Of a stretch of DNA of 64,000 nucleotides, positions 1-64,000 are shown in pieces. Source of the stretch: Gemmatimonadaceae bacterium (GTDB lineage: Bacteria > Gemmatimonadota > Gemmatimonadetes > Gemmatimonadales > Gemmatimonadaceae); NCBI GenBank assembly GCA_025358925.1, contig JANYHT010000016.1:1-64000 (forward strand). The letters are read 5' to 3'. Made by a program: the position numbers and the translations under genes. The notes beneath the pieces were generated by a model, which did no database searches, was not told the origin of the DNA, and was given only the letters and a program-made list of their open reading frames with translations. Numbering within the stretch: position 1 is the stretch's first letter; every line of letters starts with the position of its first letter.

Positions 1-50
1 GAAGCCATGAGAGAGTACCGTTCGAGGTCATATACGTGTGCACAAACGAC

Positions 51-83
51 GGAGGCCGACCCAACGCAATCGGGTCGGCCTCC
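51..83 (-). terminator. Intrinsic-type terminator hairpin after dnaK
   Basis: A perfect 12-bp inverted repeat (GGAGGCCGACCC at 51-62 and its complement at 72-83) with a 9-nt loop lies 7 nt beyond the dnaK stop codon. Read on the minus strand it is followed by only a weak T run (GTCGTTTGTG), so it may be an imperfect intrinsic terminator or a 3'-end stabiliser. Confidence 0.7.
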
Positions 84-89
84 CGAATG

Positions 90-2036
90 CTACTTCTTGT
101 CGTCGACGATTTCGTAGTCGGCTTCGACTACTTCGTCGGCCTTACTGTCCGCCGGAGCACCGGAAGGCGCCCCACCTTCTGTACCCGCGCTACCCGCGCC
201 AGGTGCCGGGTCGGTTGCAGACTGTTGATAGAATGCTTGCCCTGCTTCGCTATACGCCTTGCTGAGTTCTTCTTGCGCTGCACGAATTTCGTTGAGGTCG
301 TCGCCACGCAGTGCTTTGCGTGACCGTTCGATGGACGCGTCGATCCGTTCCTTCAACGGCGCCGCCACCTTGTCGCCCCACTCCTTCACGTTCTTTTCCA
401 CTTCGTACGTTTGCGAGTCGAGACGATTACGAACCTCGATTTCTTCACGACGCTTCTTGTCTTCAGCCGCGTTGCTTTCGGCGTCCTTCACCATCTTGTC
501 GATATCGCCGTCCGACAATCCACTGGACGCTTCGATCCGAATCTTTTGTTCCTTCCCGCTGGCCTTGTCGCGCGCGGTGACGTGTAAAATACCGTTTGCA
601 TCGGTGTCAAATGTCACCTCAACCTGTGGCATTCCACGCGGTGCGGGCGGAATGCCCGTGAGTTGGAACTTACCAATGGTGCGGTTATACACGGCGAGAT
701 CGCGCTCGCCTTGCAGTACGTGGATTTCAACGGTGGTCTGATTATCGTCCGCCGTTGAAAACGTTTCGGCTTTCTTGGTCGGGATGGTGGTGTTGCGCGG
801 AATGAGCACGGTCATCACGCCACCGAGTGTTTCGATGCCGAGTGACAGTGGTGTGACGTCGAGCAAGAGGACGTCTTTTTGTTCGCCCGTGAGAACGGCG
901 CCCTGAATGGCGGCACCAACCGCAACGACTTCGTCGGGGTTCACACCCTTGTTGGGCTCTTTGCCGAAGAACTCTTTGACGACCTGCTGAATTTTCGGAA
1001 TGCGCGTTGAGCCACCAACGAGAATGATCTCGTCGATCTCTGACGGCTGCATGCCGGCATCTTTCAGCGCCTGCTTCATCGGCTCAAGCGTGCGCGTGAT
1101 CAGATCATCAACGAGCTGCTCGAACTTCGCGCGCGTCAGCGAGTAGTTCAGGTGCTTTGGGCCCGACTGGTCGGCGGTGATAAACGGCAGATTGATGTCG
1201 GTGCTGTTCGCGCTCGACAGTTCCATCTTGGCTTTTTCTGCCGCTTCTTTCAAACGCTGTAACGCCATCGGATCTTTCGACAAGTCGATGGCTTGATCGC
1301 GCTTGAATTCGGCGACGAGCCAATCCATCACGCGCTGATCGAAGTCGTCGCCGCCCAAATGCGTATCGCCGTTGGTGGACTTCACTTCGAATTGACGCGT
1401 CCCATCAACGTCGTACAGTTCGAGCACGGAGATGTCATACGTACCGCCGCCCAAGTCGAACACGGCCACTTTCTCGTCGGTTTTCTTGTTCTTGTCGAGA
1501 CCGTAGGCGAGTGCGGCAGCGGTTGGTTCGTTGATGATACGCAGCACGTCGAGGCCGGCAATCTTGCCCGCATCCTTGGTGGCTTGGCGTTGCGCGTCGT
1601 TGAAGTAGGCGGGCACCGTGATGACCGCTTTCGTGACCGGATGACCCAAGTAATCTTCTGCGGTCTGCTTCATTTTCTGCAGGATCATCGCGGAGATTTC
1701 GGGCGGCGTATAGCGTTTGCCGCCCACTTCGACCGACGCGACATCGTTTGGACCGGCGACAATCTTGTACGGCACGCGGGACTGCTCGGCCTGACCTTCG
1801 GCGGTACGGCGACCCATGAAACGCTTGATCGAAAAGATCGTATTTTGCGGATTGGTAACGGCCTGACGTTTGGCAATCTGTCCAACCAAACGTTCGCCAT
1901 CTTTCGTAAAGCCGACAACGGACGGTGTGGTACGTCCGCCTTCGGCGTTCGGAATAACCACTGGATCGCCACCTTCAAGCACACTCACAACCGAGTTGGT
2001 GGTGCCGAGGTCGATCCCGATAACTTTCTCTGCCAT
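90..2036 (-). CDS. dnaK: Molecular chaperone DnaK (Hsp70)
   Basis: Cytoplasmic ATP-driven Hsp70 chaperone that holds and refolds unfolded or nascent proteins, normally with DnaJ and GrpE. From this start the protein has 648 residues, the usual DnaK length. It shows the N-terminal phosphate-binding loop [10 protein letters not shown] (about residues 6-15), the [10 protein letters not shown] motif, [10 protein letters not shown], a substrate-binding domain and an acidic C-terminal tail ending VDDKK. The ATG at 2036 is preceded by GAGGAAG, a good Shine-Dalgarno; an upstream in-frame ATG at 2147 would add 37 unconserved residues. No grpE or dnaJ is adjacent, and no CIRCE element is visible upstream. 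Confidence 0.98.
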
Positions 2037-2265
2037 TGCTTCCTCGCTGGCGCGGTAAGACGTCGAAGACGACCCGGTGGCCGCCTCTCGCGTGAAGGTA
2101 AAGCAAGGGGTAGGCCGCATTAGTTCTGCCGGTGCGGCGCACATCATGCAGAGACGGGCTCAATCCCGCTGCCCCAATGGCAGACTGCCGGTTCGGCGTA
2201 CGTTCGTGCACTTTCTGTAGTCGCCGTTGAGTACGGTTTCACACTGATTTCGGAGCGCAGTTGGC

Positions 2266-3021
2266 GTGTTTCCAATTAGCGACGAACATCCCACCGTGCG
2301 CATGCCGGTGATGACCATGGCGCTGCTCGCCGTGACGTGGGTGGTCTGGCTCTTTGTGCAGGGCGCCGGCAACCCTGTCGCGCTCGCGAGCAGCGTGTGT
2401 AACCTCGGCATGGTGCCAGGGGAGTTAACGCATTTGGCGCCACTGGGCTTTCGCCTGCCGCTGGGCGGCGGATGGTACTGTGCCATTGATGCCGAACCGG
2501 TGAATATCGTCACGCCAATTACGTCGATGTTTCTGCACGGTAGTTGGTCGCACATCATTGGCAACTCGCTCTATCTCTGGGTGTTTGGAAATAATGTGGA
2601 GGACAGTGTGGGACGGACGCGGTTTTTGGTGTTCTATCTGCTCACGGGATTGGTGGCCGCCGCCGCGCAAATTGCGATTGATCCGAGTTCGCCCGTACCA
2701 ACGGTTGGTGCATCGGGTGCGATTTCCGGCATCATGGGTGCGTATTTGGTGCTTTTCCCCAAGATTCGCGTGCGCACTTATATCCCGCCCATTTTCCTTT
2801 TTCGATTTCCGGCGTGGGCAGTGTTGTTGTTGTGGTTTGGCAGTCAGCTGCTGACTGGGCTTCCACAGTTGTCGACGTTACGACCGGAGATCACCGGTGG
2901 CGTGGCTGTGTGGGCGCACATTGGGGGTTTCCTGGCTGGCGCGTTATTGGTCCGTCGGTTCGTGAATCCCGAATTGCAACAGCGGCGAGCGGAGGCGGAC
3001 GCGCGAGTGGTTTGGTCCTGA
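2266..3021 (+). CDS. Rhomboid family intramembrane serine protease
   Basis: Integral-membrane serine protease of the rhomboid family that would cleave transmembrane substrates inside the bilayer; the substrate is unknown. The 251-residue protein has the HGSWSHIIGN element (residues 91-100, oxyanion-site His and Asn), the catalytic serine in GASG (Ser150) and the catalytic histidine in the last helix, WAHIGGFLAGA (His218). About six hydrophobic segments can be seen, with a long loop between segments 1 and 2 as in other bacterial rhomboids. It is divergent from dnaK. The GTG start has GGAG about 10 nt upstream. The charged C-terminal tail is short and cytoplasmic by prediction. Confidence 0.93.
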   Translation: MFPISDEHPTVRMPVMTMALLAVTWVVWLFVQGAGNPVALASSVCNLGMVPGELTHLAPLGFRLPLGGGWYCAIDAEPVNIVTPITSMFLHGSWSHIIGNSLYLWVFGNNVEDSVGRTRFLVFYLLTGLVAAAAQIAIDPSSPVPTVGASGAISGIMGAYLVLFPKIRVRTYIPPIFLFRFPAWAVLLLWFGSQLLTGLPQLSTLRPEITGGVAVWAHIGGFLAGALLVRRFVNPELQQRRAEADARVVWS

Positions 3022-3204
3022 ACCATTCTTCGCTGTTGGTCGCGTGCCGAGTGCAATACGCCAATGGCGCGAACGTGGTCGGTGACGCAATCGTTACGCG
3101 TTGTCACGTTCCGGCAGCACGGGAGCGGCGCTTCTTTCCCGTGTCGTTGCGCGACTCATCTGTGAGCGCCGCGGCGCATTTTTGACTCCAGCCACCGGTT
3201 CGCC

Positions 3205-3816
3205 GTGAAGCTATTCTCGAAAGACGAAACGTTCTTTGATCATTTTCGCCAGCTTGCCGTGCATATAGGCAGCGCGACTGATCTGCTCAAACAACTCTTT
3301 GAAAATCCGAAGGACGCGATTCGCATTGCGAAGGAGATTAAGCGGGTGGAGACGGAGGGTGATGCGATTGTGCATTTGATCAACATGCGGATTGACACGA
3401 GCTTCGTGACACCGCTCGATCGCGAAGACATTCATTTGCTGGCTAAGCGGTTGGACAACGTCATTGATCTGGTGAATGGAGCCGCGCGACGCGTGGTGAT
3501 GTTTCGTGTGACTGAGTCGCGCGAAGGTGGCGTGCAGATGGCGGACATTCTGGTGCGCGCGAGTCAGGTCATCCTTGAGTCGGTGGGTGATGTGACCAAG
3601 CGGCAAGACATGATGGAGCACGGCCGCGAGATGAAGGTGTTGGAAGAAGAAGGCGATGCGCGGTATGCCGAACACGTTGGCGCGCTGTTCGCGGTGGAAA
3701 TGCCGGCGATCGAAGTGATGAAGTGGAAGGAGATTTTCGATGCGCTCGAGCACGCGATTGACGAGTGTGAGGATGTGTGCAACGTCCTCGAAAGCATCGC
3801 GCTCAAGAACAGCTGA
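3205..3816 (+). CDS. DUF47 PhoU-like regulator of Pit phosphate transport
   Basis: A 203-residue all-helical protein of the DUF47 (PhoU-related) family, which is typically encoded next to PiT phosphate transporters and thought to regulate them. The protein begins with the family-typical FFDHF stretch and carries repeated acidic helices with E/D-rich metal-binding-like motifs (KRVETEGDAIVH, and EEEGDARYAEH later). It starts at GTG 3205 and ends 9 nt before the PiT gene, so the two are almost certainly co-transcribed. Cytosolic, with no signal peptide. The regulatory role is known for the family and not shown here. Confidence 0.92.
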   Translation: MKLFSKDETFFDHFRQLAVHIGSATDLLKQLFENPKDAIRIAKEIKRVETEGDAIVHLINMRIDTSFVTPLDREDIHLLAKRLDNVIDLVNGAARRVVMFRVTESREGGVQMADILVRASQVILESVGDVTKRQDMMEHGREMKVLEEEGDARYAEHVGALFAVEMPAIEVMKWKEIFDALEHAIDECEDVCNVLESIALKNS

Positions 3817-3825
3817 GCAGGGCCC

Positions 3826-4863
3826 GTGCTTTACTTCGTTCTTTTTATCGTCGTCGTTGCACTGGCATTTGATTTCATTAACGGGTTTCACGACTCAGCG
3901 AACTCGATTGCGACGATCGTTGGGACACGTGTACTGAGTCCGCTGGCAGCGGTGATCTGGGCCGCGGTGTTCAATTTTTCCGCACTGTTCTTTATCGGAA
4001 CGGCGGTTGCGAAGGCGTTCGGCGGAGGATTCATCGACATGGCGATTGTCGACTCGAACGTGATTCTCGGCGGATTATTGGGTGCCATCGTTTGGAATCT
4101 CATCACGTGGTGGTTTGGTATCCCGTCGAGCTCTTCGCACGCGCTCATCGGAGGGTACGCCGGTGCGGCCGTTTCGAAAGCAGGATTTGCCGCGCTGTTG
4201 TGGGGACACAAATGGATCGAAACGCTTGCGGCGATTGTGCTGTCACCGGCGCTCGGCATGCTGATGGGTTTCTTGCTGATGGTCTTCGTGTTCAACGTGT
4301 TTCGAAACGCGTCCAACGCGCGTGTGGACAAGTTTTTTCGCGTCGCGCAGTTAACAAGCTCCGCTTTGCTCTCGCTAGCGCATGGCGGTAACGATGCGCA
4401 GAAGACGATGGGGATTATCGTCGCGTTGTTGGTCGCGTCGCAGTCACTTTTTGTCGCGCAAACGGGATGGCTCCACGCCTTCTATTTGCAGGATTTGAAA
4501 ACGATTCCGTTGTGGGTAGAGCTGGCGGCGTATACGTGTATTTCGATGGGCACGTTGTTTGGTGGATGGCGCATCGTACATACCATGGGTACGCGCATAA
4601 CCAAGCTGCGTCCAGTTGGCGGTTTTTGCGCGGAAACCGGTGGCGCGCTCGTTATCCTTCTTGCTTCGCGCTTTGGTATTCCCGTCAGCACAACGCACAC
4701 GATCACTGGTGCGATTGTCGGGGTTGGTGCGACGACGCGTCTTTCTGCCGTGCGCTGGGGGTTAGCCCGACGTATTGTATGGGCGTGGGTGATCACGATT
4801 CCCGCGGCGGCCATAATGGCTGCCATTTCATATAAGCTGCTCGCTGCGCTGGTTTCGCTCTGA
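3826..4863 (+). CDS. pit: Low-affinity inorganic phosphate transporter, PiT family
   Basis: A 345-residue inner-membrane transporter of the PiT family that imports Pi (or metal-phosphate) using H+ or Na+ gradients. The two inverted PiT signature repeats are visible: FDFINGFHDSANSIAT near the N-terminus and AHGGNDAQKTMGI in the second half. SSSHALIGG and VSTTHTITGAIVGVG, the family's serine/threonine-rich loops, are also present. About ten hydrophobic segments are predicted by eye. The GTG start at 3826 has GAGCAGGG upstream. It forms an operon with the DUF47 regulator and probably with ppk1, 40 nt downstream. Confidence 0.95.
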   Translation: MLYFVLFIVVVALAFDFINGFHDSANSIATIVGTRVLSPLAAVIWAAVFNFSALFFIGTAVAKAFGGGFIDMAIVDSNVILGGLLGAIVWNLITWWFGIPSSSSHALIGGYAGAAVSKAGFAALLWGHKWIETLAAIVLSPALGMLMGFLLMVFVFNVFRNASNARVDKFFRVAQLTSSALLSLAHGGNDAQKTMGIIVALLVASQSLFVAQTGWLHAFYLQDLKTIPLWVELAAYTCISMGTLFGGWRIVHTMGTRITKLRPVGGFCAETGGALVILLASRFGIPVSTTHTITGAIVGVGATTRLSAVRWGLARRIVWAWVITIPAAAIMAAISYKLLAALVSL

Positions 4864-4903
4864 CACTCTACGAGCAGATGGGCGCGCGTCGCTGGAGTGG
4901 GGT

Positions 4904-7084
4904 ATGAGTTCGTCCTCGTCACAATCGATGCCGTATTTGAACCGAGAGCTGAGTTGGCTCGAGTTCAACGCACGGGTGTTGGAGGAAGCGCTTGACGCGC
5001 GCGTGCCGCTGCTCGAGCGACTCAAATTTCTCGCGATTTTCAGTACGAATCTCGATGAATTCTACATGGTGCGCGCGGCTGGATTGCGGCGCAAGGTCGC
5101 GGCGGGAGCACCGCAATATCCGCCCGATCCGCTGGCGCCCGCCGATCAGCTGGAAGCGATTCGCGCGCGCGTGCGCGAGCTGCTGGCGCGACGTCGTACC
5201 GCGCTTCGCGATGAACTTCTTCCGGCGCTCGAAGCGCGCGGTGTCAAGCTGGTGCGCATGGCCGAGCTTGCGCCGGACGAAGCAGAACGCGTGAAGCACT
5301 TCTTCGAGTTGCAGGTGTTTCCGGTACTGACACCGCTCGCGGTTGATCCTGGACATCCGTTTCCGTACATCTCCAATCTTTCGCTGTCTTTGGCGGTGGA
5401 GATTCGCGATCCAAGCAATGGCAGCGAGCATTTTGCACGCGTGAAAGTGCCGCGATCACTACCGCGGTGGGTGCCGATCGGACGCGATCACTGCTTTGTC
5501 CCGCTCGAAGAAGTGATCGGCGCGAATCTTGGCGATCTGTTTCCGGGCATGGAAGTCGAGCAGTGGTTCACGTTTCGCATCACGCGCTATTCCGATCTCG
5601 ATCTCGGGCAAATGGATCAGCCCGAAGACTTGTTGGAGTCGATTGAGCAGCAGGTATTTCAGCGGCGCTTTGGCGAAGTCGTGCGACTCGAAGTGCAACG
5701 CGGATTACCGGAGTCCATCCGCGAACTGTTGTTGGAAGAATTGGGCGAGAGCGAGACGCAGGCGGTCGCACCGCTCGTTGCCGGCGACGTGCATGATATT
5801 GATGAACTGCTCGAGTTAGGCGATTTACTCACGCTCGCTGGTCTCGATATTCCAGAGCTGCGAGATCCGCCATATGCGCCGGTGCTTCCACCCGCGTTAC
5901 GGGACGGTGCTCGCAACATCTTTGATGTGATTCGGGAACGGGATGTGCTTGTCCACCATCCGTACGAGTCATTTTCGTCGACCGTGGAAGCGTTTCTCGA
6001 AACGGCCGCGTACGATCCGCAGGTATTAGCGATCAAGATCACGCTGTATCGAACGTCGGGCGACACTGCCATCGTGCGCGCGCTGACCGAAGCGGCCGAG
6101 CAGGGCAAGCAGGTAGCGGTGCTTATTGAATTGCAGGCGCGGTTTGACGAGCAAAACAATATTACGTTTGCGCGCACGATGGAAAGTTATGGCATCCACG
6201 TGGCGTACGGACTGCCCGGGTTGAAGACGCACGCGAAGACCGCGTTGGTGGTGCGTCGCGATGCGGACGGTATCCGTCGGTATGTGCATATTGGCACGGG
6301 TAACTACAATTCGAAGACGGCGCGCATGTACACCGATCTCGGGCTGCTCACGTGCAATGCCGAAATTGGCGCCGATTTGACAGATCTGTTCAATTCGTTG
6401 ACGGGTGTGTCGCGCCAGAAGTTTTATCGTAAGCTGCTTATTGCGCCGGCGAATTTGCGCGAGCGTACGATGGAGTTGATCGCACGCGAAACTGCGCATG
6501 CGGTGGCGGGACGTGGTGGGCGCATCATTGCGAAAATGAATGCCTTGGTCGATCCGGGCATCATTCGCGCGCTCTACTCGGCGTCGCAAGCGGGTGTGGA
6601 GATCGACCTTATTGTGCGCGGCATTTGCTGTTTGTTACCGGGCGTGAAAGGTGTGAGTGAGCGCATTCGCGTGATCTCGATTATCGGACGTTTTCTTGAA
6701 CATTCTCGCGTCGTGTATTTCGCGAATGGCGGGCATCCTGAGTACTACATCGGGTCGGCCGATTGGATGCCGCGCAATTTAGACCGTCGTGTCGAGGCGA
6801 TGGTGCCAATTGAAGACATTCAATCGCATAAGCGATTGCACACGGTGTTGGAAACATGCCTGGCGGACAATCGACAGGCGTGGGAGCTTGGTGCGGATGG
6901 GATGTACCGTCGACGTCAGCCGGGAGCGGACGCCGAACGTGCAACGCAGCAGATATTCATGAAGGACGCGTGGGGTGCGGTAACGAATGTTCGGGAAAGC
7001 GCGAAGCCACAGAAGCGATCAGCGCGGTTGAAGGGCAATGTGCGGACGGAAGGAAAGGGGAGGACGGAACCGGCGCGCGAGTGA
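4904..7084 (+). CDS. ppk1: Polyphosphate kinase 1
   Basis: Transfers the gamma-phosphate of ATP reversibly onto long-chain polyphosphate. The 726-residue length and four-domain order fit PPK1. The N-terminal domain opens with YLNRELSWLEFNARVLEEA. The phosphorylated histidine lies in GLKTHAK (His443), followed by HIGTGNYN; a second conserved histidine is in FLEHSR (His600), followed by the YIGSADWMPRNLDRRVE region. The last 40 or so residues are basic and poorly conserved. ATG 4904 has GGAGTGGGG upstream. The gene ends tail to tail with ppx/gppA, one base between the stop codons, so polyphosphate synthesis and degradation genes face each other. Confidence 0.97.
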   Translation: MSSSSSQSMPYLNRELSWLEFNARVLEEALDARVPLLERLKFLAIFSTNLDEFYMVRAAGLRRKVAAGAPQYPPDPLAPADQLEAIRARVRELLARRRTALRDELLPALEARGVKLVRMAELAPDEAERVKHFFELQVFPVLTPLAVDPGHPFPYISNLSLSLAVEIRDPSNGSEHFARVKVPRSLPRWVPIGRDHCFVPLEEVIGANLGDLFPGMEVEQWFTFRITRYSDLDLGQMDQPEDLLESIEQQVFQRRFGEVVRLEVQRGLPESIRELLLEELGESETQAVAPLVAGDVHDIDELLELGDLLTLAGLDIPELRDPPYAPVLPPALRDGARNIFDVIRERDVLVHHPYESFSSTVEAFLETAAYDPQVLAIKITLYRTSGDTAIVRALTEAAEQGKQVAVLIELQARFDEQNNITFARTMESYGIHVAYGLPGLKTHAKTALVVRRDADGIRRYVHIGTGNYNSKTARMYTDLGLLTCNAEIGADLTDLFNSLTGVSRQKFYRKLLIAPANLRERTMELIARETAHAVAGRGGRIIAKMNALVDPGIIRALYSASQAGVEIDLIVRGICCLLPGVKGVSERIRVISIIGRFLEHSRVVYFANGGHPEYYIGSADWMPRNLDRRVEAMVPIEDIQSHKRLHTVLETCLADNRQAWELGADGMYRRRQPGADAERATQQIFMKDAWGAVTNVRESAKPQKRSARLKGNVRTEGKGRTEPARE

Positions 7085-7085
7085 G

Positions 7086-8693
7086 TTACTCGCCGTCGCC
7101 TTCGTCGAAACTCACCACGGTGCCGTCGGGTGCGATGACTTCGACGGGACGCTGAATGACCGTCTCCAACAAGGCGCGCTTGCGGCTCGCGCCCCAGCAT
7201 TCGAGCCGAACGCTCGTTGCACCGGTGGCTTCGACAGCAGTGACGCGGAGCGCGTCGGCGTTCCAGCGCACTTTTAGTTTGCCAACCGCGCCGACGTGAC
7301 CGCGATCGAATCCGTCAGCGAAACGCAATAGGGCCGACAGTTTGACAATACGCTCGCGGAGCACGCGATCAAGTTGTGCAAAGCTGCGGTGCTTCTTTTT
7401 TGGCTCGGGGCCGCGATGATACCGGGCCACATGCGCGATTGCGATTTGTTCGGCCGGCGTCATGCCCAGCAGGTCGGCGTGTGAAATGAGGTGATACGAA
7501 TGTTTGTGGTGATTTTCGTAATTGATGTGATAGCCTACATCGTGCAACAGTGCCGCATCCGACAGAATGCGGCGATCAACGGCACCGAGGCCCATACGTG
7601 GTGCGAGCGCATCGAACAGTTGCAGTGAGAGGGTCTGCACTTGTCGCGAATGCGGTTCTTCGTAGTGACATCGTTCCGCAAACTCGCGCACGCTTTTTTC
7701 GCGCGTTGCGCCAGGATCGGCAACGACGGGCATGACGCGTGCTGCCTCAAGCAGCATGCCTTCGCGAATGCCATACGCGGACGTGAGTAAATCGCGCGGA
7801 TCAAAACGCGCGAGCACCTCGGCCGCGGTGGCGAGACCAGCAACGATAATGTCCGCGCGTGCGGGATTGAGTCCGGCAACTTGCGTGCGTTCTTCCGGCG
7901 CAAGTCGCTGGAGCCAATCCAATACATGCTCGAGTTCAACGCGCGTGACGCGTGTGCCGTGTGGCGAGCGCGCCGTGACGCCTTGGCGAGACAGCATGAT
8001 GCCGGCCAAATTCGTGAACGTGCCGCCGGAGCCAATGACGCGAGTGCCACGCCAGTCTTTCACGGGCACCGCGCGGCGCAAGCCATCCCGCACATGTTCA
8101 CGTAGTTGCCGTACGCCACGTGGACGCACCATCGGTGATAAAAAACGTTCGGTGAGTCGCACCGCACCAAAAGGCATCGACGCAACGCGTTCGATGAGCC
8201 CGTCTTTGGCGAGCACGAGTTCTAATGACCCGCCGCCGATGTCCATGACGAGCGAACGACCGGCGCCCAATTCGAAGTGGGCGAGCGCGCTGCGAAAGCA
8301 GAGCAGTGCCTCTTCCTCGCCGCTGAGCACGCGCGTTTCGATACCTGTGGCCTGCTGCACTCGGCCCGTAAACTCGTTGGCATTTGCGGCATCGCGGACG
8401 GCACTCGTGGCCACAATTTCGATGCGCACCGCGCCAAGCTGCCTGGCCAACGTCACCATGCGCTGGATGGCCGCGATTGCTGCGTCGAGCGCCGTTTGCC
8501 CAAGCGCGCCAGTGCGTTCGAGACCTTCACCAAGCCGCGGCATGGCTTTCATTTCGTCAATGACGCGAATCTGCCCTGTCGGTGAAACGTCGGCGATAAT
8601 TTGACGAACGGAATTGGAACCGACATCGATCGCGGCGATGCGAATATCGTGCGACGATGGCGGAGTGAGTCCGTTCGGGATCGGCAGGGTCAT
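7086..8693 (-). CDS. ppx: Exopolyphosphatase / guanosine pentaphosphatase with C-terminal HD-type domain
   Basis: A Ppx/GppA family phosphatase that removes terminal phosphates from polyphosphate and/or hydrolyses pppGpp. Residues from about 18 onward form the ASKHA-fold Ppx domain: AAIDVGSNSVRQIIADV, ATSAVRDAANANEF, SGEEEALLCF and the phosphate-binding MDIGGGSLELV. The C-terminal third carries an HD-like segment, ALLHDVGYHINYENHHKHS, followed by ARYHRG, as in long (about 500-residue) Ppx proteins. It is the last gene of the pst-phoU run: the phoU stop lies one base before its ATG. Which substrate is preferred cannot be read from sequence. Confidence 0.93.
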   Translation of the reverse strand: MTLPIPNGLTPPSSHDIRIAAIDVGSNSVRQIIADVSPTGQIRVIDEMKAMPRLGEGLERTGALGQTALDAAIAAIQRMVTLARQLGAVRIEIVATSAVRDAANANEFTGRVQQATGIETRVLSGEEEALLCFRSALAHFELGAGRSLVMDIGGGSLELVLAKDGLIERVASMPFGAVRLTERFLSPMVRPRGVRQLREHVRDGLRRAVPVKDWRGTRVIGSGGTFTNLAGIMLSRQGVTARSPHGTRVTRVELEHVLDWLQRLAPEERTQVAGLNPARADIIVAGLATAAEVLARFDPRDLLTSAYGIREGMLLEAARVMPVVADPGATREKSVREFAERCHYEEPHSRQVQTLSLQLFDALAPRMGLGAVDRRILSDAALLHDVGYHINYENHHKHSYHLISHADLLGMTPAEQIAIAHVARYHRGPEPKKKHRSFAQLDRVLRERIVKLSALLRFADGFDRGHVGAVGKLKVRWNADALRVTAVEATGATSVRLECWGASRKRALLETVIQRPVEVIAPDGTVVSFDEGDGE

Positions 8694-8694
8694 G

Positions 8695-9438
8695 CTATGC
8701 CTCGCGCCGCGACGGCGTTGGGACTACAGTGGTGGCATTCGTTGCATTGTCGCCGTGCTCTTCATCCCAGCGATGACGAATTTGTTTGCCCTCCGCGAGG
8801 TACACGGCATCCTCCCCGATATTGGTAGCGAGATCACCGACACGTTCGAGGTTGCGGCTCACCAGCAACAATTCGAGCGATGGAGCGATGGTGCGCGCGT
8901 CGGTCATCATGTAGGTGAGGAGTGTGCGAAAAATGCCTTCGTGGAGCGCATCTACTTGATCGTCTGCTTTTCCAACGGCGCGACCAAGCGCACCATCGCC
9001 GCGAATGAACGCGTCGAGCGCGTCACTCAACATCGCGCGCGCCCGTCGCGCCATGTCGGCGAGCGCGGGCAACGGTGGCATGGCCGCACGTGACTCGATG
9101 ATACGAACTGCACTCTGTGCAATGTTCACCGCGTGATCGCCAACGCGCTCGAGATCACTCGACACCTTGATGGCACCAATCAGAAAGCGAAGATCGCGCG
9201 CCATAGGTTGCTGCAGCGCGAGCAATGAGATGGCGAGATTTTCCGCTTCGACTTCGAGGCGATCCAACTCGCGATCCGCGTCGATGACGGTTTGCGCTTT
9301 CTCGCGGTCGCGTTCCATCAGCGCTTCCACAGACAGGTCGACGAGCGTTTCGGCGCGCTCGGACATGTCGAGCAAGCGCTGCTTTAACACGGCGAGTTCG
9401 TCGTGGAAGTGTCGGTAGCCCCCCGCGCTGTTCGGCAT
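8695..9438 (-). CDS. phoU: Phosphate signalling complex protein PhoU
   Basis: Cytosolic negative regulator that links the Pst transporter to the PhoR kinase and so switches off the Pho regulon when phosphate is plentiful. The 247-residue protein has the two tandem three-helix PhoU repeats. The metal-binding-type signatures are ERVGDHAVNIAQ in the first half and ERVGDLATNIGEDAVYL in the second. It starts directly at the pstB stop (TAATG, a one-base overlap), which implies translational coupling. Its place between pstB and ppx is standard for pst operons. Confidence 0.96.
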   Translation of the reverse strand: MPNSAGGYRHFHDELAVLKQRLLDMSERAETLVDLSVEALMERDREKAQTVIDADRELDRLEVEAENLAISLLALQQPMARDLRFLIGAIKVSSDLERVGDHAVNIAQSAVRIIESRAAMPPLPALADMARRARAMLSDALDAFIRGDGALGRAVGKADDQVDALHEGIFRTLLTYMMTDARTIAPSLELLLVSRNLERVGDLATNIGEDAVYLAEGKQIRHRWDEEHGDNATNATTVVPTPSRREA

Positions 9439-10232
9439 TAGCCAAATCTCCCAGTGATGAATGCCTCCGTTCGCGAATCATTCGGGCTCGTGAACAAACG
9501 CGTGCTGTCGGCATGTTCAATCAGACGGCCGTCCAGCAAAAACGCGGTGCGATCGGAAACGCGCGCCGCCTGCTGTAAGTTATGCGTCACGAGCACAATC
9601 GTCAGGTCTCGTCGCAATTCGTACAACAGTTCTTCAATGCGCTGTGTCGCCGGCGGATCGAGTGCGCTTGTCGGTTCGTCCAGCAGCAACACCTCCGGAT
9701 CGTTCGCCAACGCCCGTGCAATGCAGAGTCGTTGCTGTTGGCCACCCGAAAGCTGCAGCGCATTTTCGCGCAAGCGATCCTTCACTTCATCCCAAAGTAC
9801 CGAGCGTCGCAACGCGTGTTCAACCCGCGCCTCAAGGTCGGGGCCGATGGGTACGCCGTGGAGGCGCGGCCCATACGCGACGTTTTCGTACACCGATTTT
9901 GGAAATGGATTTGATCGTTGAAAGACCATGCCGACGCGTTGGCGCAACACGCTCGGGTCCATGGTGGACGCGTAGATATCTTCGTCGTCCAACAGCACAC
10001 GCCCCGTGTGACGAACGGCCGGAATAATCTCATTGAGACGATTGATCGACCGGAGGAGCGTGCTCTTCCCACAACCCGAAGGTCCAATAAGCGCTGTCAC
10101 ACTTTGCGGCAGCAATGTCAGGGCAACGTTGAACAGCGCTTGACGGCCGCCAAACCACGACGAAAACCGTTCGATTACTACACGACCGGAGCGCGTTGCG
10201 TCAACGAGGGATGGCGCGTCAACGAGGGTCAT
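9438..10232 (-). CDS. pstB: Phosphate ABC transporter ATP-binding protein PstB (downstream copy)
   Basis: ATPase subunit that drives Pi import through PstC/PstA. The 264-residue protein has Walker [10 protein letters not shown] (residues 50-58), an ABC signature LSGGQQQR, Walker [14 protein letters not shown] and the switch histidine in [11 protein letters not shown] typical C-terminal PstB end ([10 protein letters not shown]) is present. It begins by a 4-nt ATGA overlap with the stop of a second pstB gene upstream. The two copies clearly diverge in the N-terminal 30 residues and in the mid-section, so this is an old duplication. Confidence 0.95.
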
Positions 10233-10996
10233 CCGAATCGACCGGTGAGATATGCTTCGGTACGCGGATCGCTTGGTGTTGTGAACAGCGCGAGCGAGGG
10301 TGCGTGCTCAACGAGCACACCGTCAAGCATGAACGCGGTTGTGTCGGACACGCGGGCTGCCTGCTGCATGTTATGCGTTACCAAAATGACGGTAACAGTG
10401 CCGCGCAGTTCATACAGCAGCTCTTCGATGCCCTGCGTGGACATCGGATCGAGCGAGGCGGTGGGTTCGTCCAGAAGCAGCACTGCAGGGTCGACCGCTA
10501 ACGCGCGCGCGATGCAGAGTCGTTGCTGTTGACCGCCCGACAGTGCGAGCGCACTTCCGTGCAACTGATGCGACACTTCAGGCCAGAGGCCCGAGCGCTG
10601 GAGGGCCGCCTCAACGCTGTCCGACAACGCACGGTTCGACGCGCGAATTCCGGAGGCACGAATACCTGATGCGACGTTCTCGAAAATGGAGAGTGTCGGA
10701 AACGGCGTGGGGCGTTGGAAGACCATGCCAATGCGTCGGCGTAACGCGACGACGTCAACGGCACGTGCGTAGACGTCCGCTTGCCCAACGAAGACTGCAC
10801 CCGAGACTCTGGCATTCGCAGCACTCTCATGCAGCCGATTGACGCAACGCAGCATTGTGGACTTGCCACATCCTGACGGTCCAATCACGGCAGTCACGGC
10901 TCCCGCGACGCAGTCGAGCGAAAGATCGTGAATCGCAGCGCGAGCACCGTAGCTTGCGTTGAGCGCGCGTATTTGCACACTTGGTGCTTCAACCAT
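10229..10996 (-). CDS. pstB: Phosphate ABC transporter ATP-binding protein PstB (upstream copy)
   Basis: Second PstB ATPase of the same operon, 255 residues from the chosen ATG at 10996. Walker [10 protein letters not shown] (39-47), signature LSGGQQQR, Walker [14 protein letters not shown] and [10 protein letters not shown] are all intact, so it should be an active ATPase. The chosen start overlaps the pstA stop by 8 nt; an upstream in-frame start at 11047 would overlap pstA by 59 nt and add unconserved residues. Two intact PstB genes beside single pstA and pstC genes suggest either a heterodimeric ATPase pair or alternative ATPase subunits; the sequence cannot decide between these. Confidence 0.94.
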
Positions 10997-11891
10997 CGTC
11001 GACGCCAGCGCGTGGCACGGTGCCGTGCATGAGCGTCTGTCGAGCACGAAGCACCCAGCGTGACAGGATGCTCATCAGCGTGATGAGGAGCAGCAGCACA
11101 AGTGCACCAGCCCACGCTTGCGCATGCCAATCATCGTATGGACTTTGCGCGTACGCAAAAATTTGTAGCGGGAGCGCCGCAATGGGCTGCGACGGGTTCA
11201 ACGACCAATAGGCGTTCCCAAATGCGGTGAACAGCAGTGGGGCCGTTTCTCCAGCAGCGCGCGCGATCGCTATGAGCACCGCCGTCACAATGCCTGGCAT
11301 CGCCGTGCGCAGGACAATGACGAATGATGTGCGCCACTGCGGAAATCCAAGTGCGAGTGCTGCTTCAACCAGTGATCGCGGAACGAGTTTCACCATCTCT
11401 TCCGTCGCACGAGTAACTAATGGCACCATGAGCAGTCCAAGTGCGACACCGCCTGCAAACGCTGAAAAATGCCCGCTGGGACGCACGATCAATTCCCAGA
11501 CAAAGATACCGAGTACAATGGACGGTAATCCGCTCAACACGTCGGCCACGAAGCGCACAAGCGTCGCTGACCGAGCGTCCCCGCGATCGGCGAGATAAAG
11601 TCCCGCACCAATCCCGACGGGCAGTCCTAATAGAGATCCAATCAATATCAACAGTAGCGTGCCGACGATCGCGTTGGCCATCCCTCCACCGCCCATACCG
11701 GCCGGTGCTGGCATGCGAATGAGGAACGCCGGAGTGAGCGCGCTGGCGCCGCCGATGATTACATGCGTGAGAATGGCGACGAGCGGCAACACGGCAAGTG
11801 CCGCCGCGCACCACACAGCGGTCGTCATGAGCAATCCGACGCGACGACGGCGTGCCACGATGTGCGTGCGCTGCGAGAGTATTGTGGTCAC
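10989..11891 (-). CDS. pstA: Phosphate ABC transporter permease PstA
   Basis: Inner-membrane permease subunit that pairs with PstC to form the Pi channel. About six hydrophobic segments are visible, along with the binding-protein-dependent transport motif that docks the ATPase (EALALGFPQWRT region) and typical PstA stretches GLPVGIGAGLYL and SGLPSIVLGIFVW. I place the start at GTG 11891, where it overlaps the pstC stop as GTGA; this is the coupling pattern used repeatedly in this window. An ATG at 11921 would lengthen the overlap to 34 nt. From GTG the protein has 300 residues, normal for PstA. Confidence 0.94.
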   Translation of the reverse strand: MTTILSQRTHIVARRRRVGLLMTTAVWCAAALAVLPLVAILTHVIIGGASALTPAFLIRMPAPAGMGGGGMANAIVGTLLLILIGSLLGLPVGIGAGLYLADRGDARSATLVRFVADVLSGLPSIVLGIFVWELIVRPSGHFSAFAGGVALGLLMVPLVTRATEEMVKLVPRSLVEAALALGFPQWRTSFVIVLRTAMPGIVTAVLIAIARAAGETAPLLFTAFGNAYWSLNPSQPIAALPLQIFAYAQSPYDDWHAQAWAGALVLLLLITLMSILSRWVLRARQTLMHGTVPRAGVDDG

Positions 11892-12835
11892 TGCGCACCC
11901 GCAGTTTGACGCGTGCGCCATACGAGCCAGCGCGCGACGCCATTGACGAGCAGCGTGATCACCAACAGTAGTCCCGCTATCGCCATGAGCGCCGCGAGAT
12001 GCGCATCGTCCGACGCTTCACCAAATTCGTTGGCCAACAGCGATGCCATGGTGTAGGCCGGATCGAGCAGCGATGTCGGAATGGCGTGTCGATTTCCGAT
12101 CACCATGGTGACGGCCATCGTTTCCCCCAACGCGCGACCGAGTCCGAGCATCACGCCACCCACGAGGCCTGAGCGCGCGGACGGGAGTACGCCATCTCGA
12201 ATCATTTCCCATTGGGTCGCGCCGAGTGCGAGTGCGCCTTCGCGCTGGGCCCGCGGAACCGCCATCAGCACTTCTCGCGCAACAGACGCGATATACGGTA
12301 CGATCATAATCGCGAGAATGAGTGCGGCCGCGAGAAGACTTGGTCCATATGCCGGGCCGCGAAACAGCGGTAACGCGCCGAATGCGTGCATCAAGAACGG
12401 CATCACGTACGTCCGCAATAGTGGCACGAGCACGACGAGTCCCCACAATCCATACACGACACTTGGAATCGCAGCGAGCAGATCAATGAGGAATGCAACC
12501 GGTGCGCGGAGTGACGGTGGAGCAAGTTCGGCGGTGAAAATGGCGGCACCAATTGCGAGCGGTGCAGCGATGCAGAGCGCCAGCACGGAGGAGCATAACG
12601 TACCAAGCACGGCGGGAAACGCGCCGTACCGATGATGCGCAACATCCCAGGTTTGACCAACAAGCAACTCAGTGCCATGTGCGAAAACCGCTGGCCACGC
12701 CGCGCGAATGATCACGAGCGCGGGCGCCGACAGCAGCAGCGGAATTGTCGCTGCGCATGCGGTGATCGCGAGTCGATAGACGCGATCACCCAGTGCGGCG
12801 CGAGTGCGCCCGCGTTCCGGTGCAGACGCGATCAC
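11888..12835 (-). CDS. pstC: Phosphate ABC transporter permease PstC
   Basis: Second permease subunit of the high-affinity Pi importer, 315 residues with six hydrophobic segments. The PstC-typical stretch AIPSVVYGLWGLVVLVPLLR is present, as are the ATPase-docking loop (REGALALGATQWE) and GLGRALGETMAVTMVIGN. Its start overlaps the pstS stop by ATGA and its stop overlaps the pstA start by GTGA, so the whole transporter is translationally coupled. Confidence 0.96.
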   Translation of the reverse strand: MIASAPERGRTRAALGDRVYRLAITACAATIPLLLSAPALVIIRAAWPAVFAHGTELLVGQTWDVAHHRYGAFPAVLGTLCSSVLALCIAAPLAIGAAIFTAELAPPSLRAPVAFLIDLLAAIPSVVYGLWGLVVLVPLLRTYVMPFLMHAFGALPLFRGPAYGPSLLAAALILAIMIVPYIASVAREVLMAVPRAQREGALALGATQWEMIRDGVLPSARSGLVGGVMLGLGRALGETMAVTMVIGNRHAIPTSLLDPAYTMASLLANEFGEASDDAHLAALMAIAGLLLVITLLVNGVARWLVWRTRQTAGAQ

Positions 12836-13953
12836 GGCGTCGGTGCTGGCGCGGTCGTTCGAACTAACGCATCAAGGCGATCGAGGACACGAGTGGCGGT
12901 CTCCGTCGGCAGCGCGACATAGCCCAAGGCGCTGGCCATATCTCCACCATCAACGAGCGACCATCGCAAAAAATCTACGAGCTGCTTCGTTTTCACGGTG
13001 CCAATGGCATCTGGCGCGATCAGCATGAACGTGAAGCTGGTGATCGGATACGCTTGCTCGCCGGGCGCGTTCACCAGCGAGACGCGCAAATCGTGGATAT
13101 CGCCTTTCGTTGTGACCACACTGGTTGCGGCAGACGCGATCTCGAATGGCATCGGCGAAACAAATCGACCAGCGCGATTGCGGATATGCGCCACGGGCAG
13201 ACGATTCTGTCGCGCATACACGACTTCGAGATAGCCGATCGAGCCTTCCATTTGCTTCACTTGTCCTGCTACGCCTTCATTGCCCTTTCCACCGATACCC
13301 GCGGGCCAGCGCACATCTTTCCCACGTCCCGGTCCTGCCGCCCATGCCTGACTGACCGCAGTCAGGTAGTCGCTCATGATGTACGAGGTACCACTCCCAT
13401 CGGCGCGATGCACGACGAGAATATCGCTCGACGGCAGCGGAGCGCCGACGTTGAATTCCGCGATGCGCGGATCATTCCACTTCGTGATGCGGCCAAGAAA
13501 AATATCGGCGATGACATCGCCCGATAATTGGAGCGGCCGCTGTAATTGGGGAAGGTTGTACGTCACGGCCACGGCGCCAAGCACCGTGGGAACGTGAACG
13601 ATGTTCATGTGTCCTTGTGCAAGCTCCGCGTCAGACATTGGCACATCGGTTGCGCCAAAATCGACGGTGCGCGCGAGCACTTGTCGAATACCTCCGCCGG
13701 AGCCAATGGACTGATAGTTGATCCGCACGTTCGTTCGCTGCGCGTAATCGTTGAACCACCGCGAGTACAGCGGATACGGAAATGTTGCGCCTGCGCCTGT
13801 CAGATCAACGCGCACGCCTGCCACTGCTGCCGACGATGAGTCGGCGCCTCGCGGCGTGTCGCGAGGTGCGGCACACGCCGCGGCACACCAGACCACCAAG
13901 AATAACGTACACTGGATTCTAGGAGCTCGTCGGCGCGAGCGTGGGTTAGGCAT
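12832..13953 (-). CDS. pstS: Phosphate-binding periplasmic lipoprotein PstS
   Basis: Captures periplasmic Pi and delivers it to PstCA. The 373-residue protein (from ATG 13953) starts with an RRRAPR basic stretch, a hydrophobic core and a lipobox-like CAAAC, so it is probably anchored as a lipoprotein. Phosphate-site motifs are GAGATFPYPLYSRWF, SIGSGGGIRQ, DFGATDVPMSD and HRADGSGTSY. The longer reading frame from 14037 would place 28 residues before the signal peptide and is unlikely. It is the first gene of the pst run. The 170-bp gap to the divergent sirtuin gene must hold its promoter, but I could not recognise a convincing Pho box there. Confidence 0.95.
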   Translation of the reverse strand: MPNPRSRRRAPRIQCTLFLVVWCAAACAAPRDTPRGADSSSAAVAGVRVDLTGAGATFPYPLYSRWFNDYAQRTNVRINYQSIGSGGGIRQVLARTVDFGATDVPMSDAELAQGHMNIVHVPTVLGAVAVTYNLPQLQRPLQLSGDVIADIFLGRITKWNDPRIAEFNVGAPLPSSDILVVHRADGSGTSYIMSDYLTAVSQAWAAGPGRGKDVRWPAGIGGKGNEGVAGQVKQMEGSIGYLEVVYARQNRLPVAHIRNRAGRFVSPMPFEIASAATSVVTTKGDIHDLRVSLVNAPGEQAYPITSFTFMLIAPDAIGTVKTKQLVDFLRWSLVDGGDMASALGYVALPTETATRVLDRLDALVRTTAPAPTP

Positions 13954-14124
13954 CCGGTAAAATATGCGTGACGACACAGTGGGTCGTTGGGCTGCAGCTG
14001 CAACGGAATGGTCGCAACCGTGGAGCGTTCTTGCCACGGCTTTTGAATCGGGCGTTGTGATGACCTGATTTTGTCCCGTGGAGCGGGTTGCCGAGTGGCT
14101 GCCCGCGCGGTAACGTCGCCCGAA

Positions 14125-14970
14125 ATGGCTTCCGCTGATCCGACCCTCGAACGGCGCGTCGCGTCGACACCGTCCAGTGACCCGCAGACCCGCGCTGAGT
14201 CGCTGGCCACTGCGGCGCGTGCGCTGCGGGCTGCAGAATACGTGTGCATTTTGACCGGCGCCGGGACATCTGCGGAAAGTGGCATTCCCACGTTTCGCGA
14301 TGCGCTCACTGGTGTGTGGTCTCGCTATTCAGCGCACGAGCTTGCGACACCGGATGCCTTTGCGCGACATCCGCAGGTGGTGTGGCAATGGTATGCGAGC
14401 CGTCGTGCAACGGTGCGTGCGGCCCAACCGAATGCGGCGCATCGCGCTCTCGTGGCACTCGCCGAACGCGTGTCGCACTGTACCCTCGTCACGCAGAATG
14501 TGGATGACTTGCATCAGCGCGCGGGGAGTCGCGATGTCGTTGCGTTACATGGCTCGGTGATGCACGCGAGATGCAGCGCAGGCTGTGCAGGTCGGATTGC
14601 GCTGGCGGACGAAGCGATTGCAGAAATACCGCGCTGTGAAATGTGCACTGCGGCACTGCGACCGGACGTCGTATGGTTTGGCGAGGCGTTGCCGACGGCG
14701 GCGTTTGAGTCCGCACGAGCTGCTGCGGTCGCGTGCGATGTATTTGTGTCGGTGGGCACGTCGAACGTGGTAGAACCAGCCGCCTCATTACCGTGGTTGG
14801 CGGCGTCGCACGGATCCACGGTTATTCTGGTCAATCAATCGATGAGCGGACAACGCCGCGGACCGAGTATTTTACCGATTGAAGGACCGGCTGCGGTGTT
14901 GCTCCCGCAATTGGTGCAAGCGGCGTTCGCGAATAAACGACCGCGAGCTCGAGGCGTCGCGCCAGAGTAG
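14125..14970 (+). CDS. cobB: NAD-dependent protein deacylase, Sir2 family (class III, CobB/SIRT5-like)
   Basis: NAD+-dependent lysine deacylase. Motifs in order: GAGTSAESGIPTFRDA (residues 45-60), TQNVDDLHQRAG, catalytic LHGS (His142), a zinc site of four cysteines (150, 154, 171, 174), RPDVVWFGE and GTSNVVEPA. Tyr90 and Arg93 in WQWYASRR match the Y-x-x-R pair that marks desuccinylase/demalonylase sirtuins. I prefer ATG 14125; a TTG at 14071 would add 18 unconserved residues. The gene is divergent from pstS and convergent with the PhoR-like kinase, so it sits inside the Pho cluster on the opposite strand. Confidence 0.92.
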   Translation: MASADPTLERRVASTPSSDPQTRAESLATAARALRAAEYVCILTGAGTSAESGIPTFRDALTGVWSRYSAHELATPDAFARHPQVVWQWYASRRATVRAAQPNAAHRALVALAERVSHCTLVTQNVDDLHQRAGSRDVVALHGSVMHARCSAGCAGRIALADEAIAEIPRCEMCTAALRPDVVWFGEALPTAAFESARAAAVACDVFVSVGTSNVVEPAASLPWLAASHGSTVILVNQSMSGQRRGPSILPIEGPAAVLLPQLVQAAFANKRPRARGVAPE

Positions 14971-14975
14971 CGCGG

Positions 14976-16367
14976 TTACGTGTGCGCCAGTGGTAGCCAC
15001 ACGGCGATCGTTGTCCCAACACCAGGCTCACTCTCCGCCTTCACTTTTCCGCCGTGGGCTTCGGCGAGATGTCGCACAATCGCGAGCCCGAGGCCGGTGC
15101 CGCCAGCTTCACGGGATCGACTTGGATCGGCACGGTAGAAGCGTTCGAAGATACGCGGCAAATGATCTGCACTGATGCCAATGCCCGTGTCTCGCACGCC
15201 AAGCCATGTGCCACCGTCTTCGGCTGACGAGAAGACGACAATTTCGCCCGTGAGCGTGTGGCGCAGCGCATTCTCGGTCAAGTTGCTCAGAATCTGCCGA
15301 ACGGCGGTCGGGTCAGAATAGATCGAGCGCGCGTCTAAGGCGACGTCAATGCGTAACGCCACGCCTTTCTCGAACGCTGAAGCCTGCATCGGCGAGACGA
15401 CTTCCTCGGCAAGGGCAGCCACCTCGAGCTCGACGGGATTTGGCAACCATCCGCCAGATTCGATGCGCGACAAATCCAAGAGGTCGTCCACAATGCGTTG
15501 CATGCGCTGCACGTTGCCCTCGGCCATCCCGAGAAACTGCCTGCGCAGGGCAGGCGGTAGGTCGTCGTCTTGAAGCGTTTCGACAAAACCCCTTATGACC
15601 GTGAGCGGTGTACGAAGTTCGTGCGAGACGTTGGCGACGAAGTCGCGACGCACCGCTTCCAGTCGGCGAAATGGTGTGAGGTCATAGAGGGCGAGCACAG
15701 CGCCTCCGGCTGGCAACGGGCGTGCGGTCAGTGAAAGCGTTCGATCGTCGACGCGCGCCTCACCAGGCAAGGCCTCCGCGCCCGCCAACACCGCCGACAA
15801 CGCTTCGCGCAGCGTGCGATCGCGCGGCAAGTATTCGGCAGGAAAGGGCACCGGTTCACGAATACGAAGCAACTGTCGCGCCCTATCGTTGATCCGCACG
15901 ACCTGCTGTCGAGCGTCGACGGCGATGACGCCTTCATTCAGCGATTCAGTCAGGGCAACCAGCAGTGCTTCTTCGGCCTTCAAGGCGCGCCCACGCTCGT
16001 CAACCTGTTCGGCCAGTCGACGAAATGCGTCCGCAAGTTCACCCACTTCGCCAGTCGCCATCAACGACGGTTGGCACGCAAGGTTGCCCGACGCAAGCGC
16101 ACGCGCAACATCGCGTAATTCCTCGATGGGCCGCGCGATCGGCCGAGTGAGTATGCGCGCAAGCACGCCACCGAGCACCAACGCAAGGATCCCCACGATG
16201 ACCATGTCTCGACGAACAGCGCTCAGAGATTCTTCGGACGCCGTCGTCGCGGGTTCAGTCCTGTACACGTGCGCTACCACGCGTCGCTCGACCGCGAACA
16301 GCGTGGCGATTATGAGCACTGCTGCAACAAGAAACGCGTTCAGCGTAAGGCGTTGGCGAATTCGCAC
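14976..16367 (-). CDS. phoR: Phosphate regulon sensor histidine kinase, PhoR-like
   Basis: Inner-membrane sensor kinase that should phosphorylate the PhoB-like regulator encoded just upstream. The 463 residues are organised as two N-terminal membrane segments (about 9-26 and 54-72) with a loop of only about 27 residues between them, a HAMP linker, a PAS-like region (about 130-235), a HisKA helix with phospho-accepting His249 in VSHELRTP, and a HATPase domain (NLTENALRH, DTGIGI, GGTGLGLAIV). The tiny external loop argues against direct periplasmic ligand sensing, as in E. coli PhoR, which senses through PstB/PhoU. The start is 16 nt after the phoB stop. Confidence 0.92.
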   Translation of the reverse strand: MRIRQRLTLNAFLVAAVLIIATLFAVERRVVAHVYRTEPATTASEESLSAVRRDMVIVGILALVLGGVLARILTRPIARPIEELRDVARALASGNLACQPSLMATGEVGELADAFRRLAEQVDERGRALKAEEALLVALTESLNEGVIAVDARQQVVRINDRARQLLRIREPVPFPAEYLPRDRTLREALSAVLAGAEALPGEARVDDRTLSLTARPLPAGGAVLALYDLTPFRRLEAVRRDFVANVSHELRTPLTVIRGFVETLQDDDLPPALRRQFLGMAEGNVQRMQRIVDDLLDLSRIESGGWLPNPVELEVAALAEEVVSPMQASAFEKGVALRIDVALDARSIYSDPTAVRQILSNLTENALRHTLTGEIVVFSSAEDGGTWLGVRDTGIGISADHLPRIFERFYRADPSRSREAGGTGLGLAIVRHLAEAHGGKVKAESEPGVGTTIAVWLPLAHT

Positions 16368-16382
16368 GAACGAGGCGATGCG

Positions 16383-17111
16383 TCAGCCTCCACGCGGTGC
16401 GGCCGCGCGTAGACGATAACCGAAGCCGCGCACGGTCTCGATCATGTCACCAGCCACGCCAAGTTTGGTTCGGAGCCGCTGGATGTGCATGTCGACGGTG
16501 CGTGTTTGAATGTCAGGCGCTGCCTCCCAAACTGTTTCCAGTAAATGCCCACGTCCCTGCACCCGCCCACGCCGTTCGACGAGGGTCAGCAAGAGTTTGA
16601 ATTCGGTCGGCGTGAGCTCGACCTCATGATCGTCGACCGCGACCGACATGGCAGCGCGATCGATCCGCAGTGGGCCGATGGCCAATTGATCGGCAGACGA
16701 GGAGAGTGACGACGAGGCAGTGCCCGCGCGCCGAAGAATTGCCGCTACACGGAGCACCAACTCGGCGGGACTGAACGGTTTCGTGAGATAGTCATCGGCG
16801 CCCAAAGATAGTCCGCGAATGCGATCCGGTTCTTCACGACGCGCGGTGAGCATGAGCACCGCGACATTTCGCGTGTGATCATCGCTGCGCACTTGTTCGA
16901 GCACGTCGAAACCGGACATACCCGGCAACATGAGGTCGAGGACGATCAACGCTGGTCGTTCACGCCGGGCCATGTCGAGGGCATCTTGGCCCGATGCGGC
17001 GGTGGAGACGCGATAGCCCGCCTTCGCGAGATGATACGCAACGAGGGCGACAATCTCTGGTTCATCGTCAACGACGAGAATACGATCGGCGATCGGCGGC
17101 GCAGGAGTCAT
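16383..17111 (-). CDS. phoB: Phosphate regulon response regulator, PhoB/OmpR family
   Basis: DNA-binding response regulator of 242 residues. The receiver domain has the acidic pair VVDDEPE, the phospho-acceptor Asp59 in IVLDLMLPG, Thr89 in LMLTA and Lys111 in YLTKPFSP. The C-terminal winged helix is typical of OmpR/PhoB (ELTPTEFKLLLTL ... DMHIQRLRTKLG ... IETVRGFGYRL). It begins by an ATGA overlap with the uridine kinase stop and is followed by the sensor kinase. Assignment to phosphate control rests on the kinase partner and the surrounding pst, pit and ppk genes. Confidence 0.93.
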   Translation of the reverse strand: MTPAPPIADRILVVDDEPEIVALVAYHLAKAGYRVSTAASGQDALDMARRERPALIVLDLMLPGMSGFDVLEQVRSDDHTRNVAVLMLTARREEPDRIRGLSLGADDYLTKPFSPAELVLRVAAILRRAGTASSSLSSSADQLAIGPLRIDRAAMSVAVDDHEVELTPTEFKLLLTLVERRGRVQGRGHLLETVWEAAPDIQTRTVDMHIQRLRTKLGVAGDMIETVRGFGYRLRAAAPRGG

Positions 17112-17782
17112 GCGGAGCTGATGTCAGCGGCTATGGGCACGAAGGCTGGCGCGCGCGCGGCATTCCGCGCGTGCAGTCGTCGCTGGATTTTTGCCACGAT
17201 CATTTCGATCGCGACGGTATTATTTCCACCACGCGGAACGATGACGTCCGCGTAGCGCTTACTCGGTTCGACGAACTGCAGGTGCATCGGTTGCACGGTG
17301 GTCAAGTACTGCTCCAATACAGATTCCAACGAGCGTCCACGCACGGCGGTATCGCGGCGAATACGGCGAATAAGTCGAATGTCGGCGTCTGCATCCACGA
17401 ATACTTTCACGTCGCAGCGATCACGCACACTCGGGTCGGACAACAACAGAATGCCATCGATCACCACGACGTCCGCTGGCTTAATGTGTCGTGTGCGCGA
17501 ACTGCGGGAGTGCGTTGCAAATTCGTACACGGGCATCTCAACTGCGTCGCCGCGCGACAACGCCGCCAAGTGCGTACTGAGCAGCTCCATATCAAACGCC
17601 TCGGGGTGATCCCAATTCACGTGATGCAACTGCGGAATCGTGAGGTGTCGAAAGTCCCGGTAGTATGCATCCATCTCGAGAAATGCCACCGACGCATCCG
17701 GTAACGCTTCAGCGACTTTGCGCGCGACCGTAGATTTTCCCGAACCCGTGCCACCCGCAATGCCTATGATGAGCGGTTTCAT
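17108..17782 (-). CDS. udk: Uridine kinase
   Basis: Phosphorylates uridine and cytidine to UMP/CMP in pyrimidine salvage, in the cytoplasm. The 224 residues from ATG 17782 match the family length. P-loop GGTGSGKST lies at residues 10-18, followed by MDAYYRDF, NWDHPEAFD, YEFATHSR and IDGILLL, all uridine-kinase hallmarks, and PRGGNNTVAIEMI near the end. Longer in-frame extensions up to 17905 lack conservation. AAGGAT upstream may be the ribosome site. It is the first gene of a udk-phoB-phoR run, with the phoB ATG overlapping its TGA. Confidence 0.94.
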   Translation of the reverse strand: MKPLIIGIAGGTGSGKSTVARKVAEALPDASVAFLEMDAYYRDFRHLTIPQLHHVNWDHPEAFDMELLSTHLAALSRGDAVEMPVYEFATHSRSSRTRHIKPADVVVIDGILLLSDPSVRDRCDVKVFVDADADIRLIRRIRRDTAVRGRSLESVLEQYLTTVQPMHLQFVEPSKRYADVIVPRGGNNTVAIEMIVAKIQRRLHARNAARAPAFVPIAADISSA

Positions 17783-17990
17783 GGGTGTTGATCCTTGGCG
17801 CGAAGCACAATGGGTAGATGTCGGCGTGTCATGTCCGACATGCGACAACGGTGTAACGGATGCGTATCGGCACTTTCGCCTCCACCGGGCGGTCCAGCCG
17901 CTCACGGAAGCTCGCGATCGCGGCGGACACGGTCAACGGAAGGTGCGCAATCCCCTCCACCTCATGGTGCGAGGCCGCTAGCATTCCCCT

Positions 17991-20900
17991 ATGGAAAGAC
18001 TTGTTTGGGCGCGCTTCGGCGGCGTCTGCTGCGCCGCACTGTTGTTCAACGGAGGCTTGCCCGTTGAGCCTGAGTTGGGCGCTACCATTGCGCATGCGGA
18101 GCGCTTTGATCTCGTGGTTGCCTCCACGACGGACGTGCACGGACGCATTCGCGGCTGGGACTATTACGCAAATGCCGCAGATCTGACGCACAGTCTGGCT
18201 GCTGCCGCGACAATCGTGGATTCCTTGCGATCGGCAAATCCGGGCCATGTGCTGTTGGTGGATGCGGGTGATCTGCTACAAGGGAATCCGCTCACATACG
18301 TCGTGGCCAAAGTGTCGCCGCAACCTGTGCATCCGGTGATCGCGGCGATGAATGTTATGCGATATGACGCGGCCGTCATCGGCAATCATGAGTTCAACTA
18401 CGGCGTGCCGCATCTCCAAGCCGCGATGGCGCAAGCTGGTTTTCCGTTTCTCGCAGCGAACGTCGTCACCGCGCAAGGGAAACCTTTCGTCGCCCCGCTG
18501 ACCATCGTTGAACGTCGCGGTGTGCATATTGGCATTATTGGCGCGACCACGCCGGGTTCGATGGTGTGGGATCGCGACAACCTGCACGCGGCTGGACTCA
18601 CGGTCTCGGATATCGTTCCCGCCGTGCGCCTTGCGGTCGCAGACGCGCGACGGCAGAAGGCCGATGTGATTGTCGTGTTGTTGCACGCCGGCTTAGACGA
18701 ACAGTCCAGTTACGATACGACGTCGACCGGTCTGCCGTCCGAAAACGTAGCGGCGCGCGTGGCGCGCGAGATTGATGGCATCGACCTCGTAGTCTACGGT
18801 CACTCGCACAAAGAGTTGGTCGATTCGACGATCAACGGCGCCCTGCTTGTGCAGCCGCGCAATTGGGCCGCCAGTGTTGGTGTGGCCACACTCACGGTTG
18901 AGCAAGTGAAGGGAAAATGGTCCGTCGTCGCGCACCGTGGTCAGTCCGTGAAAGTGGCAGGCCATAGGGAAGTCACCGACGTGGTTGCTGCCAGCGCGGG
19001 TTCGCATCGTGCTACCATCGCATGGGTGACAACGTCCATTGGTCGGACCGACGTCGTTTGGCGCGCGGACAGCGCACGGGTTGTTGACATGCCCATCACG
19101 GACTTGGTGAACGAAGTCATGCGTCGCGAAGGGAAGGCAGATCTTGCGGCGACGGCGGCATTTTCACTCGATGCTTCGCTGGATACTGGGCGCATAACCA
19201 TGGCTTCACTGTCGAAATTATATCCGTACGACAATACGTTGCGCGTGGTTCGCGTGAGTGGTGCGCAGGTCCGCGCGTTTCTCGAGCATTCGGCGCGGTA
19301 TTATCAAACGTTGGATGCGTCCGGCCGTGCGCCGAGCGGAGGCATCGTCGATGCGGCCGTTCCGGGATTCAATTTCGACGTTCTCTCTGGTGCGGACTAC
19401 ACAATCAATCTCATGAAACCCATTGGTTCGCGAATTACAAAATTGGAGATTCGCGGTCGCGCGATACAACCCACGGACACGTTTACGCTGGCGCTGAATA
19501 ATTATAGACAGGGCGGAGGCGGTGGATACGCGATGCTCGCTGGCGCGCCTGTCGTGTATAGTCGCGACGTCGATATTCGACAGCTACTGATTGACGAAGT
19601 GAAGCGCGTCGGGACGCTAGTGCCCAACGCCTACGCCACGCGCAATTGGACGCTCGAGCCAGCGGCTGCTGTTTCACTCGCGTTCGCCGCGCAAACGCAC
19701 ATGATTGCCGCAGCGCCGGGCACACTGCGCGTCATCGTGATGAGTGATTTTCATGCTGCATTGGAAGGGCGACCTGCAGCGGACGGCAAACTATTTGGCG
19801 GTGCGGTTGCGTTGTCCGCTGCCGTCAAGCGCGCCGAGCGAGAATGCAGTGGGAATTGTCAAAGTGTTGTCGTGGACGCAGGCGATTTATTTACGGGAAC
19901 TCCAGCGTCGGATTGGGATGCTGGTCGGCCCACCGTCGCGGTTGCCAATCGATTGCACATCGCGGCCGGCGCACTCGGCAATCACGAGTTTGATTTTGGA
20001 CAGGACACGCTGCGTCTACGAATGGCCGAGCTCAAATATTCGCTGCTGGGAGTGAACGTGCGCGGTGCGGACGGTCGCATGCCGACGTGGTTACATGCGG
20101 ATACGATTGTCACGCGCGGCGATGTGCGAATTGGCATTGTTGGTGCCGCGGGTACGCAAACGCGCGCGTCATCACGGTTGCGAAATGTACGTGGCCTCGA
20201 GTTTCTCGATCCCGCACCGTTGATTAGCGCACGCGTGCGGGCGTTACGCGCGACGGGCGTTTCGGTCGTGGTGAGTGTGATGCACGACGGGGCCCGTTGC
20301 GAGCGAGAGCGGCCAGCCGAATGTCGTGGCAGCGGGATTGACATCGCTGCTCGTTTGACTGATAAGCCGGACGTCTTCGTGATGGGCCATGCGCACGAAA
20401 ATGTGGACGTGCGTGTTGCAGGGATGCCGGTTGTGCAACCACTGTCGAGCGGACGTACGATTGTGATTGTCGATGTGCCACTCGATGGCGGAGCGGCGCG
20501 TACGTCCATACGATCAATCTCGGCGGACTCCATTGCTGGTGCGGATCCGACCGTAGACGCGATTGTCCGAGCGGCGGTGCGTAAGGTTCGCGCGCGTCTA
20601 GATCAACCGGTTGCAATCATCGCGGAAGCGATGCCACGCCATGGGTCACAATCCCTTGGCAACCTCGTTACGGATGCAGCGCGCGCCATTGGACACGCCG
20701 ACGTTGCGGCTTGGAATACGGAAGGTTTGCGTGCGGATTTGGCCGCGGGACCGCTGGTGTTTGGCGGTGTGCACGAGATCTCGCCCTTTGGGAATGTGCT
20801 GGTGCGTGTCCGAATATCGGGGCGCGAACTTACCCGCGTGGTGGAGCATTGGGTCACTGGAAAGACGCCCAGTGTCTACGTGAGCGGCCTATTGATTGAG

Positions 20901-21170
20901 GTCGACACTACACGAGCCGCGGGCCATCGCGTCGCACGCATTACGACGACCAACGGTCGCGTCTTGATTCCGGCGCGTATTTACACGATGATCATCAACG
21001 ATTTTATGTTTGACGACGACGAAGGTCGCACCATGAGTCATGCAGTCTCGCACCGGATTCTCCCGATACGCGACCGTGATATGTTGGCAACGTATTTGCG
21101 AACACTCCCGCAGCCAGTGCGCGTTTCTCACGACGCGCGCATCACGGTTACAGGTCAGAGATCGCGATGA
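17991..21170 (+). CDS. Secreted double 5'-nucleotidase (two tandem metallophosphoesterase/nucleotidase units)
   Basis: A 1059-residue exported protein that appears to be two UshA/CpdB-type nucleotidases fused end to end. After a signal peptide, unit 1 (about 38-560) has the dinuclear metal motifs TTDVHG (Asp48, His50), VDAGDLLQGNP, GNHEFNYG, LLHAG and GHSHKE, then a nucleotidase C-terminal domain with FTLALNNYRQGGGGGY. Unit 2 (about 578-1059) repeats them: MSDFHA (Asp586, His588), VDAGDLFTGTP, GNHEFDFG, VMHDGA, MGHAHEN and a second C-terminal domain. Both active sites look complete. Expected role: periplasmic dephosphorylation of nucleotides to nucleosides plus Pi. It is the first gene of the salvage run. 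Confidence 0.93.
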   Translation: MERLVWARFGGVCCAALLFNGGLPVEPELGATIAHAERFDLVVASTTDVHGRIRGWDYYANAADLTHSLAAAATIVDSLRSANPGHVLLVDAGDLLQGNPLTYVVAKVSPQPVHPVIAAMNVMRYDAAVIGNHEFNYGVPHLQAAMAQAGFPFLAANVVTAQGKPFVAPLTIVERRGVHIGIIGATTPGSMVWDRDNLHAAGLTVSDIVPAVRLAVADARRQKADVIVVLLHAGLDEQSSYDTTSTGLPSENVAARVAREIDGIDLVVYGHSHKELVDSTINGALLVQPRNWAASVGVATLTVEQVKGKWSVVAHRGQSVKVAGHREVTDVVAASAGSHRATIAWVTTSIGRTDVVWRADSARVVDMPITDLVNEVMRREGKADLAATAAFSLDASLDTGRITMASLSKLYPYDNTLRVVRVSGAQVRAFLEHSARYYQTLDASGRAPSGGIVDAAVPGFNFDVLSGADYTINLMKPIGSRITKLEIRGRAIQPTDTFTLALNNYRQGGGGGYAMLAGAPVVYSRDVDIRQLLIDEVKRVGTLVPNAYATRNWTLEPAAAVSLAFAAQTHMIAAAPGTLRVIVMSDFHAALEGRPAADGKLFGGAVALSAAVKRAERECSGNCQSVVVDAGDLFTGTPASDWDAGRPTVAVANRLHIAAGALGNHEFDFGQDTLRLRMAELKYSLLGVNVRGADGRMPTWLHADTIVTRGDVRIGIVGAAGTQTRASSRLRNVRGLEFLDPAPLISARVRALRATGVSVVVSVMHDGARCERERPAECRGSGIDIAARLTDKPDVFVMGHAHENVDVRVAGMPVVQPLSSGRTIVIVDVPLDGGAARTSIRSISADSIAGADPTVDAIVRAAVRKVRARLDQPVAIIAEAMPRHGSQSLGNLVTDAARAIGHADVAAWNTEGLRADLAAGPLVFGGVHEISPFGNVLVRVRISGRELTRVVEHWVTGKTPSVYVSGLLIEVDTTRAAGHRVARITTTNGRVLIPARIYTMIINDFMFDDDEGRTMSHAVSHRILPIRDRDMLATYLRTLPQPVRVSHDARITVTGQRSR

Positions 21171-21406
21171 CCGTGCCAACGGATATCCGCGTGTACGTCA
21201 ACGAACGTGGTGTTTCTGTTCCGCACGGTGCGCTCGCTATTGACGCAGTGCGTGCGCTATTCCCGACGCACGCGGATGACATTATGGCGGGCACGTCGCG
21301 GTTGACGGATAGTCGTGGGTTACCAATTCCCGAGAGCACGCCTCTCTCGACCGGTGCCATCTTTCGCGTGGTTCCCGTGCGCGACCGACTCGAGGTGCCA
21401 GAGTGA
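21167..21406 (+). CDS. Small beta-grasp-like protein of unknown function
   Basis: A 79-residue protein whose ATG overlaps the nucleotidase stop (ATGA) and whose TGA overlaps the GTG start of adenosine deaminase, so it is clearly translated in the operon. The pattern IRVYVNERGVSVPHGALAID, then a helix, then TPLSTGAIFRVVPVRD, resembles the ThiS/MoaD-type beta-grasp fold. It lacks the C-terminal Gly-Gly needed for sulfur-carrier or conjugation chemistry and ends RLEVPE. Function unknown; a structural or regulatory partner of a neighbouring enzyme is only a guess. Confidence 0.8.
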   Translation: MTVPTDIRVYVNERGVSVPHGALAIDAVRALFPTHADDIMAGTSRLTDSRGLPIPESTPLSTGAIFRVVPVRDRLEVPE

Positions 21407-22473
21407 GCGACGCACGAGCCACGCTCACATCGATGGTGCGGCGCTTACCGAAGGCCGAATTGCATTGTCACCTCGATGGTTCGTTGCGTCCGTCGACACT
21501 GTTTTCGCTATCCGTTGACGCGGGACTTACGCTACCGGCATCCACTGCCGAAGCGCTTGGCGATTGGATGCGCGTGGACGACGGAAGAAATCTCGCTGAC
21601 TACCTCGCGCGTTTCGATGTGACACTGGCGGTCATGCAGGATGCGCTATCGTTGGAGCGCATTGCGTATGAACTTATCGCTGATGCTGCGGCCGATGGAG
21701 TGCGATACATCGAGGTGCGCTTCTGCCCGGCGCTCGACACGCGCGGCGGTTTGTCGTTAGACGACGTCATGACGGCGGTCTGGCGCGGTCTTGATCGCGG
21801 CGAGCGCGCTACTGGAACGATCGCACGTGTGATTGTGTGCGCGCTCCGGAGCTTTCCGGCGCCGCACGCGCTCGAGATGGCGGAACTTGCCGTTGCGTTC
21901 AAACACAAAGGGGTCGTCGCGTTTGATCTTGCGGGCGGTGAAGTGGGGAATCCGGCGCACGTGCATGCCGCGGCGTTCGACTTTGCGCGCGCGCATGATC
22001 TCGCCGTGACGGTACACGCGGGAGAAGGGGACGGACCGCAGTCAATTCGGGAGGCGGTGCATCGGTGCGGCGCAAACCGGATCGGACACGGGACGCGATT
22101 ATTTGAAGATACGTCGCTACAGTCGTACGTGATTGATCGACAAATCCCGCTTGAGGTGTGTCCAACCAGTAACGTGCAAACACGCGTGACGCGAACATTC
22201 GCGGAGCATCCGCTTGCACGATACGTTTCGCTCGGTGCGGTGGTAACCATCAACACCGACAATCGGCTTATGAGCGGCGTAACGCTGACTGATGAATATG
22301 TTCGGTGCGCGACGTATTTGGGCTACACGTTGCCGACGTTGGCCACGCTCTCGCTCGCAGCGTTCGACGCGGCGTTTCTGCCGCTACAGGATCGACGGCG
22401 ACTGCGGGAGGTGGCCGCGAACGATATCGCGCTGCTGCTGAGCGAAGTCGGACAATCGGCATACCAACCATGA
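21403..22473 (+). CDS. add: Adenosine deaminase
   Basis: Zinc enzyme converting adenosine or deoxyadenosine to inosine plus ammonia. The 356 residues carry the metal-binding ELHCHLDGSL (His21, His23), VTVHAGEGDG, the catalytic GHGTRL region, VCPTSNVQT, and INTDNRLMSGVTLTDEY, whose aspartate is the last metal ligand region. The GTG start overlaps the stop of the small beta-grasp-like gene and the stop overlaps the phosphorylase start. No signal peptide, so it acts in the cytoplasm on imported adenosine. With nucleotidase and phosphorylase on either side it forms a purine salvage route. Confidence 0.95.
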   Translation: MSDARATLTSMVRRLPKAELHCHLDGSLRPSTLFSLSVDAGLTLPASTAEALGDWMRVDDGRNLADYLARFDVTLAVMQDALSLERIAYELIADAAADGVRYIEVRFCPALDTRGGLSLDDVMTAVWRGLDRGERATGTIARVIVCALRSFPAPHALEMAELAVAFKHKGVVAFDLAGGEVGNPAHVHAAAFDFARAHDLAVTVHAGEGDGPQSIREAVHRCGANRIGHGTRLFEDTSLQSYVIDRQIPLEVCPTSNVQTRVTRTFAEHPLARYVSLGAVVTINTDNRLMSGVTLTDEYVRCATYLGYTLPTLATLSLAAFDAAFLPLQDRRRLREVAANDIALLLSEVGQSAYQP

Positions 22474-23357
22474 GCACCGTGTTTGCGACGACCGGCTTCG
22501 CGGCGCCGGAGCGTGGACCGGGTGCATTCAACGCAAAGGTCGCGGCCGATTATGTGCGCGCGCGTGTCGGCGCGCAGATGCGGACGCCTGTCTGTGGTAT
22601 CGTGCTGGGATCTGGACTTGGGGGATTGGCCGATTGCATCGCCGAAACAGTGCGCATTCCATTCTCGCACGTGCCGGGATTTCCAACCGCCACCGTGTCC
22701 GGACACGCTGGGCAGCTTATCGTCGGCACCTTAGCCGACCGACCCGTCGTCGCGCTCGCCGGGCGCTTTCATATGTATGAAGGACATTCGGCCGCGCTCG
22801 CTGCCTTTCCCGTGCGCGTGTTGCATGCGCTGGGTGCGCCGGTTTACATCGCGTCCAATGCTGCGGGTGGCGTTCGACGGACGTTCGCACCTGGTGATTT
22901 GATGGTCATTGCCGATCATCTCAATCTCATGTTTCGCAGTCCGTTGGCGGGACCGTTAGAACCCAGCGATGAACGGTTTCCCGACATGTCGGAGCCGTAT
23001 GATCGTGCGCTGCGCACGCTGCTCCATGACGCAGGGCATAGCGTGGGCGTGTCGTTGCAAGACGGGATTTACTGCGGACTCCTTGGGCCCGCGTACGAAA
23101 CGCCGGCCGAAGTGCGCATGCTTGAACGCTTGGGCGTTGATGCCGTTGGTATGTCCACCGTTCCCGAAGTGATTGTCGCGCGCGCACTCGGCATGCGTGT
23201 AGCAGCGGTTTCCTGCATCACGAACAAGGCAGCGGGGATGTCGCATGAGATGCTCAATCACGCCGACGTGATGGATGTCGGTAAAGCGGTCGCGAAACGA
23301 TTCGAAGCGCTGATCACCGAGTTTGTACGATGCTTACCAACTCCTGCGTCGCTGTGA
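22470..23357 (+). CDS. punA: Purine nucleoside phosphorylase, trimeric type
   Basis: Phosphorolyses inosine or guanosine to the base plus ribose-1-phosphate. The 295-residue protein (ATG 22470, ATGA overlap with add) has VLGSGLGGLAD, GHAGQL, LAGRFHMYEGH, SNAAGGVRRTFAPGDLM, GPAYETPAEVRML and GMSTVPEVIVA, with the purine-site asparagine in SCITNKAAGMS, all matching the trimeric PNP family rather than DeoD hexamers. Located after adenosine deaminase, it completes adenosine to hypoxanthine. It consumes Pi, which is in keeping with the phosphate-centred neighbourhood. Confidence 0.95.
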   Translation: MSTVFATTGFAAPERGPGAFNAKVAADYVRARVGAQMRTPVCGIVLGSGLGGLADCIAETVRIPFSHVPGFPTATVSGHAGQLIVGTLADRPVVALAGRFHMYEGHSAALAAFPVRVLHALGAPVYIASNAAGGVRRTFAPGDLMVIADHLNLMFRSPLAGPLEPSDERFPDMSEPYDRALRTLLHDAGHSVGVSLQDGIYCGLLGPAYETPAEVRMLERLGVDAVGMSTVPEVIVARALGMRVAAVSCITNKAAGMSHEMLNHADVMDVGKAVAKRFEALITEFVRCLPTPASL

Positions 23358-24118
23358 AACTGCTCACGCTCGCACGGGACCTGCAACGACGGAAGGCGCG
23401 CGAAAAGCATCAGCGCTTCGTTGCTGAAGGTGTTCGTACGGTAGAAGCGCTGCTCGATTCGCGGCTTCACGTGGTCGGATTGCTCGTGACGGCATCGTTT
23501 GGCACCGAGCCCCGTGGTGATGCGCTGCTGGCACGAGCATCGTTTTTCGGTCTCGATGTGCGCGAGGTGTCGGACAGCGAGTTTGCGAGTGCGGCGGACA
23601 CCGACACGCCGCAGGGCGTGCTGGCCGTCGGCGAAATTCCGCAGCGAACGCTCGAACCACCACCCGCCGTTGCTCGGCTGCTCGTGCTTGATGCGCTCCA
23701 AGATCCGGGCAACGTCGGCACTGTTATTCGCACGGCAGCGGCGCTCGGCGTCACGGCCACCCTCGCTTTGCCGGGAACCGTTGACCTCTGGAACGCTAAA
23801 GTCGTCCGTAGTACGATGGGCGCGTTGTTCACGCATTCGGCGTTGGCGTGTTCGGTCGACATGCTCGCGTCGATGCTCCGAGCGTATGACGTTGTGTGTT
23901 GGGCCGCTGATACCGGCGGCATTGACGTTAGCGACGTAGTCGGAGCCGAGTTACCGGTGCGACTCGCGCTGATGGTCAGTAATGAAGGCGCCGGACTGTC
24001 GGCCGAAGTTGTACCGTTGGTCGCGAAGCGCGTGGCCATTTGCATGTCGCCCGGTGTCGAGTCGCTCAACGTTGCCGTGGCCACTGGAATTCTGCTGCAC
24101 GCACTTCGACCGGTTTGA
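23354..24118 (+). CDS. TrmH/SpoU family RNA 2'-O-methyltransferase
   Basis: SAM-dependent ribose 2'-O-methyltransferase with the SPOUT knot, acting on 23S rRNA or tRNA; the exact site cannot be inferred. From GTG 23354 (GTGA overlap with the phosphorylase stop) it has 254 residues. The N-terminal substrate-binding part (KHQRFVAEGVRTVEALL) is followed by motif 1, LQDPGNVGTVIRTAAALG, motif 2, LMVSNEGAGLS, and motif 3, SLNVAVATGILLHAL. An ATG at 23330 is also possible but would lengthen the overlap to 28 nt. Confidence 0.92.
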   Translation: MKLLTLARDLQRRKAREKHQRFVAEGVRTVEALLDSRLHVVGLLVTASFGTEPRGDALLARASFFGLDVREVSDSEFASAADTDTPQGVLAVGEIPQRTLEPPPAVARLLVLDALQDPGNVGTVIRTAAALGVTATLALPGTVDLWNAKVVRSTMGALFTHSALACSVDMLASMLRAYDVVCWAADTGGIDVSDVVGAELPVRLALMVSNEGAGLSAEVVPLVAKRVAICMSPGVESLNVAVATGILLHALRPV

Positions 24119-24134
24119 TCTCCAACATCACTCG

Positions 24135-24980
24135 ATGCCAACATTGACTGCCGAATATATCTTCGCGATTTTACTTCCCGTGTTTTTTGTCGGGACGTGC
24201 TTTGGTTCATTCTTGAATGTGTGCATTGCGCGGTGGCCACTTGATTTAAGTGTAGTCAGCCCGCGCTCGCGGTGTCCACGGTGTGAGCGCCCCATAGCGT
24301 GGCATGAAAACATTCCGTTGGTGAGTTGGGTGGTGTTGCGCGCCAAGTGTCGAGGCTGTGGGCTGCCAATTTCAGCACAATACCCGGCAGTTGAGTTGGC
24401 CGTTGGGTTGGGTTGGTTGGCTGCGGTGATCGCCTATGGGCCAACATTTGAGGCGGTGCGCATTGCCGTGTTTGGTACGCTTTTGCTCGGGGTCGCGGTG
24501 ACCGACGCGAAGCACTATCTCATTCCGGATGGTTTCACGGTGACAGGATTAGCGCTGGTGATGGGCGCGGCGATTGCTGGGTTCTTCACGCAGGACGCGT
24601 CGCTGTTTGCGACACCGCGGCATGCCTTTATTGGCGCGTGCGCGGGCGCTGGTGCCATCACGATCATTGGCTGGCTTGCCGAAATCGCCATGAAGCGCGA
24701 GGCGATGGGGTTTGGCGATACGACCTTGATGGCCGTGGTGGGTGCGGCACTGGGTGCTGAGCGTGCGCTGTTAACCATCATTGCTGGTGCGGCAGTTGGG
24801 GCCGTTTTCTTTCTCGTGATTGTCGGACCCATTGTCTGGGTGCGCTCGAAACGGTCGGGCGAAGAATTTGCGTTTCCGGATGTGCCATTCGGCGTTTTCC
24901 TTGCGCCGGCCGCGATGCTCATCTTGCTTTGGGGAGACCGACTCATCGCTTGGTACATGCTGCGCGCCTTCCCTACGTGA
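24135..24980 (+). CDS. pilD: Prepilin peptidase (A24 family)
   Basis: Inner-membrane aspartic protease that cleaves and N-methylates type IV prepilins or pseudopilins. The 281-residue protein has the cytoplasmic zinc-binding pair CPRC (47, 50) and CRGC (72, 75), which marks the bifunctional peptidase/methylase form, and the two catalytic aspartates in VTDAKHYLIPD (Asp124) and GFGDTTLM (Asp194). About eight hydrophobic segments are visible. No pilin genes lie nearby, so its substrates are encoded elsewhere. The ATG lies 16 nt after the methyltransferase stop, and the next gene begins inside its stop codon (GTGA). Confidence 0.94.
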   Translation: MPTLTAEYIFAILLPVFFVGTCFGSFLNVCIARWPLDLSVVSPRSRCPRCERPIAWHENIPLVSWVVLRAKCRGCGLPISAQYPAVELAVGLGWLAAVIAYGPTFEAVRIAVFGTLLLGVAVTDAKHYLIPDGFTVTGLALVMGAAIAGFFTQDASLFATPRHAFIGACAGAGAITIIGWLAEIAMKREAMGFGDTTLMAVVGAALGAERALLTIIAGAAVGAVFFLVIVGPIVWVRSKRSGEEFAFPDVPFGVFLAPAAMLILLWGDRLIAWYMLRAFPT

Positions 24981-26317
24981 TCACTATCATTCGCTCAAAA
25001 AACGTCTTGCGTGCCTGTCGCGTCGAGGTGACTCTGCGGCGCATATCGTTCGCGCTCATTGCTATCGCTACCGGAAGCGCCTGTGCTGATCGCACGCATG
25101 CTGGTGACGGGCCATACGCTGACGTTGTGGCGAAAGTTGTGCCCAAGCTCGAAAAGCAGATGGGCATGGCGTTCAAGACACCTCCCAAGTTGGAACGGAA
25201 GTCAAAGGCCGAGGTGGCGGCGTTTGTGATGAAGCAGCTTACGAGCGCGCGCGCGAAGGAGCAGATCGACGGACAGCAAAACGCGTATCGCGTACTCGGG
25301 CTGATCCCCGATACGATGAACTTGGGCGGTCTCCTTCAACGTTTGCTTGAAGAACAGATCATCGGGTACTACGATCCAGCAACGAAGGTGTTGTACGTGG
25401 TGGATGGCTCGCCAAAATTGTTGCTGGATCAAACGATTGCGCACGAATTGGTGCACGCGTTGCAAGATCAGTACGTCAAAGTGGATTCTATTCAGACGAG
25501 CACAGAAAACGCCGACCGGCAGGGAGCCGCGCAAGCAATTCTCGAGGGGCAAGCGGTGTTTGAGCAATTGCGACTCGATCCCAATGTCGGGCCGATGCTG
25601 ATGATGCCGGGTGGATGGGATCGTATTCGCGATGTCATTCGCGACGGGCAGGGTGGCATGCCAATATTTGCGTCAGCGCCACGTGCCGTACGCGAAGGTT
25701 TGCTGTTTCCGTACCTCGGCGGAGCAGACTTTGTGCGACGATTTATCGAAAAACGTTCTGAGAAAGAGTTGTTGACGGATCTGCCAATTTCAACCACGCA
25801 GATACTCAACGATGACGCGTATTTCACAACTGACCGCTCAAAACGCGCGGTGCCAAAGCGCGTAATGCTCGCTGCGCCATCGAGCGGCACGGTGACATAT
25901 GCGAATAGTTTCGGTGAATTCGAAACACGTCTTATTTTGGTGCAACATTTGAAGGACGAGGCGGTCGCGCGTCGCGGTGCGCAGGGCATTGCGGGTGATC
26001 AGTACAATGTCATTCGCACACCGCAGGGCAATGCGTTGACATGGGCGACCGTGTGGACGTCACCCGTTGATGCGGCGGATTTTCTCAATCTCGTGACCGA
26101 TGCGATGCGCCGCCGCTACGAAATGGGTAAGCAGGCACTTGTACCAGGTGCAACGGAACGGCGATTAGATATTGCGGCGACGCCAACGCGAGGCGCTCGC
26201 ACGGTCACCGTGCGGTTGGAGCAGATCGGTGGGCAGCCTGTTGTGTACGTCGTTGATGCGCCGACCGCGGTTGCGGCAAGCTTGAACAACATCGCGCGTG
26301 TCACGCTGTCCAACTAA
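24977..26317 (+). CDS. Putative zinc metalloprotease-like lipoprotein (HELVH)
   Basis: A protein of about 446 residues, not assigned to a named family by me. The N-terminus has basic residues, a hydrophobic stretch and a lipobox-like ATGSAC, so export as a lipoprotein is likely. It carries a zinc-protease signature IAHELVHALQDQY (His156, Glu157, His160). About 25 residues further on comes AILEGQAVFEQL, whose glutamate could be the third ligand, as in gluzincins. The start at GTG 24977 overlaps the prepilin peptidase stop (GTGA); a GTG at 25028, right before the signal core, is an alternative. Substrate unknown. Confidence 0.8.
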   Translation: MITIIRSKNVLRACRVEVTLRRISFALIAIATGSACADRTHAGDGPYADVVAKVVPKLEKQMGMAFKTPPKLERKSKAEVAAFVMKQLTSARAKEQIDGQQNAYRVLGLIPDTMNLGGLLQRLLEEQIIGYYDPATKVLYVVDGSPKLLLDQTIAHELVHALQDQYVKVDSIQTSTENADRQGAAQAILEGQAVFEQLRLDPNVGPMLMMPGGWDRIRDVIRDGQGGMPIFASAPRAVREGLLFPYLGGADFVRRFIEKRSEKELLTDLPISTTQILNDDAYFTTDRSKRAVPKRVMLAAPSSGTVTYANSFGEFETRLILVQHLKDEAVARRGAQGIAGDQYNVIRTPQGNALTWATVWTSPVDAADFLNLVTDAMRRRYEMGKQALVPGATERRLDIAATPTRGARTVTVRLEQIGGQPVVYVVDAPTAVAASLNNIARVTLSN

Positions 26318-26343
26318 TCACGCGTGATCGCCTGGATTGCAGC

Positions 26344-27630
26344 ATGACGGTGCCAGTCTCTACTCCACCGGCGTTGCTTATCACCGCCGACGACGAGATC
26401 AAGCGCGTGCGGCTCGTGCGCATGAAACGTGTCGCGAGTGCGATGTTGGTGTTTGTTGCGATCGTGTTCGTGGTAGCGAAAATATATGAGGCGCGATTTC
26501 CGTCGTTGGCCTATATCCGCGCGTTTTCCGAAGCGGCGATGGTCGGCGGCATTGCGGATTGGTTTGCGGTGACGGCGTTGTTTCGACATCCGTTAGGCAT
26601 ACCGATTCCGCACACGGCAATCGTACCCGCGCGCAAAGATCGCATCGGCAACGCACTCGGCAATTTTGTACAGCGTAATTTTCTGTCGCGCGAGGTGGTG
26701 ACCAGTAAACTCCAAGCCATGAAGCTTGGCGAGCGCGCTGCGTTGTGGCTCGCCGATCCGGTGCACAGTCGCAGCGTTGCGCGTGTCGTTGCGCGCGGTC
26801 TAAGTGGGGCGGCGGGTGTGCTGCGTGATGATGATGTGCAGGAGTTGGTGGACCGCGGTATTGTGTCGCGATTGCGGACGGTACAAGTAGCACCCATGGT
26901 GGCGCGTGTGCTGGAGTTGCTCACCGTTGGCGGCCGCCATCAAGCGTTACTTGACGATGCGATGCGACTCGCGGCAAAGTTTCTGGAGGAGAATGAAGAG
27001 GTCATTCGCGAACGTATCAAGGCTGAGAGTCCGTGGTGGGTACCGGGTGCGGTCGAGAACCGATTAGGCGACAAGATTGTCAGTGGCGTCGAGAAAACGT
27101 TGGTGGCGGTGGTGGCTGATCCCGAGCATCCGCTACGGCATCGCTATGACGAAGCCGTTGAACGATTCGTAATTTCGCTACGCACCAATCCGGATGTGAT
27201 TGCGAAGGCGGAGCAGATCAAGCTGGAGTTATTGGCGCATCCCGCGGTTGGCGAGTTTTCGCGCTCGGTGTGGGGTGACGTGAAGCAGCGCGTCGCGGGC
27301 TATGCAGAGCGGTTGGCGAGCGATGTGCAGGATGAACCCGATCAGGTAGAGCGTTGGCTGACGGGGTTGGGCCACAAGGTGCTTGAAGACCACGAGCTGT
27401 CGGCGAAAGTTGATGGCTGGGTCGTGGAGATCGTCACGTACGCGGTGGAGCAGGCGCGTGAGGAGGTCGCGAAGCTCATTGCGAGTACAGTGGCGGCTTG
27501 GGATGCGAATGCCACGTCGCGAAAGATCGAATTGCAGATCGGGCGAGATTTGCAGTTTATTCGAATTAACGGAACGATTGTTGGAGGGTTAGTCGGGGTG
27601 CTGCTGCATATGATTGATGTGCGTTTTTGA
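26344..27630 (+). CDS. DUF445 family membrane protein
   Basis: A 428-residue protein of the DUF445 family (YjiN-like). It has a first membrane segment around residues 29-46, then the conserved block FSEAAMVGGIADWFAVTALF and HPLGIPIPHTAIVP that identifies the family. A long helical, charged middle follows, and a last hydrophobic segment (NGTIVGGLVGVLLHMI) at the very C-terminus. The topology therefore resembles two anchors with a large cytoplasmic or periplasmic helical body. Biochemical function is not established for the family. The following transporter starts inside its stop codon (TTGA). Confidence 0.9.
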   Translation: MTVPVSTPPALLITADDEIKRVRLVRMKRVASAMLVFVAIVFVVAKIYEARFPSLAYIRAFSEAAMVGGIADWFAVTALFRHPLGIPIPHTAIVPARKDRIGNALGNFVQRNFLSREVVTSKLQAMKLGERAALWLADPVHSRSVARVVARGLSGAAGVLRDDDVQELVDRGIVSRLRTVQVAPMVARVLELLTVGGRHQALLDDAMRLAAKFLEENEEVIRERIKAESPWWVPGAVENRLGDKIVSGVEKTLVAVVADPEHPLRHRYDEAVERFVISLRTNPDVIAKAEQIKLELLAHPAVGEFSRSVWGDVKQRVAGYAERLASDVQDEPDQVERWLTGLGHKVLEDHELSAKVDGWVVEIVTYAVEQAREEVAKLIASTVAAWDANATSRKIELQIGRDLQFIRINGTIVGGLVGVLLHMIDVRF

Positions 27631-28982
27631 CGGAGCGCGCACTGGAACGTCTCCGGCTCCCGCATCCCATTGTACTGCTCCTTGGCGCCGTGATTATCGC
27701 GGCGCTGCTGACATGGATACTTCCCGCCGGCGAATACGCGCGAAAAGCAGACAACGCGACGGGTCGACAAGTTGTGGTCGCGGGAACGTACCACGCCGTG
27801 CCCGCATCGCCCGTTGGGCCGTGGGCAGCAGCCATTTCAATTCCTCGCGGATTTATTGAAGCGGCCGATGTCGTCATTGTGGTGCTGCTCGCGGGGGGCG
27901 CATTTGTTTTGCTTGAACAGCTCGGCGTATTGCGACGCACGGTCGGTGCGTTGGCTTCAAAGCTTGGCACGCGCGGATTGTGGGCAATACCGGCGGTGTC
28001 ACTGTTTTTTTATGGCATGGGCGGATTGGAAAACATGCAAGAAGAAATTATTCCGCTCATTCCGGTACTGCTCGTGCTCTCACGCGCCATCGGCGCGGAT
28101 GCGCTGACTGCGGTCGGGATCAGCGCCGGATCGGCCATGTTCGGTTCCGCTTTTAGTCCAGTCAATCCGTTTCAGGCGGGCATTGCCCTCAAGCTCGCGG
28201 AGCTGTCAGCATCGTCGGGAGCGGCGCTTCGAACGGCGATGTTCGTTGCTGGGTTCATTGTGTGGGTGGCCGTTGTGATGCGTCACGCTGCGCGCAATCG
28301 TGTCGCCGTTGAAAGCATTGCCACGGTCCATGAGGCACCGTTCACTGTGCGCGACGTATTCATGCTGCTCGCCGTTCTCTTGCCGGTGCTGATTTACGCA
28401 TACGGCGCAGTAACGTTTGGTTGGGGATTCAACGAACTCTCGGCCGGATTTTTCATTGGTGGAATTGTTGCCGGAATAATTGGCCGGGTGAGCGTTGAGC
28501 AAATCATGCGCATGTTTTTAAACGGTATGGAAGCGTTACTACCCGCTGCTCTGTTGATCGGTGTTGCACGCAGCATTTCTGTTGTGTTCAATGACGGACA
28601 CGTAATCGATACCATCTTGAACCGGCTCGCCATGCCGCTTTCCCACGCGCCCGCGACTGTCGCGGCGCTTATGATGATTCCGTTTCACATGCTGGTGCAC
28701 GTGCCCGTGCCGAGTGTGAGTGGTCAGGCTGTCCTGACACTACCGTTGCTCGTGCCACTCTCCGACTTGCTCGGTCTCTCTCGGCAGGCAACCGTGTTGG
28801 CGTTTCAAACTGGCGCTGGACTAGCGGATGTGATTTCACCAACCAACGGTGCGTTGATGGCGATATTGCTCGCGGCGGGCGTGAGTTTTCAGCAGTGGAT
28901 TCGTTTTGTGCTGATCGGTTGGGCGTTGATGATGCTGATTGGAATTGCGGGCATTCTGGTGACGACGTTCTATGTCACTTGA
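27627..28982 (+). CDS. YfcC/DcuC-type membrane transporter
   Basis: A 451-residue integral-membrane protein of the YfcC-like branch of the C4-dicarboxylate/basic amino acid carrier superfamily. Recognisable segments are LLLGAVIIAALLTWILPAG at the start, a GMGGLENMQEEIIPLIPV loop, SAMFGSAFSPVNPFQAG, and VPVPSVSGQAVLTLPLLVP plus VISPTNGALMAILLAAG in the second half, which form the two hairpin-like repeats. About ten to twelve membrane segments. Substrate not predictable. The start is TTG 27627, overlapping the DUF445 stop as TTGA. A decayed antitoxin gene on the other strand overlaps its last codons. Confidence 0.87.
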   Translation: MTERALERLRLPHPIVLLLGAVIIAALLTWILPAGEYARKADNATGRQVVVAGTYHAVPASPVGPWAAAISIPRGFIEAADVVIVVLLAGGAFVLLEQLGVLRRTVGALASKLGTRGLWAIPAVSLFFYGMGGLENMQEEIIPLIPVLLVLSRAIGADALTAVGISAGSAMFGSAFSPVNPFQAGIALKLAELSASSGAALRTAMFVAGFIVWVAVVMRHAARNRVAVESIATVHEAPFTVRDVFMLLAVLLPVLIYAYGAVTFGWGFNELSAGFFIGGIVAGIIGRVSVEQIMRMFLNGMEALLPAALLIGVARSISVVFNDGHVIDTILNRLAMPLSHAPATVAALMMIPFHMLVHVPVPSVSGQAVLTLPLLVPLSDLLGLSRQATVLAFQTGAGLADVISPTNGALMAILLAAGVSFQQWIRFVLIGWALMMLIGIAGILVTTFYVT

Positions 28983-29238
28983 TCAATCCGATCTTGAGTG
29001 ACAACTGCCAGTCCTCTGCCGCGTCATCGTAGAGCGGCTTGAAGAACTCGCCGGAAGGGAGACTTTGCCCTCGAGGTCACCTCCGTTCCGCGGATTGGAC
29101 GTCGATTCTCGGACGATCGGAACCAGTCACACCAGCGGGTGGTCGTCGCGAGCGATGATGACTTCGTTGTCGGCCAACTCGTCTCGAATCAGGCTCGCGA
29201 GGTTTGCTTTCGCACAGGGCCGTCTGATATTCGGTCAC
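28975..29238 (-). pseudogene. Decayed Phd/YefM-type antitoxin
   Basis: Minus-strand translation in shifting frames gives a recognisable type II antitoxin of the Phd/YefM kind. From GTG 29238 one reads VTEYQTAL. After a one-base frameshift (near 29212) comes AKANLASLIRDELADNEVII followed by ARDDHPLV, then an in-frame TGA where family members have Arg, then LVPIVRES and GDLEGKVSLP. After a second frameshift (near 29049) it continues SGEFFKPLYDDAAEDWQ to a stop at 28975. At least two frameshifts and one nonsense change make it non-functional. No toxin gene follows; its 3' end runs into the transporter gene. Confidence 0.78.
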
Positions 29239-29292
29239 TACCTTATTTGGTGGTCATCTGCCAGCTGTGAGCGAAATTGCATTGAGCCACGT

Positions 29293-29979
29293 TCAATTCG
29301 CGGCGAAACAATAGAAAAGCCCCGCACCACCAGTGGCCACAAGGTTCGCCTGCCCACACCCGCGTGACGCGTGCGCCGAGTTCCATGACGTGTTTCCACC
29401 ACCGGTCCGGTCGTGATGGCCGAGCATTGCACTGCCGGTGGCCAAGTTGCTGGTGTAGTTCGCGCACGAGGTGTCGAACGTTCCGCCCATCGCGCGACCG
29501 AACGAATCCGACCCAGTGAGCATGTCATGCATGTTTGGCGTGTCACCAACGCCGTTGACGGGCAATCCTTTTTCGGTAAGCGCGTTAACCTTGTTCATCT
29601 GATTGCGATCGCGCACAATGTCGCCGTGCAGATCGGCCACAGTCGCCGCGATCAACGCACCCTTGGCATTGTGCCACGGCCCCGCGCCGATGCGATCGCG
29701 CGCGTTGATAGGCTTGCCGTCAGTGCCAACGGCACTGAGATACGCATGCCACGTGCGTCCGACCAGCGTGCTGAGTCCAACCGCTTGGGCGAGTGCCTGA
29801 CAGTGTCCGTCGGCGCCGGCCAGTCCACCGAGATTGGCCCCATCACCTTTGCCGACACTGGTGACGAAGAACGTCATCGGAGCAGCCGGTTGCGCGGCGG
29901 GGGCTCCCTGCGCAACGGCAGTGGCGTTGGCAATGGTGAGCGCGGAGGCGACAACCAACAAGCGAGCGTGCGTGAGCAT
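29293..29979 (-). CDS. Secreted lectin-fold protein (endostatin/DUF1554-like)
   Basis: A 228-residue exported protein with a clear signal peptide (ATG 29979, cleavage probably after TAVAQG). The mature part contains FFVTSVGKGDGANLGGLAG, the GADGHCQALA block, TWHAYLSAVG, NARDRIGAGPW, then DTSCANYTS, a GHHDR motif and a terminal GCGQANLV ... GLFYCFA. This arrangement of cysteines and aromatic residues resembles the C-type-lectin/endostatin-like fold of bacterial DUF1554 proteins. Role unknown, perhaps surface binding. It looks intact, although all neighbours within 2 kb on this strand are decayed. The longer start at 30003 lacks a ribosome site. Confidence 0.8.
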   Translation of the reverse strand: MLTHARLLVVASALTIANATAVAQGAPAAQPAAPMTFFVTSVGKGDGANLGGLAGADGHCQALAQAVGLSTLVGRTWHAYLSAVGTDGKPINARDRIGAGPWHNAKGALIAATVADLHGDIVRDRNQMNKVNALTEKGLPVNGVGDTPNMHDMLTGSDSFGRAMGGTFDTSCANYTSNLATGSAMLGHHDRTGGGNTSWNSAHASRGCGQANLVATGGAGLFYCFAAN

Positions 29980-30071
29980 GGGCGTATCCGGGAAGGGTTG
30001 CATTCAATCTGGCGTGCAGTCGCGCATCCGTCGAGCGCGACACTTTTATTGCAGGAGCGGCGCGTCCGTCG

Positions 30072-30326
30072 CAGTGGTGAGGAGAACCCACGCGCTGCGT
30101 CCTCAAACGCGGCAAATGCAAACGTTTTGTAAAACCGTTCCGCGTCAGCGTCGATTGCGTGCACGATGGTCAATGCGCTTCCAACCGGTCGCGCAGCGAA
30201 GTACGCGCGTTTTACTGCATCAAACAACAGTCCTTCGCCAACAAGTCTTCCCTGTATGCCAATCGACACGGCGAGTCTTCCGATCAACGTCGCCGACATT
30301 GCACGATGCCTAGAAATGCGAAGCCG
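30072..30326 (-). pseudogene. Decayed GNAT acetyltransferase toxin (TacT-like), C-terminal remnant
   Basis: Minus-strand translation over 30326-30072 gives the C-terminal half of a TacT-type GNAT toxin: RHRAMSATLIGRLAV, then GEGLLFDAVKRA, then TIVHAIDADAERFYKTFAF. It matches the family pattern of a RLAV strand, an acetyl-CoA loop, and VVHALDE..AKQFYLKWGF. The N-terminal half (the FxCG and YY/L strands) is missing upstream and the acetyl-CoA loop is degraded (QGRLVGEG instead of R/Q-x-x-G-x-G/A). No DUF1778 antitoxin is seen beside it. Non-functional remnant. Confidence 0.72.
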
Positions 30327-30449
30327 CTTCGTGACGCCGGAAGACCGCCTCCGGACGAACCGACCACTGCGCGCACCACTCCGCAACGTGCCGCGCCTAT
30401 GTGATACCGTTAAGGCGCGGCGCGCAGTTCTCTACACTGACGTTCGCGA

Positions 30450-30850
30450 TTACAACGGCACCAACATCAGTTGTAATTGCTGCGTGGTAACGGCATCGCA
30501 TCCACAGGCTTGCGCCGCTTTCAATACGGTGACTGGCACGGTGCGTTGCACCGTTTGATACCCTGTGGCGCCAAAGCTCAGCGTGTAGCTGCCCGAATTA
30601 CCCGATACCACACAGCGTCCGGAGGTTTGGTCGCACGGGATGCGGGCGACCACGGGCGTTGACACGTCGACGAACAGCCCGGCAAGCGGCCCCCCAGTCG
30701 AACTCGTGACCACCGCCATAATAGCCGTCGGCAGCGGACACGGCTTTGGACACAGGTCGCACCATCGCAACCGACCGTTGCCAGCAATATGCCGACCAAG
30801 CTGTGACGACGATATGGCGAGCGGCGGTGATGGGACGATATTGTCCACAT
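30450..30850 (-). pseudogene. Frameshifted lipoprotein with carboxypeptidase-regulatory-like domain
   Basis: Two frames together make one secreted lipoprotein. From ATG 30850 the first frame has a signal peptide ending in the lipobox LLATVGC. The second frame, from about 30756 down to the stop at 30450, encodes CDLCPKPCPLPTAIMAVV, a beta-sandwich domain (GSYTLSFGATGYQTVQRTV) and a CGCDAVTTQQLQL end typical of carboxypeptidase-regulatory-like lipoproteins. The two frames are separated by an 8-nt duplication (TGCGA occurs twice, 30757-30761 and 30765-30769). Deleting 8 nt joins the lipobox cysteine to DLCPKPCP in frame. Annotated as a recent pseudogene. Confidence 0.68.
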
Positions 30851-31392
30851 CGTTGCTCCATGCGCAGGATGGAATCACGCTCGGTTCATGCGACACGGCG
30901 TACCAACTCGGACTAAGCACTGTCCCGCTTGCCTTCTTCAAAACGAGACTCGTGTAAAAGACCCCGAAAGCCGGCAGATGCTGCAAGCAGTGGCGAGATA
31001 GGTTTCCACCGCCACTGCAGCTAACTCCATGTCATCCGGGTCGGCGTACGCGCTATCGAACATGTATGTCCTCGCGCTGGTCGAATTGTTGATTGCGGTG
31101 ACGGACGTGTAGCAACCAGCCTCGCACGGCACGAATGCTACCGCTCAACTGGGTCGCACCAATGCAGGTTTCACTGCGAGGACACGATGCAATTCTATCT
31201 CGTAGCGTTATGTGTATCTGTTCCTCTTTCTAAACGCGGATTTGCCTGCGAGAGAAAGCAGGGTAGCCTGGTTTGTGTAACGCGTTCTGTTGTGGCACAT
31301 CACCGACATTTTGAGCGAGACAGCGATCCACCGCGCGTGTGACCTGTCGGCCGACGCAATCCTGACGCACTGCGTCACGCTCACATTCCGCG
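30851..31392. other. Intergenic stretch without a supported gene
   Basis: About 540 nt between the broken lipoprotein and lon. A 64-codon minus-strand frame (30938-31132) reads CYTSVTAINNSTSARTYMF and AAVAVETYLATACSICRL but shows no family motif or ribosome site; it could be another gene remnant. The rest, 31133-31392, shows no coding signal, tRNA, or clear terminator for lon. Confidence 0.6.
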
Positions 31393-33873
31393 CTACGCCG
31401 TAGCCGGTCGCGGTACCAGATCCGCCGGATGCGAATCAACGCCGCGCACATCCCCGCGCGGCGCACTGTCATCGCGCTTCGCCGACACTACATCCGCATG
31501 CTGCGTTCCCGCACGTGGCAGCAACGCGAGATGAAACACTTCATCCATCGTGGCCGCAAACGTAAATGCCATTTTGTCACGCACTTCCTGTGGCACATCG
31601 CGCACGTCCTTCTCGTTCCCCTTTGGCAGAATCACTTCGCGTAATCCTGCGCGATACGCCGCCAACACTTTTTCTTTCACACCGCCAATCTCCAAAACTT
31701 TTCCGCGTAGTGTGACTTCACCAGTAAGTGCGAGATCGCGACGCACCGGGCGACGCGACATCACGCTGGCCAGTGCGAGCGTTACGGCAATACCAGCCGA
31801 CGGACCATCCTTGGGAATGGCACCCGCCGGAAAATGCAAATGCAAATCGGATCCGTTAAACTCAGCGTCGGCAATGCCCAGCACGAGTGATCGCGAGCGC
31901 ACAAACGAATACGCCGCGTCCACCGACTCGCGCATCACTTCACCCAACTGACCAGTCACGGTAAGCTTGCCACTACCCGTCATGCGCAACGCTTCGATGG
32001 TGAGCAAGTCACCACCGGTTGACGTCCAGGCAAGTCCCGTGACGGCGCCAATCTCCGGCTCCATCTCGGCCGCTTCCATCGCAAAGCGCGGTTGACCCAA
32101 AATTTCTTCGACGCGTGCTGCGCTGATCTCCCAGTGAGTGTCGTCACCGTCTGCCTTCGCACGCGCACGCTTGCGCAGCAACGACGCCAGCGACCGCTCG
32201 AACGTGCGCAATCCGGCTTCGCGCGAGTAGCGACTGGTAATAAATCCCAACACGCTTTCGGGGATGCTGATATCGCTCTCCGCCAGGCCGTGCTCTTCAA
32301 GCAAACGCGGCATCAGGTAACGCTGGGCAATCTCGACCTTCTCCTCAATCGTGTATCCCGCAATGCGAATCACTTCCAAGCGATCGCGCAACGGTCCCGG
32401 AATATCAAAGAGATTGTTGGCGGTACAGATAAAGAGCACGCTCGACAAGTCGAACGGCAGATTGAGATAGTGGTCGACAAAACTGGAATTCTGCGACGGA
32501 TCCAAGACTTCCAGCATCGCTGCCGTTGGGTCGCCGGACGAACCGGACGTCATCTTGTCGATCTCGTCAATCATAATGACAGGGTCGCGCACGCCCACGC
32601 GACGCAATGCCTGAATAAGCAGCCCCGGCATGGCACCGACATATGTACGACGATGACCGCGAATCTCTGCTTCATCGCGCACACCGCCAACGGAGATGCG
32701 GTAGAACTCTCGACCAATGGCTTTCGCTATGGCTTCACCAAGCGATGTCTTACCCGTACCCGGCGGACCAACAAAACAAAGAATCGGACCGGTAGGATCT
32801 CCGCCGCGCAACTTACGCACCGCGAGATATTCGATGATGCGTTCCTTCGCCTCGTCGAGACCATAGTGACGATCGCCGAGTGCGGCTTCAACTTTTGAGA
32901 GCGTGATGCTGTGGTCGTCCGCAGTGCGCGTGTGCCACGGTAACGCCAGCACCCAATCGAGATACGTCCGCAACACTTGGTATTCGCTCGACGCGGGCGA
33001 CAACATACGCAGCCGCTCCGTTTCGCGACGCGCTTCGTGCGCTACCTTCTCCGGCAACTGCGCCTCTTCAATCTTGCGTAAAATCTCGACGGCGTCTTTC
33101 TCGTTCGGATCAGTTTCACCTAACTCCGACTGAATCGCGCGCAACTGCTGTCGCAGATAAAATTCGCGTTGATGCTGCTCAATCTTGATTTCCGTTTGCT
33201 TCTTCACGTCTTCCATCACGCGGGCCCGCGCGACTTCACGCTCAAGTCGCGAGAGGATAAATCGAATGCGTTGTCCAATATCGAGTCGTTGCAACACTTC
33301 TTCTTTGTCGGCGATGCGCAAATTCATGTTGGTGGCCGCGAGGTCGGCAAAGCGGCCCGGATCGGACACGTTCATCTTCAAAATTTGCGGCACTTCGTTG
33401 GGAATACGATCCACCAGTTCGGCCAGCGTTTCTGCCGCCGCCACAGTGCGCGCGACTAACTCATCCAACTCTGCCGGATCAGCGGGCGTTTCGCGCGCGC
33501 CTTGAATGCGCGCGATGGAATACGGCGACACCTGATCAATCGCATCAATGGTGATACGCCGCAGCCCCTGCAGCGTGATCTGTACGGTTTCACCGGGCAA
33601 ATTGATGCGTTCGTGCACGCGCGCCGCGACACCAACGCGTCCGATAAAATGGTGCGGATCGATTGCGTCTTCGTTGTCTCCCGATGCGACGACCAGCGCC
33701 ACCACCAGGCCCGACTCTTCATGCGCGCGCAAGAGCGCGAGATTCTCGGGGGCGCCCATCTGCACCGCAATGGTGCCGAGTGGGTAGACGATGGTCGAGC
33801 GCAACGCCATGAGCGGGAGCGTTGGCGGCAGCTCGGCGCGAAGAATTTCTTCTTTACGCTGCCCACGGGGCAT
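31393..33873 (-). CDS. lon: ATP-dependent protease La (Lon)
   Basis: Cytoplasmic AAA+ serine protease that degrades damaged and regulatory proteins. From ATG 33873 it has 826 residues: the N-terminal substrate domain (LPPTLPLMALRSTIVYPLG), a coiled-coil region (about 200-270), the AAA+ module with Walker A GPPGTGKTS and Walker B VIMIDEIDK, and the protease domain with Ser692 in KDGPSAG and the partner lysine in GGVKEKVLAA. An in-frame extension to 33981 is Arg/Pro-rich and poorly conserved, so I excluded it; its exact start is uncertain. The last 40 or so residues form a disordered tail. It is divergent from ffh. Confidence 0.96.
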   Translation of the reverse strand: MPRGQRKEEILRAELPPTLPLMALRSTIVYPLGTIAVQMGAPENLALLRAHEESGLVVALVVASGDNEDAIDPHHFIGRVGVAARVHERINLPGETVQITLQGLRRITIDAIDQVSPYSIARIQGARETPADPAELDELVARTVAAAETLAELVDRIPNEVPQILKMNVSDPGRFADLAATNMNLRIADKEEVLQRLDIGQRIRFILSRLEREVARARVMEDVKKQTEIKIEQHQREFYLRQQLRAIQSELGETDPNEKDAVEILRKIEEAQLPEKVAHEARRETERLRMLSPASSEYQVLRTYLDWVLALPWHTRTADDHSITLSKVEAALGDRHYGLDEAKERIIEYLAVRKLRGGDPTGPILCFVGPPGTGKTSLGEAIAKAIGREFYRISVGGVRDEAEIRGHRRTYVGAMPGLLIQALRRVGVRDPVIMIDEIDKMTSGSSGDPTAAMLEVLDPSQNSSFVDHYLNLPFDLSSVLFICTANNLFDIPGPLRDRLEVIRIAGYTIEEKVEIAQRYLMPRLLEEHGLAESDISIPESVLGFITSRYSREAGLRTFERSLASLLRKRARAKADGDDTHWEISAARVEEILGQPRFAMEAAEMEPEIGAVTGLAWTSTGGDLLTIEALRMTGSGKLTVTGQLGEVMRESVDAAYSFVRSRSLVLGIADAEFNGSDLHLHFPAGAIPKDGPSAGIAVTLALASVMSRRPVRRDLALTGEVTLRGKVLEIGGVKEKVLAAYRAGLREVILPKGNEKDVRDVPQEVRDKMAFTFAATMDEVFHLALLPRAGTQHADVVSAKRDDSAPRGDVRGVDSHPADLVPRPATA

Positions 33874-34025
33874 CGGGATGCTGGGAAAGCGCGTTGCGGG
33901 TCGCGACACAGGCCGAGAGCGAGAGGATGGCACGAAGACGGGACGAAATCGTAATCTAGCCCGCGCCATGAGAGTCGTCACGGGACGGTTGTTGCACCGC
34001 CGCTGACTGGCTAGCCTTCGGCACT

Positions 34026-35396
34026 ATGTTCGATGAACTCTCAGACAAACTCGGCAACGTCTTCGCGAAGCTTCGCGGGCGTGGCGTGCTTACGGACGCT
34101 GACATCAAAGACGGCCTGCGCGAAGTACGGCGCGTGCTGCTTGAAGCGGACGTCAATTTTTCGCTCACGCGAGAATTTCTCGAACGCGTCGAGAAGAAAG
34201 CCGTAGGTGTATTGCAGATTAAGTCCATTCAGCCGGCGCAGCAGCTCGTCAAGATTGTGCACGATGAGCTGACGGCAATGTTGGGCGAGCGCCGCGAGGG
34301 TCTGAAAATCAGCACCGTGCCGCCGACCATTGTGATGATGGTGGGTTTGCAGGGTTCTGGTAAAACGACCACGTCGGCGAAGCTCGCGCGTCGTTTGACG
34401 GCCGAAGGTAAGACCACGCGCATGGTAGCCGCGGACGTGTATCGTCCAGCTGCCATCGATCAGCTCGAGGCGCTCGGCACGCAACTTAACGTGCCGGTAT
34501 ATGCCGATCGCACGACGACCGATGTCGTAAAAATTGCGAAGGCTGGCATTGAGCAAGGCATGCGGGCGCGTGAGCGTGTAGTCATTATCGATACTGCCGG
34601 TCGGTTGCAAATTGACACCGACATGATGGACGAGCTTAAGCGGCTCAAGGCGGCCATTAAGCCTGATGAAATTTTGTTGGTTGCTGACGGCATGACCGGT
34701 CAGGAAGCTGTCAAAATTGCGCAGGGATTTGACGAAGCATTGAACGTGACGGGCGTGATTCTCACCAAGCTCGATGGTGATGCGCGCGGCGGTGCGGCGC
34801 TTTCGATATATGGCGTTATTAAGAAACCGATCAAGTACATCGGCGTTGGTGAGAAGGTCGATGCGTTGGAGGAGTTCCATCCAGAGCGCATGGCCGGTCG
34901 CATTTTGCAAATGGGCGACATTGTCTCGCTCGTGGAGAAAGCGCAGGAATCGTTTGATGCTGTTGAAGCAAAGAAGTTAGAAAAGAAGGTGCGTAAAGAA
35001 GGCATGGACCTCGAAGATTTTCTGTCGGCGATGCGTCAAATGCAAAAGCTTGGGCCGATGGAAAATTTGTTGAAGCTGTTGCCGGGCGTGAACACGAAGA
35101 TGTTAAAGGATGCGAAGATGGATCCGAAACGACTCAAGCACATCGAGGCGATTGTGCTGTCGATGACGCCCGCCGAGCGGAAGAAGCCGGAGTTGTTGAA
35201 CGGGTCGCGTCGTGCGCGTATCGCGAAGGGGTCGGGTCGGACGGTGAGCGAAGTGAATAAGCTCATGGATCAGTTTCGCGAAATGCAGAAGATGATGAAG
35301 AAGATGGGGATGGGTGGTGGTGGAGCGGGTGGCAAGGGTGGTGGCGGGATGCCACGTATGCCGTTTGGTGGAGGCGGGATGTTTGGAGGGCGTTGA
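34026..35396 (+). CDS. ffh: Signal recognition particle GTPase Ffh (SRP54)
   Basis: Protein subunit of the signal recognition particle; it binds 4.5S RNA and hydrophobic signal sequences and docks with FtsY at the membrane. The 456 residues comprise the N domain, the G domain with P-loop GLQGSGKTT, DTAGRLQID and TKLDGDARGGAA, and a methionine-rich M domain containing GSGRTVSEVNKLM and runs such as MQKMMKKMG. The C-terminus is a Gly/Met-rich tail. No 4.5S RNA gene was recognised nearby. It heads the housekeeping run ffh-rpsP-rimM-trmD. Confidence 0.97.
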   Translation: MFDELSDKLGNVFAKLRGRGVLTDADIKDGLREVRRVLLEADVNFSLTREFLERVEKKAVGVLQIKSIQPAQQLVKIVHDELTAMLGERREGLKISTVPPTIVMMVGLQGSGKTTTSAKLARRLTAEGKTTRMVAADVYRPAAIDQLEALGTQLNVPVYADRTTTDVVKIAKAGIEQGMRARERVVIIDTAGRLQIDTDMMDELKRLKAAIKPDEILLVADGMTGQEAVKIAQGFDEALNVTGVILTKLDGDARGGAALSIYGVIKKPIKYIGVGEKVDALEEFHPERMAGRILQMGDIVSLVEKAQESFDAVEAKKLEKKVRKEGMDLEDFLSAMRQMQKLGPMENLLKLLPGVNTKMLKDAKMDPKRLKHIEAIVLSMTPAERKKPELLNGSRRARIAKGSGRTVSEVNKLMDQFREMQKMMKKMGMGGGGAGGKGGGGMPRMPFGGGGMFGGR

Positions 35397-35585
35397 CTCG
35401 TCAATGACCGTTCAGCCCAACCAGTAGCGCCCTTGCCCCAAAGCACCCATATTCAAAGGCTATGGTCGCCCGGCACCATCGGAGTACGTACTTCGGAAGC
35501 CGAGCCTTGAGTGCGGACCGGATTTGCCGGTGTCGCGAGGAGCTCAGGGTTGGTCCGTCGTCCCCCGTCACACCAGAGCGCTGTC

Positions 35586-35975
35586 ATGGCCGTCAAGATT
35601 CGTCTCCGCCGCGAAGGCCGGAAAAAGACCCCGATGTACCGCATCGTCGTTGCTGATTCGCAGAGCCCGCGCGATGGTCGCTTTATCGAAATCATCGGCC
35701 AGTACCAGCCGCGTTTTTCGGGGGACACCGCGATCAATTTGCAGGTCGATCGGGTCAACTATTGGCTGAACGTTGGGGCCCAGCCCACGGACACGGTGCG
35801 CGCCTTGTTGCGTCGTGCTGGGGTGCTCAAGGAGCGCCACGAAGCGCGTCTGACGGCCAAGGGTGTGGTGATCAAGCCGAAGGCTGGCAGCGTGCCTGCT
35901 ACGCCGATGAGCGACCTCATGCCGCCGCCGGGCCCGGTGGTGATGCTCGCGGACGACGTGGGCGACGAGAAGTAA
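35586..35975 (+). CDS. rpsP: 30S ribosomal protein S16
   Basis: Small-subunit ribosomal protein that aids 30S assembly. The sequence opens with VKIRLRREGRKKTPMYRIVV followed by ADSQSPRDGRFIE and IGQYQP, the S16 hallmark. The remaining core (RVNYWLNVGAQPTDTVRALL) is standard. At 129 residues it is longer than the usual 80-90 because of a C-terminal extension rich in Pro, Lys and acidic residues. The ATG at 35586 begins the conserved sequence exactly. rimM follows after one base. Confidence 0.97.
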   Translation: MAVKIRLRREGRKKTPMYRIVVADSQSPRDGRFIEIIGQYQPRFSGDTAINLQVDRVNYWLNVGAQPTDTVRALLRRAGVLKERHEARLTAKGVVIKPKAGSVPATPMSDLMPPPGPVVMLADDVGDEK

Positions 35976-35976
35976 G

Positions 35977-36498
35977 CTGACCGAATTTTTAGTAGTCGGA
36001 CTGGTGCGTCGCGCGCATGGGGTGCGCGGCGCCCTCGCCGTCGAATCGTTGGTAGATGCGCCGGCTGCGATTTTCGCGTCCGGCGCTGTGCTTGTGGCCG
36101 GTGATCGTCAGGGCAATCCCGCCGTGAACGGCGAGTTGCACATTGAAGACGGTCGTCCGATGAATCGGGAGTGGTTGGTGAAATTTTCTGAGATCGACAA
36201 TCGAGATGCCGCCGATTTGTGGCGCGGACGATATCTGTTGGCCGATCGCGCGCGCATTGCGCCGCTGAGTGATGACCAGGTCTATATCGCATCGTTGATG
36301 GGCATGCACGTGGAAGTCGAAGGGCAAGGCGTTGTCGGTCGCGTGAAGGATGTCTACAACGCGCCGCAGGGACTGTTGATTGAAGTGCAGACGGCCACGG
36401 GAACGCCGCTCGTGCCATGGCGTCCCGAACTCATTGCCCGCGTTGACGAAGACACGCGAACGATTGTGCTGAAGCCGCTCGAAGGGTTGCTCGAGTAG
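35977..36498 (+). CDS. rimM: Ribosome maturation factor RimM, apparent CTG start
   Basis: Assists 16S rRNA processing and 30S head maturation, binding S19. The conserved N-terminal strand and loop, FLVVGLVRRAHGVRGALAV, begin upstream of the first GTG (36004). In this frame there is no ATG, GTG or TTG between the stop at 35941-35943 and 36004. The only plausible initiator is CTG 35977, one base after the rpsP stop, giving 173 residues, the normal RimM length. The C-terminal PRC-barrel part includes GVVGRVKDVYNAPQG and VPWRPELI. The nearest ribosome-site-like bases are GAGAAG within the rpsP end. If the GTG were used, the core strand would be lost. Confidence 0.85.
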   Translation: MTEFLVVGLVRRAHGVRGALAVESLVDAPAAIFASGAVLVAGDRQGNPAVNGELHIEDGRPMNREWLVKFSEIDNRDAADLWRGRYLLADRARIAPLSDDQVYIASLMGMHVEVEGQGVVGRVKDVYNAPQGLLIEVQTATGTPLVPWRPELIARVDEDTRTIVLKPLEGLLE

Positions 36499-36520
36499 TC
36501 GGTACCGCAATCACATTGCC

Positions 36521-37306
36521 ATGCTGCGCCTTCACATCGTCACGATTTTTCCCGAGTTCTTCGCGAGCCCGCTGAGTCTCAGTATTCCGGCGCGAGCAGC
36601 CGGAGTTGGCCAAGTGTCGTACAACGTCGTTGATCTGCGCGCCTTTACGCACGACCGGCATCGCACCGTGGACGACTATGCATTCGGTGGCGGACCGGGC
36701 ATGGTGATGAAGCCCGGGCCGTTTTTTGAAGCCGTCGAATCCATCGGTGCCGTGGCGCCGATTGTCTTGCTTTCACCGCGCGGCAAAAAATTCGTACACG
36801 CTGATGCAATACGATTCTCGATGGGGACCGAACTCACGTTGTTGTGCGGTCACTACAAAGACGTCGATGAACGCGTTGCGCAGCATCTCGCTACCGAGGA
36901 ACTGTCCCTCGGCGATTTCGTCTTGAGTGGTGGTGAGCCGGCAGCGTTAGTCATTGTCGACGCGATCGCGCGACTCCTGCCCGGAGCAATGGGCGACATG
37001 GACAGTGCACGCACCGATTCGTTTTATGATCGCGGCATCAGCGCGGCGAGCTATTCACGACCGGCGGACTTTCGCGGGCTGCACGTGCCCGGCGTGCTGG
37101 TTGGCGGTGATCATGCCAAGGTTGCGTCGTGGAAAGACGCAGACAGTTTGCGACGCACGCGCGAGGCCGAGGCGAGAGATCGCATCGAGTGGATGCGCCG
37201 CGAGACGGACATTGCCGCACGCGAAAGCGCCATCGCCGAGGCGGAGCGCATCGCTGCGGAGAAGCTGGCGAAACGACGTAAACGGGGTCGGGGACGAGCG
37301 CCGTGA
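36521..37306 (+). CDS. trmD: tRNA (guanine-N1)-methyltransferase TrmD
   Basis: SAM-dependent enzyme that methylates G37 of tRNAs to prevent frameshifting. The 261 residues contain LHIVTIFPEFF, the trefoil-knot motifs FGGGPGMVMKPGP, LLSPRGKKF, LLCGHYKDVDERV and EELSLGDFVLSGGEPA, with the SAM site and dimer interface, and DSFYDRG. The C-terminal 50 residues are a charged helix (REAEARDRIEW and beyond). In most bacteria rplS follows; here fabF follows instead after 76 nt, and no rplS is seen in the window. Confidence 0.96.
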   Translation: MLRLHIVTIFPEFFASPLSLSIPARAAGVGQVSYNVVDLRAFTHDRHRTVDDYAFGGGPGMVMKPGPFFEAVESIGAVAPIVLLSPRGKKFVHADAIRFSMGTELTLLCGHYKDVDERVAQHLATEELSLGDFVLSGGEPAALVIVDAIARLLPGAMGDMDSARTDSFYDRGISAASYSRPADFRGLHVPGVLVGGDHAKVASWKDADSLRRTREAEARDRIEWMRRETDIAARESAIAEAERIAAEKLAKRRKRGRGRAP

Positions 37307-37382
37307 CTTCTGTGGCGCCGATTAACTTTGCTCTCTGTACCCTGCGCGCCGCACATCAACGAATTCACGCAGAGCCCGACGT

Positions 37383-38672
37383 ATGAGCACAACAACTACC
37401 GCATCACTTCGGTCCCGCCGTGTTGTCGTGACCGGCCTTGGCGCCGTGACGCCGATTGGTCTCGACGTGCCGTCCTTCTGGGATGCCGCCATTCGCGGCG
37501 TCAGCGGCGCGGCACCAATCACGCGCTTTGACGCGACCACGTTTGCAACCACGTTTGCCTGTGAGTTGAAAGGCTTTGATCCGCTCACGGCGATGGATCG
37601 CAAACTCGCGCGACGCCTTGATCGTTTTGCGCAGTATGCGATGGCCGCAGCGAACGAAGCGATAGCGCATGCTGGCATTGATACGAATACGCTGAGTGAT
37701 GCGGAACGCGCGTTGATGGGTGTCATGATCGGCAGCGGACAGGGCGGCATGCAAACGTTTCAAACGCAGGCCGAGTCGCATCTCACGGAAGGGCATGATC
37801 GCATCTCGCCGTTTTTCGTTCCGATGATCATTCCAGACATCGCGGGCGCGATGGTGGCAATGCAACATGGATTGCGTGGACCCAATCACTGTGTCGTGTC
37901 GGCTTGCGCAACGGGTAATGACAATTTGATGAGTGCGTTGGATTCCATTCGTGCGGGACGCGCGGACGTCATGGTGGTTGGCGGTAGCGAAGCGGCGATC
38001 ACTCAACTTGGCCTCGGCGGATTTGGTTCGGCGCGCGCATTATCGACACGTAATGACGCACCAACACTCGCCAGTCGTCCATGCGATCTGTCGCGTGATG
38101 GGTTTGTACTGGGCGAAGGTGCAGCGGTGCTCGTGGTTGAATTGGCCGAACACGCGGAAGCGCGCGGCGCAACGATTCTCGCTGAACTCGCGGGTGTTGG
38201 CGCAGCGTGCGATGCATATCATCTCACGGCTCCGCATCCAGAGGGACTGGGTGCGCGACTGGCGATGGAAGCGGCGTTGCGTGATGCGGGCGTGGCGCTC
38301 GATGCCGTTGATGCGATCAACCTGCACGGCACGTCAACACCGCTTGGTGATGCTGCGGAGTGTCGGGCGGTGCGCGCCGTATTTGGTGCGCGCACGGATG
38401 CGATGATCACCACGTCGACGAAAGGCATGACGGGCCACATGCTTGGTGCGGCGGGTGCGGCGGAAGCGGTGTTGTCGATTCTGAGCATGGTGCACGGGGT
38501 CGTGCCACCGACAATCAACGTTGATGCACAAGACCCGGAGTGCGATGTGCCCCTCGCGGCGAATCACGCGATTGCCCGCACCGTGCGCGTGGCGATGAGC
38601 AACGCCTTTGGTTTTGGCGGCCACAACACGTCGGTGATCTTTACTGCCGCAGGATTGAGCAACGTATTGTGA
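37383..38672 (+). CDS. fabF: 3-oxoacyl-[acyl-carrier-protein] synthase II (FabF)
   Basis: Condensing enzyme of fatty acid elongation. The 429 residues have the KAS-II catalytic triad: Cys175 in SACATGND, His315 in NLHGTSTP and His414 in FGFGGHN, with Lys347 in TKGMTGHMLGAAGA. GEGAAVLVVE and TRFDATTF are also typical. No acyl-carrier-protein gene lies upstream, so it may be a stand-alone FabF or a specialised KAS. The coupled hotdog thioesterase downstream (GTGA overlap) suggests use in a specific acyl pathway, but the sequence alone does not distinguish this from primary fatty acid synthesis. Confidence 0.94.
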   Translation: MSTTTTASLRSRRVVVTGLGAVTPIGLDVPSFWDAAIRGVSGAAPITRFDATTFATTFACELKGFDPLTAMDRKLARRLDRFAQYAMAAANEAIAHAGIDTNTLSDAERALMGVMIGSGQGGMQTFQTQAESHLTEGHDRISPFFVPMIIPDIAGAMVAMQHGLRGPNHCVVSACATGNDNLMSALDSIRAGRADVMVVGGSEAAITQLGLGGFGSARALSTRNDAPTLASRPCDLSRDGFVLGEGAAVLVVELAEHAEARGATILAELAGVGAACDAYHLTAPHPEGLGARLAMEAALRDAGVALDAVDAINLHGTSTPLGDAAECRAVRAVFGARTDAMITTSTKGMTGHMLGAAGAAEAVLSILSMVHGVVPPTINVDAQDPECDVPLAANHAIARTVRVAMSNAFGFGGHNTSVIFTAAGLSNVL

Positions 38673-39178
38673 GTGAGCACGATGCGCGTGAGAAAATGAT
38701 TCGATTTTTTGATCCGGCGCGCACAGTGCTGGCGGCACGTACGCTGCCTGGATTAGAGATCGTGCACGCGTTCATGAACGGTACGTTGCCATTGCCGCCA
38801 GCAGTCGCACTTATTGGTGCGGTGGTCGAGCATGCAGAACGTGGCCGCGTGGTGATGAGTCTGGTGCCGGATGAGAGTCACTTCAATGCGTTGGGAACGA
38901 TGCATGGCGGCATTATCGCGACGTTGTTTGATACAGCGCTGGGATGCTCGGTGCATACGACCATCATTGCGGGTCGTGCGTACACCACACTTTCTATTGG
39001 CGTGAACTATGTGCGCGGTGTGACGATGGCGACTGGAAAAATCGTTGCCGAGGGCACCGTGGAGCATGTTGGACGTTCCACGGCGTTGGTACGGGGCACG
39101 TTGCGCGATGCGGACAACAAATTGCTTGCGACTGCTGAATCGACGTGCATGCTCTTTGACGCGCCCCGCTCGCCCTAG
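38669..39178 (+). CDS. PaaI-type hotdog-fold acyl-CoA thioesterase
   Basis: A 169-residue single-hotdog thioesterase of the PaaI family, expected to hydrolyse aryl- or acyl-CoA/ACP thioesters. The core helix and catalytic region NALGTMHGGIIATLFDTALG is characteristic, followed by the strands TLSIGVNYVRGV and GKIVAEGTVEHVGRSTALV. GTG 38669 overlaps the fabF stop as GTGA, so it is co-translated with fabF. Its stop region overlaps the convergent M28 peptidase gene by 4 nt. Confidence 0.88.
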   Translation: MSEHDAREKMIRFFDPARTVLAARTLPGLEIVHAFMNGTLPLPPAVALIGAVVEHAERGRVVMSLVPDESHFNALGTMHGGIIATLFDTALGCSVHTTIIAGRAYTTLSIGVNYVRGVTMATGKIVAEGTVEHVGRSTALVRGTLRDADNKLLATAESTCMLFDAPRSP

Positions 39179-41037
39179 CGACACATCGGGTACGACGGAT
39201 CCGCACCCGCAATCGCCGGTTTTGTTTTGCGTTCGCTGATCGCCGACATGACGTCATGCACAAAGCGTCCAAGTCGCGCCGCATGATCGTAGTCGATGTA
39301 CTGCGGTTCGTCGGTTTGCATGTGATAGTCTTGCGCGTACCCGAGTGAGAAGTACGTCACAGGCACGTCGTGATGCACGTAGTTGACCTGATCACTGCGA
39401 CAAAAACGATTCATCGGGTTGGCAGTGACGTCCCACGTTTTGTCGATGGCCATTGTTTCAACGCGTGTCGCGTTCACGGAGTCAATCACGTCGCCGAATT
39501 CACGGGAAAGTCGACGCGCGCCAAGTGTTTGCACGGACGTTGGTCCACCAAACTTCACTTGATCGACGCGACCTTTACCGACCATGTCCATGTTATGCGC
39601 TGCCACAATCGATGTGAGCGGAATGGTGGGATGATCGGTGAACCACTTTGAGCCTAACAGGCCAGCCTCCTCGCCTTCGTGCGACACGAAGATGATAGAG
39701 CGCGAGGGTTTCTCCGACGCGAAGCGTTCGGCAATTTCGAGCAACACCACGGTACCAGACCCATCATCATCCGCGCCGTTCATGATCGAGTCGAGACGCG
39801 GCGCGCGGATGCTCCGCGCTCGCGCGATGAGTGAGTCAATCTGGTGCTGTTGTGCGACCGTTGGCCGACAGGCGGGATCGTTCGAACCTTGGCGACGCGT
39901 GACGAAATTCACCGCGCGCAACGAATCGTGTTCGACGGTCACCGTATTCACGCCAACGTGATCGTTGTGCGCACCCACAAGTACGTACTCGGCAGCGCGT
40001 GTTGGGTCTGAGCCCGGCAAGATCGCGATCACGTTGCGGGCGGGCGTGCTGGACATGCGCCACGCATAGCTCCAGTTGGCCGACACGGGCTGTCCGGTCG
40101 TGCCAACACTCAGTTGGTCGACACTCTTCCCGAACATCTGCGCTGCCACCGCGTTCGAGATCGTTGCACCGGCGAGCGATGTCGTGCCGCGCGGCATCGC
40201 GGGCTGCATGCCCATGCGCTCGCCGAATGCTGCGCTGAGGGTCGCGGCAGGCGTACCATCGAGACCGATGAGCAGCACGGCAACGGCGCCTGCAGCCATC
40301 GCGCGTCCATCTCGCGACGCGGCGCCACCTCGTCCTGCACGTGTTGCTGCTGGTGCCGTCATTTCCACCGCAGCGGCAGCAGCCGCTCCGAATTTATTGG
40401 GGACATCCTCGCAGCCAACAAACGACGTCGGTCCGCGTCCTACTGGCGCACCCGCGCCGACTGCCGCCGGTGGTGCAATAAACACCGCCACTTTTCCGGC
40501 AAACAGCGCAGGGTCCAGCACGTTGCTTGTATCGCCCCACCGACCGGCAAAGACCGTTGCAACATTGGTGAGTTCAACGTTGCCGCTGAGTGCCGTCGCA
40601 CCGCCCGGCACCACGGGAATCCACTCACCACGCGGCTTGAGCGCCGTATTGCCAATCGCAAGTCGCGACGTCACGCTGTCGAAGCCACTCGGTCCGAACG
40701 GCATGTTTTGAAAATACGTGCCGCTATCGCCCGCCGGCTTGAGGCCGAGGCGTTTGAATTCGCGCGCGATGTATTCGGTGCCTTTGTAATTTCCGGGCTC
40801 GCCGATGCGTCGGCCAAGCATGGAGTCGTCGGCAAATTGGTAGAGGCGCGTCCGGAGATCGTTGGCCGTAATAGCCGACACCGTTGGGCGAGGTGCCCAT
40901 GTGCGCGGTCCTTCATCCGGCCAAACTGTTTTTGCGCTCGCCGTAGACTTCGGCGGTTTCGGAGCAGGCTTCGTTTGCGCGGTCAGCGAGTTGAGCGAAC
41001 AGAGTACGAGGGCACACGCAAGAGAGAAACGGCGCAC
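39175..41037 (-). CDS. Secreted M28 family metallopeptidase with PA-type insert
   Basis: Exported zinc aminopeptidase of the M28 family, 620 residues from GTG 41037. It has an N-terminal signal peptide (RRFSLACALVLCSLNSLTAQ), a low-complexity linker, and a middle region rich in Ala/Gly (about 190-330) that corresponds to a protease-associated domain. The catalytic domain has VGAHNDHVG, NGADDDGSGTVVLLE, FVSHEGEEAGLLGS and a C-terminal HMQTDEPQYIDY, supplying the two-zinc ligands. AGGA lies upstream of the GTG. The start is judged from the signal peptide; the longer frame to 41112 adds a non-conserved lead. Confidence 0.9.
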   Translation of the reverse strand: MRRFSLACALVLCSLNSLTAQTKPAPKPPKSTASAKTVWPDEGPRTWAPRPTVSAITANDLRTRLYQFADDSMLGRRIGEPGNYKGTEYIAREFKRLGLKPAGDSGTYFQNMPFGPSGFDSVTSRLAIGNTALKPRGEWIPVVPGGATALSGNVELTNVATVFAGRWGDTSNVLDPALFAGKVAVFIAPPAAVGAGAPVGRGPTSFVGCEDVPNKFGAAAAAAVEMTAPAATRAGRGGAASRDGRAMAAGAVAVLLIGLDGTPAATLSAAFGERMGMQPAMPRGTTSLAGATISNAVAAQMFGKSVDQLSVGTTGQPVSANWSYAWRMSSTPARNVIAILPGSDPTRAAEYVLVGAHNDHVGVNTVTVEHDSLRAVNFVTRRQGSNDPACRPTVAQQHQIDSLIARARSIRAPRLDSIMNGADDDGSGTVVLLEIAERFASEKPSRSIIFVSHEGEEAGLLGSKWFTDHPTIPLTSIVAAHNMDMVGKGRVDQVKFGGPTSVQTLGARRLSREFGDVIDSVNATRVETMAIDKTWDVTANPMNRFCRSDQVNYVHHDVPVTYFSLGYAQDYHMQTDEPQYIDYDHAARLGRFVHDVMSAISERKTKPAIAGADPSYPMCR

Positions 41038-41170
41038 GGGCAAAATCCTGTCTTCGGAGAGGCGAGATAGGGCGAGCAATGCTGTCTGAGATATTACGAC
41101 GCGCTGTCCCATAACGCTCGAATATCAGAAGGAAACTCGCCGTGCATGCGTTGCTGGCGGTGCGCGAGCA

Positions 41171-42406
41171 CTATCGTGATTTTGGAATCCGGCTTATCGG
41201 CTTCGTGATCACCAATAACGCGTTTCCAACTTCGCGTTCGCCCGTTGGATCGGACGGTGCGTTAACAACGGCGCCGTGAATGACCATGGTTGTCGAACCG
41301 CCGCCATCGAAGTTCATGGCTTGCCACGCACCGACGGAACGCATGAACGCGGCAAGTTCAACAAGGGTCATGCCGACGCTTTTCTCGGAACGTCCATCCA
41401 CCGTGAGGATGAAGACCGTACGACGGTCGCGCGAGAATCCAATGCTGGTGCGTGCATGGCGAACCTCTGCGTTACGTGAGATGGTTCCTTCGACAGTGGC
41501 GGCATCCCCCGCGATGTTTACGCCGTCGCGCAAAATACGCGGCCAACCACCGATGAGCAGGCGCGGTGTGGCACCTTGTGCAAGTCGAGGCAGGGTTGCA
41601 AGCAGCACGCGTACGGTGTCGCCGTCATGCATGGCTTGCACCTCTTTCGCGCGAGCACCGTAAGCGCTGAATACAGCACCGTTTGACGGAATGTGTGTGC
41701 CGGATTCGTTCGAGGTGTCGCCTCGCCGCACGTAAAGGAGCGTGTCACCATGCTGTCCCACGGCGATGAGTGTTGCTTCGGCGGTGACGCGTGTGGTGTC
41801 GCGCGGGGTTGCGTCGCCATAGCGGGACGTGAAGAGCGCGCTACCCTCGGGATTCCCCGTGGGATTGAAGTTGACGGAGAGAATTGGCGTACGAACGCCG
41901 TGTGCCCACACGTTCGCGTCGAGTGCGAACCGATCAATCTCCGGTAGATTTGCCTCATCAAGCGCGAACTGCACGTGCACATTGTCGTACGTGTCGTACG
42001 GAGAGTCAGTGACTTTCAGACCTTTCCACCATTCGCCGTCAATGACCTGATTGTTTTCGTTCTCACCGGTTTTGAGGTCAAAGAAATCGGCATTCACAGC
42101 GGCGAGTACCGTTGCGCCTTCGTTATTTCTTCGCTGCACCATGTCTGACGTGCGTTCGCGCGAACGCAGTTGATCGTGTGCGCGGGTTGGCACCACGCTG
42201 ATGGCCGCGCGACGCAAGTCGAGGCGCACAAGATGTATGGCCCACGGTCCGCGTCCGTCGTGCAATTGTTGATACTCCACACCGGGTGCCAACAATTGTG
42301 ACACGAGCAATTCTACGCGCTGAGCGTGCAACGATCGCGTCGCAAGTAGTACGAAAGCAAGAAGTCTTAAGGCACGCAAATATTCCCTTTCCGTAGAGTG
42401 ATCCAT
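41171..42406 (-). CDS. Secreted phosphodiester glycosidase (NAGPA family)
   Basis: A 411-residue exported protein of the phosphodiester glycosidase (NAGPA/uncovering-enzyme, DUF2233) family, which cleaves a sugar from a phosphodiester. A signal peptide at residues 10-29 (LRALRLLAFVLLATRSLHAQ) is followed by the family motifs AAVNADFFD, TSIGFSRDRRTVFILTVDGR, VGMTLVELAAFM and the diagnostic NFDGGGSTTMVI, then GEREVGNALLV. The natural substrate is unknown; envelope polymers are likely. It is divergent from the TonB receptor gene, with 103 nt between them. Confidence 0.88.
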   Translation of the reverse strand: MDHSTEREYLRALRLLAFVLLATRSLHAQRVELLVSQLLAPGVEYQQLHDGRGPWAIHLVRLDLRRAAISVVPTRAHDQLRSRERTSDMVQRRNNEGATVLAAVNADFFDLKTGENENNQVIDGEWWKGLKVTDSPYDTYDNVHVQFALDEANLPEIDRFALDANVWAHGVRTPILSVNFNPTGNPEGSALFTSRYGDATPRDTTRVTAEATLIAVGQHGDTLLYVRRGDTSNESGTHIPSNGAVFSAYGARAKEVQAMHDGDTVRVLLATLPRLAQGATPRLLIGGWPRILRDGVNIAGDAATVEGTISRNAEVRHARTSIGFSRDRRTVFILTVDGRSEKSVGMTLVELAAFMRSVGAWQAMNFDGGGSTTMVIHGAVVNAPSDPTGEREVGNALLVITKPISRIPKSR

Positions 42407-42509
42407 ATAATTTCACTCTTTCTTACCGAACGCGCGAGCACAGTTTTGCATGTTGGAGCGCTAGCTAATACGGGTAGTCCCTCCCTCCCCACGTCTCGAG
42501 GTCGTCGCA

Positions 42510-45308
42510 ATGCGACATATGCTCCTCCATCTGCTCGGCGGCGCCACATTGGTGGCGCTTTGTACCCTTCCAGCTATCGCACAAAACACCATCACGTTGG
42601 AAGGATTGGTCAAGGGTGACGGGCAACCGTTGTCAGGCGCGCAAGTGACCGTTGTTAACACGGCAACACGAGAAACAGCCCGTGCGCTCACGCGAATGAA
42701 CGGAGAGTTCCGCGTGATTGGACTCTTCACCGGTCAGTACACCGTCACTGTCCGTGCCATCGGCTACCGCTTGCAGAGCGATTCGGTGCAATTGGCAATC
42801 GGCCAGCGTGCGCGACTCGAGTTCACCATGCAGAAAGGCGCCGCCGAACTCGACGCGCAAACGGTGACCGCAGAACGGGTGAAGCAGGTTGAAGTGCAAC
42901 GTATGTCTGTATCGGCACCCGTGATGAAGGAAGAAATCGAAAACCTTCCACTAAATTCGCGTGGCGTCATGAATCTTGCCGGCATTGTGCCGGGAATCAA
43001 AACGTACGCGCCACAATCAGGTCGTACGTTGCCATCAGGCGGTGCCGCACCAGATCTGCGTTTTTTCAACGTCTACATGGACGGCGTTGAGATGAAGAGT
43101 CTGTACAACGGCAATATCGTGGGACTTGGGCAGACGGGGTCGCCACTCCCGCAGGAAGGGATCGAGCAATTCCGCGTGTACGTCAATCCATACGATGCCG
43201 AGTATACGCGCGCCGGCTCCTACGTGATCAGCGCAGAGAGCCGACGTGGTACGAACAAGTGGCAAGGGTCGGCGTTTGGGTTCTATCAAAATAAAAACGT
43301 CATCGCGCGCAACGCCTTTCAAACCGTGGTGCCGAACTTCGCACGCGAGCAGTTGGGATTCAACATCCGGGGTCCGCTGGTAAAAGATAAATTGTTCATT
43401 GCCACGAGCTACGAGCTCACGTCAACCGATTTTTACCTAGACGTGAATCCCACGAGCGGACCGTGGGCGACGTATAAAGGTTCGTTTCTCGCGCCAAACA
43501 AGAATCACACGCTGTTCACGCGTCTCACATGGGTGCAGAGCCCGCAGGTGACGTACGACGCGATGGTCTCGGCGCGCTTTCTGAAGGGCGAGGGGAACTT
43601 CGGTGCGCGCGTATCACAGGATGGCGGGATTAGCCAAGACTACAAGATTTATACGGGGCAACTTCGCCAGCGGTACCTCGCGAAGAGCGGGAATTTTGTG
43701 AACGAAGCCAGTTTGCAATTGGTGAACTGGAATCACAACGAAGCGCCGCTCAAACCGGGGCCACAGTTTACGTATCCAGGCATCGTGTTGGGAACCTCGG
43801 GCTTTCCGTTGATCTTGAAGGAAACGCACTTACGCATCGTCGATCGGTCAACGTTCAACATCGACAATGCGTCGGGTTCGCATGTGCTGAAGGCGGGCGT
43901 TGAGTTGAGTCAGATCGCCGCGAGTCAAACGTTTCCCAATAACAAAGACGGTTCGTTCAATTTTCTGACCGACACATCGTCGTTGCCCAACACGGCGTCA
44001 ATCGCGGTGGGTTTCACCGATCCGAGCGGCATCAGTGACGCGCGTGCCAGTGCGACGGGTGTAACCACGGGCGTGTATCTCAACGACGAGTGGCGCATTA
44101 AACCCAACTTTACGCTGGCCCTCGGCGTGCGGCACGACGCGGAATTCAATACGATGAACAACAAGTACACTGTGCCATGGGCAAGCGATCCTATCTTGAA
44201 GGCCATCCCCGCTTTGAGCAATTACCTAAATACTGGCAATCGCAAAAACCAATTGGGCAACATCTCGCCACGCGCGTCGTTTTCGTGGGATCCAACCAGC
44301 AAAAACAAAACATTCGTACGCGGTGGATTTGGCATTATTTACGATCGCGTGACGAGTTTTATCGGTTTCCAAGAGCGCAAGAACTCGACATGGCGTACGT
44401 ACAACTTCACGAACCCCGGCACGAATGACCCGGCAGTGCTACGAGCACGGGTGATTGCCGGACTTTCGGGATCGCCGGCGCCGATTCTCATTAAAGAAGA
44501 CATGAAGACGCCGCACAGCATCCAAATGTCGCTTGGTGTCGGCCATCAACTCACCAGTGAATTTGGTTTGAACGTGGACTATGTGCGCCAGCACATGGAC
44601 AATCTCTACGTGCAGCGCAATCCGAACTACCTCGATAAGTCGGTGGCGCCGAACGTGCGAAAGCTGACAGCAGCGTACGGCGACATCGTGTTGTGGGATG
44701 ACGTTGGAAAGTCCGACTACTCGGCAGTGTTGTTGCAGGGCACATGGCAGCGCCGGAAGGCCCGCGTGAATGTTGCCTACACCCTCGGCTGGTACGAAGG
44801 TGATTTCGATACCGCCGCGCTTCCGAACTTTACGTACCAATTCCTGTTCAACCGGCAACGCACCACGGGTGACGAGCGGCATCGTTTCGTGTTATCGAAT
44901 GTTTTGCCGACGCCCTTGGGCTTTACCTTTTCGTCAATCTCCACGTTCGCGAGTCCGCGTCCATTCTTGTCGATTGATGGTCGCGACATCAATCTCAATA
45001 ACATCACGGGCGACGACTATACGGGCGGCACGCCAACAACGAGCGGCATTCGTACGGCGCGTCCATCCAACAAGTGGAACAACTGGTATCGTACAGTCGA
45101 CGTGCGACTCGCGAGACCATTGTTCGACTGGAATGGCAAGAAGATCAGCCTTTCGGCCGAGGTGTTTAACGTGTTTAACTTCAACAACAACCTGTCGTAC
45201 GGACCGACGCAGTTCACGGCGAGCGGTACCGCAGTCCCGTCCTACGGTGTTCCCACGGGCGCGTACGGCGCACGGCAGGGTCAAGTAGGGATGCGCTTGG
45301 ACTGGTAA
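42510..45308 (+). CDS. TonB-dependent outer-membrane receptor with N-terminal carboxypeptidase-regulatory domain
   Basis: A 932-residue outer-membrane transporter energised by TonB/ExbBD; ligand unknown. Signal peptide 1-25 is followed by a carboxypeptidase-regulatory-like beta sandwich (about 28-110, GQPLSGAQVTVVN ... GEFRVIGLFTGQYTVTV), a plug region (about 115-240, LPLNSRGVMNLAGIVPGI ... GIEQFRVYVNPYDAEY) and a long beta-barrel that ends with GQVGMRLDW, whose terminal aromatic residue is as expected for outer-membrane insertion. GAGG lies 8-11 nt before ATG 42510. No TonB-box partner genes are nearby. Confidence 0.93.
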   Translation: MRHMLLHLLGGATLVALCTLPAIAQNTITLEGLVKGDGQPLSGAQVTVVNTATRETARALTRMNGEFRVIGLFTGQYTVTVRAIGYRLQSDSVQLAIGQRARLEFTMQKGAAELDAQTVTAERVKQVEVQRMSVSAPVMKEEIENLPLNSRGVMNLAGIVPGIKTYAPQSGRTLPSGGAAPDLRFFNVYMDGVEMKSLYNGNIVGLGQTGSPLPQEGIEQFRVYVNPYDAEYTRAGSYVISAESRRGTNKWQGSAFGFYQNKNVIARNAFQTVVPNFAREQLGFNIRGPLVKDKLFIATSYELTSTDFYLDVNPTSGPWATYKGSFLAPNKNHTLFTRLTWVQSPQVTYDAMVSARFLKGEGNFGARVSQDGGISQDYKIYTGQLRQRYLAKSGNFVNEASLQLVNWNHNEAPLKPGPQFTYPGIVLGTSGFPLILKETHLRIVDRSTFNIDNASGSHVLKAGVELSQIAASQTFPNNKDGSFNFLTDTSSLPNTASIAVGFTDPSGISDARASATGVTTGVYLNDEWRIKPNFTLALGVRHDAEFNTMNNKYTVPWASDPILKAIPALSNYLNTGNRKNQLGNISPRASFSWDPTSKNKTFVRGGFGIIYDRVTSFIGFQERKNSTWRTYNFTNPGTNDPAVLRARVIAGLSGSPAPILIKEDMKTPHSIQMSLGVGHQLTSEFGLNVDYVRQHMDNLYVQRNPNYLDKSVAPNVRKLTAAYGDIVLWDDVGKSDYSAVLLQGTWQRRKARVNVAYTLGWYEGDFDTAALPNFTYQFLFNRQRTTGDERHRFVLSNVLPTPLGFTFSSISTFASPRPFLSIDGRDINLNNITGDDYTGGTPTTSGIRTARPSNKWNNWYRTVDVRLARPLFDWNGKKISLSAEVFNVFNFNNNLSYGPTQFTASGTAVPSYGVPTGAYGARQGQVGMRLDW

Positions 45309-45324
45309 TAAACGGCGTTACATG

Positions 45325-45354
45325 AACGGCTGTCACCACGCGGTGGCAGCCGTT
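45325..45354 (+). terminator. Hairpin terminator between the receptor and namZ genes
   Basis: A 13-bp inverted repeat (AACGGCTGTCACC at 45325-45337 and its near complement at 45342-45354, one G-T pair) with a 4-nt loop lies 16 nt after the receptor stop. It is followed by CGTCGTTCTGCTT on the plus strand, a weak T run. It may also serve the convergent namZ gene. Confidence 0.72.
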
Positions 45355-45365
45355 CGTCGTTCTGC

Positions 45366-46601
45366 TTATCGATACAAAAGGTACGGTTTGACGTGCGTCG
45401 CGAATTTCAATGCGTCGGCATCCCATTGTTTCACGAGTGCGTCGACAGTGTTCTGTTCAACTGCTTTGGTGAGTTGATCGGTACCGGCCAAACGATCGAT
45501 GGATCGTGTGCGTCCCGCTGCGTTCACGGACGGCGCACGCCATTTGAACTCCGTCGGGTGTCGCGCGTAAAACACACGCAGCATTCGAATGCCGAGTTCG
45601 ACCGGGCGCACCGCATTGCGATCCGTGACGCGAATGCGAATCATCGGAATGGTTTGGCCGCCAAACTTGTAGCCTGCTTCAATGGTGCGGGTGGCGGTGT
45701 CAAAACGCACGCCAGGCAATTTGAGCGCGTTCAATTCAGCAGCGACGCCGATGTGATCCGTGAGGTATGCCGCGCCGATCAGCGCGAATGGGTCTTCCGT
45801 CCCACGTCCCTCGGTGGCGTTCGTGCCCTCGAAAAATACCGTGCCCGGATAGAGCAGTTCGGCATTGATGTTACGCAAATTCGGCGACGGATTGACACGT
45901 GGCAACATCGTTTCGTCATACCACATGCTGCGACGATAGTTCTTCATTGGGATCACCGTGACGTTCGCGGAGAGCAATTTTTCGCCAACGAGAAACCTGA
46001 GTAGTTCGCCCGGTGTGAGTCCGTATCGCAACGCGACTGGATATTGTCCAACAAGCGACGCAAACTGCGGATCGAGAATGTTGCCCTCAAATCGATCAGC
46101 GCGAATTGGATCAGGTCGATCGAGGACGATGATTGGCTTGTTCGCCTTCGCTGCAAGGAGCGCCAATGTCCACTGAAATGTGTACACGCGGGCGCCGACG
46201 TCTTGAATGTCGTATAAGACTACGTCCACATCCTTCAACATGTCGGACGTGGGAGACTCGACGTCGCCATACAGCGAGTACACCTTGACGCCAGTGGCGG
46301 AATCGACACTGGAGCTGATACTCTCTCCGGCTTTCGCGATCCCGCGAATGCCGTGCTCTGGCCCGTAGAGTGCGGTGAGTTTGACTCCCGGCGCCTTAAA
46401 CAGAAGATCGATCGTGCTTGTGCCTTGGCGATCGCGGCCCGAATGATTTGTGAGCAGACCGACGCGCTTCCCTCGAATGAGGTGCAACGAGTCACTGACT
46501 AACACTTCGATGCCCGGAATGACGCCGAGCATTTTTTGCGCGGTCACGGTTGTGGCTGGATATGCTACAAGAAGTACGGCTGCGAAAACGCGGTTACGCA
46601 T
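45366..46601 (-). CDS. namZ: Exo-beta-N-acetylmuramidase NamZ (DUF1343)
   Basis: A 411-residue secreted protein of the DUF1343 family, characterised in other bacteria as an exo-acting muramidase that releases MurNAc from peptidoglycan fragments. A signal peptide (RNRVFAAVLLVAYPATTVTAQ) is followed by GKRVGLLTNHSGRDRQG, ALYGPEHGIRG, VLYDIQDVGARVYTFQWTL, VLDRPDP, EGTNATEGRGTEDPF and GIRMLRVFYARHP, the family's conserved blocks. The start at ATG 46601 overlaps the preceding gene by 8 nt. Expected role: turnover or recycling of cell wall, or feeding on muropeptides. Confidence 0.9.
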   Translation of the reverse strand: MRNRVFAAVLLVAYPATTVTAQKMLGVIPGIEVLVSDSLHLIRGKRVGLLTNHSGRDRQGTSTIDLLFKAPGVKLTALYGPEHGIRGIAKAGESISSSVDSATGVKVYSLYGDVESPTSDMLKDVDVVLYDIQDVGARVYTFQWTLALLAAKANKPIIVLDRPDPIRADRFEGNILDPQFASLVGQYPVALRYGLTPGELLRFLVGEKLLSANVTVIPMKNYRRSMWYDETMLPRVNPSPNLRNINAELLYPGTVFFEGTNATEGRGTEDPFALIGAAYLTDHIGVAAELNALKLPGVRFDTATRTIEAGYKFGGQTIPMIRIRVTDRNAVRPVELGIRMLRVFYARHPTEFKWRAPSVNAAGRTRSIDRLAGTDQLTKAVEQNTVDALVKQWDADALKFATHVKPYLLYR

Positions 46602-47082
46602 GCGATTCGATACCAGCAAGCACCGCATCAAGTCCAGGCCACGCAGCGAGGTTGTAGCGAACAAGCGTTCTGATATAGCGCACGCCGTCTTCACCATGCT
46701 GTTCTTGGACAGCGGCGGCGGCGCGAATGGCGGCGGCTGCATCCGCGTACGGTGGCTCGATGTTTTCCGCAATTTTGCCGTTCTCATGTTCGACACCGGC
46801 CGCGTCGAGAAACGTGCTCTGAATTGCAGGCTCGAGGTCGACATACAGGAGCTGCAATAACTCAAGTTCATCCTGACTGCTTTCAGCGTTCAGGCGCACG
46901 ACCTCGCGTGCGAGTCGATCAGCGGGCCACGACTGCAACGAGGCGGCGCGAAATCCACCACCTCGCGCAACAAGCCGCTGGATGTACGTCGCGCGTGAAT
47001 CGCGGTGGGTAGTGAGAGCGTGCGTCAGGAGCGCCACGCGGCGCGCGGACGAGAGGGAGCGGTAGGGGGTGAGATTCGCCAT
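46594..47082 (-). CDS. Conserved-looking hypothetical protein upstream of namZ
   Basis: A 162-residue soluble protein I cannot assign to a family. It has no signal peptide or membrane segment and is predicted largely helical, with an acidic middle (NAESSQDELELLQLLYVDLE) and an Ala-rich stretch. The stop overlaps the namZ ATG by 8 nt, showing transcriptional and probably translational coupling with an exported muramidase even though this protein itself looks cytosolic. Codon phase and length support a real gene. Confidence 0.72.
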   Translation of the reverse strand: MANLTPYRSLSSARRVALLTHALTTHRDSRATYIQRLVARGGGFRAASLQSWPADRLAREVVRLNAESSQDELELLQLLYVDLEPAIQSTFLDAAGVEHENGKIAENIEPPYADAAAAIRAAAAVQEQHGEDGVRYIRTLVRYNLAAWPGLDAVLAGIESHA

Positions 47083-47110
47083 GCGACAATAGTAACGACG
47101 ACTCGCCGAG

Positions 47111-47869
47111 TCAGCGCGTCCAGATCACGATGGCGCAATCCGCGCCGCGCCACGGCGCCTTGTATTGCAGGGGAATCTGTGCTGGTCCGACGTACACCTC
47201 TATTCCTTCGACGATGTCGGGCGGAATACCGTCGGTCACTTTCGGTCGCGGCGGTGGATCGGCGAGCTGCGCCCGCTCCTTTACGGTAGCGGCAATGATG
47301 GGTGGATCTCGCGGTGGTTGCGGCCTTAACGACCCGTCCAAGAAGATCACCGGGTTCGCACACGACTTTAATCGGCCCACCATTCGATCGACCAATTGTG
47401 TGAGATCAATTGGATTTCGCCTAGCGATTTCGTCGCGGGTGACGAATTGCGACGCGGGCACAATCGACGTTCGTCGACGATCGACAAATCCGACATCGAT
47501 CAGTCGCCGTGAAACGGTCGATGCACGCACTTCCAACGTGGCCACCGTTACCGCGCTTGTATTGAGCTGAATATCGAGCGCGAGCGAATCAAGCGCGCGA
47601 ACCTCGACGGCGAAGGTCAACGATTCGTAGCCGAGTCGACGCAACTGCACATCGTACGTGCCGGGCTTGAGATCGTGTAAGTGAAAAATGCCCTTCGCGT
47701 CCGTTCGCGTGTGCGCAGTGATTCCCGCCAACGTGACGCGCACGTCCGCCAGCGGCGCGTGAGCACTATCGCCGACAAGGCCGACGATTTCTCCGCGTGC
47801 CTGCGCCCGTAAATTTGCGCTGGTTGCGATGAACAGCAGCACCGTGACTGCAGCTGAGAGGAACCGCAT
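47111..47869 (-). CDS. Secreted carboxypeptidase-regulatory/plug-domain protein without barrel
   Basis: A 252-residue exported protein. After the signal peptide (MRFLSAAVTVLLFIATSANL) come a carboxypeptidase-regulatory-like domain (about 27-110, ADVRVTLAGITAHTRTDAKG ... FHLHDLKPGTYDVQLRRLGY) and a TonB-receptor-plug-like segment (about 118-252) with VIFLDGSLRP and VEGIEVYVGPAQIPLQY, ending CAIVIWTR. The beta-barrel expected of a full receptor is absent and the stop follows directly, so it is a natural stand-alone form rather than a frameshifted one. Possibly a surface or periplasmic binding accessory. 28 nt separate it from the hypothetical gene downstream. Confidence 0.82.
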   Translation of the reverse strand: MRFLSAAVTVLLFIATSANLRAQARGEIVGLVGDSAHAPLADVRVTLAGITAHTRTDAKGIFHLHDLKPGTYDVQLRRLGYESLTFAVEVRALDSLALDIQLNTSAVTVATLEVRASTVSRRLIDVGFVDRRRTSIVPASQFVTRDEIARRNPIDLTQLVDRMVGRLKSCANPVIFLDGSLRPQPPRDPPIIAATVKERAQLADPPPRPKVTDGIPPDIVEGIEVYVGPAQIPLQYKAPWRGADCAIVIWTR

Positions 47870-48264
47870 ATCGTGATTTTCCTGTGTCGCGTAGCCCAAC
47901 GCAAGAGCGCGCGGTGTATCCCACCGTTAAATCCGACGCAACCGCACTCGGCCGCAGCCTGTCTCAATGCGAAACCGGCCGTCGCCCGTCGCCGATGGCC
48001 GTGCAGCAAATTGCGTTCAACGCGATTGCTGCGAAGTGGAAATTCGGTCTCGATGCCACCACTGCCGTGGCGATGAGGCGACGGGGAAGTGCGAACGACT
48101 GAAATACGTCGATGTATCTTGGACAGGTCGACCGCACCATATGGTTTCGATGTCCCACCACGCGGGTTTGACCATCGAACACGCCTCACCCGCGTTGTTG
48201 ACGCGCGATATTATGAGCGACATTCCACTTTCGTCGCCTCACACCCACTCGGCGCTGAACATTC
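47870..48264. other. Divergent intergenic region, no gene supported
   Basis: About 395 nt between the plug-domain gene and the sarcosine oxidase gene, which run apart, so promoters for both must lie here. Short plus-strand frames (for example 47884-48102) exist but have no ribosome site, family motif or consistent codon bias. No repeat, tRNA or hairpin stands out. Confidence 0.6.
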
Positions 48265-49416
48265 ATGACAGACGCTGTGCTCCCTGCCACTGTAGACGTG
48301 ATCATCGCCGGACTCGGCGCGATGGGCAGCGCGACGTGCTATCAGCTCGCCACCCGCGGATACTCGGTGATTGGCTTGGATAGATTCTCCTCTCCGCATG
48401 CGATGGGATCGTCGCACGGGAAGTCTCGCATTATTCGCGAGGCGTATTTCGAGAACCCACTGTATGTGCCACTCGTGCAACGTGCATACGCGAGTTGGCA
48501 TGCGCTTGAAACGGCGAGTGGCACCACACTCTTTCGACAAACTGGCGGTTTGATGCTCGGACCGCCGGATGGCGCGCTTGTGGGGGGCGCACGACGCAGT
48601 GCCGAGATGCATGGGCTGCCACACGAAGTACTGTCGGCCGATGCAGTGCACGAGCGATTCCCCGTGTTCACGCCAGACGCGCACATGGTGGGTGTGTGGG
48701 AGCCGCGCGCTGGTGTACTCGCGCCGGAACGTGCGATTGCGGCGTCACTAGATGTTGCCCGACAACATGGTGCGCATGTGCGTCTCAACGAACCAATGTT
48801 ATCGTGGCGCGCGGCTGATGATGGCGTGACTGTTACAACGGCCAATGGTGTCTACCGCGCGCGACGTTTGATCTTGTCGCTTGGTGCGTGGATTGGCGAT
48901 GTTGTTCCCGAGCTTGCGCTGCCACTCAAGGTGCAGCGCAACGTGAAGTATTGGTTCACACCAGTGCGACGTGCCGCCAGCTTTACCGATGCGGCGTTTC
49001 CGGTGTTCATCTCCGAGTACGCGCCAGACGAAAGTTGGTATGGTATCCCGGATAGTGGCGATGGCCTGGCGCTTGCCCTGCATTTGAATGGCGAATACAC
49101 GCACCCGGATCAGTTGCGACGTGATGTTGTCGATTCAGAAGTGCTGGTGGTGCGCGGACTCATCGATCGATATCTCGCGGATGCGAATGGCCCGTTGCGT
49201 GAGACGGCGGTGTGCATGTACACCAACACACCTGACGAGCATTTTATCGTTGATCGCCATCCCGAACACGCCAACGTCATTCTTGCGAGTCCGTGTTCGG
49301 GGCATGGTTTCAAGTTTGCTAGCGTCCTCGGCGAAGTGCTTGCCGATTTGGCGACAGACCGCACTCCGGCGTTTGACTTGCATCCATTTCGCGTCTCACG
49401 CTTTCGCGCGGCATAG
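48265..49416 (+). CDS. solA: Sarcosine oxidase / N-methyltryptophan oxidase-like FAD enzyme
   Basis: A 383-residue FAD-dependent amine oxidase of the monomeric sarcosine oxidase family, which demethylates N-methyl amino acids with O2 and releases H2O2 and formaldehyde. The dinucleotide fold DVIIAGLGAMGSATCYQLA is at residues 11-29, followed by SSHGKSRIIREAYFE, the flavin-binding signature. CMYTNTPDEHFIVD contains Cys317, the residue covalently linked to FAD in the family, and CSGHGFKF lies near the end. Cytosolic. Natural substrate not predictable. The gene converges on the MATE gene, 6 nt between the stops. Confidence 0.92.
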   Translation: MTDAVLPATVDVIIAGLGAMGSATCYQLATRGYSVIGLDRFSSPHAMGSSHGKSRIIREAYFENPLYVPLVQRAYASWHALETASGTTLFRQTGGLMLGPPDGALVGGARRSAEMHGLPHEVLSADAVHERFPVFTPDAHMVGVWEPRAGVLAPERAIAASLDVARQHGAHVRLNEPMLSWRAADDGVTVTTANGVYRARRLILSLGAWIGDVVPELALPLKVQRNVKYWFTPVRRAASFTDAAFPVFISEYAPDESWYGIPDSGDGLALALHLNGEYTHPDQLRRDVVDSEVLVVRGLIDRYLADANGPLRETAVCMYTNTPDEHFIVDRHPEHANVILASPCSGHGFKFASVLGEVLADLATDRTPAFDLHPFRVSRFRAA

Positions 49417-49422
49417 CGATCA

Positions 49423-50853
49423 TCATACGCGTCGCGTGCGCCAACGTCCGCGCTTGAACATGGTGGCGCTGACTACAGCCAACAGTGAGTAGGCAGCGAG
49501 CACGGAAACAAACACGGCGCGCGATCCGAGGCTCGTACGATCCGCTAGCAGCCACGCGAGGGGGATCTCAAAAATCCAGAATACCGCAATGTTGATGCGC
49601 GTCGGGGTTGCCGTGTCGCCCGCACCGTTGAACGATTGCGTTAATGTCATGCCGAACGCGAATAATGGAAATCCCGCCGCCATAATGCGCAGGCCAAACA
49701 CCGCCACGTTGCCGACGGCGCTATCCGTTGTGAACGCGTGCACGATGTGCGGCGCGCACACAAAGAAGAACACTCCCATCAACCCGAGAAAGGCCACGTT
49801 GTATCGCGCGGCTGTCCACACGGCGGATTCTGCACGCGCTGGATTTGAGGCACCCAGCGCTTGTCCAACCATGGTAGCAGCTGCGTTGCCCAAGCCCCAT
49901 GCGGGAAGCAAGGCAAACATCACCATGCGCACGGCGATTGTGTAGCCGGCCATGGCGGCGCTCCCAAAGGTTGCCATGAGTCGGACCAGTGCAATCCAAC
50001 TGAGGCTACCAACAAGTACCTGAAACGTGCCGTTGAGCGAAAGTCGCAGAATACGCGTGATGGTTTCCCATTCGAGGACGATATGTCGACGCGCGACCCG
50101 TAAATGACCGCTACCGCGCGCAAGAAAGTACAGCGCAACGAGGACGCCGACCCCGCGACCAATCGTCGTCGCGACCGCCGCTCCCGTTACACCAAGCTGC
50201 GGCAGTGGACCGACGCCAAAAATGAGTAACGGCCCGAGCACAATGTTGATGGCGTTGGAGACCCAGAGCACACGCATTGATACGGCGGCGTCGCCCGCGC
50301 CGCGAAACGACGAGTTGATGACGAACAGCATAAAGGCGGTCACACTTCCGCCAAGCATGACGCGTGTGAACGTTGTTCCGCTACGGATGACATCGGATGA
50401 TGCACCCATGAGCGCCAACAGTTGTGGCGCAAAGGCCGCGCCGCTTGCCGCGATGATTGTAGACACGACGGCACCAATGATGATGGCTTGTACGGCAGCG
50501 CGCGCTGCCGCATCGGTATCCTTCTCGCCGACACGACGTGCGACAATAGCGGCAGCGGAAATCGCGAGACCCATGGCAAGTGTGTAGACCACAATCATCA
50601 TGGACTCGGTCAGCCCTACCGTCGCGATGGCGGACGCACCAAGCCGCGCGACGAAGAACACGTCCGTTACGGCGAACAAACTTTCCATCACCATTTCCAA
50701 CACCATCGGTACTGCGAGCAGAAAAATCGCTCGCCCGATTGAACCAGTGGTGTAATCATGGCGAGAGCCATTCAGCGCATCGCGCAAATCGCGACGCACG
50801 CTGGCCATGCCTATTGTGTGCGGGGCGCTTTCAGTTGCACTCGTTCGCTGCAC
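49423..50853 (-). CDS. MATE family multidrug/cation efflux transporter
   Basis: A 476-residue inner-membrane exporter of the MATE (NorM/DinF-like) family that uses H+ or Na+ to expel cationic drugs or metabolites. Twelve hydrophobic segments are visible in two bundles. GSIGRAIFLLAVPMVLEMVME and RLGASAIATVG are typical of bundle 1; LSLNGTFQVLVGSLSWIALVR and GAGDTATPTR of bundle 2. The GTG start at 50853 is preceded by GAGG with a 5-nt spacer. Only 25 nt upstream of the GTG lies a strong terminator-like hairpin, so its expression probably depends on read-through. Confidence 0.93.
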   Translation of the reverse strand: MQRTSATESAPHTIGMASVRRDLRDALNGSRHDYTTGSIGRAIFLLAVPMVLEMVMESLFAVTDVFFVARLGASAIATVGLTESMMIVVYTLAMGLAISAAAIVARRVGEKDTDAAARAAVQAIIIGAVVSTIIAASGAAFAPQLLALMGASSDVIRSGTTFTRVMLGGSVTAFMLFVINSSFRGAGDAAVSMRVLWVSNAINIVLGPLLIFGVGPLPQLGVTGAAVATTIGRGVGVLVALYFLARGSGHLRVARRHIVLEWETITRILRLSLNGTFQVLVGSLSWIALVRLMATFGSAAMAGYTIAVRMVMFALLPAWGLGNAAATMVGQALGASNPARAESAVWTAARYNVAFLGLMGVFFFVCAPHIVHAFTTDSAVGNVAVFGLRIMAAGFPLFAFGMTLTQSFNGAGDTATPTRINIAVFWIFEIPLAWLLADRTSLGSRAVFVSVLAAYSLLAVVSATMFKRGRWRTRRV

Positions 50854-50878
50854 GTAAACCTCGATTGGTTCGATAGAA

Positions 50879-50913
50879 ACGCCCCTCCTGCGAGACCAAA
50901 GCAGGAGGGGCGT
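50879..50913 (-). terminator. Terminator hairpin in the leader of the MATE gene
   Basis: A perfect 13-bp stem (ACGCCCCTCCTGC, minus-strand 50913-50901, with its complement at 50891-50879) and a 9-nt loop, followed on the minus strand by TTTCTATCG. It is placed 25 nt before the MATE start codon, directly upstream of its ribosome site. Confidence 0.78.
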
Positions 50914-51030
50914 GAATCGGCGAGGAGCGGCGAAAAGTCGCTGCTGCTACTCCCGTTGCCCTGCTTTGACGTGCACATGCGTCGCTACTGCAACCGTCAC
51001 GGCAGTGCAGGAGCCCCGGCTGACCGGGGC
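50879..51030 (-). promoter_or_regulatory. Candidate structured attenuator leader of the MATE gene
   Basis: The minus-strand RNA here can form several hairpins: GCCCCGG/CCGGGGC (51030-51013, loop 4), CTGCA/TGCAG (51010-50988) and the terminator at 50913-50879. The 9-mer CAAAGCAGG at 50968-50960 is perfectly complementary to CCTGCTTTG at 50905-50897, which is the last 5 nt of the terminator 5' arm plus 4 nt of its loop; G-U pairs can extend it to 12 pairs. The two structures are mutually exclusive, the hallmark of a terminator/antiterminator switch. No known riboswitch or T-box consensus was recognised. There is no room for a promoter between the terminator and the start codon. Confidence 0.42.
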
Positions 51031-51130
51031 GGAGCGAGCGATAGTGGCACGAAAGCGGGGAATCATCGGGCACCAAAGTGGAAGTAGCTAGATCGAGAAA
51101 TGTAACGCGGGATTGTTCATGACGCGCAAA

Positions 51131-51148
51131 CCGTATATCAACATACGG
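51131..51148 (-). terminator. Weak hairpin after the LIC_10091-like gene
   Basis: A perfect 6-bp stem (CCGTAT/ATACGG, loop of 6) lies 14 nt beyond the stop at 51163. On the minus strand it is followed by TTTGCG, too short a T run for a confident terminator. Confidence 0.35.
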
Positions 51149-51162
51149 TCGAAACAATGGTG

Positions 51163-52320
51163 TTACGGTCGCAACGGCACAAAATGTCGTAGCACCAATT
51201 GTCGATATGACACGATGCCGCCGTTCGCTACATCGTCCGCAAACGCATCGATTGTCTGCAAGAGCTGCGTGCTATAGTACCCCGTTACTGATTCGGGATG
51301 CGCGCCTTCGCCGCCAAAGTAACTGCGAATAATCATACTCGTCGCGTTGTGCGGAAGCATCGCCACCGTGCGTGCGTACCGTGGGAAAGTGCCATCGCGG
51401 ATCAGATAATCTTCTGCGTTGGACGCGTACAGTGCGGATACTCGTTCACCGCGCTGCGCAATCAGTTGCCCGATCGCCAACAGCGCGTGCGCGCCCGATA
51501 GATCACCAACAACAGGCACCACAAGATTGCGCGCTTCAAGTGCCTTTACAAACTGAAAGTCCGCCTCGTGAGCGAGGTAACTGGCGGGCTGTCCATCAAG
51601 ATCGCGTTCAAGCAACAGCTGGCGCAGTGTGGGATAGTAGTATTGTGGTGCCCGACCAGTAGTCGTGAATTGTAGACCGAGTCCGGCGGCGATGAATTCG
51701 GAATGAAAGCGGCTGATCGTGGCGAGGTCGGTTGCGGAAAGCGTGACGCCGCATGCTCGGACTTGTGCGATGACGGCCGCGCGCGCGCCCGCTGCACTCT
51801 GCGCGGTTGTGGTCAACGTGTCGATCGCCGCGACGAGCGACGCGATTGGCCACTCGTTCCATCGATCGCTCGCAGACGGTAGAGGTCTGCCGAGTAGAAG
51901 CGCGAGATATTCGGCCCGATTCCGCGCACGAGCAAAGAGTGCCTTAAACATCAACTGCTGTAACATATTGTCGCGACGGATATCGAACACAAAAGCAATC
52001 GTCGGCCGTAGGCGCGCAATATATGAAAAGTTTTGATCGGGCCCGACGCCAATGTACGCGCCACCGTGCACGCCCAATCGGTCAAGCGCGTTCAGCACAT
52101 GCAAGTAGCTGCGTTCGTTGGAAATGAGGTTGTCGGTGTTGAAATAGCCACCAGGCTCCGACAACTGTTCGACGAGGCGACCAAACGCGCGCGCGCTGTC
52201 GTGTCGCTGCGCGGGCAGCGCACCGGCGATGGAGAGCGAGATGCCAAGCGCGCACGCCCGCGCAAGCAGGGGTGCGCCGCCCGCGCGACGGCACCACCTA
52301 GTAACCAACGGCTCCTGCAT
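51163..52320 (-). CDS. Exported LIC_10091-like domain protein
   Basis: A 385-residue protein with a signal peptide (LARACALGISLSIAGALPAQ). The mature part contains AYIGVGPDQNFSYIARLRP, FVFDIRRDNMLQQLMFKALF and FHSEFIAAGLGLQ, which fit the LIC_10091-like domain seen in several phyla, perhaps with a methyltransferase-like fold; function is unknown. I place the start at ATG 52320, which lies 23 nt inside the 3' end of the gamma-glutamyltransferase gene. The two genes are therefore coupled. In-frame sequence upstream to 52443 is entirely inside that gene and unlikely to be coding here. Confidence 0.8.
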   Translation of the reverse strand: MQEPLVTRWCRRAGGAPLLARACALGISLSIAGALPAQRHDSARAFGRLVEQLSEPGGYFNTDNLISNERSYLHVLNALDRLGVHGGAYIGVGPDQNFSYIARLRPTIAFVFDIRRDNMLQQLMFKALFARARNRAEYLALLLGRPLPSASDRWNEWPIASLVAAIDTLTTTAQSAAGARAAVIAQVRACGVTLSATDLATISRFHSEFIAAGLGLQFTTTGRAPQYYYPTLRQLLLERDLDGQPASYLAHEADFQFVKALEARNLVVPVVGDLSGAHALLAIGQLIAQRGERVSALYASNAEDYLIRDGTFPRYARTVAMLPHNATSMIIRSYFGGEGAHPESVTGYYSTQLLQTIDAFADDVANGGIVSYRQLVLRHFVPLRP

Positions 52321-54052
52321 CTTTATCGCGCGGGTCTGCGGCGCCGATACGTTGTCCGCTTTTCGCGTCGACGAAAATCGAGTGTGCCGTGCCTTGTTGT
52401 CCGCCGACTCGCACGTCGTGTCCCATCGCTCGCAAGGCGGCAATTGTCGCGGGCGGCAGGCCGTTGCGTTCGACCGTGAGTACGTCAGGCAACCATTGAT
52501 GATGAAAGCGCGGCGCGTTCACGGCATGCTGAATGCTCATATGAAAGTCAATGAGATTCAGTACGACTTGCAAGACCGTATTGATGATGGTGCGGCCACC
52601 GGGGCTGCCTACGACGGCAACCAACTTCCCGTCGCGCGCGATGATGCTCGGCGTCATGCTCGAGAGCATGCGCTTACCGGGCTGCGCGATGTTCGGCGTC
52701 GTGCCAATCAGACCGGTGCTGTCGGTGAGGCCAGGCTTCCCGTTGAAGTCACCCATCTGATTGTTGAGCAGAAATCCCGCTCCGCCGACAACCGCCGCGA
52801 GCCCATACCCTGCCTCAAGCGTGTACGTCACGGAAACGGCCATACCGCTCGCATCTACCACGGAGAAATGCGTCGTCTCCAGACTTTCGTGATCGTCGGC
52901 AATTTGTGCTGGCGCGGACGGCGTTGCACGATCCAACGACATCGTTTTGCGCAGTGTTGCTGCGTAAGATTTACTCGTGAGTCGATCTATTGGCGCGGTC
53001 GTGAATGCAGGGTCGCCAAGGAAACGCGCGCGATCAAGAAATGCTCGCCGCATCGCTTCCGTCACGAGATGCACGTACTGCGGCGAGTTGTGACCGGTCG
53101 CTTTGAGATCAAAGCCCTCAAGGATATTCAGCATTTCGACCATGGCCACTCCACCGGAACTCGGCGGTGGCATGGAGACGACGTCGTAGCCGCGATAGGT
53201 ACCGCGAACCGCCGGGCGCTCCTTCGCCTCGTAACGCGCGAGATCATTTTCGGTCATCACTCCACCACCGCGCTGCATTTCAGTCGCAATCAGACGAGCC
53301 GTTTCACCGCGATAAAATCCGTTGCGCCCGTCGTCGCGAATGCGTCCCAACGTTTGTGCGAGATCTGGCTGTCGAAAGTGTTCGCCCGGTGCGTATGGCG
53401 CACCATTTTTGGAATATGCCGCGGTACTGGCAGGATACGCACGCATTCGCAGGAGAGCTCCGGAGAGCGATGCCGCCATGCCAGCGGGCACATCGAATCC
53501 GTCGGCGGCCAGTCGCGTTGCGGGATCCACAAGTTGTTTCCACGACAACTTTCCGTATTTCTCATGCGCGAGCGCAAATCCAGCCACCGTACCCGGAACG
53601 CCAACCGCCAAGTGGCTGCGATGATGACGCGTCGCCGAATACGCGCCTGTCGAGTCCGTGAACATTTCCGGCGTCGCCGCCTGCGGCGCCGTCTCGCGAA
53701 AGTCGATGGTGGTTGCGCGTCCATCGGGCATGCGGATAACCATGAAGCCGCCACCACCAATGTTGCCGGCCGTAGGGTACGTCACGGCGAGTGCAAATCC
53801 GGTGGCGATGGCCGCATCGACGGCATTGCCGCCAGCCGCGAGCACATCGCGTCCAGCGGTACTGGCAATCATGCTTGCGGATACAACCATGCCGTGCGCG
53901 GCCGACATACCGACCTTCGCAGGCACCGCATCGCTCGAAACGGAAACCGCTGGCGTCGCTTTGGGAGTCGCGCACGCACCCACGGCGAGTACCGCCGCGG
54001 ACAACGCGCGAACGAACAACGGGATTGCACGGGGAAGCGTACGCGTCGACAT
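52298..54052 (-). CDS. ggt: Gamma-glutamyltransferase (lipoprotein form)
   Basis: An N-terminal nucleophile enzyme that autocleaves and then hydrolyses or transfers the gamma-glutamyl group of glutathione and related peptides. From ATG 54052 it has 584 residues, with a signal peptide ending in the lipobox-like AVGAC, so it is probably anchored facing the periplasm or surface. MVVSASMIASTAGRDVLAAG and GNAVDAAIA are typical of the large subunit. The cleavage/nucleophile threonine is Thr393 in ETTHFSVVD, followed by SVTYTLEAGYG, NNQMGDF, and SSMTPSI and GSPGGRTIINTVLQVV in the small subunit. It looks catalytically complete. Confidence 0.94.
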   Translation of the reverse strand: MSTRTLPRAIPLFVRALSAAVLAVGACATPKATPAVSVSSDAVPAKVGMSAAHGMVVSASMIASTAGRDVLAAGGNAVDAAIATGFALAVTYPTAGNIGGGGFMVIRMPDGRATTIDFRETAPQAATPEMFTDSTGAYSATRHHRSHLAVGVPGTVAGFALAHEKYGKLSWKQLVDPATRLAADGFDVPAGMAASLSGALLRMRAYPASTAAYSKNGAPYAPGEHFRQPDLAQTLGRIRDDGRNGFYRGETARLIATEMQRGGGVMTENDLARYEAKERPAVRGTYRGYDVVSMPPPSSGGVAMVEMLNILEGFDLKATGHNSPQYVHLVTEAMRRAFLDRARFLGDPAFTTAPIDRLTSKSYAATLRKTMSLDRATPSAPAQIADDHESLETTHFSVVDASGMAVSVTYTLEAGYGLAAVVGGAGFLLNNQMGDFNGKPGLTDSTGLIGTTPNIAQPGKRMLSSMTPSIIARDGKLVAVVGSPGGRTIINTVLQVVLNLIDFHMSIQHAVNAPRFHHQWLPDVLTVERNGLPPATIAALRAMGHDVRVGGQQGTAHSIFVDAKSGQRIGAADPRDKDAGAVGY

Positions 54053-54219
54053 GGAGATAGCGAAAAAGAGGCGGGCAAACCGGTGGCGTATATACTCTTT
54101 CAATTGTGGCCCGCCGCGCTGCAGTACGCTACCTGACTGGCGCCCAGCGTGTGCGTTGCCCACTTTCGACTCCATCCTATGGCGCTGTCGCGCCTTTCCT
54201 CACTGCCAAGCTTCCTGCG

Positions 54220-55449
54220 ATGCGTTCTCCCTCCGTTCGTTTTGCCCTCGGTGCATTGCTCGCCTGTCTCGGCACGTCCGCGCTCGCGCAAACGCCCGCA
54301 CCTGTTACAGCTGACAGCCCAGACGTCATTCGTGCGATGGTCGCGCGATTGGATTTCGACAAGTACAAGGCGACCGTGAAAGGGCTAACCCAGTTCGGGG
54401 ATCGACGACAGGGGACCGATCGCAATCGTGCGGCCATCGACTGGATTGAGGCGCAGCTGAAGAGTTACGGATGTACGAATACGGAACGCGTGACGTACGA
54501 CTTTCAACCGCCAACACCAGTCGCGCGACCGGCAGGAGCGGCCCCATTAGCGGGTGCCGCGCAACCGAATCGCATCCGCACTGAATCGGGTGGCGGTCGC
54601 TCGCGCGGCATTCGGTCACGCACCGGAGTGAACAGCGACTCCTTGCTGCAACCCGACGCAAAACTGCGCGCGCTTAACGCGCAACCGAGTGCACCGGGAC
54701 AGCGGCAAGAAGTGTTCTGCACAAAAATTGGCAGTGCGCATCCCGAAGAGATGTACATCGTGGGCGCGCACATGGACGGCATTGGTTGGGGCGAAGCGGC
54801 CAACGATGACGGTTCCGGCACGGCGCTCGTGATGGAACTCGCGCGCGTCTTCAGCAGCCCAGATATCAAAACGGATCGGTCGATTCGTTTCGCGCTGTGG
54901 AACAACGAAGAGTCGGGTTTGAACGGTGCGAAGGCGTACGTCGATCAGCGGGTGTCGCTGCAAGGCCAAGAGTTACCTGCGGGCTCTGGCAAATATCCCG
55001 AACCCAAATGGCTCGGCATGATTCAACACGACATGATGATGTTTGATCATGGTATGCCTCGCGCAGACGGAACACTGGCTGCAGAGCAGCGGCCGGAAGC
55101 CGACGTGAATATTGAGTTTCAATCGACGTCGAAATTTGCAGCGCAAGCGCAGTCACTCGCATGGATACTACATGGCGCCAACGAAAAATTCGCCACGGAT
55201 TATCCCGCCTCAGTCGGCAACCACATGACCAATACCGACTCCGGTCCGTTCATGGATCTTGTCGCCGCAATCAGTCTGCGTGAGAACGAACGCGGTGTGC
55301 AGATCGGTAGTGGGTGGGATCCGCACTGGCATCAACCGACCGATTTATTTTCCACGTTTACGGACAAAGATTTTCGACTCGGGCTCAACGCAGCGCAGAC
55401 GACGTTCGGTGCGCTGGCTACGCTCACGGGAGCGAAGTTGGTGAAGTAG
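54220..55449 (+). CDS. Secreted M28 family metallopeptidase
   Basis: A 409-residue exported di-zinc peptidase of the M28 family. The signal peptide (residues 1-24, RFALGALLACLGTSALAQ) leads into a catalytic domain with VGAHMDGIGWGEAANDDGSG (first His and Asp ligands), FALWNNEESGLNGAKAYV (Glu pair), MIQHDMMMFD and a C-terminal SGWDPHWHQPTD, whose histidine closes the metal site. Shorter than the other M28 protein in this window, with no PA insert. The ATG at 54220 is chosen for the signal peptide; the frame is open to 54106 upstream. Likely role is peptide scavenging outside the cytoplasm. Confidence 0.9.
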   Translation: MRSPSVRFALGALLACLGTSALAQTPAPVTADSPDVIRAMVARLDFDKYKATVKGLTQFGDRRQGTDRNRAAIDWIEAQLKSYGCTNTERVTYDFQPPTPVARPAGAAPLAGAAQPNRIRTESGGGRSRGIRSRTGVNSDSLLQPDAKLRALNAQPSAPGQRQEVFCTKIGSAHPEEMYIVGAHMDGIGWGEAANDDGSGTALVMELARVFSSPDIKTDRSIRFALWNNEESGLNGAKAYVDQRVSLQGQELPAGSGKYPEPKWLGMIQHDMMMFDHGMPRADGTLAAEQRPEADVNIEFQSTSKFAAQAQSLAWILHGANEKFATDYPASVGNHMTNTDSGPFMDLVAAISLRENERGVQIGSGWDPHWHQPTDLFSTFTDKDFRLGLNAAQTTFGALATLTGAKLVK

Positions 55450-55460
55450 GCGCCACGCAG

Positions 55461-56297
55461 TTATGCGCTGACTGTGGTGTCGGCATTGCCCATCCCATCA
55501 CCAACCGCATTGCACGCCAACACCGTGAGAAATATCATGAGGCCTGGGACGATGGCCAGCCAAGGTTCGCTGGTCATCGTTGTTTGTGCCTGATAGAGCA
55601 TATTGCCCCAGCTTGCGGTTGGCGGTTGCACGCCCACGCCAAAAAAACTCAACGCACTTTCGAGTAGGATGCCGCGTCCAATGGCAAGCGTTGAGGCGAC
55701 TGATACTGCTGGAATTACACCCGGCAAGACGTGTCGCCAGACCACACGCAATGGTGTCGCTCCAGCGGCGCGCGCAGCCGCAACAAAATCTCTCGCGGCC
55801 AACGACATCACCTCCGTGCGCACGATACGCGCTGTCTCCATCCATCCTGCGGCCCCAACAAGCACGATCAAGAGCGGTACGCTCGGCTGCAACACGGCGG
55901 CGCTAATCATCAAGAGCGGCAAGCGTGGTATGGAGAGCATCGCGTCGGTAATTCGCATCAGCAGATCATCTACCCATCCTCGCGCGTAACCGGCAACGGC
56001 GCCGACCGTAGCGCCGAGGACGACGCTCACGAGCGCGGAGAGTAGGCCGATGGACAAAGACACCCGCGCACCGAATAGCACGCGCGTGAGCACATCGCGA
56101 CCTAACTCGTCGGTGCCAACCCAATGATGTAACGACGGTACACCACGACGATTCGCGAGATCAATCGCGTCGACCGTAAAGGGCGCGATGAGCGGAGCAG
56201 TGGCGGCGAGAACGACCAAGAGACCGAGGAGCGCACCCGCAACGACAGAAGCACGTTGACCTTTCGTGCGACTGAGCGATGCAAGCGCGGAGCTCAC
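55461..56297 (-). CDS. ABC transporter permease, DppC/OppC type
   Basis: Inner-membrane permease of a peptide/nickel-type ABC importer, 278 residues from GTG 56297 (GTGA overlap with the dppB-type stop). It has the family motifs HWVGTDELGRDVLTRVLFGAR near the N-terminus, the ATPase-docking loop REF/AARAAGATPLRVVWRHVLP and GILLESALSFFGVGVQPP. About six membrane segments. It is the last gene of the run; no ATPase gene (DppD/DppF type) follows, as the next gene downstream lies on the other strand. Confidence 0.93.
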   Translation of the reverse strand: MSSALASLSRTKGQRASVVAGALLGLLVVLAATAPLIAPFTVDAIDLANRRGVPSLHHWVGTDELGRDVLTRVLFGARVSLSIGLLSALVSVVLGATVGAVAGYARGWVDDLLMRITDAMLSIPRLPLLMISAAVLQPSVPLLIVLVGAAGWMETARIVRTEVMSLAARDFVAAARAAGATPLRVVWRHVLPGVIPAVSVASTLAIGRGILLESALSFFGVGVQPPTASWGNMLYQAQTTMTSEPWLAIVPGLMIFLTVLACNAVGDGMGNADTTVSA

Positions 56298-57241
56298 GGT
56301 GTATCGCGTGTGCGCGGGTCGATGGCGTGTATCGCGATGTCCGCGACGAGATTCAACGCCATGACGGTCACCGATCCGCACATCAAGAACGCCATGAGCA
56401 CAGTGTAGTCACGCTTTACCAGCGACTCGGTGAACAAGCTGCCGACACCGGGCCACGCGAAAATACTTTCAGTAACCACAGCACCCGAGGCCATGATAGA
56501 GGCATCGAGCAAAACCACCGTGACGAATGTCGGCAGTGCATTGGGTAGTGCGTGACGCAATAACAGGGCGCGTGCGCGAACGCCGCGTGCACGCGCCGCG
56601 CCAACGAACGGTTGCGCAAGCATTTCACGCATGGCACGCCGCAAGTAGCGTGACCAGGATGCCGCAAACACCGCCGCGAGAACAGTGATGGGCAGCACGA
56701 GGTGTGCGACGCGGTCTCCGATATCTCCACGATCAAACGAGGCGCGACCGGACGACGGTAACCAGCCCAGCCAGCCGGCAAAGCAAAGCTGCAGAACCAA
56801 CCCGAACCAGAACACCGGCAACGAGATCCCAGCGACGGCGAGCAGCGTCGTTGCACGATCAAATCGACGATGCGCCCCCGCGAGTACTCCAACACACAAC
56901 GCCACGAGCAGCGCGGCGATACTCGAGAGGCCGACGAGTTCAATCGTCGCCGGCACACGTTCGACGATGCGGAGAAACACGGGCCGGCCATCGGCAAAGC
57001 TGTACCCCCAATCTCCACGCACAAACGCCCACAGCCACGCGAGGTATTGCGCGCTCAGCGAACGGTCGAGTCCCATCGCGCGTCGCAGTCGTGCGATATC
57101 TTCCGGGCGTACATTGGGATTCTCGAGATACGTCGCTACCGGTCCACCCGGCGCTGCATGAATGAGCGCGAAGACCAGCAGTGAGATTACGAACAGCAGC
57201 GGCACACTTTGCAACAGTCGCCGCGCGATCAGTCGTGTCAC
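56294..57241 (-). CDS. ABC transporter permease, DppB/OppB type
   Basis: Partner permease of the peptide-type importer, 315 residues from GTG 57241, which overlaps the stop of the binding-protein gene as GTGA. Typical DppB features: LLFVISLLVFALIHAAPGGPV near the N-terminus, RRAMGLDRSLSAQYLAWL, the docking loop GAARARGVRARALLLRHALP and the end region GSVTVMALNLVADIAIHAID with DPR. Six membrane segments are visible. An alternative start at 57274 would extend the overlap. Confidence 0.93.
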   Translation of the reverse strand: MTRLIARRLLQSVPLLFVISLLVFALIHAAPGGPVATYLENPNVRPEDIARLRRAMGLDRSLSAQYLAWLWAFVRGDWGYSFADGRPVFLRIVERVPATIELVGLSSIAALLVALCVGVLAGAHRRFDRATTLLAVAGISLPVFWFGLVLQLCFAGWLGWLPSSGRASFDRGDIGDRVAHLVLPITVLAAVFAASWSRYLRRAMREMLAQPFVGAARARGVRARALLLRHALPNALPTFVTVVLLDASIMASGAVVTESIFAWPGVGSLFTESLVKRDYTVLMAFLMCGSVTVMALNLVADIAIHAIDPRTRDTP

Positions 57242-58845
57242 GGCGGCGACAACTCCCACGCGTACACATTCCAAAACGGCCCAGCATTGGTGGGGTTTCC
57301 GGTAAAATTCCGCAGCCGTACCGGGACGGCGTCAATCTTCGAGGTGTTGTACAGCGGCAGTTCAGGCACTAGATCCGCGACTCGGCGTTGCGCGGTGCGG
57401 AGCAGCGCATTCCGCGCTGGAATGTCAACGGTGCGATCTGACGCATACAGCAATGCTGTCAGTGTATCGTCGGTGAAGAAATTAATATTGCGTCCGGCTG
57501 GCGGCGTACGATCAGCAGCGAAGAAGAGCGTAATTTCGGGGTCTGCACCTTGCTGCCACCAGTGGAGCATCCCGTCAAAGTCACCTGCGAACCACAGCCC
57601 ACTAATCGACGTACCGTCAACAAGGCGGACGTTGGCTTCTACGCCTACGTCACGCCACTGACGCTGCAGCGTTTGTGACACGGTCTCACGAATGGCAAAC
57701 CCCGCCTGCGTAATCAGTGTGAAAGACAATCGATGCCCATCCTTTGTTCGCACTCCGTCGGCACCGACTGTCCATCCAGCATCATCAAGCAACCTCCGCG
57801 ATTTGACCGGATCGAATGCGTACGTGGTCACGTTCGGCTCATAGGCGGGCGACAACGGTTGAATTGGACCGTTCACCACTTGCACGAGCCCATCGAGAAT
57901 GGTGCGTACGAGCAGTTCGCGATCAATCGCATGTGCAAGCGCACGACGTACGCGCACATCGGCGAACGGTGGAAAGTGCTTCTCGTTCAGTGACACATGC
58001 TCGTACCCATTTCCGACAACCTGATTCAATCGCACGCTCGGGATTGCACGAAGCTCGCGCACCTTATCCCACGGCACCAACGCGACGAGCTGGACTTCAC
58101 CGGACTTAAGTTGATTAATGCGCGTCGTAGTGTTGGTCAAAAATCGAAACAGAATACGTTTGATTTTCGGAAACTCGGCACCGCGCCAATAGTTGGGCGA
58201 CCGTTCCAGAAGGATGTATTCACCCGTTTTCCATTCAGCGACCTTGTACGGACCAGTGCCGAGCGGTGCGCGATTGTACGCGGTGGCGCGATCAATATTT
58301 TGACCATCCAGTACGTGCTTGGGCAGCGTACCGCGTGCAAACTGCTGCTGATATGGCGCGTACACTTCACGATAGTGCACAACGGCCGTTAGTGAGTCGG
58401 GCGTGTCAACCGACGTGATGCGATCAAAGCCGTCAACGCTTTCTGGTTTCCAATCGCCTTTGTTAATCGCGTCGACCGTGAACTTGACGTCGGCGGAGGT
58501 GTGGGGCACCCCGTCATGCCACCGCACCCCCGGCCGCAGTTTCCACGTGACGTCCATTCCACCATCCGCACGCATCCGAACGCCGCCGTTGGTCGTCGTC
58601 GGAATATCTGCCGCAAGCACCGCCACCACATTCATCTTTTCATCGTTTGTTACCAATCCTTCAACGACGCACGACTCGATGTCTTCAAGAATATGTGTGG
58701 CGTATCGATTCATGGTGTCTGGTTCACGATCGTAGCCCACCGTCAACAAATCGTTCGACGCGCCCGTTTGCTTCACCTCACCGCGACACCCGAGACAGCA
58801 GGCAACAGCGAGCACGCGCGCAGACTTGCGATAGGTGCCAATCAT
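57238..58845 (-). CDS. Peptide-type ABC transporter substrate-binding lipoprotein
   Basis: Solute-binding protein of family 5 (DppA/OppA-like), 535 residues, with a lipobox near the N-terminus (AVACCLGC). Conserved pieces are TWKLRPGVRWHDGVPHTSADVKF, PLGTGPYKVAEWK, ILLERSPNYW and VRVRRALAHAIDRELLVR, matching the family's two-lobed fold. It captures an oligopeptide-like ligand in the periplasm for the two permeases encoded after it. The ATG overlaps the DUF885 stop (ATGA). Ligand cannot be read from sequence. Confidence 0.93.
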   Translation of the reverse strand: MIGTYRKSARVLAVACCLGCRGEVKQTGASNDLLTVGYDREPDTMNRYATHILEDIESCVVEGLVTNDEKMNVVAVLAADIPTTTNGGVRMRADGGMDVTWKLRPGVRWHDGVPHTSADVKFTVDAINKGDWKPESVDGFDRITSVDTPDSLTAVVHYREVYAPYQQQFARGTLPKHVLDGQNIDRATAYNRAPLGTGPYKVAEWKTGEYILLERSPNYWRGAEFPKIKRILFRFLTNTTTRINQLKSGEVQLVALVPWDKVRELRAIPSVRLNQVVGNGYEHVSLNEKHFPPFADVRVRRALAHAIDRELLVRTILDGLVQVVNGPIQPLSPAYEPNVTTYAFDPVKSRRLLDDAGWTVGADGVRTKDGHRLSFTLITQAGFAIRETVSQTLQRQWRDVGVEANVRLVDGTSISGLWFAGDFDGMLHWWQQGADPEITLFFAADRTPPAGRNINFFTDDTLTALLYASDRTVDIPARNALLRTAQRRVADLVPELPLYNTSKIDAVPVRLRNFTGNPTNAGPFWNVYAWELSPP

Positions 58846-60539
58846 GTCTGACTCGATTCCATCATCGCGGCGACGAGTGCAACCGGAATCGCACCTCGCG
58901 ACAGCACGGCGTCATGAAATGTTCGTAGCGAGAAGGCCTTACCGCCGCGCTCCTGCATCCGGGCACGAAGGTCACGAATGCCGCGCGTGCCGAGCCAATA
59001 CATCACGGCTGTACACGGAAACATTGAATTTTTCTGTGCTTCGGCCGTGGCCGTCTCCAGTGGCATCCCAACCTCGGTGACGTAAAACTGAATCGTATCG
59101 AGTAATGAAAATGCACCTGTATGCAACTGTATATCGGCGATCGCGCGCGCCAGCAACCGTACCCGCGTGTGCTGTTCCGACAGGCGTTCCGCATCAGTGA
59201 GCAGTCCAAGTTCTTCCATCAACCCGGTTGCGTAACATGCCCATCCCTCGGCCATCGTGCCACCACAGAACATGCTGATGCGGCTCGCGCAGTCCACCGC
59301 CGCGATCTGACCAAGACGTGAAGTAGATCGATGGTACGCATGCCAATTTTGCACGTGATGACCAATGCCACCGTGATGCACGACATGATTGAGTGTAATA
59401 GCGCTGTGGTTCCATGCCCGCAATCGCCGCTCTCGCTCGTGCGCATCGATTGTATCGTCAATTGGTGTGACGACATACTCGTGTGTTGTGTACACGTCGA
59501 ACGGCGCCGGCGAGCGATAGAAAAGCCAATACAGAAACGGCGCGGAGGCACGGGCCCACATCGGGATCGGTACGAAGCGGATCGGCCACTCGGGCCACAG
59601 TACCGCGTCATGGCGCAGTGCAAGCGCTTCGCAGGCCTTCCAGCGAAGAGAAAACGTTGCTAAGTATTGCTCAGCGCTTGGATGATCTGTGGCCATTGCT
59701 TGCTGCGCTTCGCTAAGGGTCCAATTGCGATGCGCAAGCATCTGTGCGAGCGTTGCTTGCTCCGCCGTCAACTCTCGCGTGGCTTGCACGAGGATATCAG
59801 TCGCGGAATGCGCGCTGAAATGTCCTCGGCGCAGCAAGGTGTCGTACAGGGCAGCGCCGCACGCGAGTGACGCATCTGCAGCGTGCGGTCGTTCCGCTAA
59901 CCAACGCTCGCACGCGGCGAACGCATCGCGTGCACGAGAGGCGGCGACCCGCACTGTCTCAGCACCGTCGACGTCGCACGGCTCCTCGGTAAGCCAGAGT
60001 TCCAGACCCTCGCCAAACAGCAGCACTGCGGCGCGGCACTCTTTGCGCGCGCGTTCAATCCACGGCGCGGGAATCTTCGCATCGAGCGTGGTACGCATCA
60101 CGCGCAAGAAGTCATCGGTTGCCGTTAGTCTTGCCGCTAGCGATGGCATCCGATCATTACGGTTCGCGAACGGGCGAATCATCAACGACACCGCGCCGAA
60201 AATTGCTTCACCGGTCCAAAGGGCCGGATTGCGATCGTGAAAGAAACCACTCTCGAATTCCGCCAAGCGCACGTCGATGTTCGCGCGCGCCAGTTCGGCG
60301 TCCAGCAAGTCGACATCTGCGTTGAGTGCTGCTGCGAACGCCGGAAGCGGTACATGCAAAACTGGATGCGCCGTGGTCAACGCGTGATGCAACGCGCGCA
60401 TCTCCTCGGCTTCTGTGGCGCGCGCGGCACGCGACCAATCGGGCAATTGCGCATCATGCGCATGTATGCCGGTAAAGGTCGCGCTTACCGGATGCCTCCC
60501 GTAGTACTGCGTGAGGAACGCATCGACGAGCGCGCTCAG
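58842..60539 (-). CDS. DUF885 family protein, apparent CTG start, altered HExxxGH motif
   Basis: A 565-residue DUF885-family protein, a group of putative zinc peptidases. Conserved N-terminal sequence (SALVDAFLTQYYGRHPVSAT) lies upstream of the first TTG (60446). No ATG, GTG or TTG exists between the in-frame TAA and that TTG, leaving CTG 60539, which overlaps the oxidoreductase stop as CTGA and has GGAG 8 nt upstream. The metal-site motif, normally HEAxPGH, reads HHGGIGHH (388-395), so the catalytic glutamate is replaced by histidine; GTMAEGWACYA is kept. No signal peptide, so apparently cytosolic. Possibly a modified or non-peptidase member. Confidence 0.85.
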   Translation of the reverse strand: MSALVDAFLTQYYGRHPVSATFTGIHAHDAQLPDWSRAARATEAEEMRALHHALTTAHPVLHVPLPAFAAALNADVDLLDAELARANIDVRLAEFESGFFHDRNPALWTGEAIFGAVSLMIRPFANRNDRMPSLAARLTATDDFLRVMRTTLDAKIPAPWIERARKECRAAVLLFGEGLELWLTEEPCDVDGAETVRVAASRARDAFAACERWLAERPHAADASLACGAALYDTLLRRGHFSAHSATDILVQATRELTAEQATLAQMLAHRNWTLSEAQQAMATDHPSAEQYLATFSLRWKACEALALRHDAVLWPEWPIRFVPIPMWARASAPFLYWLFYRSPAPFDVYTTHEYVVTPIDDTIDAHERERRLRAWNHSAITLNHVVHHGGIGHHVQNWHAYHRSTSRLGQIAAVDCASRISMFCGGTMAEGWACYATGLMEELGLLTDAERLSEQHTRVRLLARAIADIQLHTGAFSLLDTIQFYVTEVGMPLETATAEAQKNSMFPCTAVMYWLGTRGIRDLRARMQERGGKAFSLRTFHDAVLSRGAIPVALVAAMMESSQT

Positions 60540-61672
60540 GACGCGGGCTCCGAAACGAGCGGGATCGATACCCAGCGCCTCTCGCGAAATGAGCGCTCGA
60601 CCGCGTTAATCAATTCCTGCACATGCGCGCCGTCTTCGAAATTACCTTCGTTCTCCGGACCGTCGCTGAGTATTTCCGAAATTAAAGAGCTCACCAAGTT
60701 GGCGTAAAACGACGAACGCCATGACTCGGACTTACTGCCTCCCGGAGGATAAAATCGTGCGGGAATTTCGAGCTCGCGGAATTCGACGTGATCTGCACTG
60801 GCGGCCTTGAGAGACTCGCAGACCCCGTTTTCCTCGACCAATCGACAAATCAACGCACCCTTGCTGCCATAGACGCGCGCCTCAAGCCCCGGATAATTGC
60901 CCACCGTGACAAAACTTGTTTGCACTGAGCCAATTGCACCGTTCTCAAACTCTCCGATAAAAATGTCGCCATCGTCAATGTTCATGCGCATCATTGTTCC
61001 CGTAGCCCGTACAACACGCTCCGGGACAAAGTTTTTCATCGTGCCGACGACCGCCTTGAAGCGACTGCCCATGAACAAGTGCCCGAGATCCATAATCGGC
61101 GCGCCATAGCCTTCTAACGACGACACTTGGATGACCGACTGATCAGCCTCGTGGTCGACTTGTCGCAACGGATTGAGTGGATCGAGAAATTGCGAGTTCT
61201 GTTCGTAACCGTTGTAGATAAATGGCGTGCCGATAAAGCCATCATCGATCAGTTCCTTCATATAGCGCATGGCCGGACTATACCGAAAGGTGAAGCCCAG
61301 CTTCGTCTTCAGCCCCTTCGATTTCGCGAGTGCCGCTGCGCGGAGCGTTTCGGTGTAGTCATACGCAACCGGCTTTTCGCATAACACATGCTTGCCGGCT
61401 TCCAACGCCGCCCAGCTTAGCGCAAAGTGCGTCGCACTCGGTGTACACACGTCGACGAGATGGATATCGGGTCGCGCAATCAGCGCTTCGTGGGAGTCGT
61501 AGACGTCCGGAATACCGAACTCGGTCGCAAACTCCTGTGCACGTGCCAAAAGCGGATCAGCGATGGCGACCAGCTCGCAACGCGGATCGCGCAAGTAACC
61601 CGGTATGTGTGCAAATTTCGCCCACGCGCCAGCGCCCAGTAAGCCCACGCGAACTTTTCCTCGATCAGTCAT
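60536..61672 (-). CDS. Gfo/Idh/MocA family NAD(P)-dependent oxidoreductase
   Basis: A 378-residue dehydrogenase-like enzyme with an N-terminal Rossmann fold (VRVGLLGAGAWAKFAHIPGY) and VDVCTPSATHF, followed by the family marker GKHVLCEKPVA and a C-terminal beta-sheet substrate domain with KLGFTFRYSPAMRYMKEL and EGYGAPIMDLGHLFMGSRF. Typical substrates are sugars or inositols, but none can be named here. The ATG follows the TAG of the preceding DUF885 gene directly (TAGATG), and its own stop overlaps the CTG of the next DUF885 gene. Confidence 0.92.
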   Translation of the reverse strand: MTDRGKVRVGLLGAGAWAKFAHIPGYLRDPRCELVAIADPLLARAQEFATEFGIPDVYDSHEALIARPDIHLVDVCTPSATHFALSWAALEAGKHVLCEKPVAYDYTETLRAAALAKSKGLKTKLGFTFRYSPAMRYMKELIDDGFIGTPFIYNGYEQNSQFLDPLNPLRQVDHEADQSVIQVSSLEGYGAPIMDLGHLFMGSRFKAVVGTMKNFVPERVVRATGTMMRMNIDDGDIFIGEFENGAIGSVQTSFVTVGNYPGLEARVYGSKGALICRLVEENGVCESLKAASADHVEFRELEIPARFYPPGGSKSESWRSSFYANLVSSLISEILSDGPENEGNFEDGAHVQELINAVERSFRERRWVSIPLVSEPAS

Positions 61673-63412
61673 CTATTGAATTACTCGCGACGTATCGCCT
61701 GGCAGCAGGAGTTGACGGTGCGCCCAGATAGGCGCGATACCATTGGTCATGATGCGTTCGTGAAACGCGCGTAAGTCGAACGCCGGCCCGAGTTTTGTTT
61801 TGTAATCGCGGCGTAGCGTGAGCAGTCCACGCTTGCCGAGAAAGTATCCACCGTACGTCGGATCGTACGCAGCGCGTTCGGCTTCTCGTCGTGCGGCGGG
61901 TGCCGCCACGTATGCTTGCTTCTCGAAGCACGATTGTGCGTCGTCAAACGTCCATGCCTTTGTGTGCAGTTTGATGCCCGACAGCAACCGACAGACACGC
62001 GTAAGTGCGTCACTAAGTTGCGCCAACTGCAAGCGCGGGTCGCCATCGCCGAACTTTTCTTCCACCATGAGCTGCTCTGCGTAGTGCGCCCAACCGTCCT
62101 GTCCGGATGACGGTTGCGGGAATGGATTAAGCCCAATCCAAATGCGTCGCACTTTACCCGGTGTGTGGCGCATGTACGTGGAGTGCAACCAGTGTCCCGG
62201 CATCGCTTCGTGCGCGGCCGTGTTAACAAGCGACGCATAGTTGTAGCGCTCTAACCACGCTTCTTGCTGTGCCGGTGTCATGTCGGCGTTCGCGTCGGTG
62301 ATGTAGAAAATGCTCTTCACCGGAACGCGCTCCAGCGGCGGCGACGCGTGCATGGAGGCAAAGCCCAAATCAAACGCTGGCGCTGGTGCGACTATTACTC
62401 GTTCACCGATGGGAATCGTGGCCAACTTATGTGTCATTACAAAGTCGGTGAGTGAATCAACGAGGCGCTGTGTTGCCGAAACGACGGCGCCGCGCTGTGG
62501 ATGGTTTCGTCGTACTTCGAGCCAAGTCCGCAATGGATCACGTCCCGGCGCGAGACGCGCGGCCGCGGCACGGAACTCGCGCTGCCCGTTGGCAAGTTCG
62601 CGCTCGCCGAGTGCGACGAGGTCACCTAACGGCTCATCAATTAATTCTTCTGCGCGGTATCGTCGCGCGACGTTTGCACCACCAATCGTAAAATCGCCAC
62701 TCGCCCTGGGCACAACATCGGTTTCAAGCCATGTCGCATAGGCGTCGACAAGTGGGTACGCGATGGTGATCGCGCGAACGAGCGAGTCCATGAGTGGCGT
62801 GCGCTCCTGCGAGGCGAACGCGAGCCGCACGTCCTTCGCCAACATGTCTGATGCACCCCGCATCATGACCACGCCACGCTGCGCGAAGAGCCTGGGGGGA
62901 TTCACAATGTTGGTACGAGCCGCGCCGAGCAGCTTGGGTACGTCTGACAATTTATGAATGATGTCTCGCATGCGGACCGGTGCGGGCGCATTCTCCATCG
63001 TCATCAAATTGTGGATGCCATCCGAAAGTGCGGACGCGTAAATCATCGGATTGCGACGCCAGTTTTGGAGTGTTTCCTGCTCCAACAACCAACCATCGAT
63101 AATCCCGTCAAGGATCTTCTGATCCACACGTTCGTCGATCGTGAGTTGCGCGTTCGCGAACGCGCGGAGTCGTGTCCGTGATCGTTTCAGCGCGGCAATT
63201 TCGCGCTGCACCGCCGGTGCGGAAAAATCGTCGAGCTGGTCGTCGTGGGTATGAATGCCGTTGCCGGCCGCGATGGACGGATGACGTTGCGCGAACTCAT
63301 CGAGATACGCGTCGACGAACAGTGCGAACGTATCGGACGAGTGCGGGGGAACCGCGGCGAGAGGAACAAGACAGCACGCGAGCAGGGCGATGGAAACGAG
63401 TCGGGAAGGCAT
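61673..63412 (-). CDS. Secreted DUF885 family putative zinc peptidase
   Basis: A 579-residue DUF885 protein with a signal peptide (RLVSIALLACCLVPLAAV). It keeps the canonical metal motif HEAMPGH (His401, Glu402, His407) and the downstream DGWAHYAEQLMVEE glutamates, so it should be an active metallohydrolase in the periplasm or outside. The N-terminal TFALFVDAYLDEFAQRHPSI matches the other DUF885 protein two genes downstream, making them distant paralogues, one exported and one apparently cytosolic. I chose ATG 63412 for the signal peptide; 63448 is an in-frame alternative. It is the first gene of the run that leads to the ABC importer. Confidence 0.9.
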   Translation of the reverse strand: MPSRLVSIALLACCLVPLAAVPPHSSDTFALFVDAYLDEFAQRHPSIAAGNGIHTHDDQLDDFSAPAVQREIAALKRSRTRLRAFANAQLTIDERVDQKILDGIIDGWLLEQETLQNWRRNPMIYASALSDGIHNLMTMENAPAPVRMRDIIHKLSDVPKLLGAARTNIVNPPRLFAQRGVVMMRGASDMLAKDVRLAFASQERTPLMDSLVRAITIAYPLVDAYATWLETDVVPRASGDFTIGGANVARRYRAEELIDEPLGDLVALGERELANGQREFRAAAARLAPGRDPLRTWLEVRRNHPQRGAVVSATQRLVDSLTDFVMTHKLATIPIGERVIVAPAPAFDLGFASMHASPPLERVPVKSIFYITDANADMTPAQQEAWLERYNYASLVNTAAHEAMPGHWLHSTYMRHTPGKVRRIWIGLNPFPQPSSGQDGWAHYAEQLMVEEKFGDGDPRLQLAQLSDALTRVCRLLSGIKLHTKAWTFDDAQSCFEKQAYVAAPAARREAERAAYDPTYGGYFLGKRGLLTLRRDYKTKLGPAFDLRAFHERIMTNGIAPIWAHRQLLLPGDTSRVIQ

Positions 63413-63556
63413 AAGGCGCAAAGTGCGGCCTGCACCATCACCTCGCAATTCGATTCACGGCATTTCGCATCGATATCGCGACACACATTGCTGAAACACA
63501 ACGGGACGAATCTCCGGAGAAATCCGCCCCGTGCAGATCAATCGCCTATTGCAGCT

Positions 63557-64000
63557 TCACTCACCCGGCGGACGGGGCTTTGCAGTGCGCTCAGCGGGTG
63601 CCGCAGCACCACCGGACGAACCGCTACTCGACGAACCGCTACTCGACGAACTGCCGCCACCTGAACCGCCGCTCGAATATCCCGCCGAAGATCCTGACGA
63701 ACGGCGTTCGGCAGACACGCCCGTCGGCGCTGATCGGTCGCGCGTATAACCTTGTCCTTTCACGGCGCGTCCCTGCGGCGTCACGGTGCCCGATCCATCG
63801 GGGCCACGCGTCACGATGATGACAGGTGTCTGTCCCCAATAATACCCATTGCCGTATCCGTAGCTCTGAGTGTAGCCGTATCGATTCCCAGCGCAATAAA
63901 GGCTGTTGATGTTCGAGGAGTAATAGCCATACGCAAACATGCGATCAAACGCAGCGTCGCAGCGCATGTCGAAGGAACTGGACAGCCCCCACGGTGACGT
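63557..64000 (-). CDS. Gly/Ser-rich protein, 5' end cut by window edge
   Basis: At least 147 residues in an open frame that continues past the window edge at 64000. The visible part has SSFDMRCDAAFDRMFAYGYY, a Tyr/Gly-rich stretch (GYTQSYGYGNGYYWGQ), then VIIVTRGPDGSGTVTPQGRAV and a low-complexity C-terminus of Ser/Gly repeats ending in KPRPPGE. Probably a secreted or surface-exposed protein with a flexible tail, but the N-terminus is outside the window, so signal peptide and family cannot be judged. Confidence 0.75.
   Translation of the reverse strand, partial: TSPWGLSSSFDMRCDAAFDRMFAYGYYSSNINSLYCAGNRYGYTQSYGYGNGYYWGQTPVIIVTRGPDGSGTVTPQGRAVKGQGYTRDRSAPTGVSAERRSSGSSAGYSSGGSGGGSSSSSGSSSSGSSGGAAAPAERTAKPRPPGE
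63616..63645. repeat. Tandem 15-bp repeat in Ser/Gly-rich tail
   Basis: Two perfect copies of ACGAACCGCTACTCG (63616-63630 and 63631-63645) inside the low-complexity Ser/Gly codons of the minus-strand gene. Such in-frame repeats can expand or contract the Ser/Gly tail without breaking the frame. Confidence 0.85.

Follow-up and report, generated by a model that had tools for sequence, protein, structure and literature searches.

A Predicted Leader-Peptide Transcription Attenuator in Front of a MATE Exporter Gene of Gemmatimonadaceae

Introduction

What is an intrinsic terminator doing directly in front of a MATE exporter gene, and what might let transcription pass it? This question is raised by a stretch of 64,000 nucleotides (the window) from a soil-type Gemmatimonadaceae bacterium, in which the exporter gene lies on the minus strand at positions 49423-50853, begins with GTG, and is identified by Pfam MatE (4e-52) and NCBIfam matE (1.5e-76). 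The original prediction proposed a terminator/antiterminator switch at this place, possibly a ligand-binding riboswitch. We found strong support for the switch, the 9-nt pairing on which it turns being conserved and covarying in relatives, which are themselves Gemmatimonadaceae. A different kind of sensor is suggested, however: the exporter is predicted, with a probability of roughly 0.8 judged from sequence comparison and folding, to be controlled by ribosome-mediated transcription attenuation.

Terminator and Complementary Segment

The minus strand carries a hairpin of 13 perfect base pairs with a 9-nt loop at 50913-50879 (5' arm ACGCCCCTCCTGC, 50913-50901; loop TTTGGTCTC, 50900-50892; 3' arm GCAGGAGGGGCGT, 50891-50879). 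Together with a short U-rich tail it makes up an intrinsic terminator (50872-50913), the stem of which is kept and covaries in relatives, and 25 nt separate the end of the hairpin from the GTG at 50853. The hairpin region folds more stably than shuffled sequences (z -3.1). The U tract (TTTCTAT) is weak and short, which we counted against an attenuator.

Upstream lies CAAAGCAGG (50968-50960), all 9 nt of which form Watson-Crick pairs with CCTGCTTTG (50905-50897), the end of the 5' arm plus four loop bases. With G-U pairs, the match grows to 12 pairs between GTCAAAGCAGGG (50970-50959), hereafter segment 2, the 5' strand of the antiterminator, and TCCTGCTTTGGT (50906-50895), hereafter segment 3, its 3' strand, which overlaps the 5' arm and loop of the terminator. 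When the terminator was compared with the preceding 110 nt, an equally good match was obtained in less than 1% of dinucleotide shuffles (p 0.007). The coordinates of the hairpin and its complementary segment were thus confirmed as originally described.

Leader Open Reading Frame

An unannotated open reading frame (ORF) of 39 codons, MIPRFRATIARSAPVSRGSCTAVTVAVATHVHVKAGQRE, occupies 51066-50947 on the minus strand, with an ATG at 51066 and a TAG stop at 50949-50947, and closes just before a hairpin at 50945-50926 that was found by folding and covaries in relatives (helix 2). Segment 2 lies within this frame, near its end, and corresponds to the codons V-K-A-G. Orthologous MATE genes in relatives are preceded by an ORF of the same layout. 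A Shine-Dalgarno-like GGTG stands at 51074-51071, and of 26 leaders, 14 carry the start context GGTGC N2-4 RTG. When GGTGC plus RTG was searched in all frames, each of the 14 occurrences shared the frame of the stop codon, their distance from it taking eight different values between 39 and 117 nt. Leader length varies from 13 to 43 codons across relatives, yet frame, start context and stop are retained; in a pair of sister species (L056/L058), the TAG stop is replaced by TGA and the ORF is still closed. A 5' region that is an ORF of variable length with frame, start and stop kept points to a translating ribosome as the sensor.

Inside the leader ORF, a strong hairpin spans 51051-50971 (-37 kcal/mol) and includes GCCCCGG/CCGGGGC at 51030-51013; the two further upstream hairpins noted originally do exist, this one being an example, but they lie inside the ORF that had been missed. 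In the lowest-energy fold of the window leader, segment 1, CCCCGCTTT (51060-51052, codons 3-5), pairs with AAAGCAGGG in segment 2 apart from a single C-A mismatch. For the stretch that begins at codon 3 and runs into segment 2, the folding z-score was -3.0 in the window leader and averaged -2.8 over 20 leaders, and the RNA of leaders of at least 26 codons folds into a strong hairpin (mean z -2.8).

These observations bear on the idea of a metabolite riboswitch of an undescribed class, in which a ligand would stabilize one fold and control the terminator without translation. Alternative folds do precede an exporter gene, and the unconserved leader peptide would suit such a mechanism. The scan against Rfam 15 gave nothing at or above the gathering score, so that no family, riboswitch and T-box included, matches the element, as the original prediction had said of known classes. 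Its ligand-binding proposal fared less well: the alignments show no conserved aptamer-like domain, and the 5' part ranges widely in length yet keeps an open frame with a start context and a stop. We therefore consider a riboswitch improbable.

Leader Peptide Sequence

No conservation of the leader peptide was detected, and no sign of purifying selection on it was seen in three close leader pairs, in which pN of the leader equalled or exceeded pS (on small counts per pair); in the MATE genes of the same pairs, pN was 0.01-0.07 and pS 0.21-0.48. A frame that is kept while its peptide is free to change argues against a specific arrest peptide and for the sensing of ribosome progress.

The same data weigh on an attenuator of the trp type, in which lack of one amino acid would stall the leader ribosome. 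The segment layout resembles that of the trp leader, and the leader peptides often contain Arg and Val. However, the 26 peptides share no run of a particular codon and, in the stalling region, no conserved residue; the peptide is evolving unconstrained, and the controlled gene encodes an exporter rather than a biosynthetic enzyme. The Arg and Val content would be expected anyway from GC-rich hairpin DNA. Sensing of a single amino acid is accordingly an unlikely account of this leader.

A drug-specific arrest peptide of the erm/mef type, with a defined motif stalling a macrolide-bound ribosome, can be weighed on the same peptides. R/K-x-R/K is found in 12 of the 26, with 19 motifs against 9.5 in shuffles (p 0.002, in leaders that are interrelated and whose GC-rich hairpins encode Arg), and mef(E)L is such a leader ahead of an exporter (PMC4335068). 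This excess, though confounded, hints at macrolide-like stalling. On the other side, 14 of the 26 leaders are without the motif and no purifying selection is seen in the peptide sequence, and a dedicated arrest peptide is very improbable.

Distribution among Relatives

Congeneric species have the same leader layout ahead of their orthologous MATE gene, and the element is also present in the GenBank record of Gemmatimonadaceae GEM1. Five leaders of the genus were used to build a covariance model, with which 179 family genomes were searched. This model returned 21 strong matches (E 1.6e-16 to 4.3e-4) in five genera, five of them the sequences from which the model was built, and all lay directly before the orthologous MATE gene. 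The layout was intact in 20 of the 21. A second model, run over 395 genomes of the phylum, gave further matches, again before MATE in the same family. Weak matches from the two models, R1 and R2 (L059-L061, L095, L096), lay within coding regions and were rejected as noise. In the window's own genome, a search for a second copy of the element found none. When 84,980 species genomes were scanned with a pattern, 11 matches emerged, seven of them in Gemmatimonadota records; the four in other phyla were attributed to chance, being inside genes or without a leader and T-run.

Orthologs of the MATE gene were present in 90 of the 179 family genomes. Reading the upstream regions of 48 further orthologs revealed additional, diverged leaders, and by a count made partly by eye, at least 37 of the 90 have a leader ORF, a terminator and complementarity. 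More than half of the family's orthologs are without a recognized leader, which was counted against the attenuator, and in several genomes where MATE stands directly behind another gene no leader was seen. Also counted against it was the closest relative (L003/L051, G018:C401; MATE 92% identical), the one strong match with a decayed copy, in which the antiterminator pairing is lost. That genome is without the gene for the DUF7790 protein and the first part of the leader, a mismatch disturbs the terminator stem, and the MATE frame is broken, giving two separate matches and containing one stop, so that the switch seems to be in decay in this relative.

Several other arrangements came to light in the course of the search. 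In L116, L117, L119, L123, L136, L137, L142 and L144 (genera g3, g23 and g28), the same MATE gene follows a different strong terminator, GGGCGGCRCCG...CGGTGCCGCCC, sometimes with a short ORF. Antiterminator pairing was sought in the g28/g3/g23/g33 terminator group and none was significant (Fisher p 0.73); the terminators before MATE in g3, g23 and g28 are perhaps another type of attenuator. Two look-alikes, in which GGYGCAGG pairs with CCTGCGCC ahead of a terminator (L090, G031:C75:3027-3162; L093, G095:C63:1404-1542), precede TROVE/Ro60-type genes instead of MATE and match nothing in Rfam; these are possibly Y-RNA-like genes. In a class-level relative (L088, G231:C348:415-542), a GCGCAGG...CCTGCGC element and a terminator stand before a gene for a small protein.

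Covariation of the Alternative Pairings

In a MAFFT alignment of 20 leaders, pairing was kept at 98.3% over the 9 core pairs of the antiterminator, three of which show double-sided changes; the hairpin that follows the leader stop covaried as well. Four of five covariation measures exceeded all 500 shuffles; the fifth, the number of pair types, did not. Shifting the two strands against each other lowered pairing to 34-51%. The loop base adjoining the helix pairs with its leader base in 17 of 20 sequences, against 9.7 with swapped partners (0 of 5000 swaps, a test that does not fully correct for the relatedness of the leaders). This base is not part of the terminator stem, so that its covariation is not accounted for by selection on the terminator alone. 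Covariation backs both of the mutually exclusive structures, the antiterminator and the terminator.

The sister species L056/L058 differ one pair further out, A-U standing against C-G; in genus g2, GCGCAGAC:GTCTGCGC alternates with GCGCAGGC:GCCTGCGC; and in the diverged leaders of g27, complementarity is kept with other sequences, AGCACGGGAA:TTCCCGTGCT. For the diverged set as a whole, complementarity reached a Fisher p of 1e-4, which is supportive only, because the set was picked with the layout already known and consists of related leaders; in some of these, the best match differed from the expected one. The pairing of early codons with segment 2 is absent from several leaders and not significant in the window alone, and over 25 leaders none of 5000 swaps, again incompletely corrected for relatedness, reached the observed mean energy. 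Pairing of the Shine-Dalgarno and start region with segment 2 was considered as well and was unsupported overall (swap p 0.45).

A promoter appears to accompany the element. The motif TTGNNN-N17-TANNNT stands before most leaders, ending 30-61 nt ahead of the start, with a summed score of 263 compared with 193 +/- 4.8 in shuffles. A good match is lacking at L047, and the window's own copy is less clear: the candidate is TTGCGC-N18-TTACAT (51129-51100), chosen by its position and its resemblance to the motif before related leaders, and TTGATA-N18-AACAAT (51141-51112) is an alternative. The conserved, covarying 9-nt pairing and this dedicated promoter-like motif indicate that the hairpin is more than a terminator closing the upstream operon. 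That it is a mere 3' terminator of the same-strand DUF7790 protein gene (52443-51163), which ends 250 nt upstream, with the pairing due to chance, is highly improbable, as the pairing covaries, the promoter-like motif lies between that gene and the leader, and upstream genes differ among relatives while the element stays with MATE.

Ribosome Position and Proposed Mechanism

In nearly all leaders, segment 2 begins 15-24 nt before the stop (34-35 nt in the exception, L085/L086), so that a ribosome standing on the leader stop would be expected to cover this 5' strand of the antiterminator. When the ribosome footprint was masked in a folding model and the probability of the antiterminator was read out, the mean was 0.04 for a ribosome at the stop and 0.75 for stalling at codon 5, which allowed the antiterminator in most leaders; with no ribosome, the probability ranged from 0 to 1 depending on the leader. 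Two results were counted against the attenuator. In the full leader of the window, the equilibrium fold gave little antiterminator in any ribosome state, because a competing fold is favored by about 3 kcal/mol (when isolated, the element forms the antiterminator), and in L086 the antiterminator was retained even with a ribosome at the stop.

Sequence comparison shows that a leader ORF, alternative pairings and a terminator are present and that they are linked to this MATE family. From these, a mechanism may be proposed. Transcription would begin just upstream, and the short leader ORF would be translated behind the polymerase. A ribosome reaching the stop codon would cover segment 2, leaving segment 3 to form the terminator, and transcription would end before the exporter gene. 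Were the ribosome stalled early in the leader, segment 2 would pair with segment 3, the antiterminator would block the terminator, and the exporter would be transcribed. In many leaders, segment 2 can also be taken up by pairing with early codons, so that termination may occur on a transcript that is not translated, in the manner of the trp leader. The direction of control, from normal translation to termination and from early stalling to read-through, is what we infer from this arrangement, and the natural signal would be a slowing of translation by compounds that target the ribosome and may be removed by the exporter. The exporter would probably be switched on by ribosome-targeting drugs. 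There is about an even chance that the element is a family-wide sensor of translation stress in Gemmatimonadaceae, for which ribosome progress matters and peptide sequence does not, with ribosome-targeting natural products of the habitat as inducers and perhaps as substrates of the exporter.

On this prediction, Gemmatimonadota contain a MATE exporter controlled through a leader peptide. The switch offers a direct route to the inducers, and hence the candidate substrates, of the pump, and its many copies with swapped sequences and preserved pairing are a good natural set for studying attenuator evolution.

Comparison with Known Systems

By its anatomy, the element is a leader-peptide transcription attenuator, a known kind of regulator. 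In the literature searched, of which coverage was partial, we found no report of a MATE gene under such attenuation, and a search for Gemmatimonas together with leader peptides gave nothing related. With trp-type leaders such as E. coli trpL it shares the alternative segments 1:2, 2:3 and 3:4 and a ribosome at the leader stop that covers segment 2; it differs in having no regulatory codon run, in controlling an exporter, and in showing the 1:2 pairing in part of the leaders only. The mef(E)/mel leader of Streptococcus pneumoniae likewise attenuates a drug exporter by a leader peptide and an intrinsic terminator, but its stall signal is a short conserved peptide, MTASMRLR (PMC4335068), whereas the peptide here is unconserved. 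In the E. coli topAI-yjhQ transcript, an upstream ORF is described as sensing several classes of ribosome-targeting antibiotics and as controlling a toxin-antitoxin system (PMC12121999), unlike the MATE exporter here.

The regulatory logic proposed here has been demonstrated for bmrB-bmrCD of Bacillus subtilis, where transcription of a multidrug exporter is controlled by a leader ORF that is translated, together with a terminator and an antiterminator, and where the 50S-targeting antibiotics lincomycin, erythromycin and chloramphenicol induce expression in a manner that requires translation of the leader (PMC4191407). In that system, the leader ORF has 53 codons and contains the terminator, and an ABC pair serves as exporter (PMC4191407); here the terminator follows the stop codon, the leader has 13-43 codons, the exporter is of the MATE family, and the host belongs to another phylum. 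The simplest reading is that read-through at this locus would depend on ribosome stalling, as in the model published for bmrB-bmrCD (PMC4191407).

Follow-up and report, generated by a model that had tools for sequence, protein, structure and literature searches.

Conserved CTG codons as probable starts of DUF885, rimM and lon at coupled gene junctions in Gemmatimonadaceae

In a 64,000-nucleotide stretch of a Gemmatimonadaceae genome (hereafter the window), a gene for a DUF885 protein follows a Gfo/Idh/MocA oxidoreductase gene, and its predicted start codon is a CTG that shares bases with the oxidoreductase stop. We put the probability at about 0.85 that this CTG (60539) starts DUF885 by termination-reinitiation, that rimM and lon are started in the same way, and that the weak codon is kept to limit the downstream product. 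At all three junctions the paired genes lie on the same strand, with stop and start either overlapping as CTGA (DUF885 and lon) or separated by one nucleotide (rimM). The sequence-only reading had proposed CTG initiation in coupled operons of this organism; comparison with relatives supports this for at least three genes (DUF885, rimM and lon) but not as a general feature. The features in the window are collected in Table 1.

Table 1. Positions of the features at the DUF885 and rimM junctions of the window
Feature	Position	Strand	Basis
Gfo/Idh/MocA oxidoreductase, upstream partner of the coupled pair	60536..61672	-	ORF list; PF01408, PF22725, PF02894
TGA stop of the oxidoreductase	60538-60536	-	ORF list
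GGAG, Shine-Dalgarno-like, 8 nt 5' of the CTG	60548..60551	-	sequence
CTG, predicted start codon of DUF885, shares bases with the TGA (CTGA)	60537..60539	-	sequence and orthologue comparison
DUF885 protein, 565 aa counted from the CTG	58842..60539	-	PF05960; alignment of homologues
TTG, earliest canonical start in the DUF885 frame, rejected as start	60444..60446	-	downstream of invariant P17, V18, F22, G24
ATGA junction of DUF885 with the next gene, CTGA-like geometry with a canonical start	58842..58845	-	
Solute-binding protein, gene after DUF885	57238-58845	-	ORF list; profile matches
rpsP (30S protein S16), gene before rimM; stop TAA at 35973-35975	35586..35975	+	TIGR00002; sequence
CTG, predicted start of rimM, one nt past the rpsP stop	35977..35979	+	CTG in 26/28 genus loci
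rimM, 16S rRNA maturation factor, 173 aa from the CTG	35977..36498	+	TIGR02273, residues 5-171 against profile 2-166

The DUF885 junction in the window and in its orthologues

The oxidoreductase ends in TCC TGA, and the DUF885 frame, CTG AGC GCG, begins one base earlier. The CTGA overlap and the GGAG 8 nt upstream, both pointed out in the sequence-only reading, were found at the positions given in Table 1. Its further observations, that the conserved N-terminus extends past TTG 60446 and that the frame offers no other start codon, also held. Open from 60605, the DUF885 frame has its first ATG, GTG or TTG at TTG 60446; the non-canonical codons upstream of the CTG are ATT (-17), CTG (-12) and ATC (-10), counted in codons relative to CTG 60539. 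PF05960 matched residues 17-558, numbered from the CTG, over profile positions 1-530 of 532, and the first profile position therefore corresponds to residue 17, which lies 5' of TTG 60446. Furthermore, P17, V18, F22 and G24 were invariant in an alignment of 30 homologues. The first 31 codons from the CTG are accordingly predicted to be part of the DUF885 protein, and the proof of the predicted CTG start is comparative and does not come from the genome alone.

DUF885 orthologues were searched for in the family Gemmatimonadaceae, with a match in 136 of 179 genomes, and in contigs of named genomes, which yielded 38 loci, many of them titled Gemmatimonadaceae or Gemmatimonadetes. After duplicates of one contig were merged and alignments starting after residue 12 were left out, 63 distinct rows were retained, 25 of which (L010 included) were dropped because they had no in-frame TGA junction between -45 and +9 nt relative to the slot, or because the fetched stretch included no oxidoreductase. 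Among the 38 orthologues with an in-frame NTGA junction to the oxidoreductase, the start slot read CTGA in 19, ATGA in 9, GTGA in 9 and TTGA in one. The slot is CTGA in genome G044 (L009) and GTGA in G045 (L022), while G043 lacks a close DUF885 orthologue. No ATG, GTG or TTG occurred from -10 to +6 codons in 16 of the 19 CTGA orthologues, so that 16 of the 38 junctions had a CTG and no canonical alternative that preserves the conserved residues; the remaining three rows were CTGATG (L008 and L030) or had a TTG/ATG 5-6 codons on (L123). In seven orthologues (L007, L009, L011, L013, L015, L122 and L126) the oxidoreductase was four codons shorter and the CTGA had shifted with the stop. In a tree of both proteins, CTGA occupied the deep branches of a clade of 27 taxa that includes several genera, and ATGA and GTGA were confined to one nested subclade, apart from a GTGA in L027. 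In addition, the window was compared with its nearest relative, L003 (87% identical). Counted by codon position of the DUF885 frame, the differences were (5, 1, 1) just before the CTG and (3, 2, 7) just after it; a switch of coding frame from the oxidoreductase to DUF885 at the CTG would give this pattern.

The Shine-Dalgarno-like element was less constant than the start slot. GGAG or AGGAG recurred before the CTG in L125, L123, L006, L012 and L121, but it was replaced by GGGG in L003 and was missing in L004, L005 and L049. Shine-Dalgarno matches of at least 4 nt were present in 6 of the 19 CTGA orthologues (the above five and L001) and in 5 of the 16 that lack a nearby canonical start, compared with 6 of 54 control TGA stops preceded by C in a sample of the window's own genome; because such matches also occur at these control stops, GGAG alone is weak evidence. 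In the last oxidoreductase codon the C of the CTGA occupies the third position, and in most rows a silent change to A, G or T would be open to it, any of them making a better start. Within the 27-taxon clade the N of NTGA required three changes, against a mean of 6.6 changes at 98 four-fold degenerate oxidoreductase sites, 9 of which also required three or fewer. For this gene alone, selection on the C at the junction is suggestive only.

Several features of the neighbourhood were recorded in passing. The oxidoreductase is flanked by two DUF885 paralogues, at 61673-63448 and 58842-60539 (minus strand), which are approximately 25% identical, and in many relatives the contig with the orthologue has a second match about 2.8 kb away. 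The usual motif of DUF885 proteins is HExxH-like, HEAxPGHH. The upstream paralogue has HEAMPGHW at the corresponding motif, and the protein behind the CTG has HHGxxGHH at about residues 385-395, with H388, H389, G393, H394 and H395 invariant in 30 homologues. Because the usual glutamate is absent, the chemistry of this subfamily may differ.

CTG codons at rimM and lon and the search for further cases

A sample of 712,781 bases of the 4.0-Mb genome, window included, in which 562 genes were called, contained 120 in-frame NTGA junctions. ATGA (53), GTGA (37) and TTGA (8) were the common geometry that the sequence-only reading had described. It had also taken the DUF885 junction as strong internal evidence for CTG initiation and had proposed that CTGA junctions would be in excess genome-wide. 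In this sample no excess was seen: 22 of the 120 junctions were CTGA, C preceded 54 of 132 other TGA stops, and all 21 other CTGA junctions had a closer canonical start. Ten of the 22 were CTGATG, with the ATG one codon later, and in most of the rest a canonical start was only a few codons away; the most distant one was that of the DUF885 junction (31 codons downstream and none upstream). A coding-like stretch of at least 20 codons before the first canonical start was found in 2 of the 562 called genes, DUF885 among them. Three other junctions were considered as further CTG starts and set aside: at C12+79988 an ATG at +16 opens what by eye is a twin-arginine-like signal, and canonical starts lie at +14 in C3+134778 and at -10 in C20+7318.

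A second CTG lies in the window at the junction of rpsP and rimM, which reads TAA G CTG; this is probably the codon that the sequence-only reading had counted as its first CTG start. In a search of 30 genomes of the genus, two of which gave no match, 28 rimM loci could be compared, and in 26 of them the predicted start was a CTG one nucleotide after the rpsP stop, the exceptions being L154 (TTG) and L157 (neither). As this CTG does not overlap the stop, nothing upstream holds it in place. The codon was invariant in all 26 CTG loci, while none of 8 other leucine columns was codon-invariant. The next canonical codon was at +15 in six genomes, and a GTG 4-5 codons downstream was a possible alternative start in 11 of the 26. 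In other genera, rimM was matched in 33 of 35 genomes, and the 30 loci compared mostly had ATG or GTG near the start; three of them (L207, L209 and L227) had an in-frame CTGA with no ATG, GTG or TTG listed upstream or close by.

The lon gene was identified by TIGR00763, and three of the 30 genus genomes were excluded because they had only weak lon-like matches (best < 35% identity). In all 27 loci compared, the CTG predicted to start lon shared bases with the clpX stop (CTGA); L275, the locus of the window's own genome, has this CTG four codons upstream of the conserved LPVLPLRD core. The C of this CTGA is a four-fold degenerate site in clpX, and the last clpX codon was GCC in 27 of 27 loci. 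Across clpX, invariance was seen at 3 of 163 four-fold sites and in 1 of 26 alanine columns (24 loci; three with too little clpX sequence were left out). The CTG was thus kept beyond synonymous expectation at both lon and rimM. In the genus of G088-G090, the lon CTG stood two nucleotides after the clpX TAG in 3 of 3 genomes (L287, L293 and L297), indicating that it is conserved independently of the junction geometry, although L287 has an ATG ten codons on as a possible alternative start. One locus of another genus (L283) also had lon with a CTGA overlap, and most other genera had ATG and a longer spacer. An AAGGAAG before lon was dropped as a candidate selected ribosome site, as it was also kept in genera where lon is not adjacent.

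To look across genes irrespective of codon, 342 ortholog pairs from syntenic 400-kb blocks of two single-contig genomes (G043 and G045, both with the rimM and lon arrangement) and the own-genome sample were compared. In 169 of them both members had a same-strand stop close to the N-terminus, and these were scanned for a non-canonical codon conserved beside that stop and lacking a canonical start around it. The only well-conserved loci were rimM and lon; two other rows, with CGC and CCG, had poor downstream identity. No new non-canonical start appeared in 18 further rows of coupled pairs. Three automatic screens of G043 and G045 for start-less extensions, each over 191 pairs, flagged 39 pairs, 55 pairs and 29 hits. 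They were noisy, since alignments entered the upstream gene where it overlaps or had their first residue within a variable N-terminus, and were not counted as evidence; the codon-blind scan took their place.

The initiation machinery was also inspected. In 6 of 6 genomes the initiator tRNA gene had the GGGCTCATAACCC stem-loop with a CAT anticodon and three G-C pairs; neither the anticodon nor the stem G-C pairs were changed in any of the six. The infC gene is the classic case of an AUU start, which serves IF3 autoregulation. In the genus (30 genomes searched, five with no match), 25 of 25 loci (L228-L252) had an invariant ATT at the presumed infC start, nine codons ahead of RVN. With an ordinary-looking initiator tRNA and an infC codon that fits the classic start, there is no sign of an altered decoding system. 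Separately, a gene designated B200 (L178-L197, in the G045 block) encodes a small membrane protein that by eye resembles an NADH dehydrogenase subunit. It has a TTG start in G043; in G045 it has no ATG, GTG or TTG, only CTA, ATT and ATC, and an in-frame stop lies just upstream, so that another non-canonical start is possible there.

A proposed reinitiation mechanism and its alternatives

We propose that a ribosome finishing the oxidoreductase at the overlapping TGA would reinitiate at the CTG with ordinary fMet-tRNA, and that GGAG or GGA, roughly 8 nt before the CTG, may assist at some loci. Across the genus, rimM (behind rpsP) and lon (behind clpX) would be started by the same arrangement. 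As the CTG would be read poorly, the downstream product would fall below the upstream one, yet the two genes would still be coupled. The data show the position of the slot, its conservation, the lack of other starts and the synonymous constraint at lon and rimM; we infer initiation at the CTG, reinitiation by the same ribosome, a low yield and selection for that low yield. Poor reading of the CTG is the reason we would give for its being kept, and the weak codon is probably maintained by selection to hold downstream expression low. CUG makes up 0.024% of bacterial start codons and has 0.86% of AUG efficiency, according to the accessible part of PMC11497404, a low efficiency for lon or rimM if coupling does not make up for it.

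It is also possible, if rather unlikely, that the CTG is the start but is neutral, a relic kept by descent that initiates weakly without benefit. The DUF885 data agree with this to a degree, since the N of NTGA is only modestly conserved, with 9 of 98 four-fold sites changing as rarely, and has shifted to ATGA or GTGA in one subclade and in L027. The other two genes speak against it: the codon is unchanged in 27 of 27 lon loci and 26 of 28 rimM loci, though synonymous sites carry G almost as often as C, and GTG, ATG or TTG would be one step away and silent in clpX. A more elaborate and doubtful idea is that rimM, lon and infC form a group whose poor starts sense initiation fidelity. Scarce mature 30S subunits or IF3 would improve the reading of CTG and ATT and raise RimM, Lon and IF3 until fidelity returns, with the weakness of the start as sensor and the coupled junction as amplifier.

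The remaining alternatives do not place the start at the CTG. There is a very small chance that the true start is another near-cognate codon (ATC, ATT or ACG); ATC and ATT do occur upstream in the DUF885 frame and infC keeps its ATT in 25 of 25 loci, but within each family the CTG is the only such codon shared at one place by members with no canonical start. That DUF885 begins at TTG 60446, with accidental conservation upstream, is hardly credible. This TTG is the first ATG, GTG or TTG in the open frame, but we rejected it because P17, V18, F22 and G24 would be lost, together with part of the Pfam domain; moreover, ATGA and GTGA orthologues begin at the same slot as the CTG, and L005, L009, L011, L013 and others have no equivalent of this TTG. 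Equally hard to credit is a fusion protein made by stop readthrough or programmed frameshifting, which would suit genes that overlap or almost touch; however, readthrough would be in frame 0, orthologues carry ATGA or GTGA at the same slot, and the frame relation differs between loci (-1 at DUF885 and lon, +1 at rimM, +2 at lon of the G088-G090 genus), which excludes a single mechanism of this kind.

Relation to known systems

If reinitiation at a selectively kept CTG is the right reading, the genus retains CTG starts in housekeeping genes, and start calling limited to ATG, GTG and TTG would truncate these proteins. The junctions would also be natural, conserved test cases for the open question of why bacterial genes so rarely start with CUG, and for whether ribosomes that reinitiate choose the start codon less strictly than those that initiate. 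A search of the literature on Gemmatimonas start codons, mostly in non-subscription papers and parts of their text, gave matches that were unrelated judging by title and opening of the abstract, and no report of these CTG starts.

In the accessible part of a review (PMC12548453), NTGA is the commonest spacing of overlapping gene pairs. As described in the accessible parts of that review and of two papers on coupling (PMC6728339, PMC10666635), reinitiation-coupled NTGA (-4 nt) pairs resemble the junctions reported here in the shared stop/start bases, the common strand and, at some loci, a Shine-Dalgarno-like match inside the upstream gene; the difference is that N is C here. Neither CTGA nor CTG occurs in those parts of the two papers, nor CUG in that of the review, so such starts may be overlooked elsewhere. 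With the rare bacterial CUG starts our cases share the need for fMet-tRNA to pair with CUG, and they differ in being conserved genus-wide in housekeeping genes and at coupled junctions. The infC AUU start, likened here by codon pattern alone, is likewise a conserved non-canonical start in a translation gene, but the codon here is CTG, not ATT, and is coupled to an upstream gene. Finally, ribosome density in the E. coli rpsP-rimM-trmD-rplS operon is ten-fold lower over rimM and trmD than over rpsP, according to the accessible part of PMC4378010, which suggests that less RimM than S16 is normal there and that a weak start would achieve such a lowering; in this genus, by difference, the CTG start could do the lowering.
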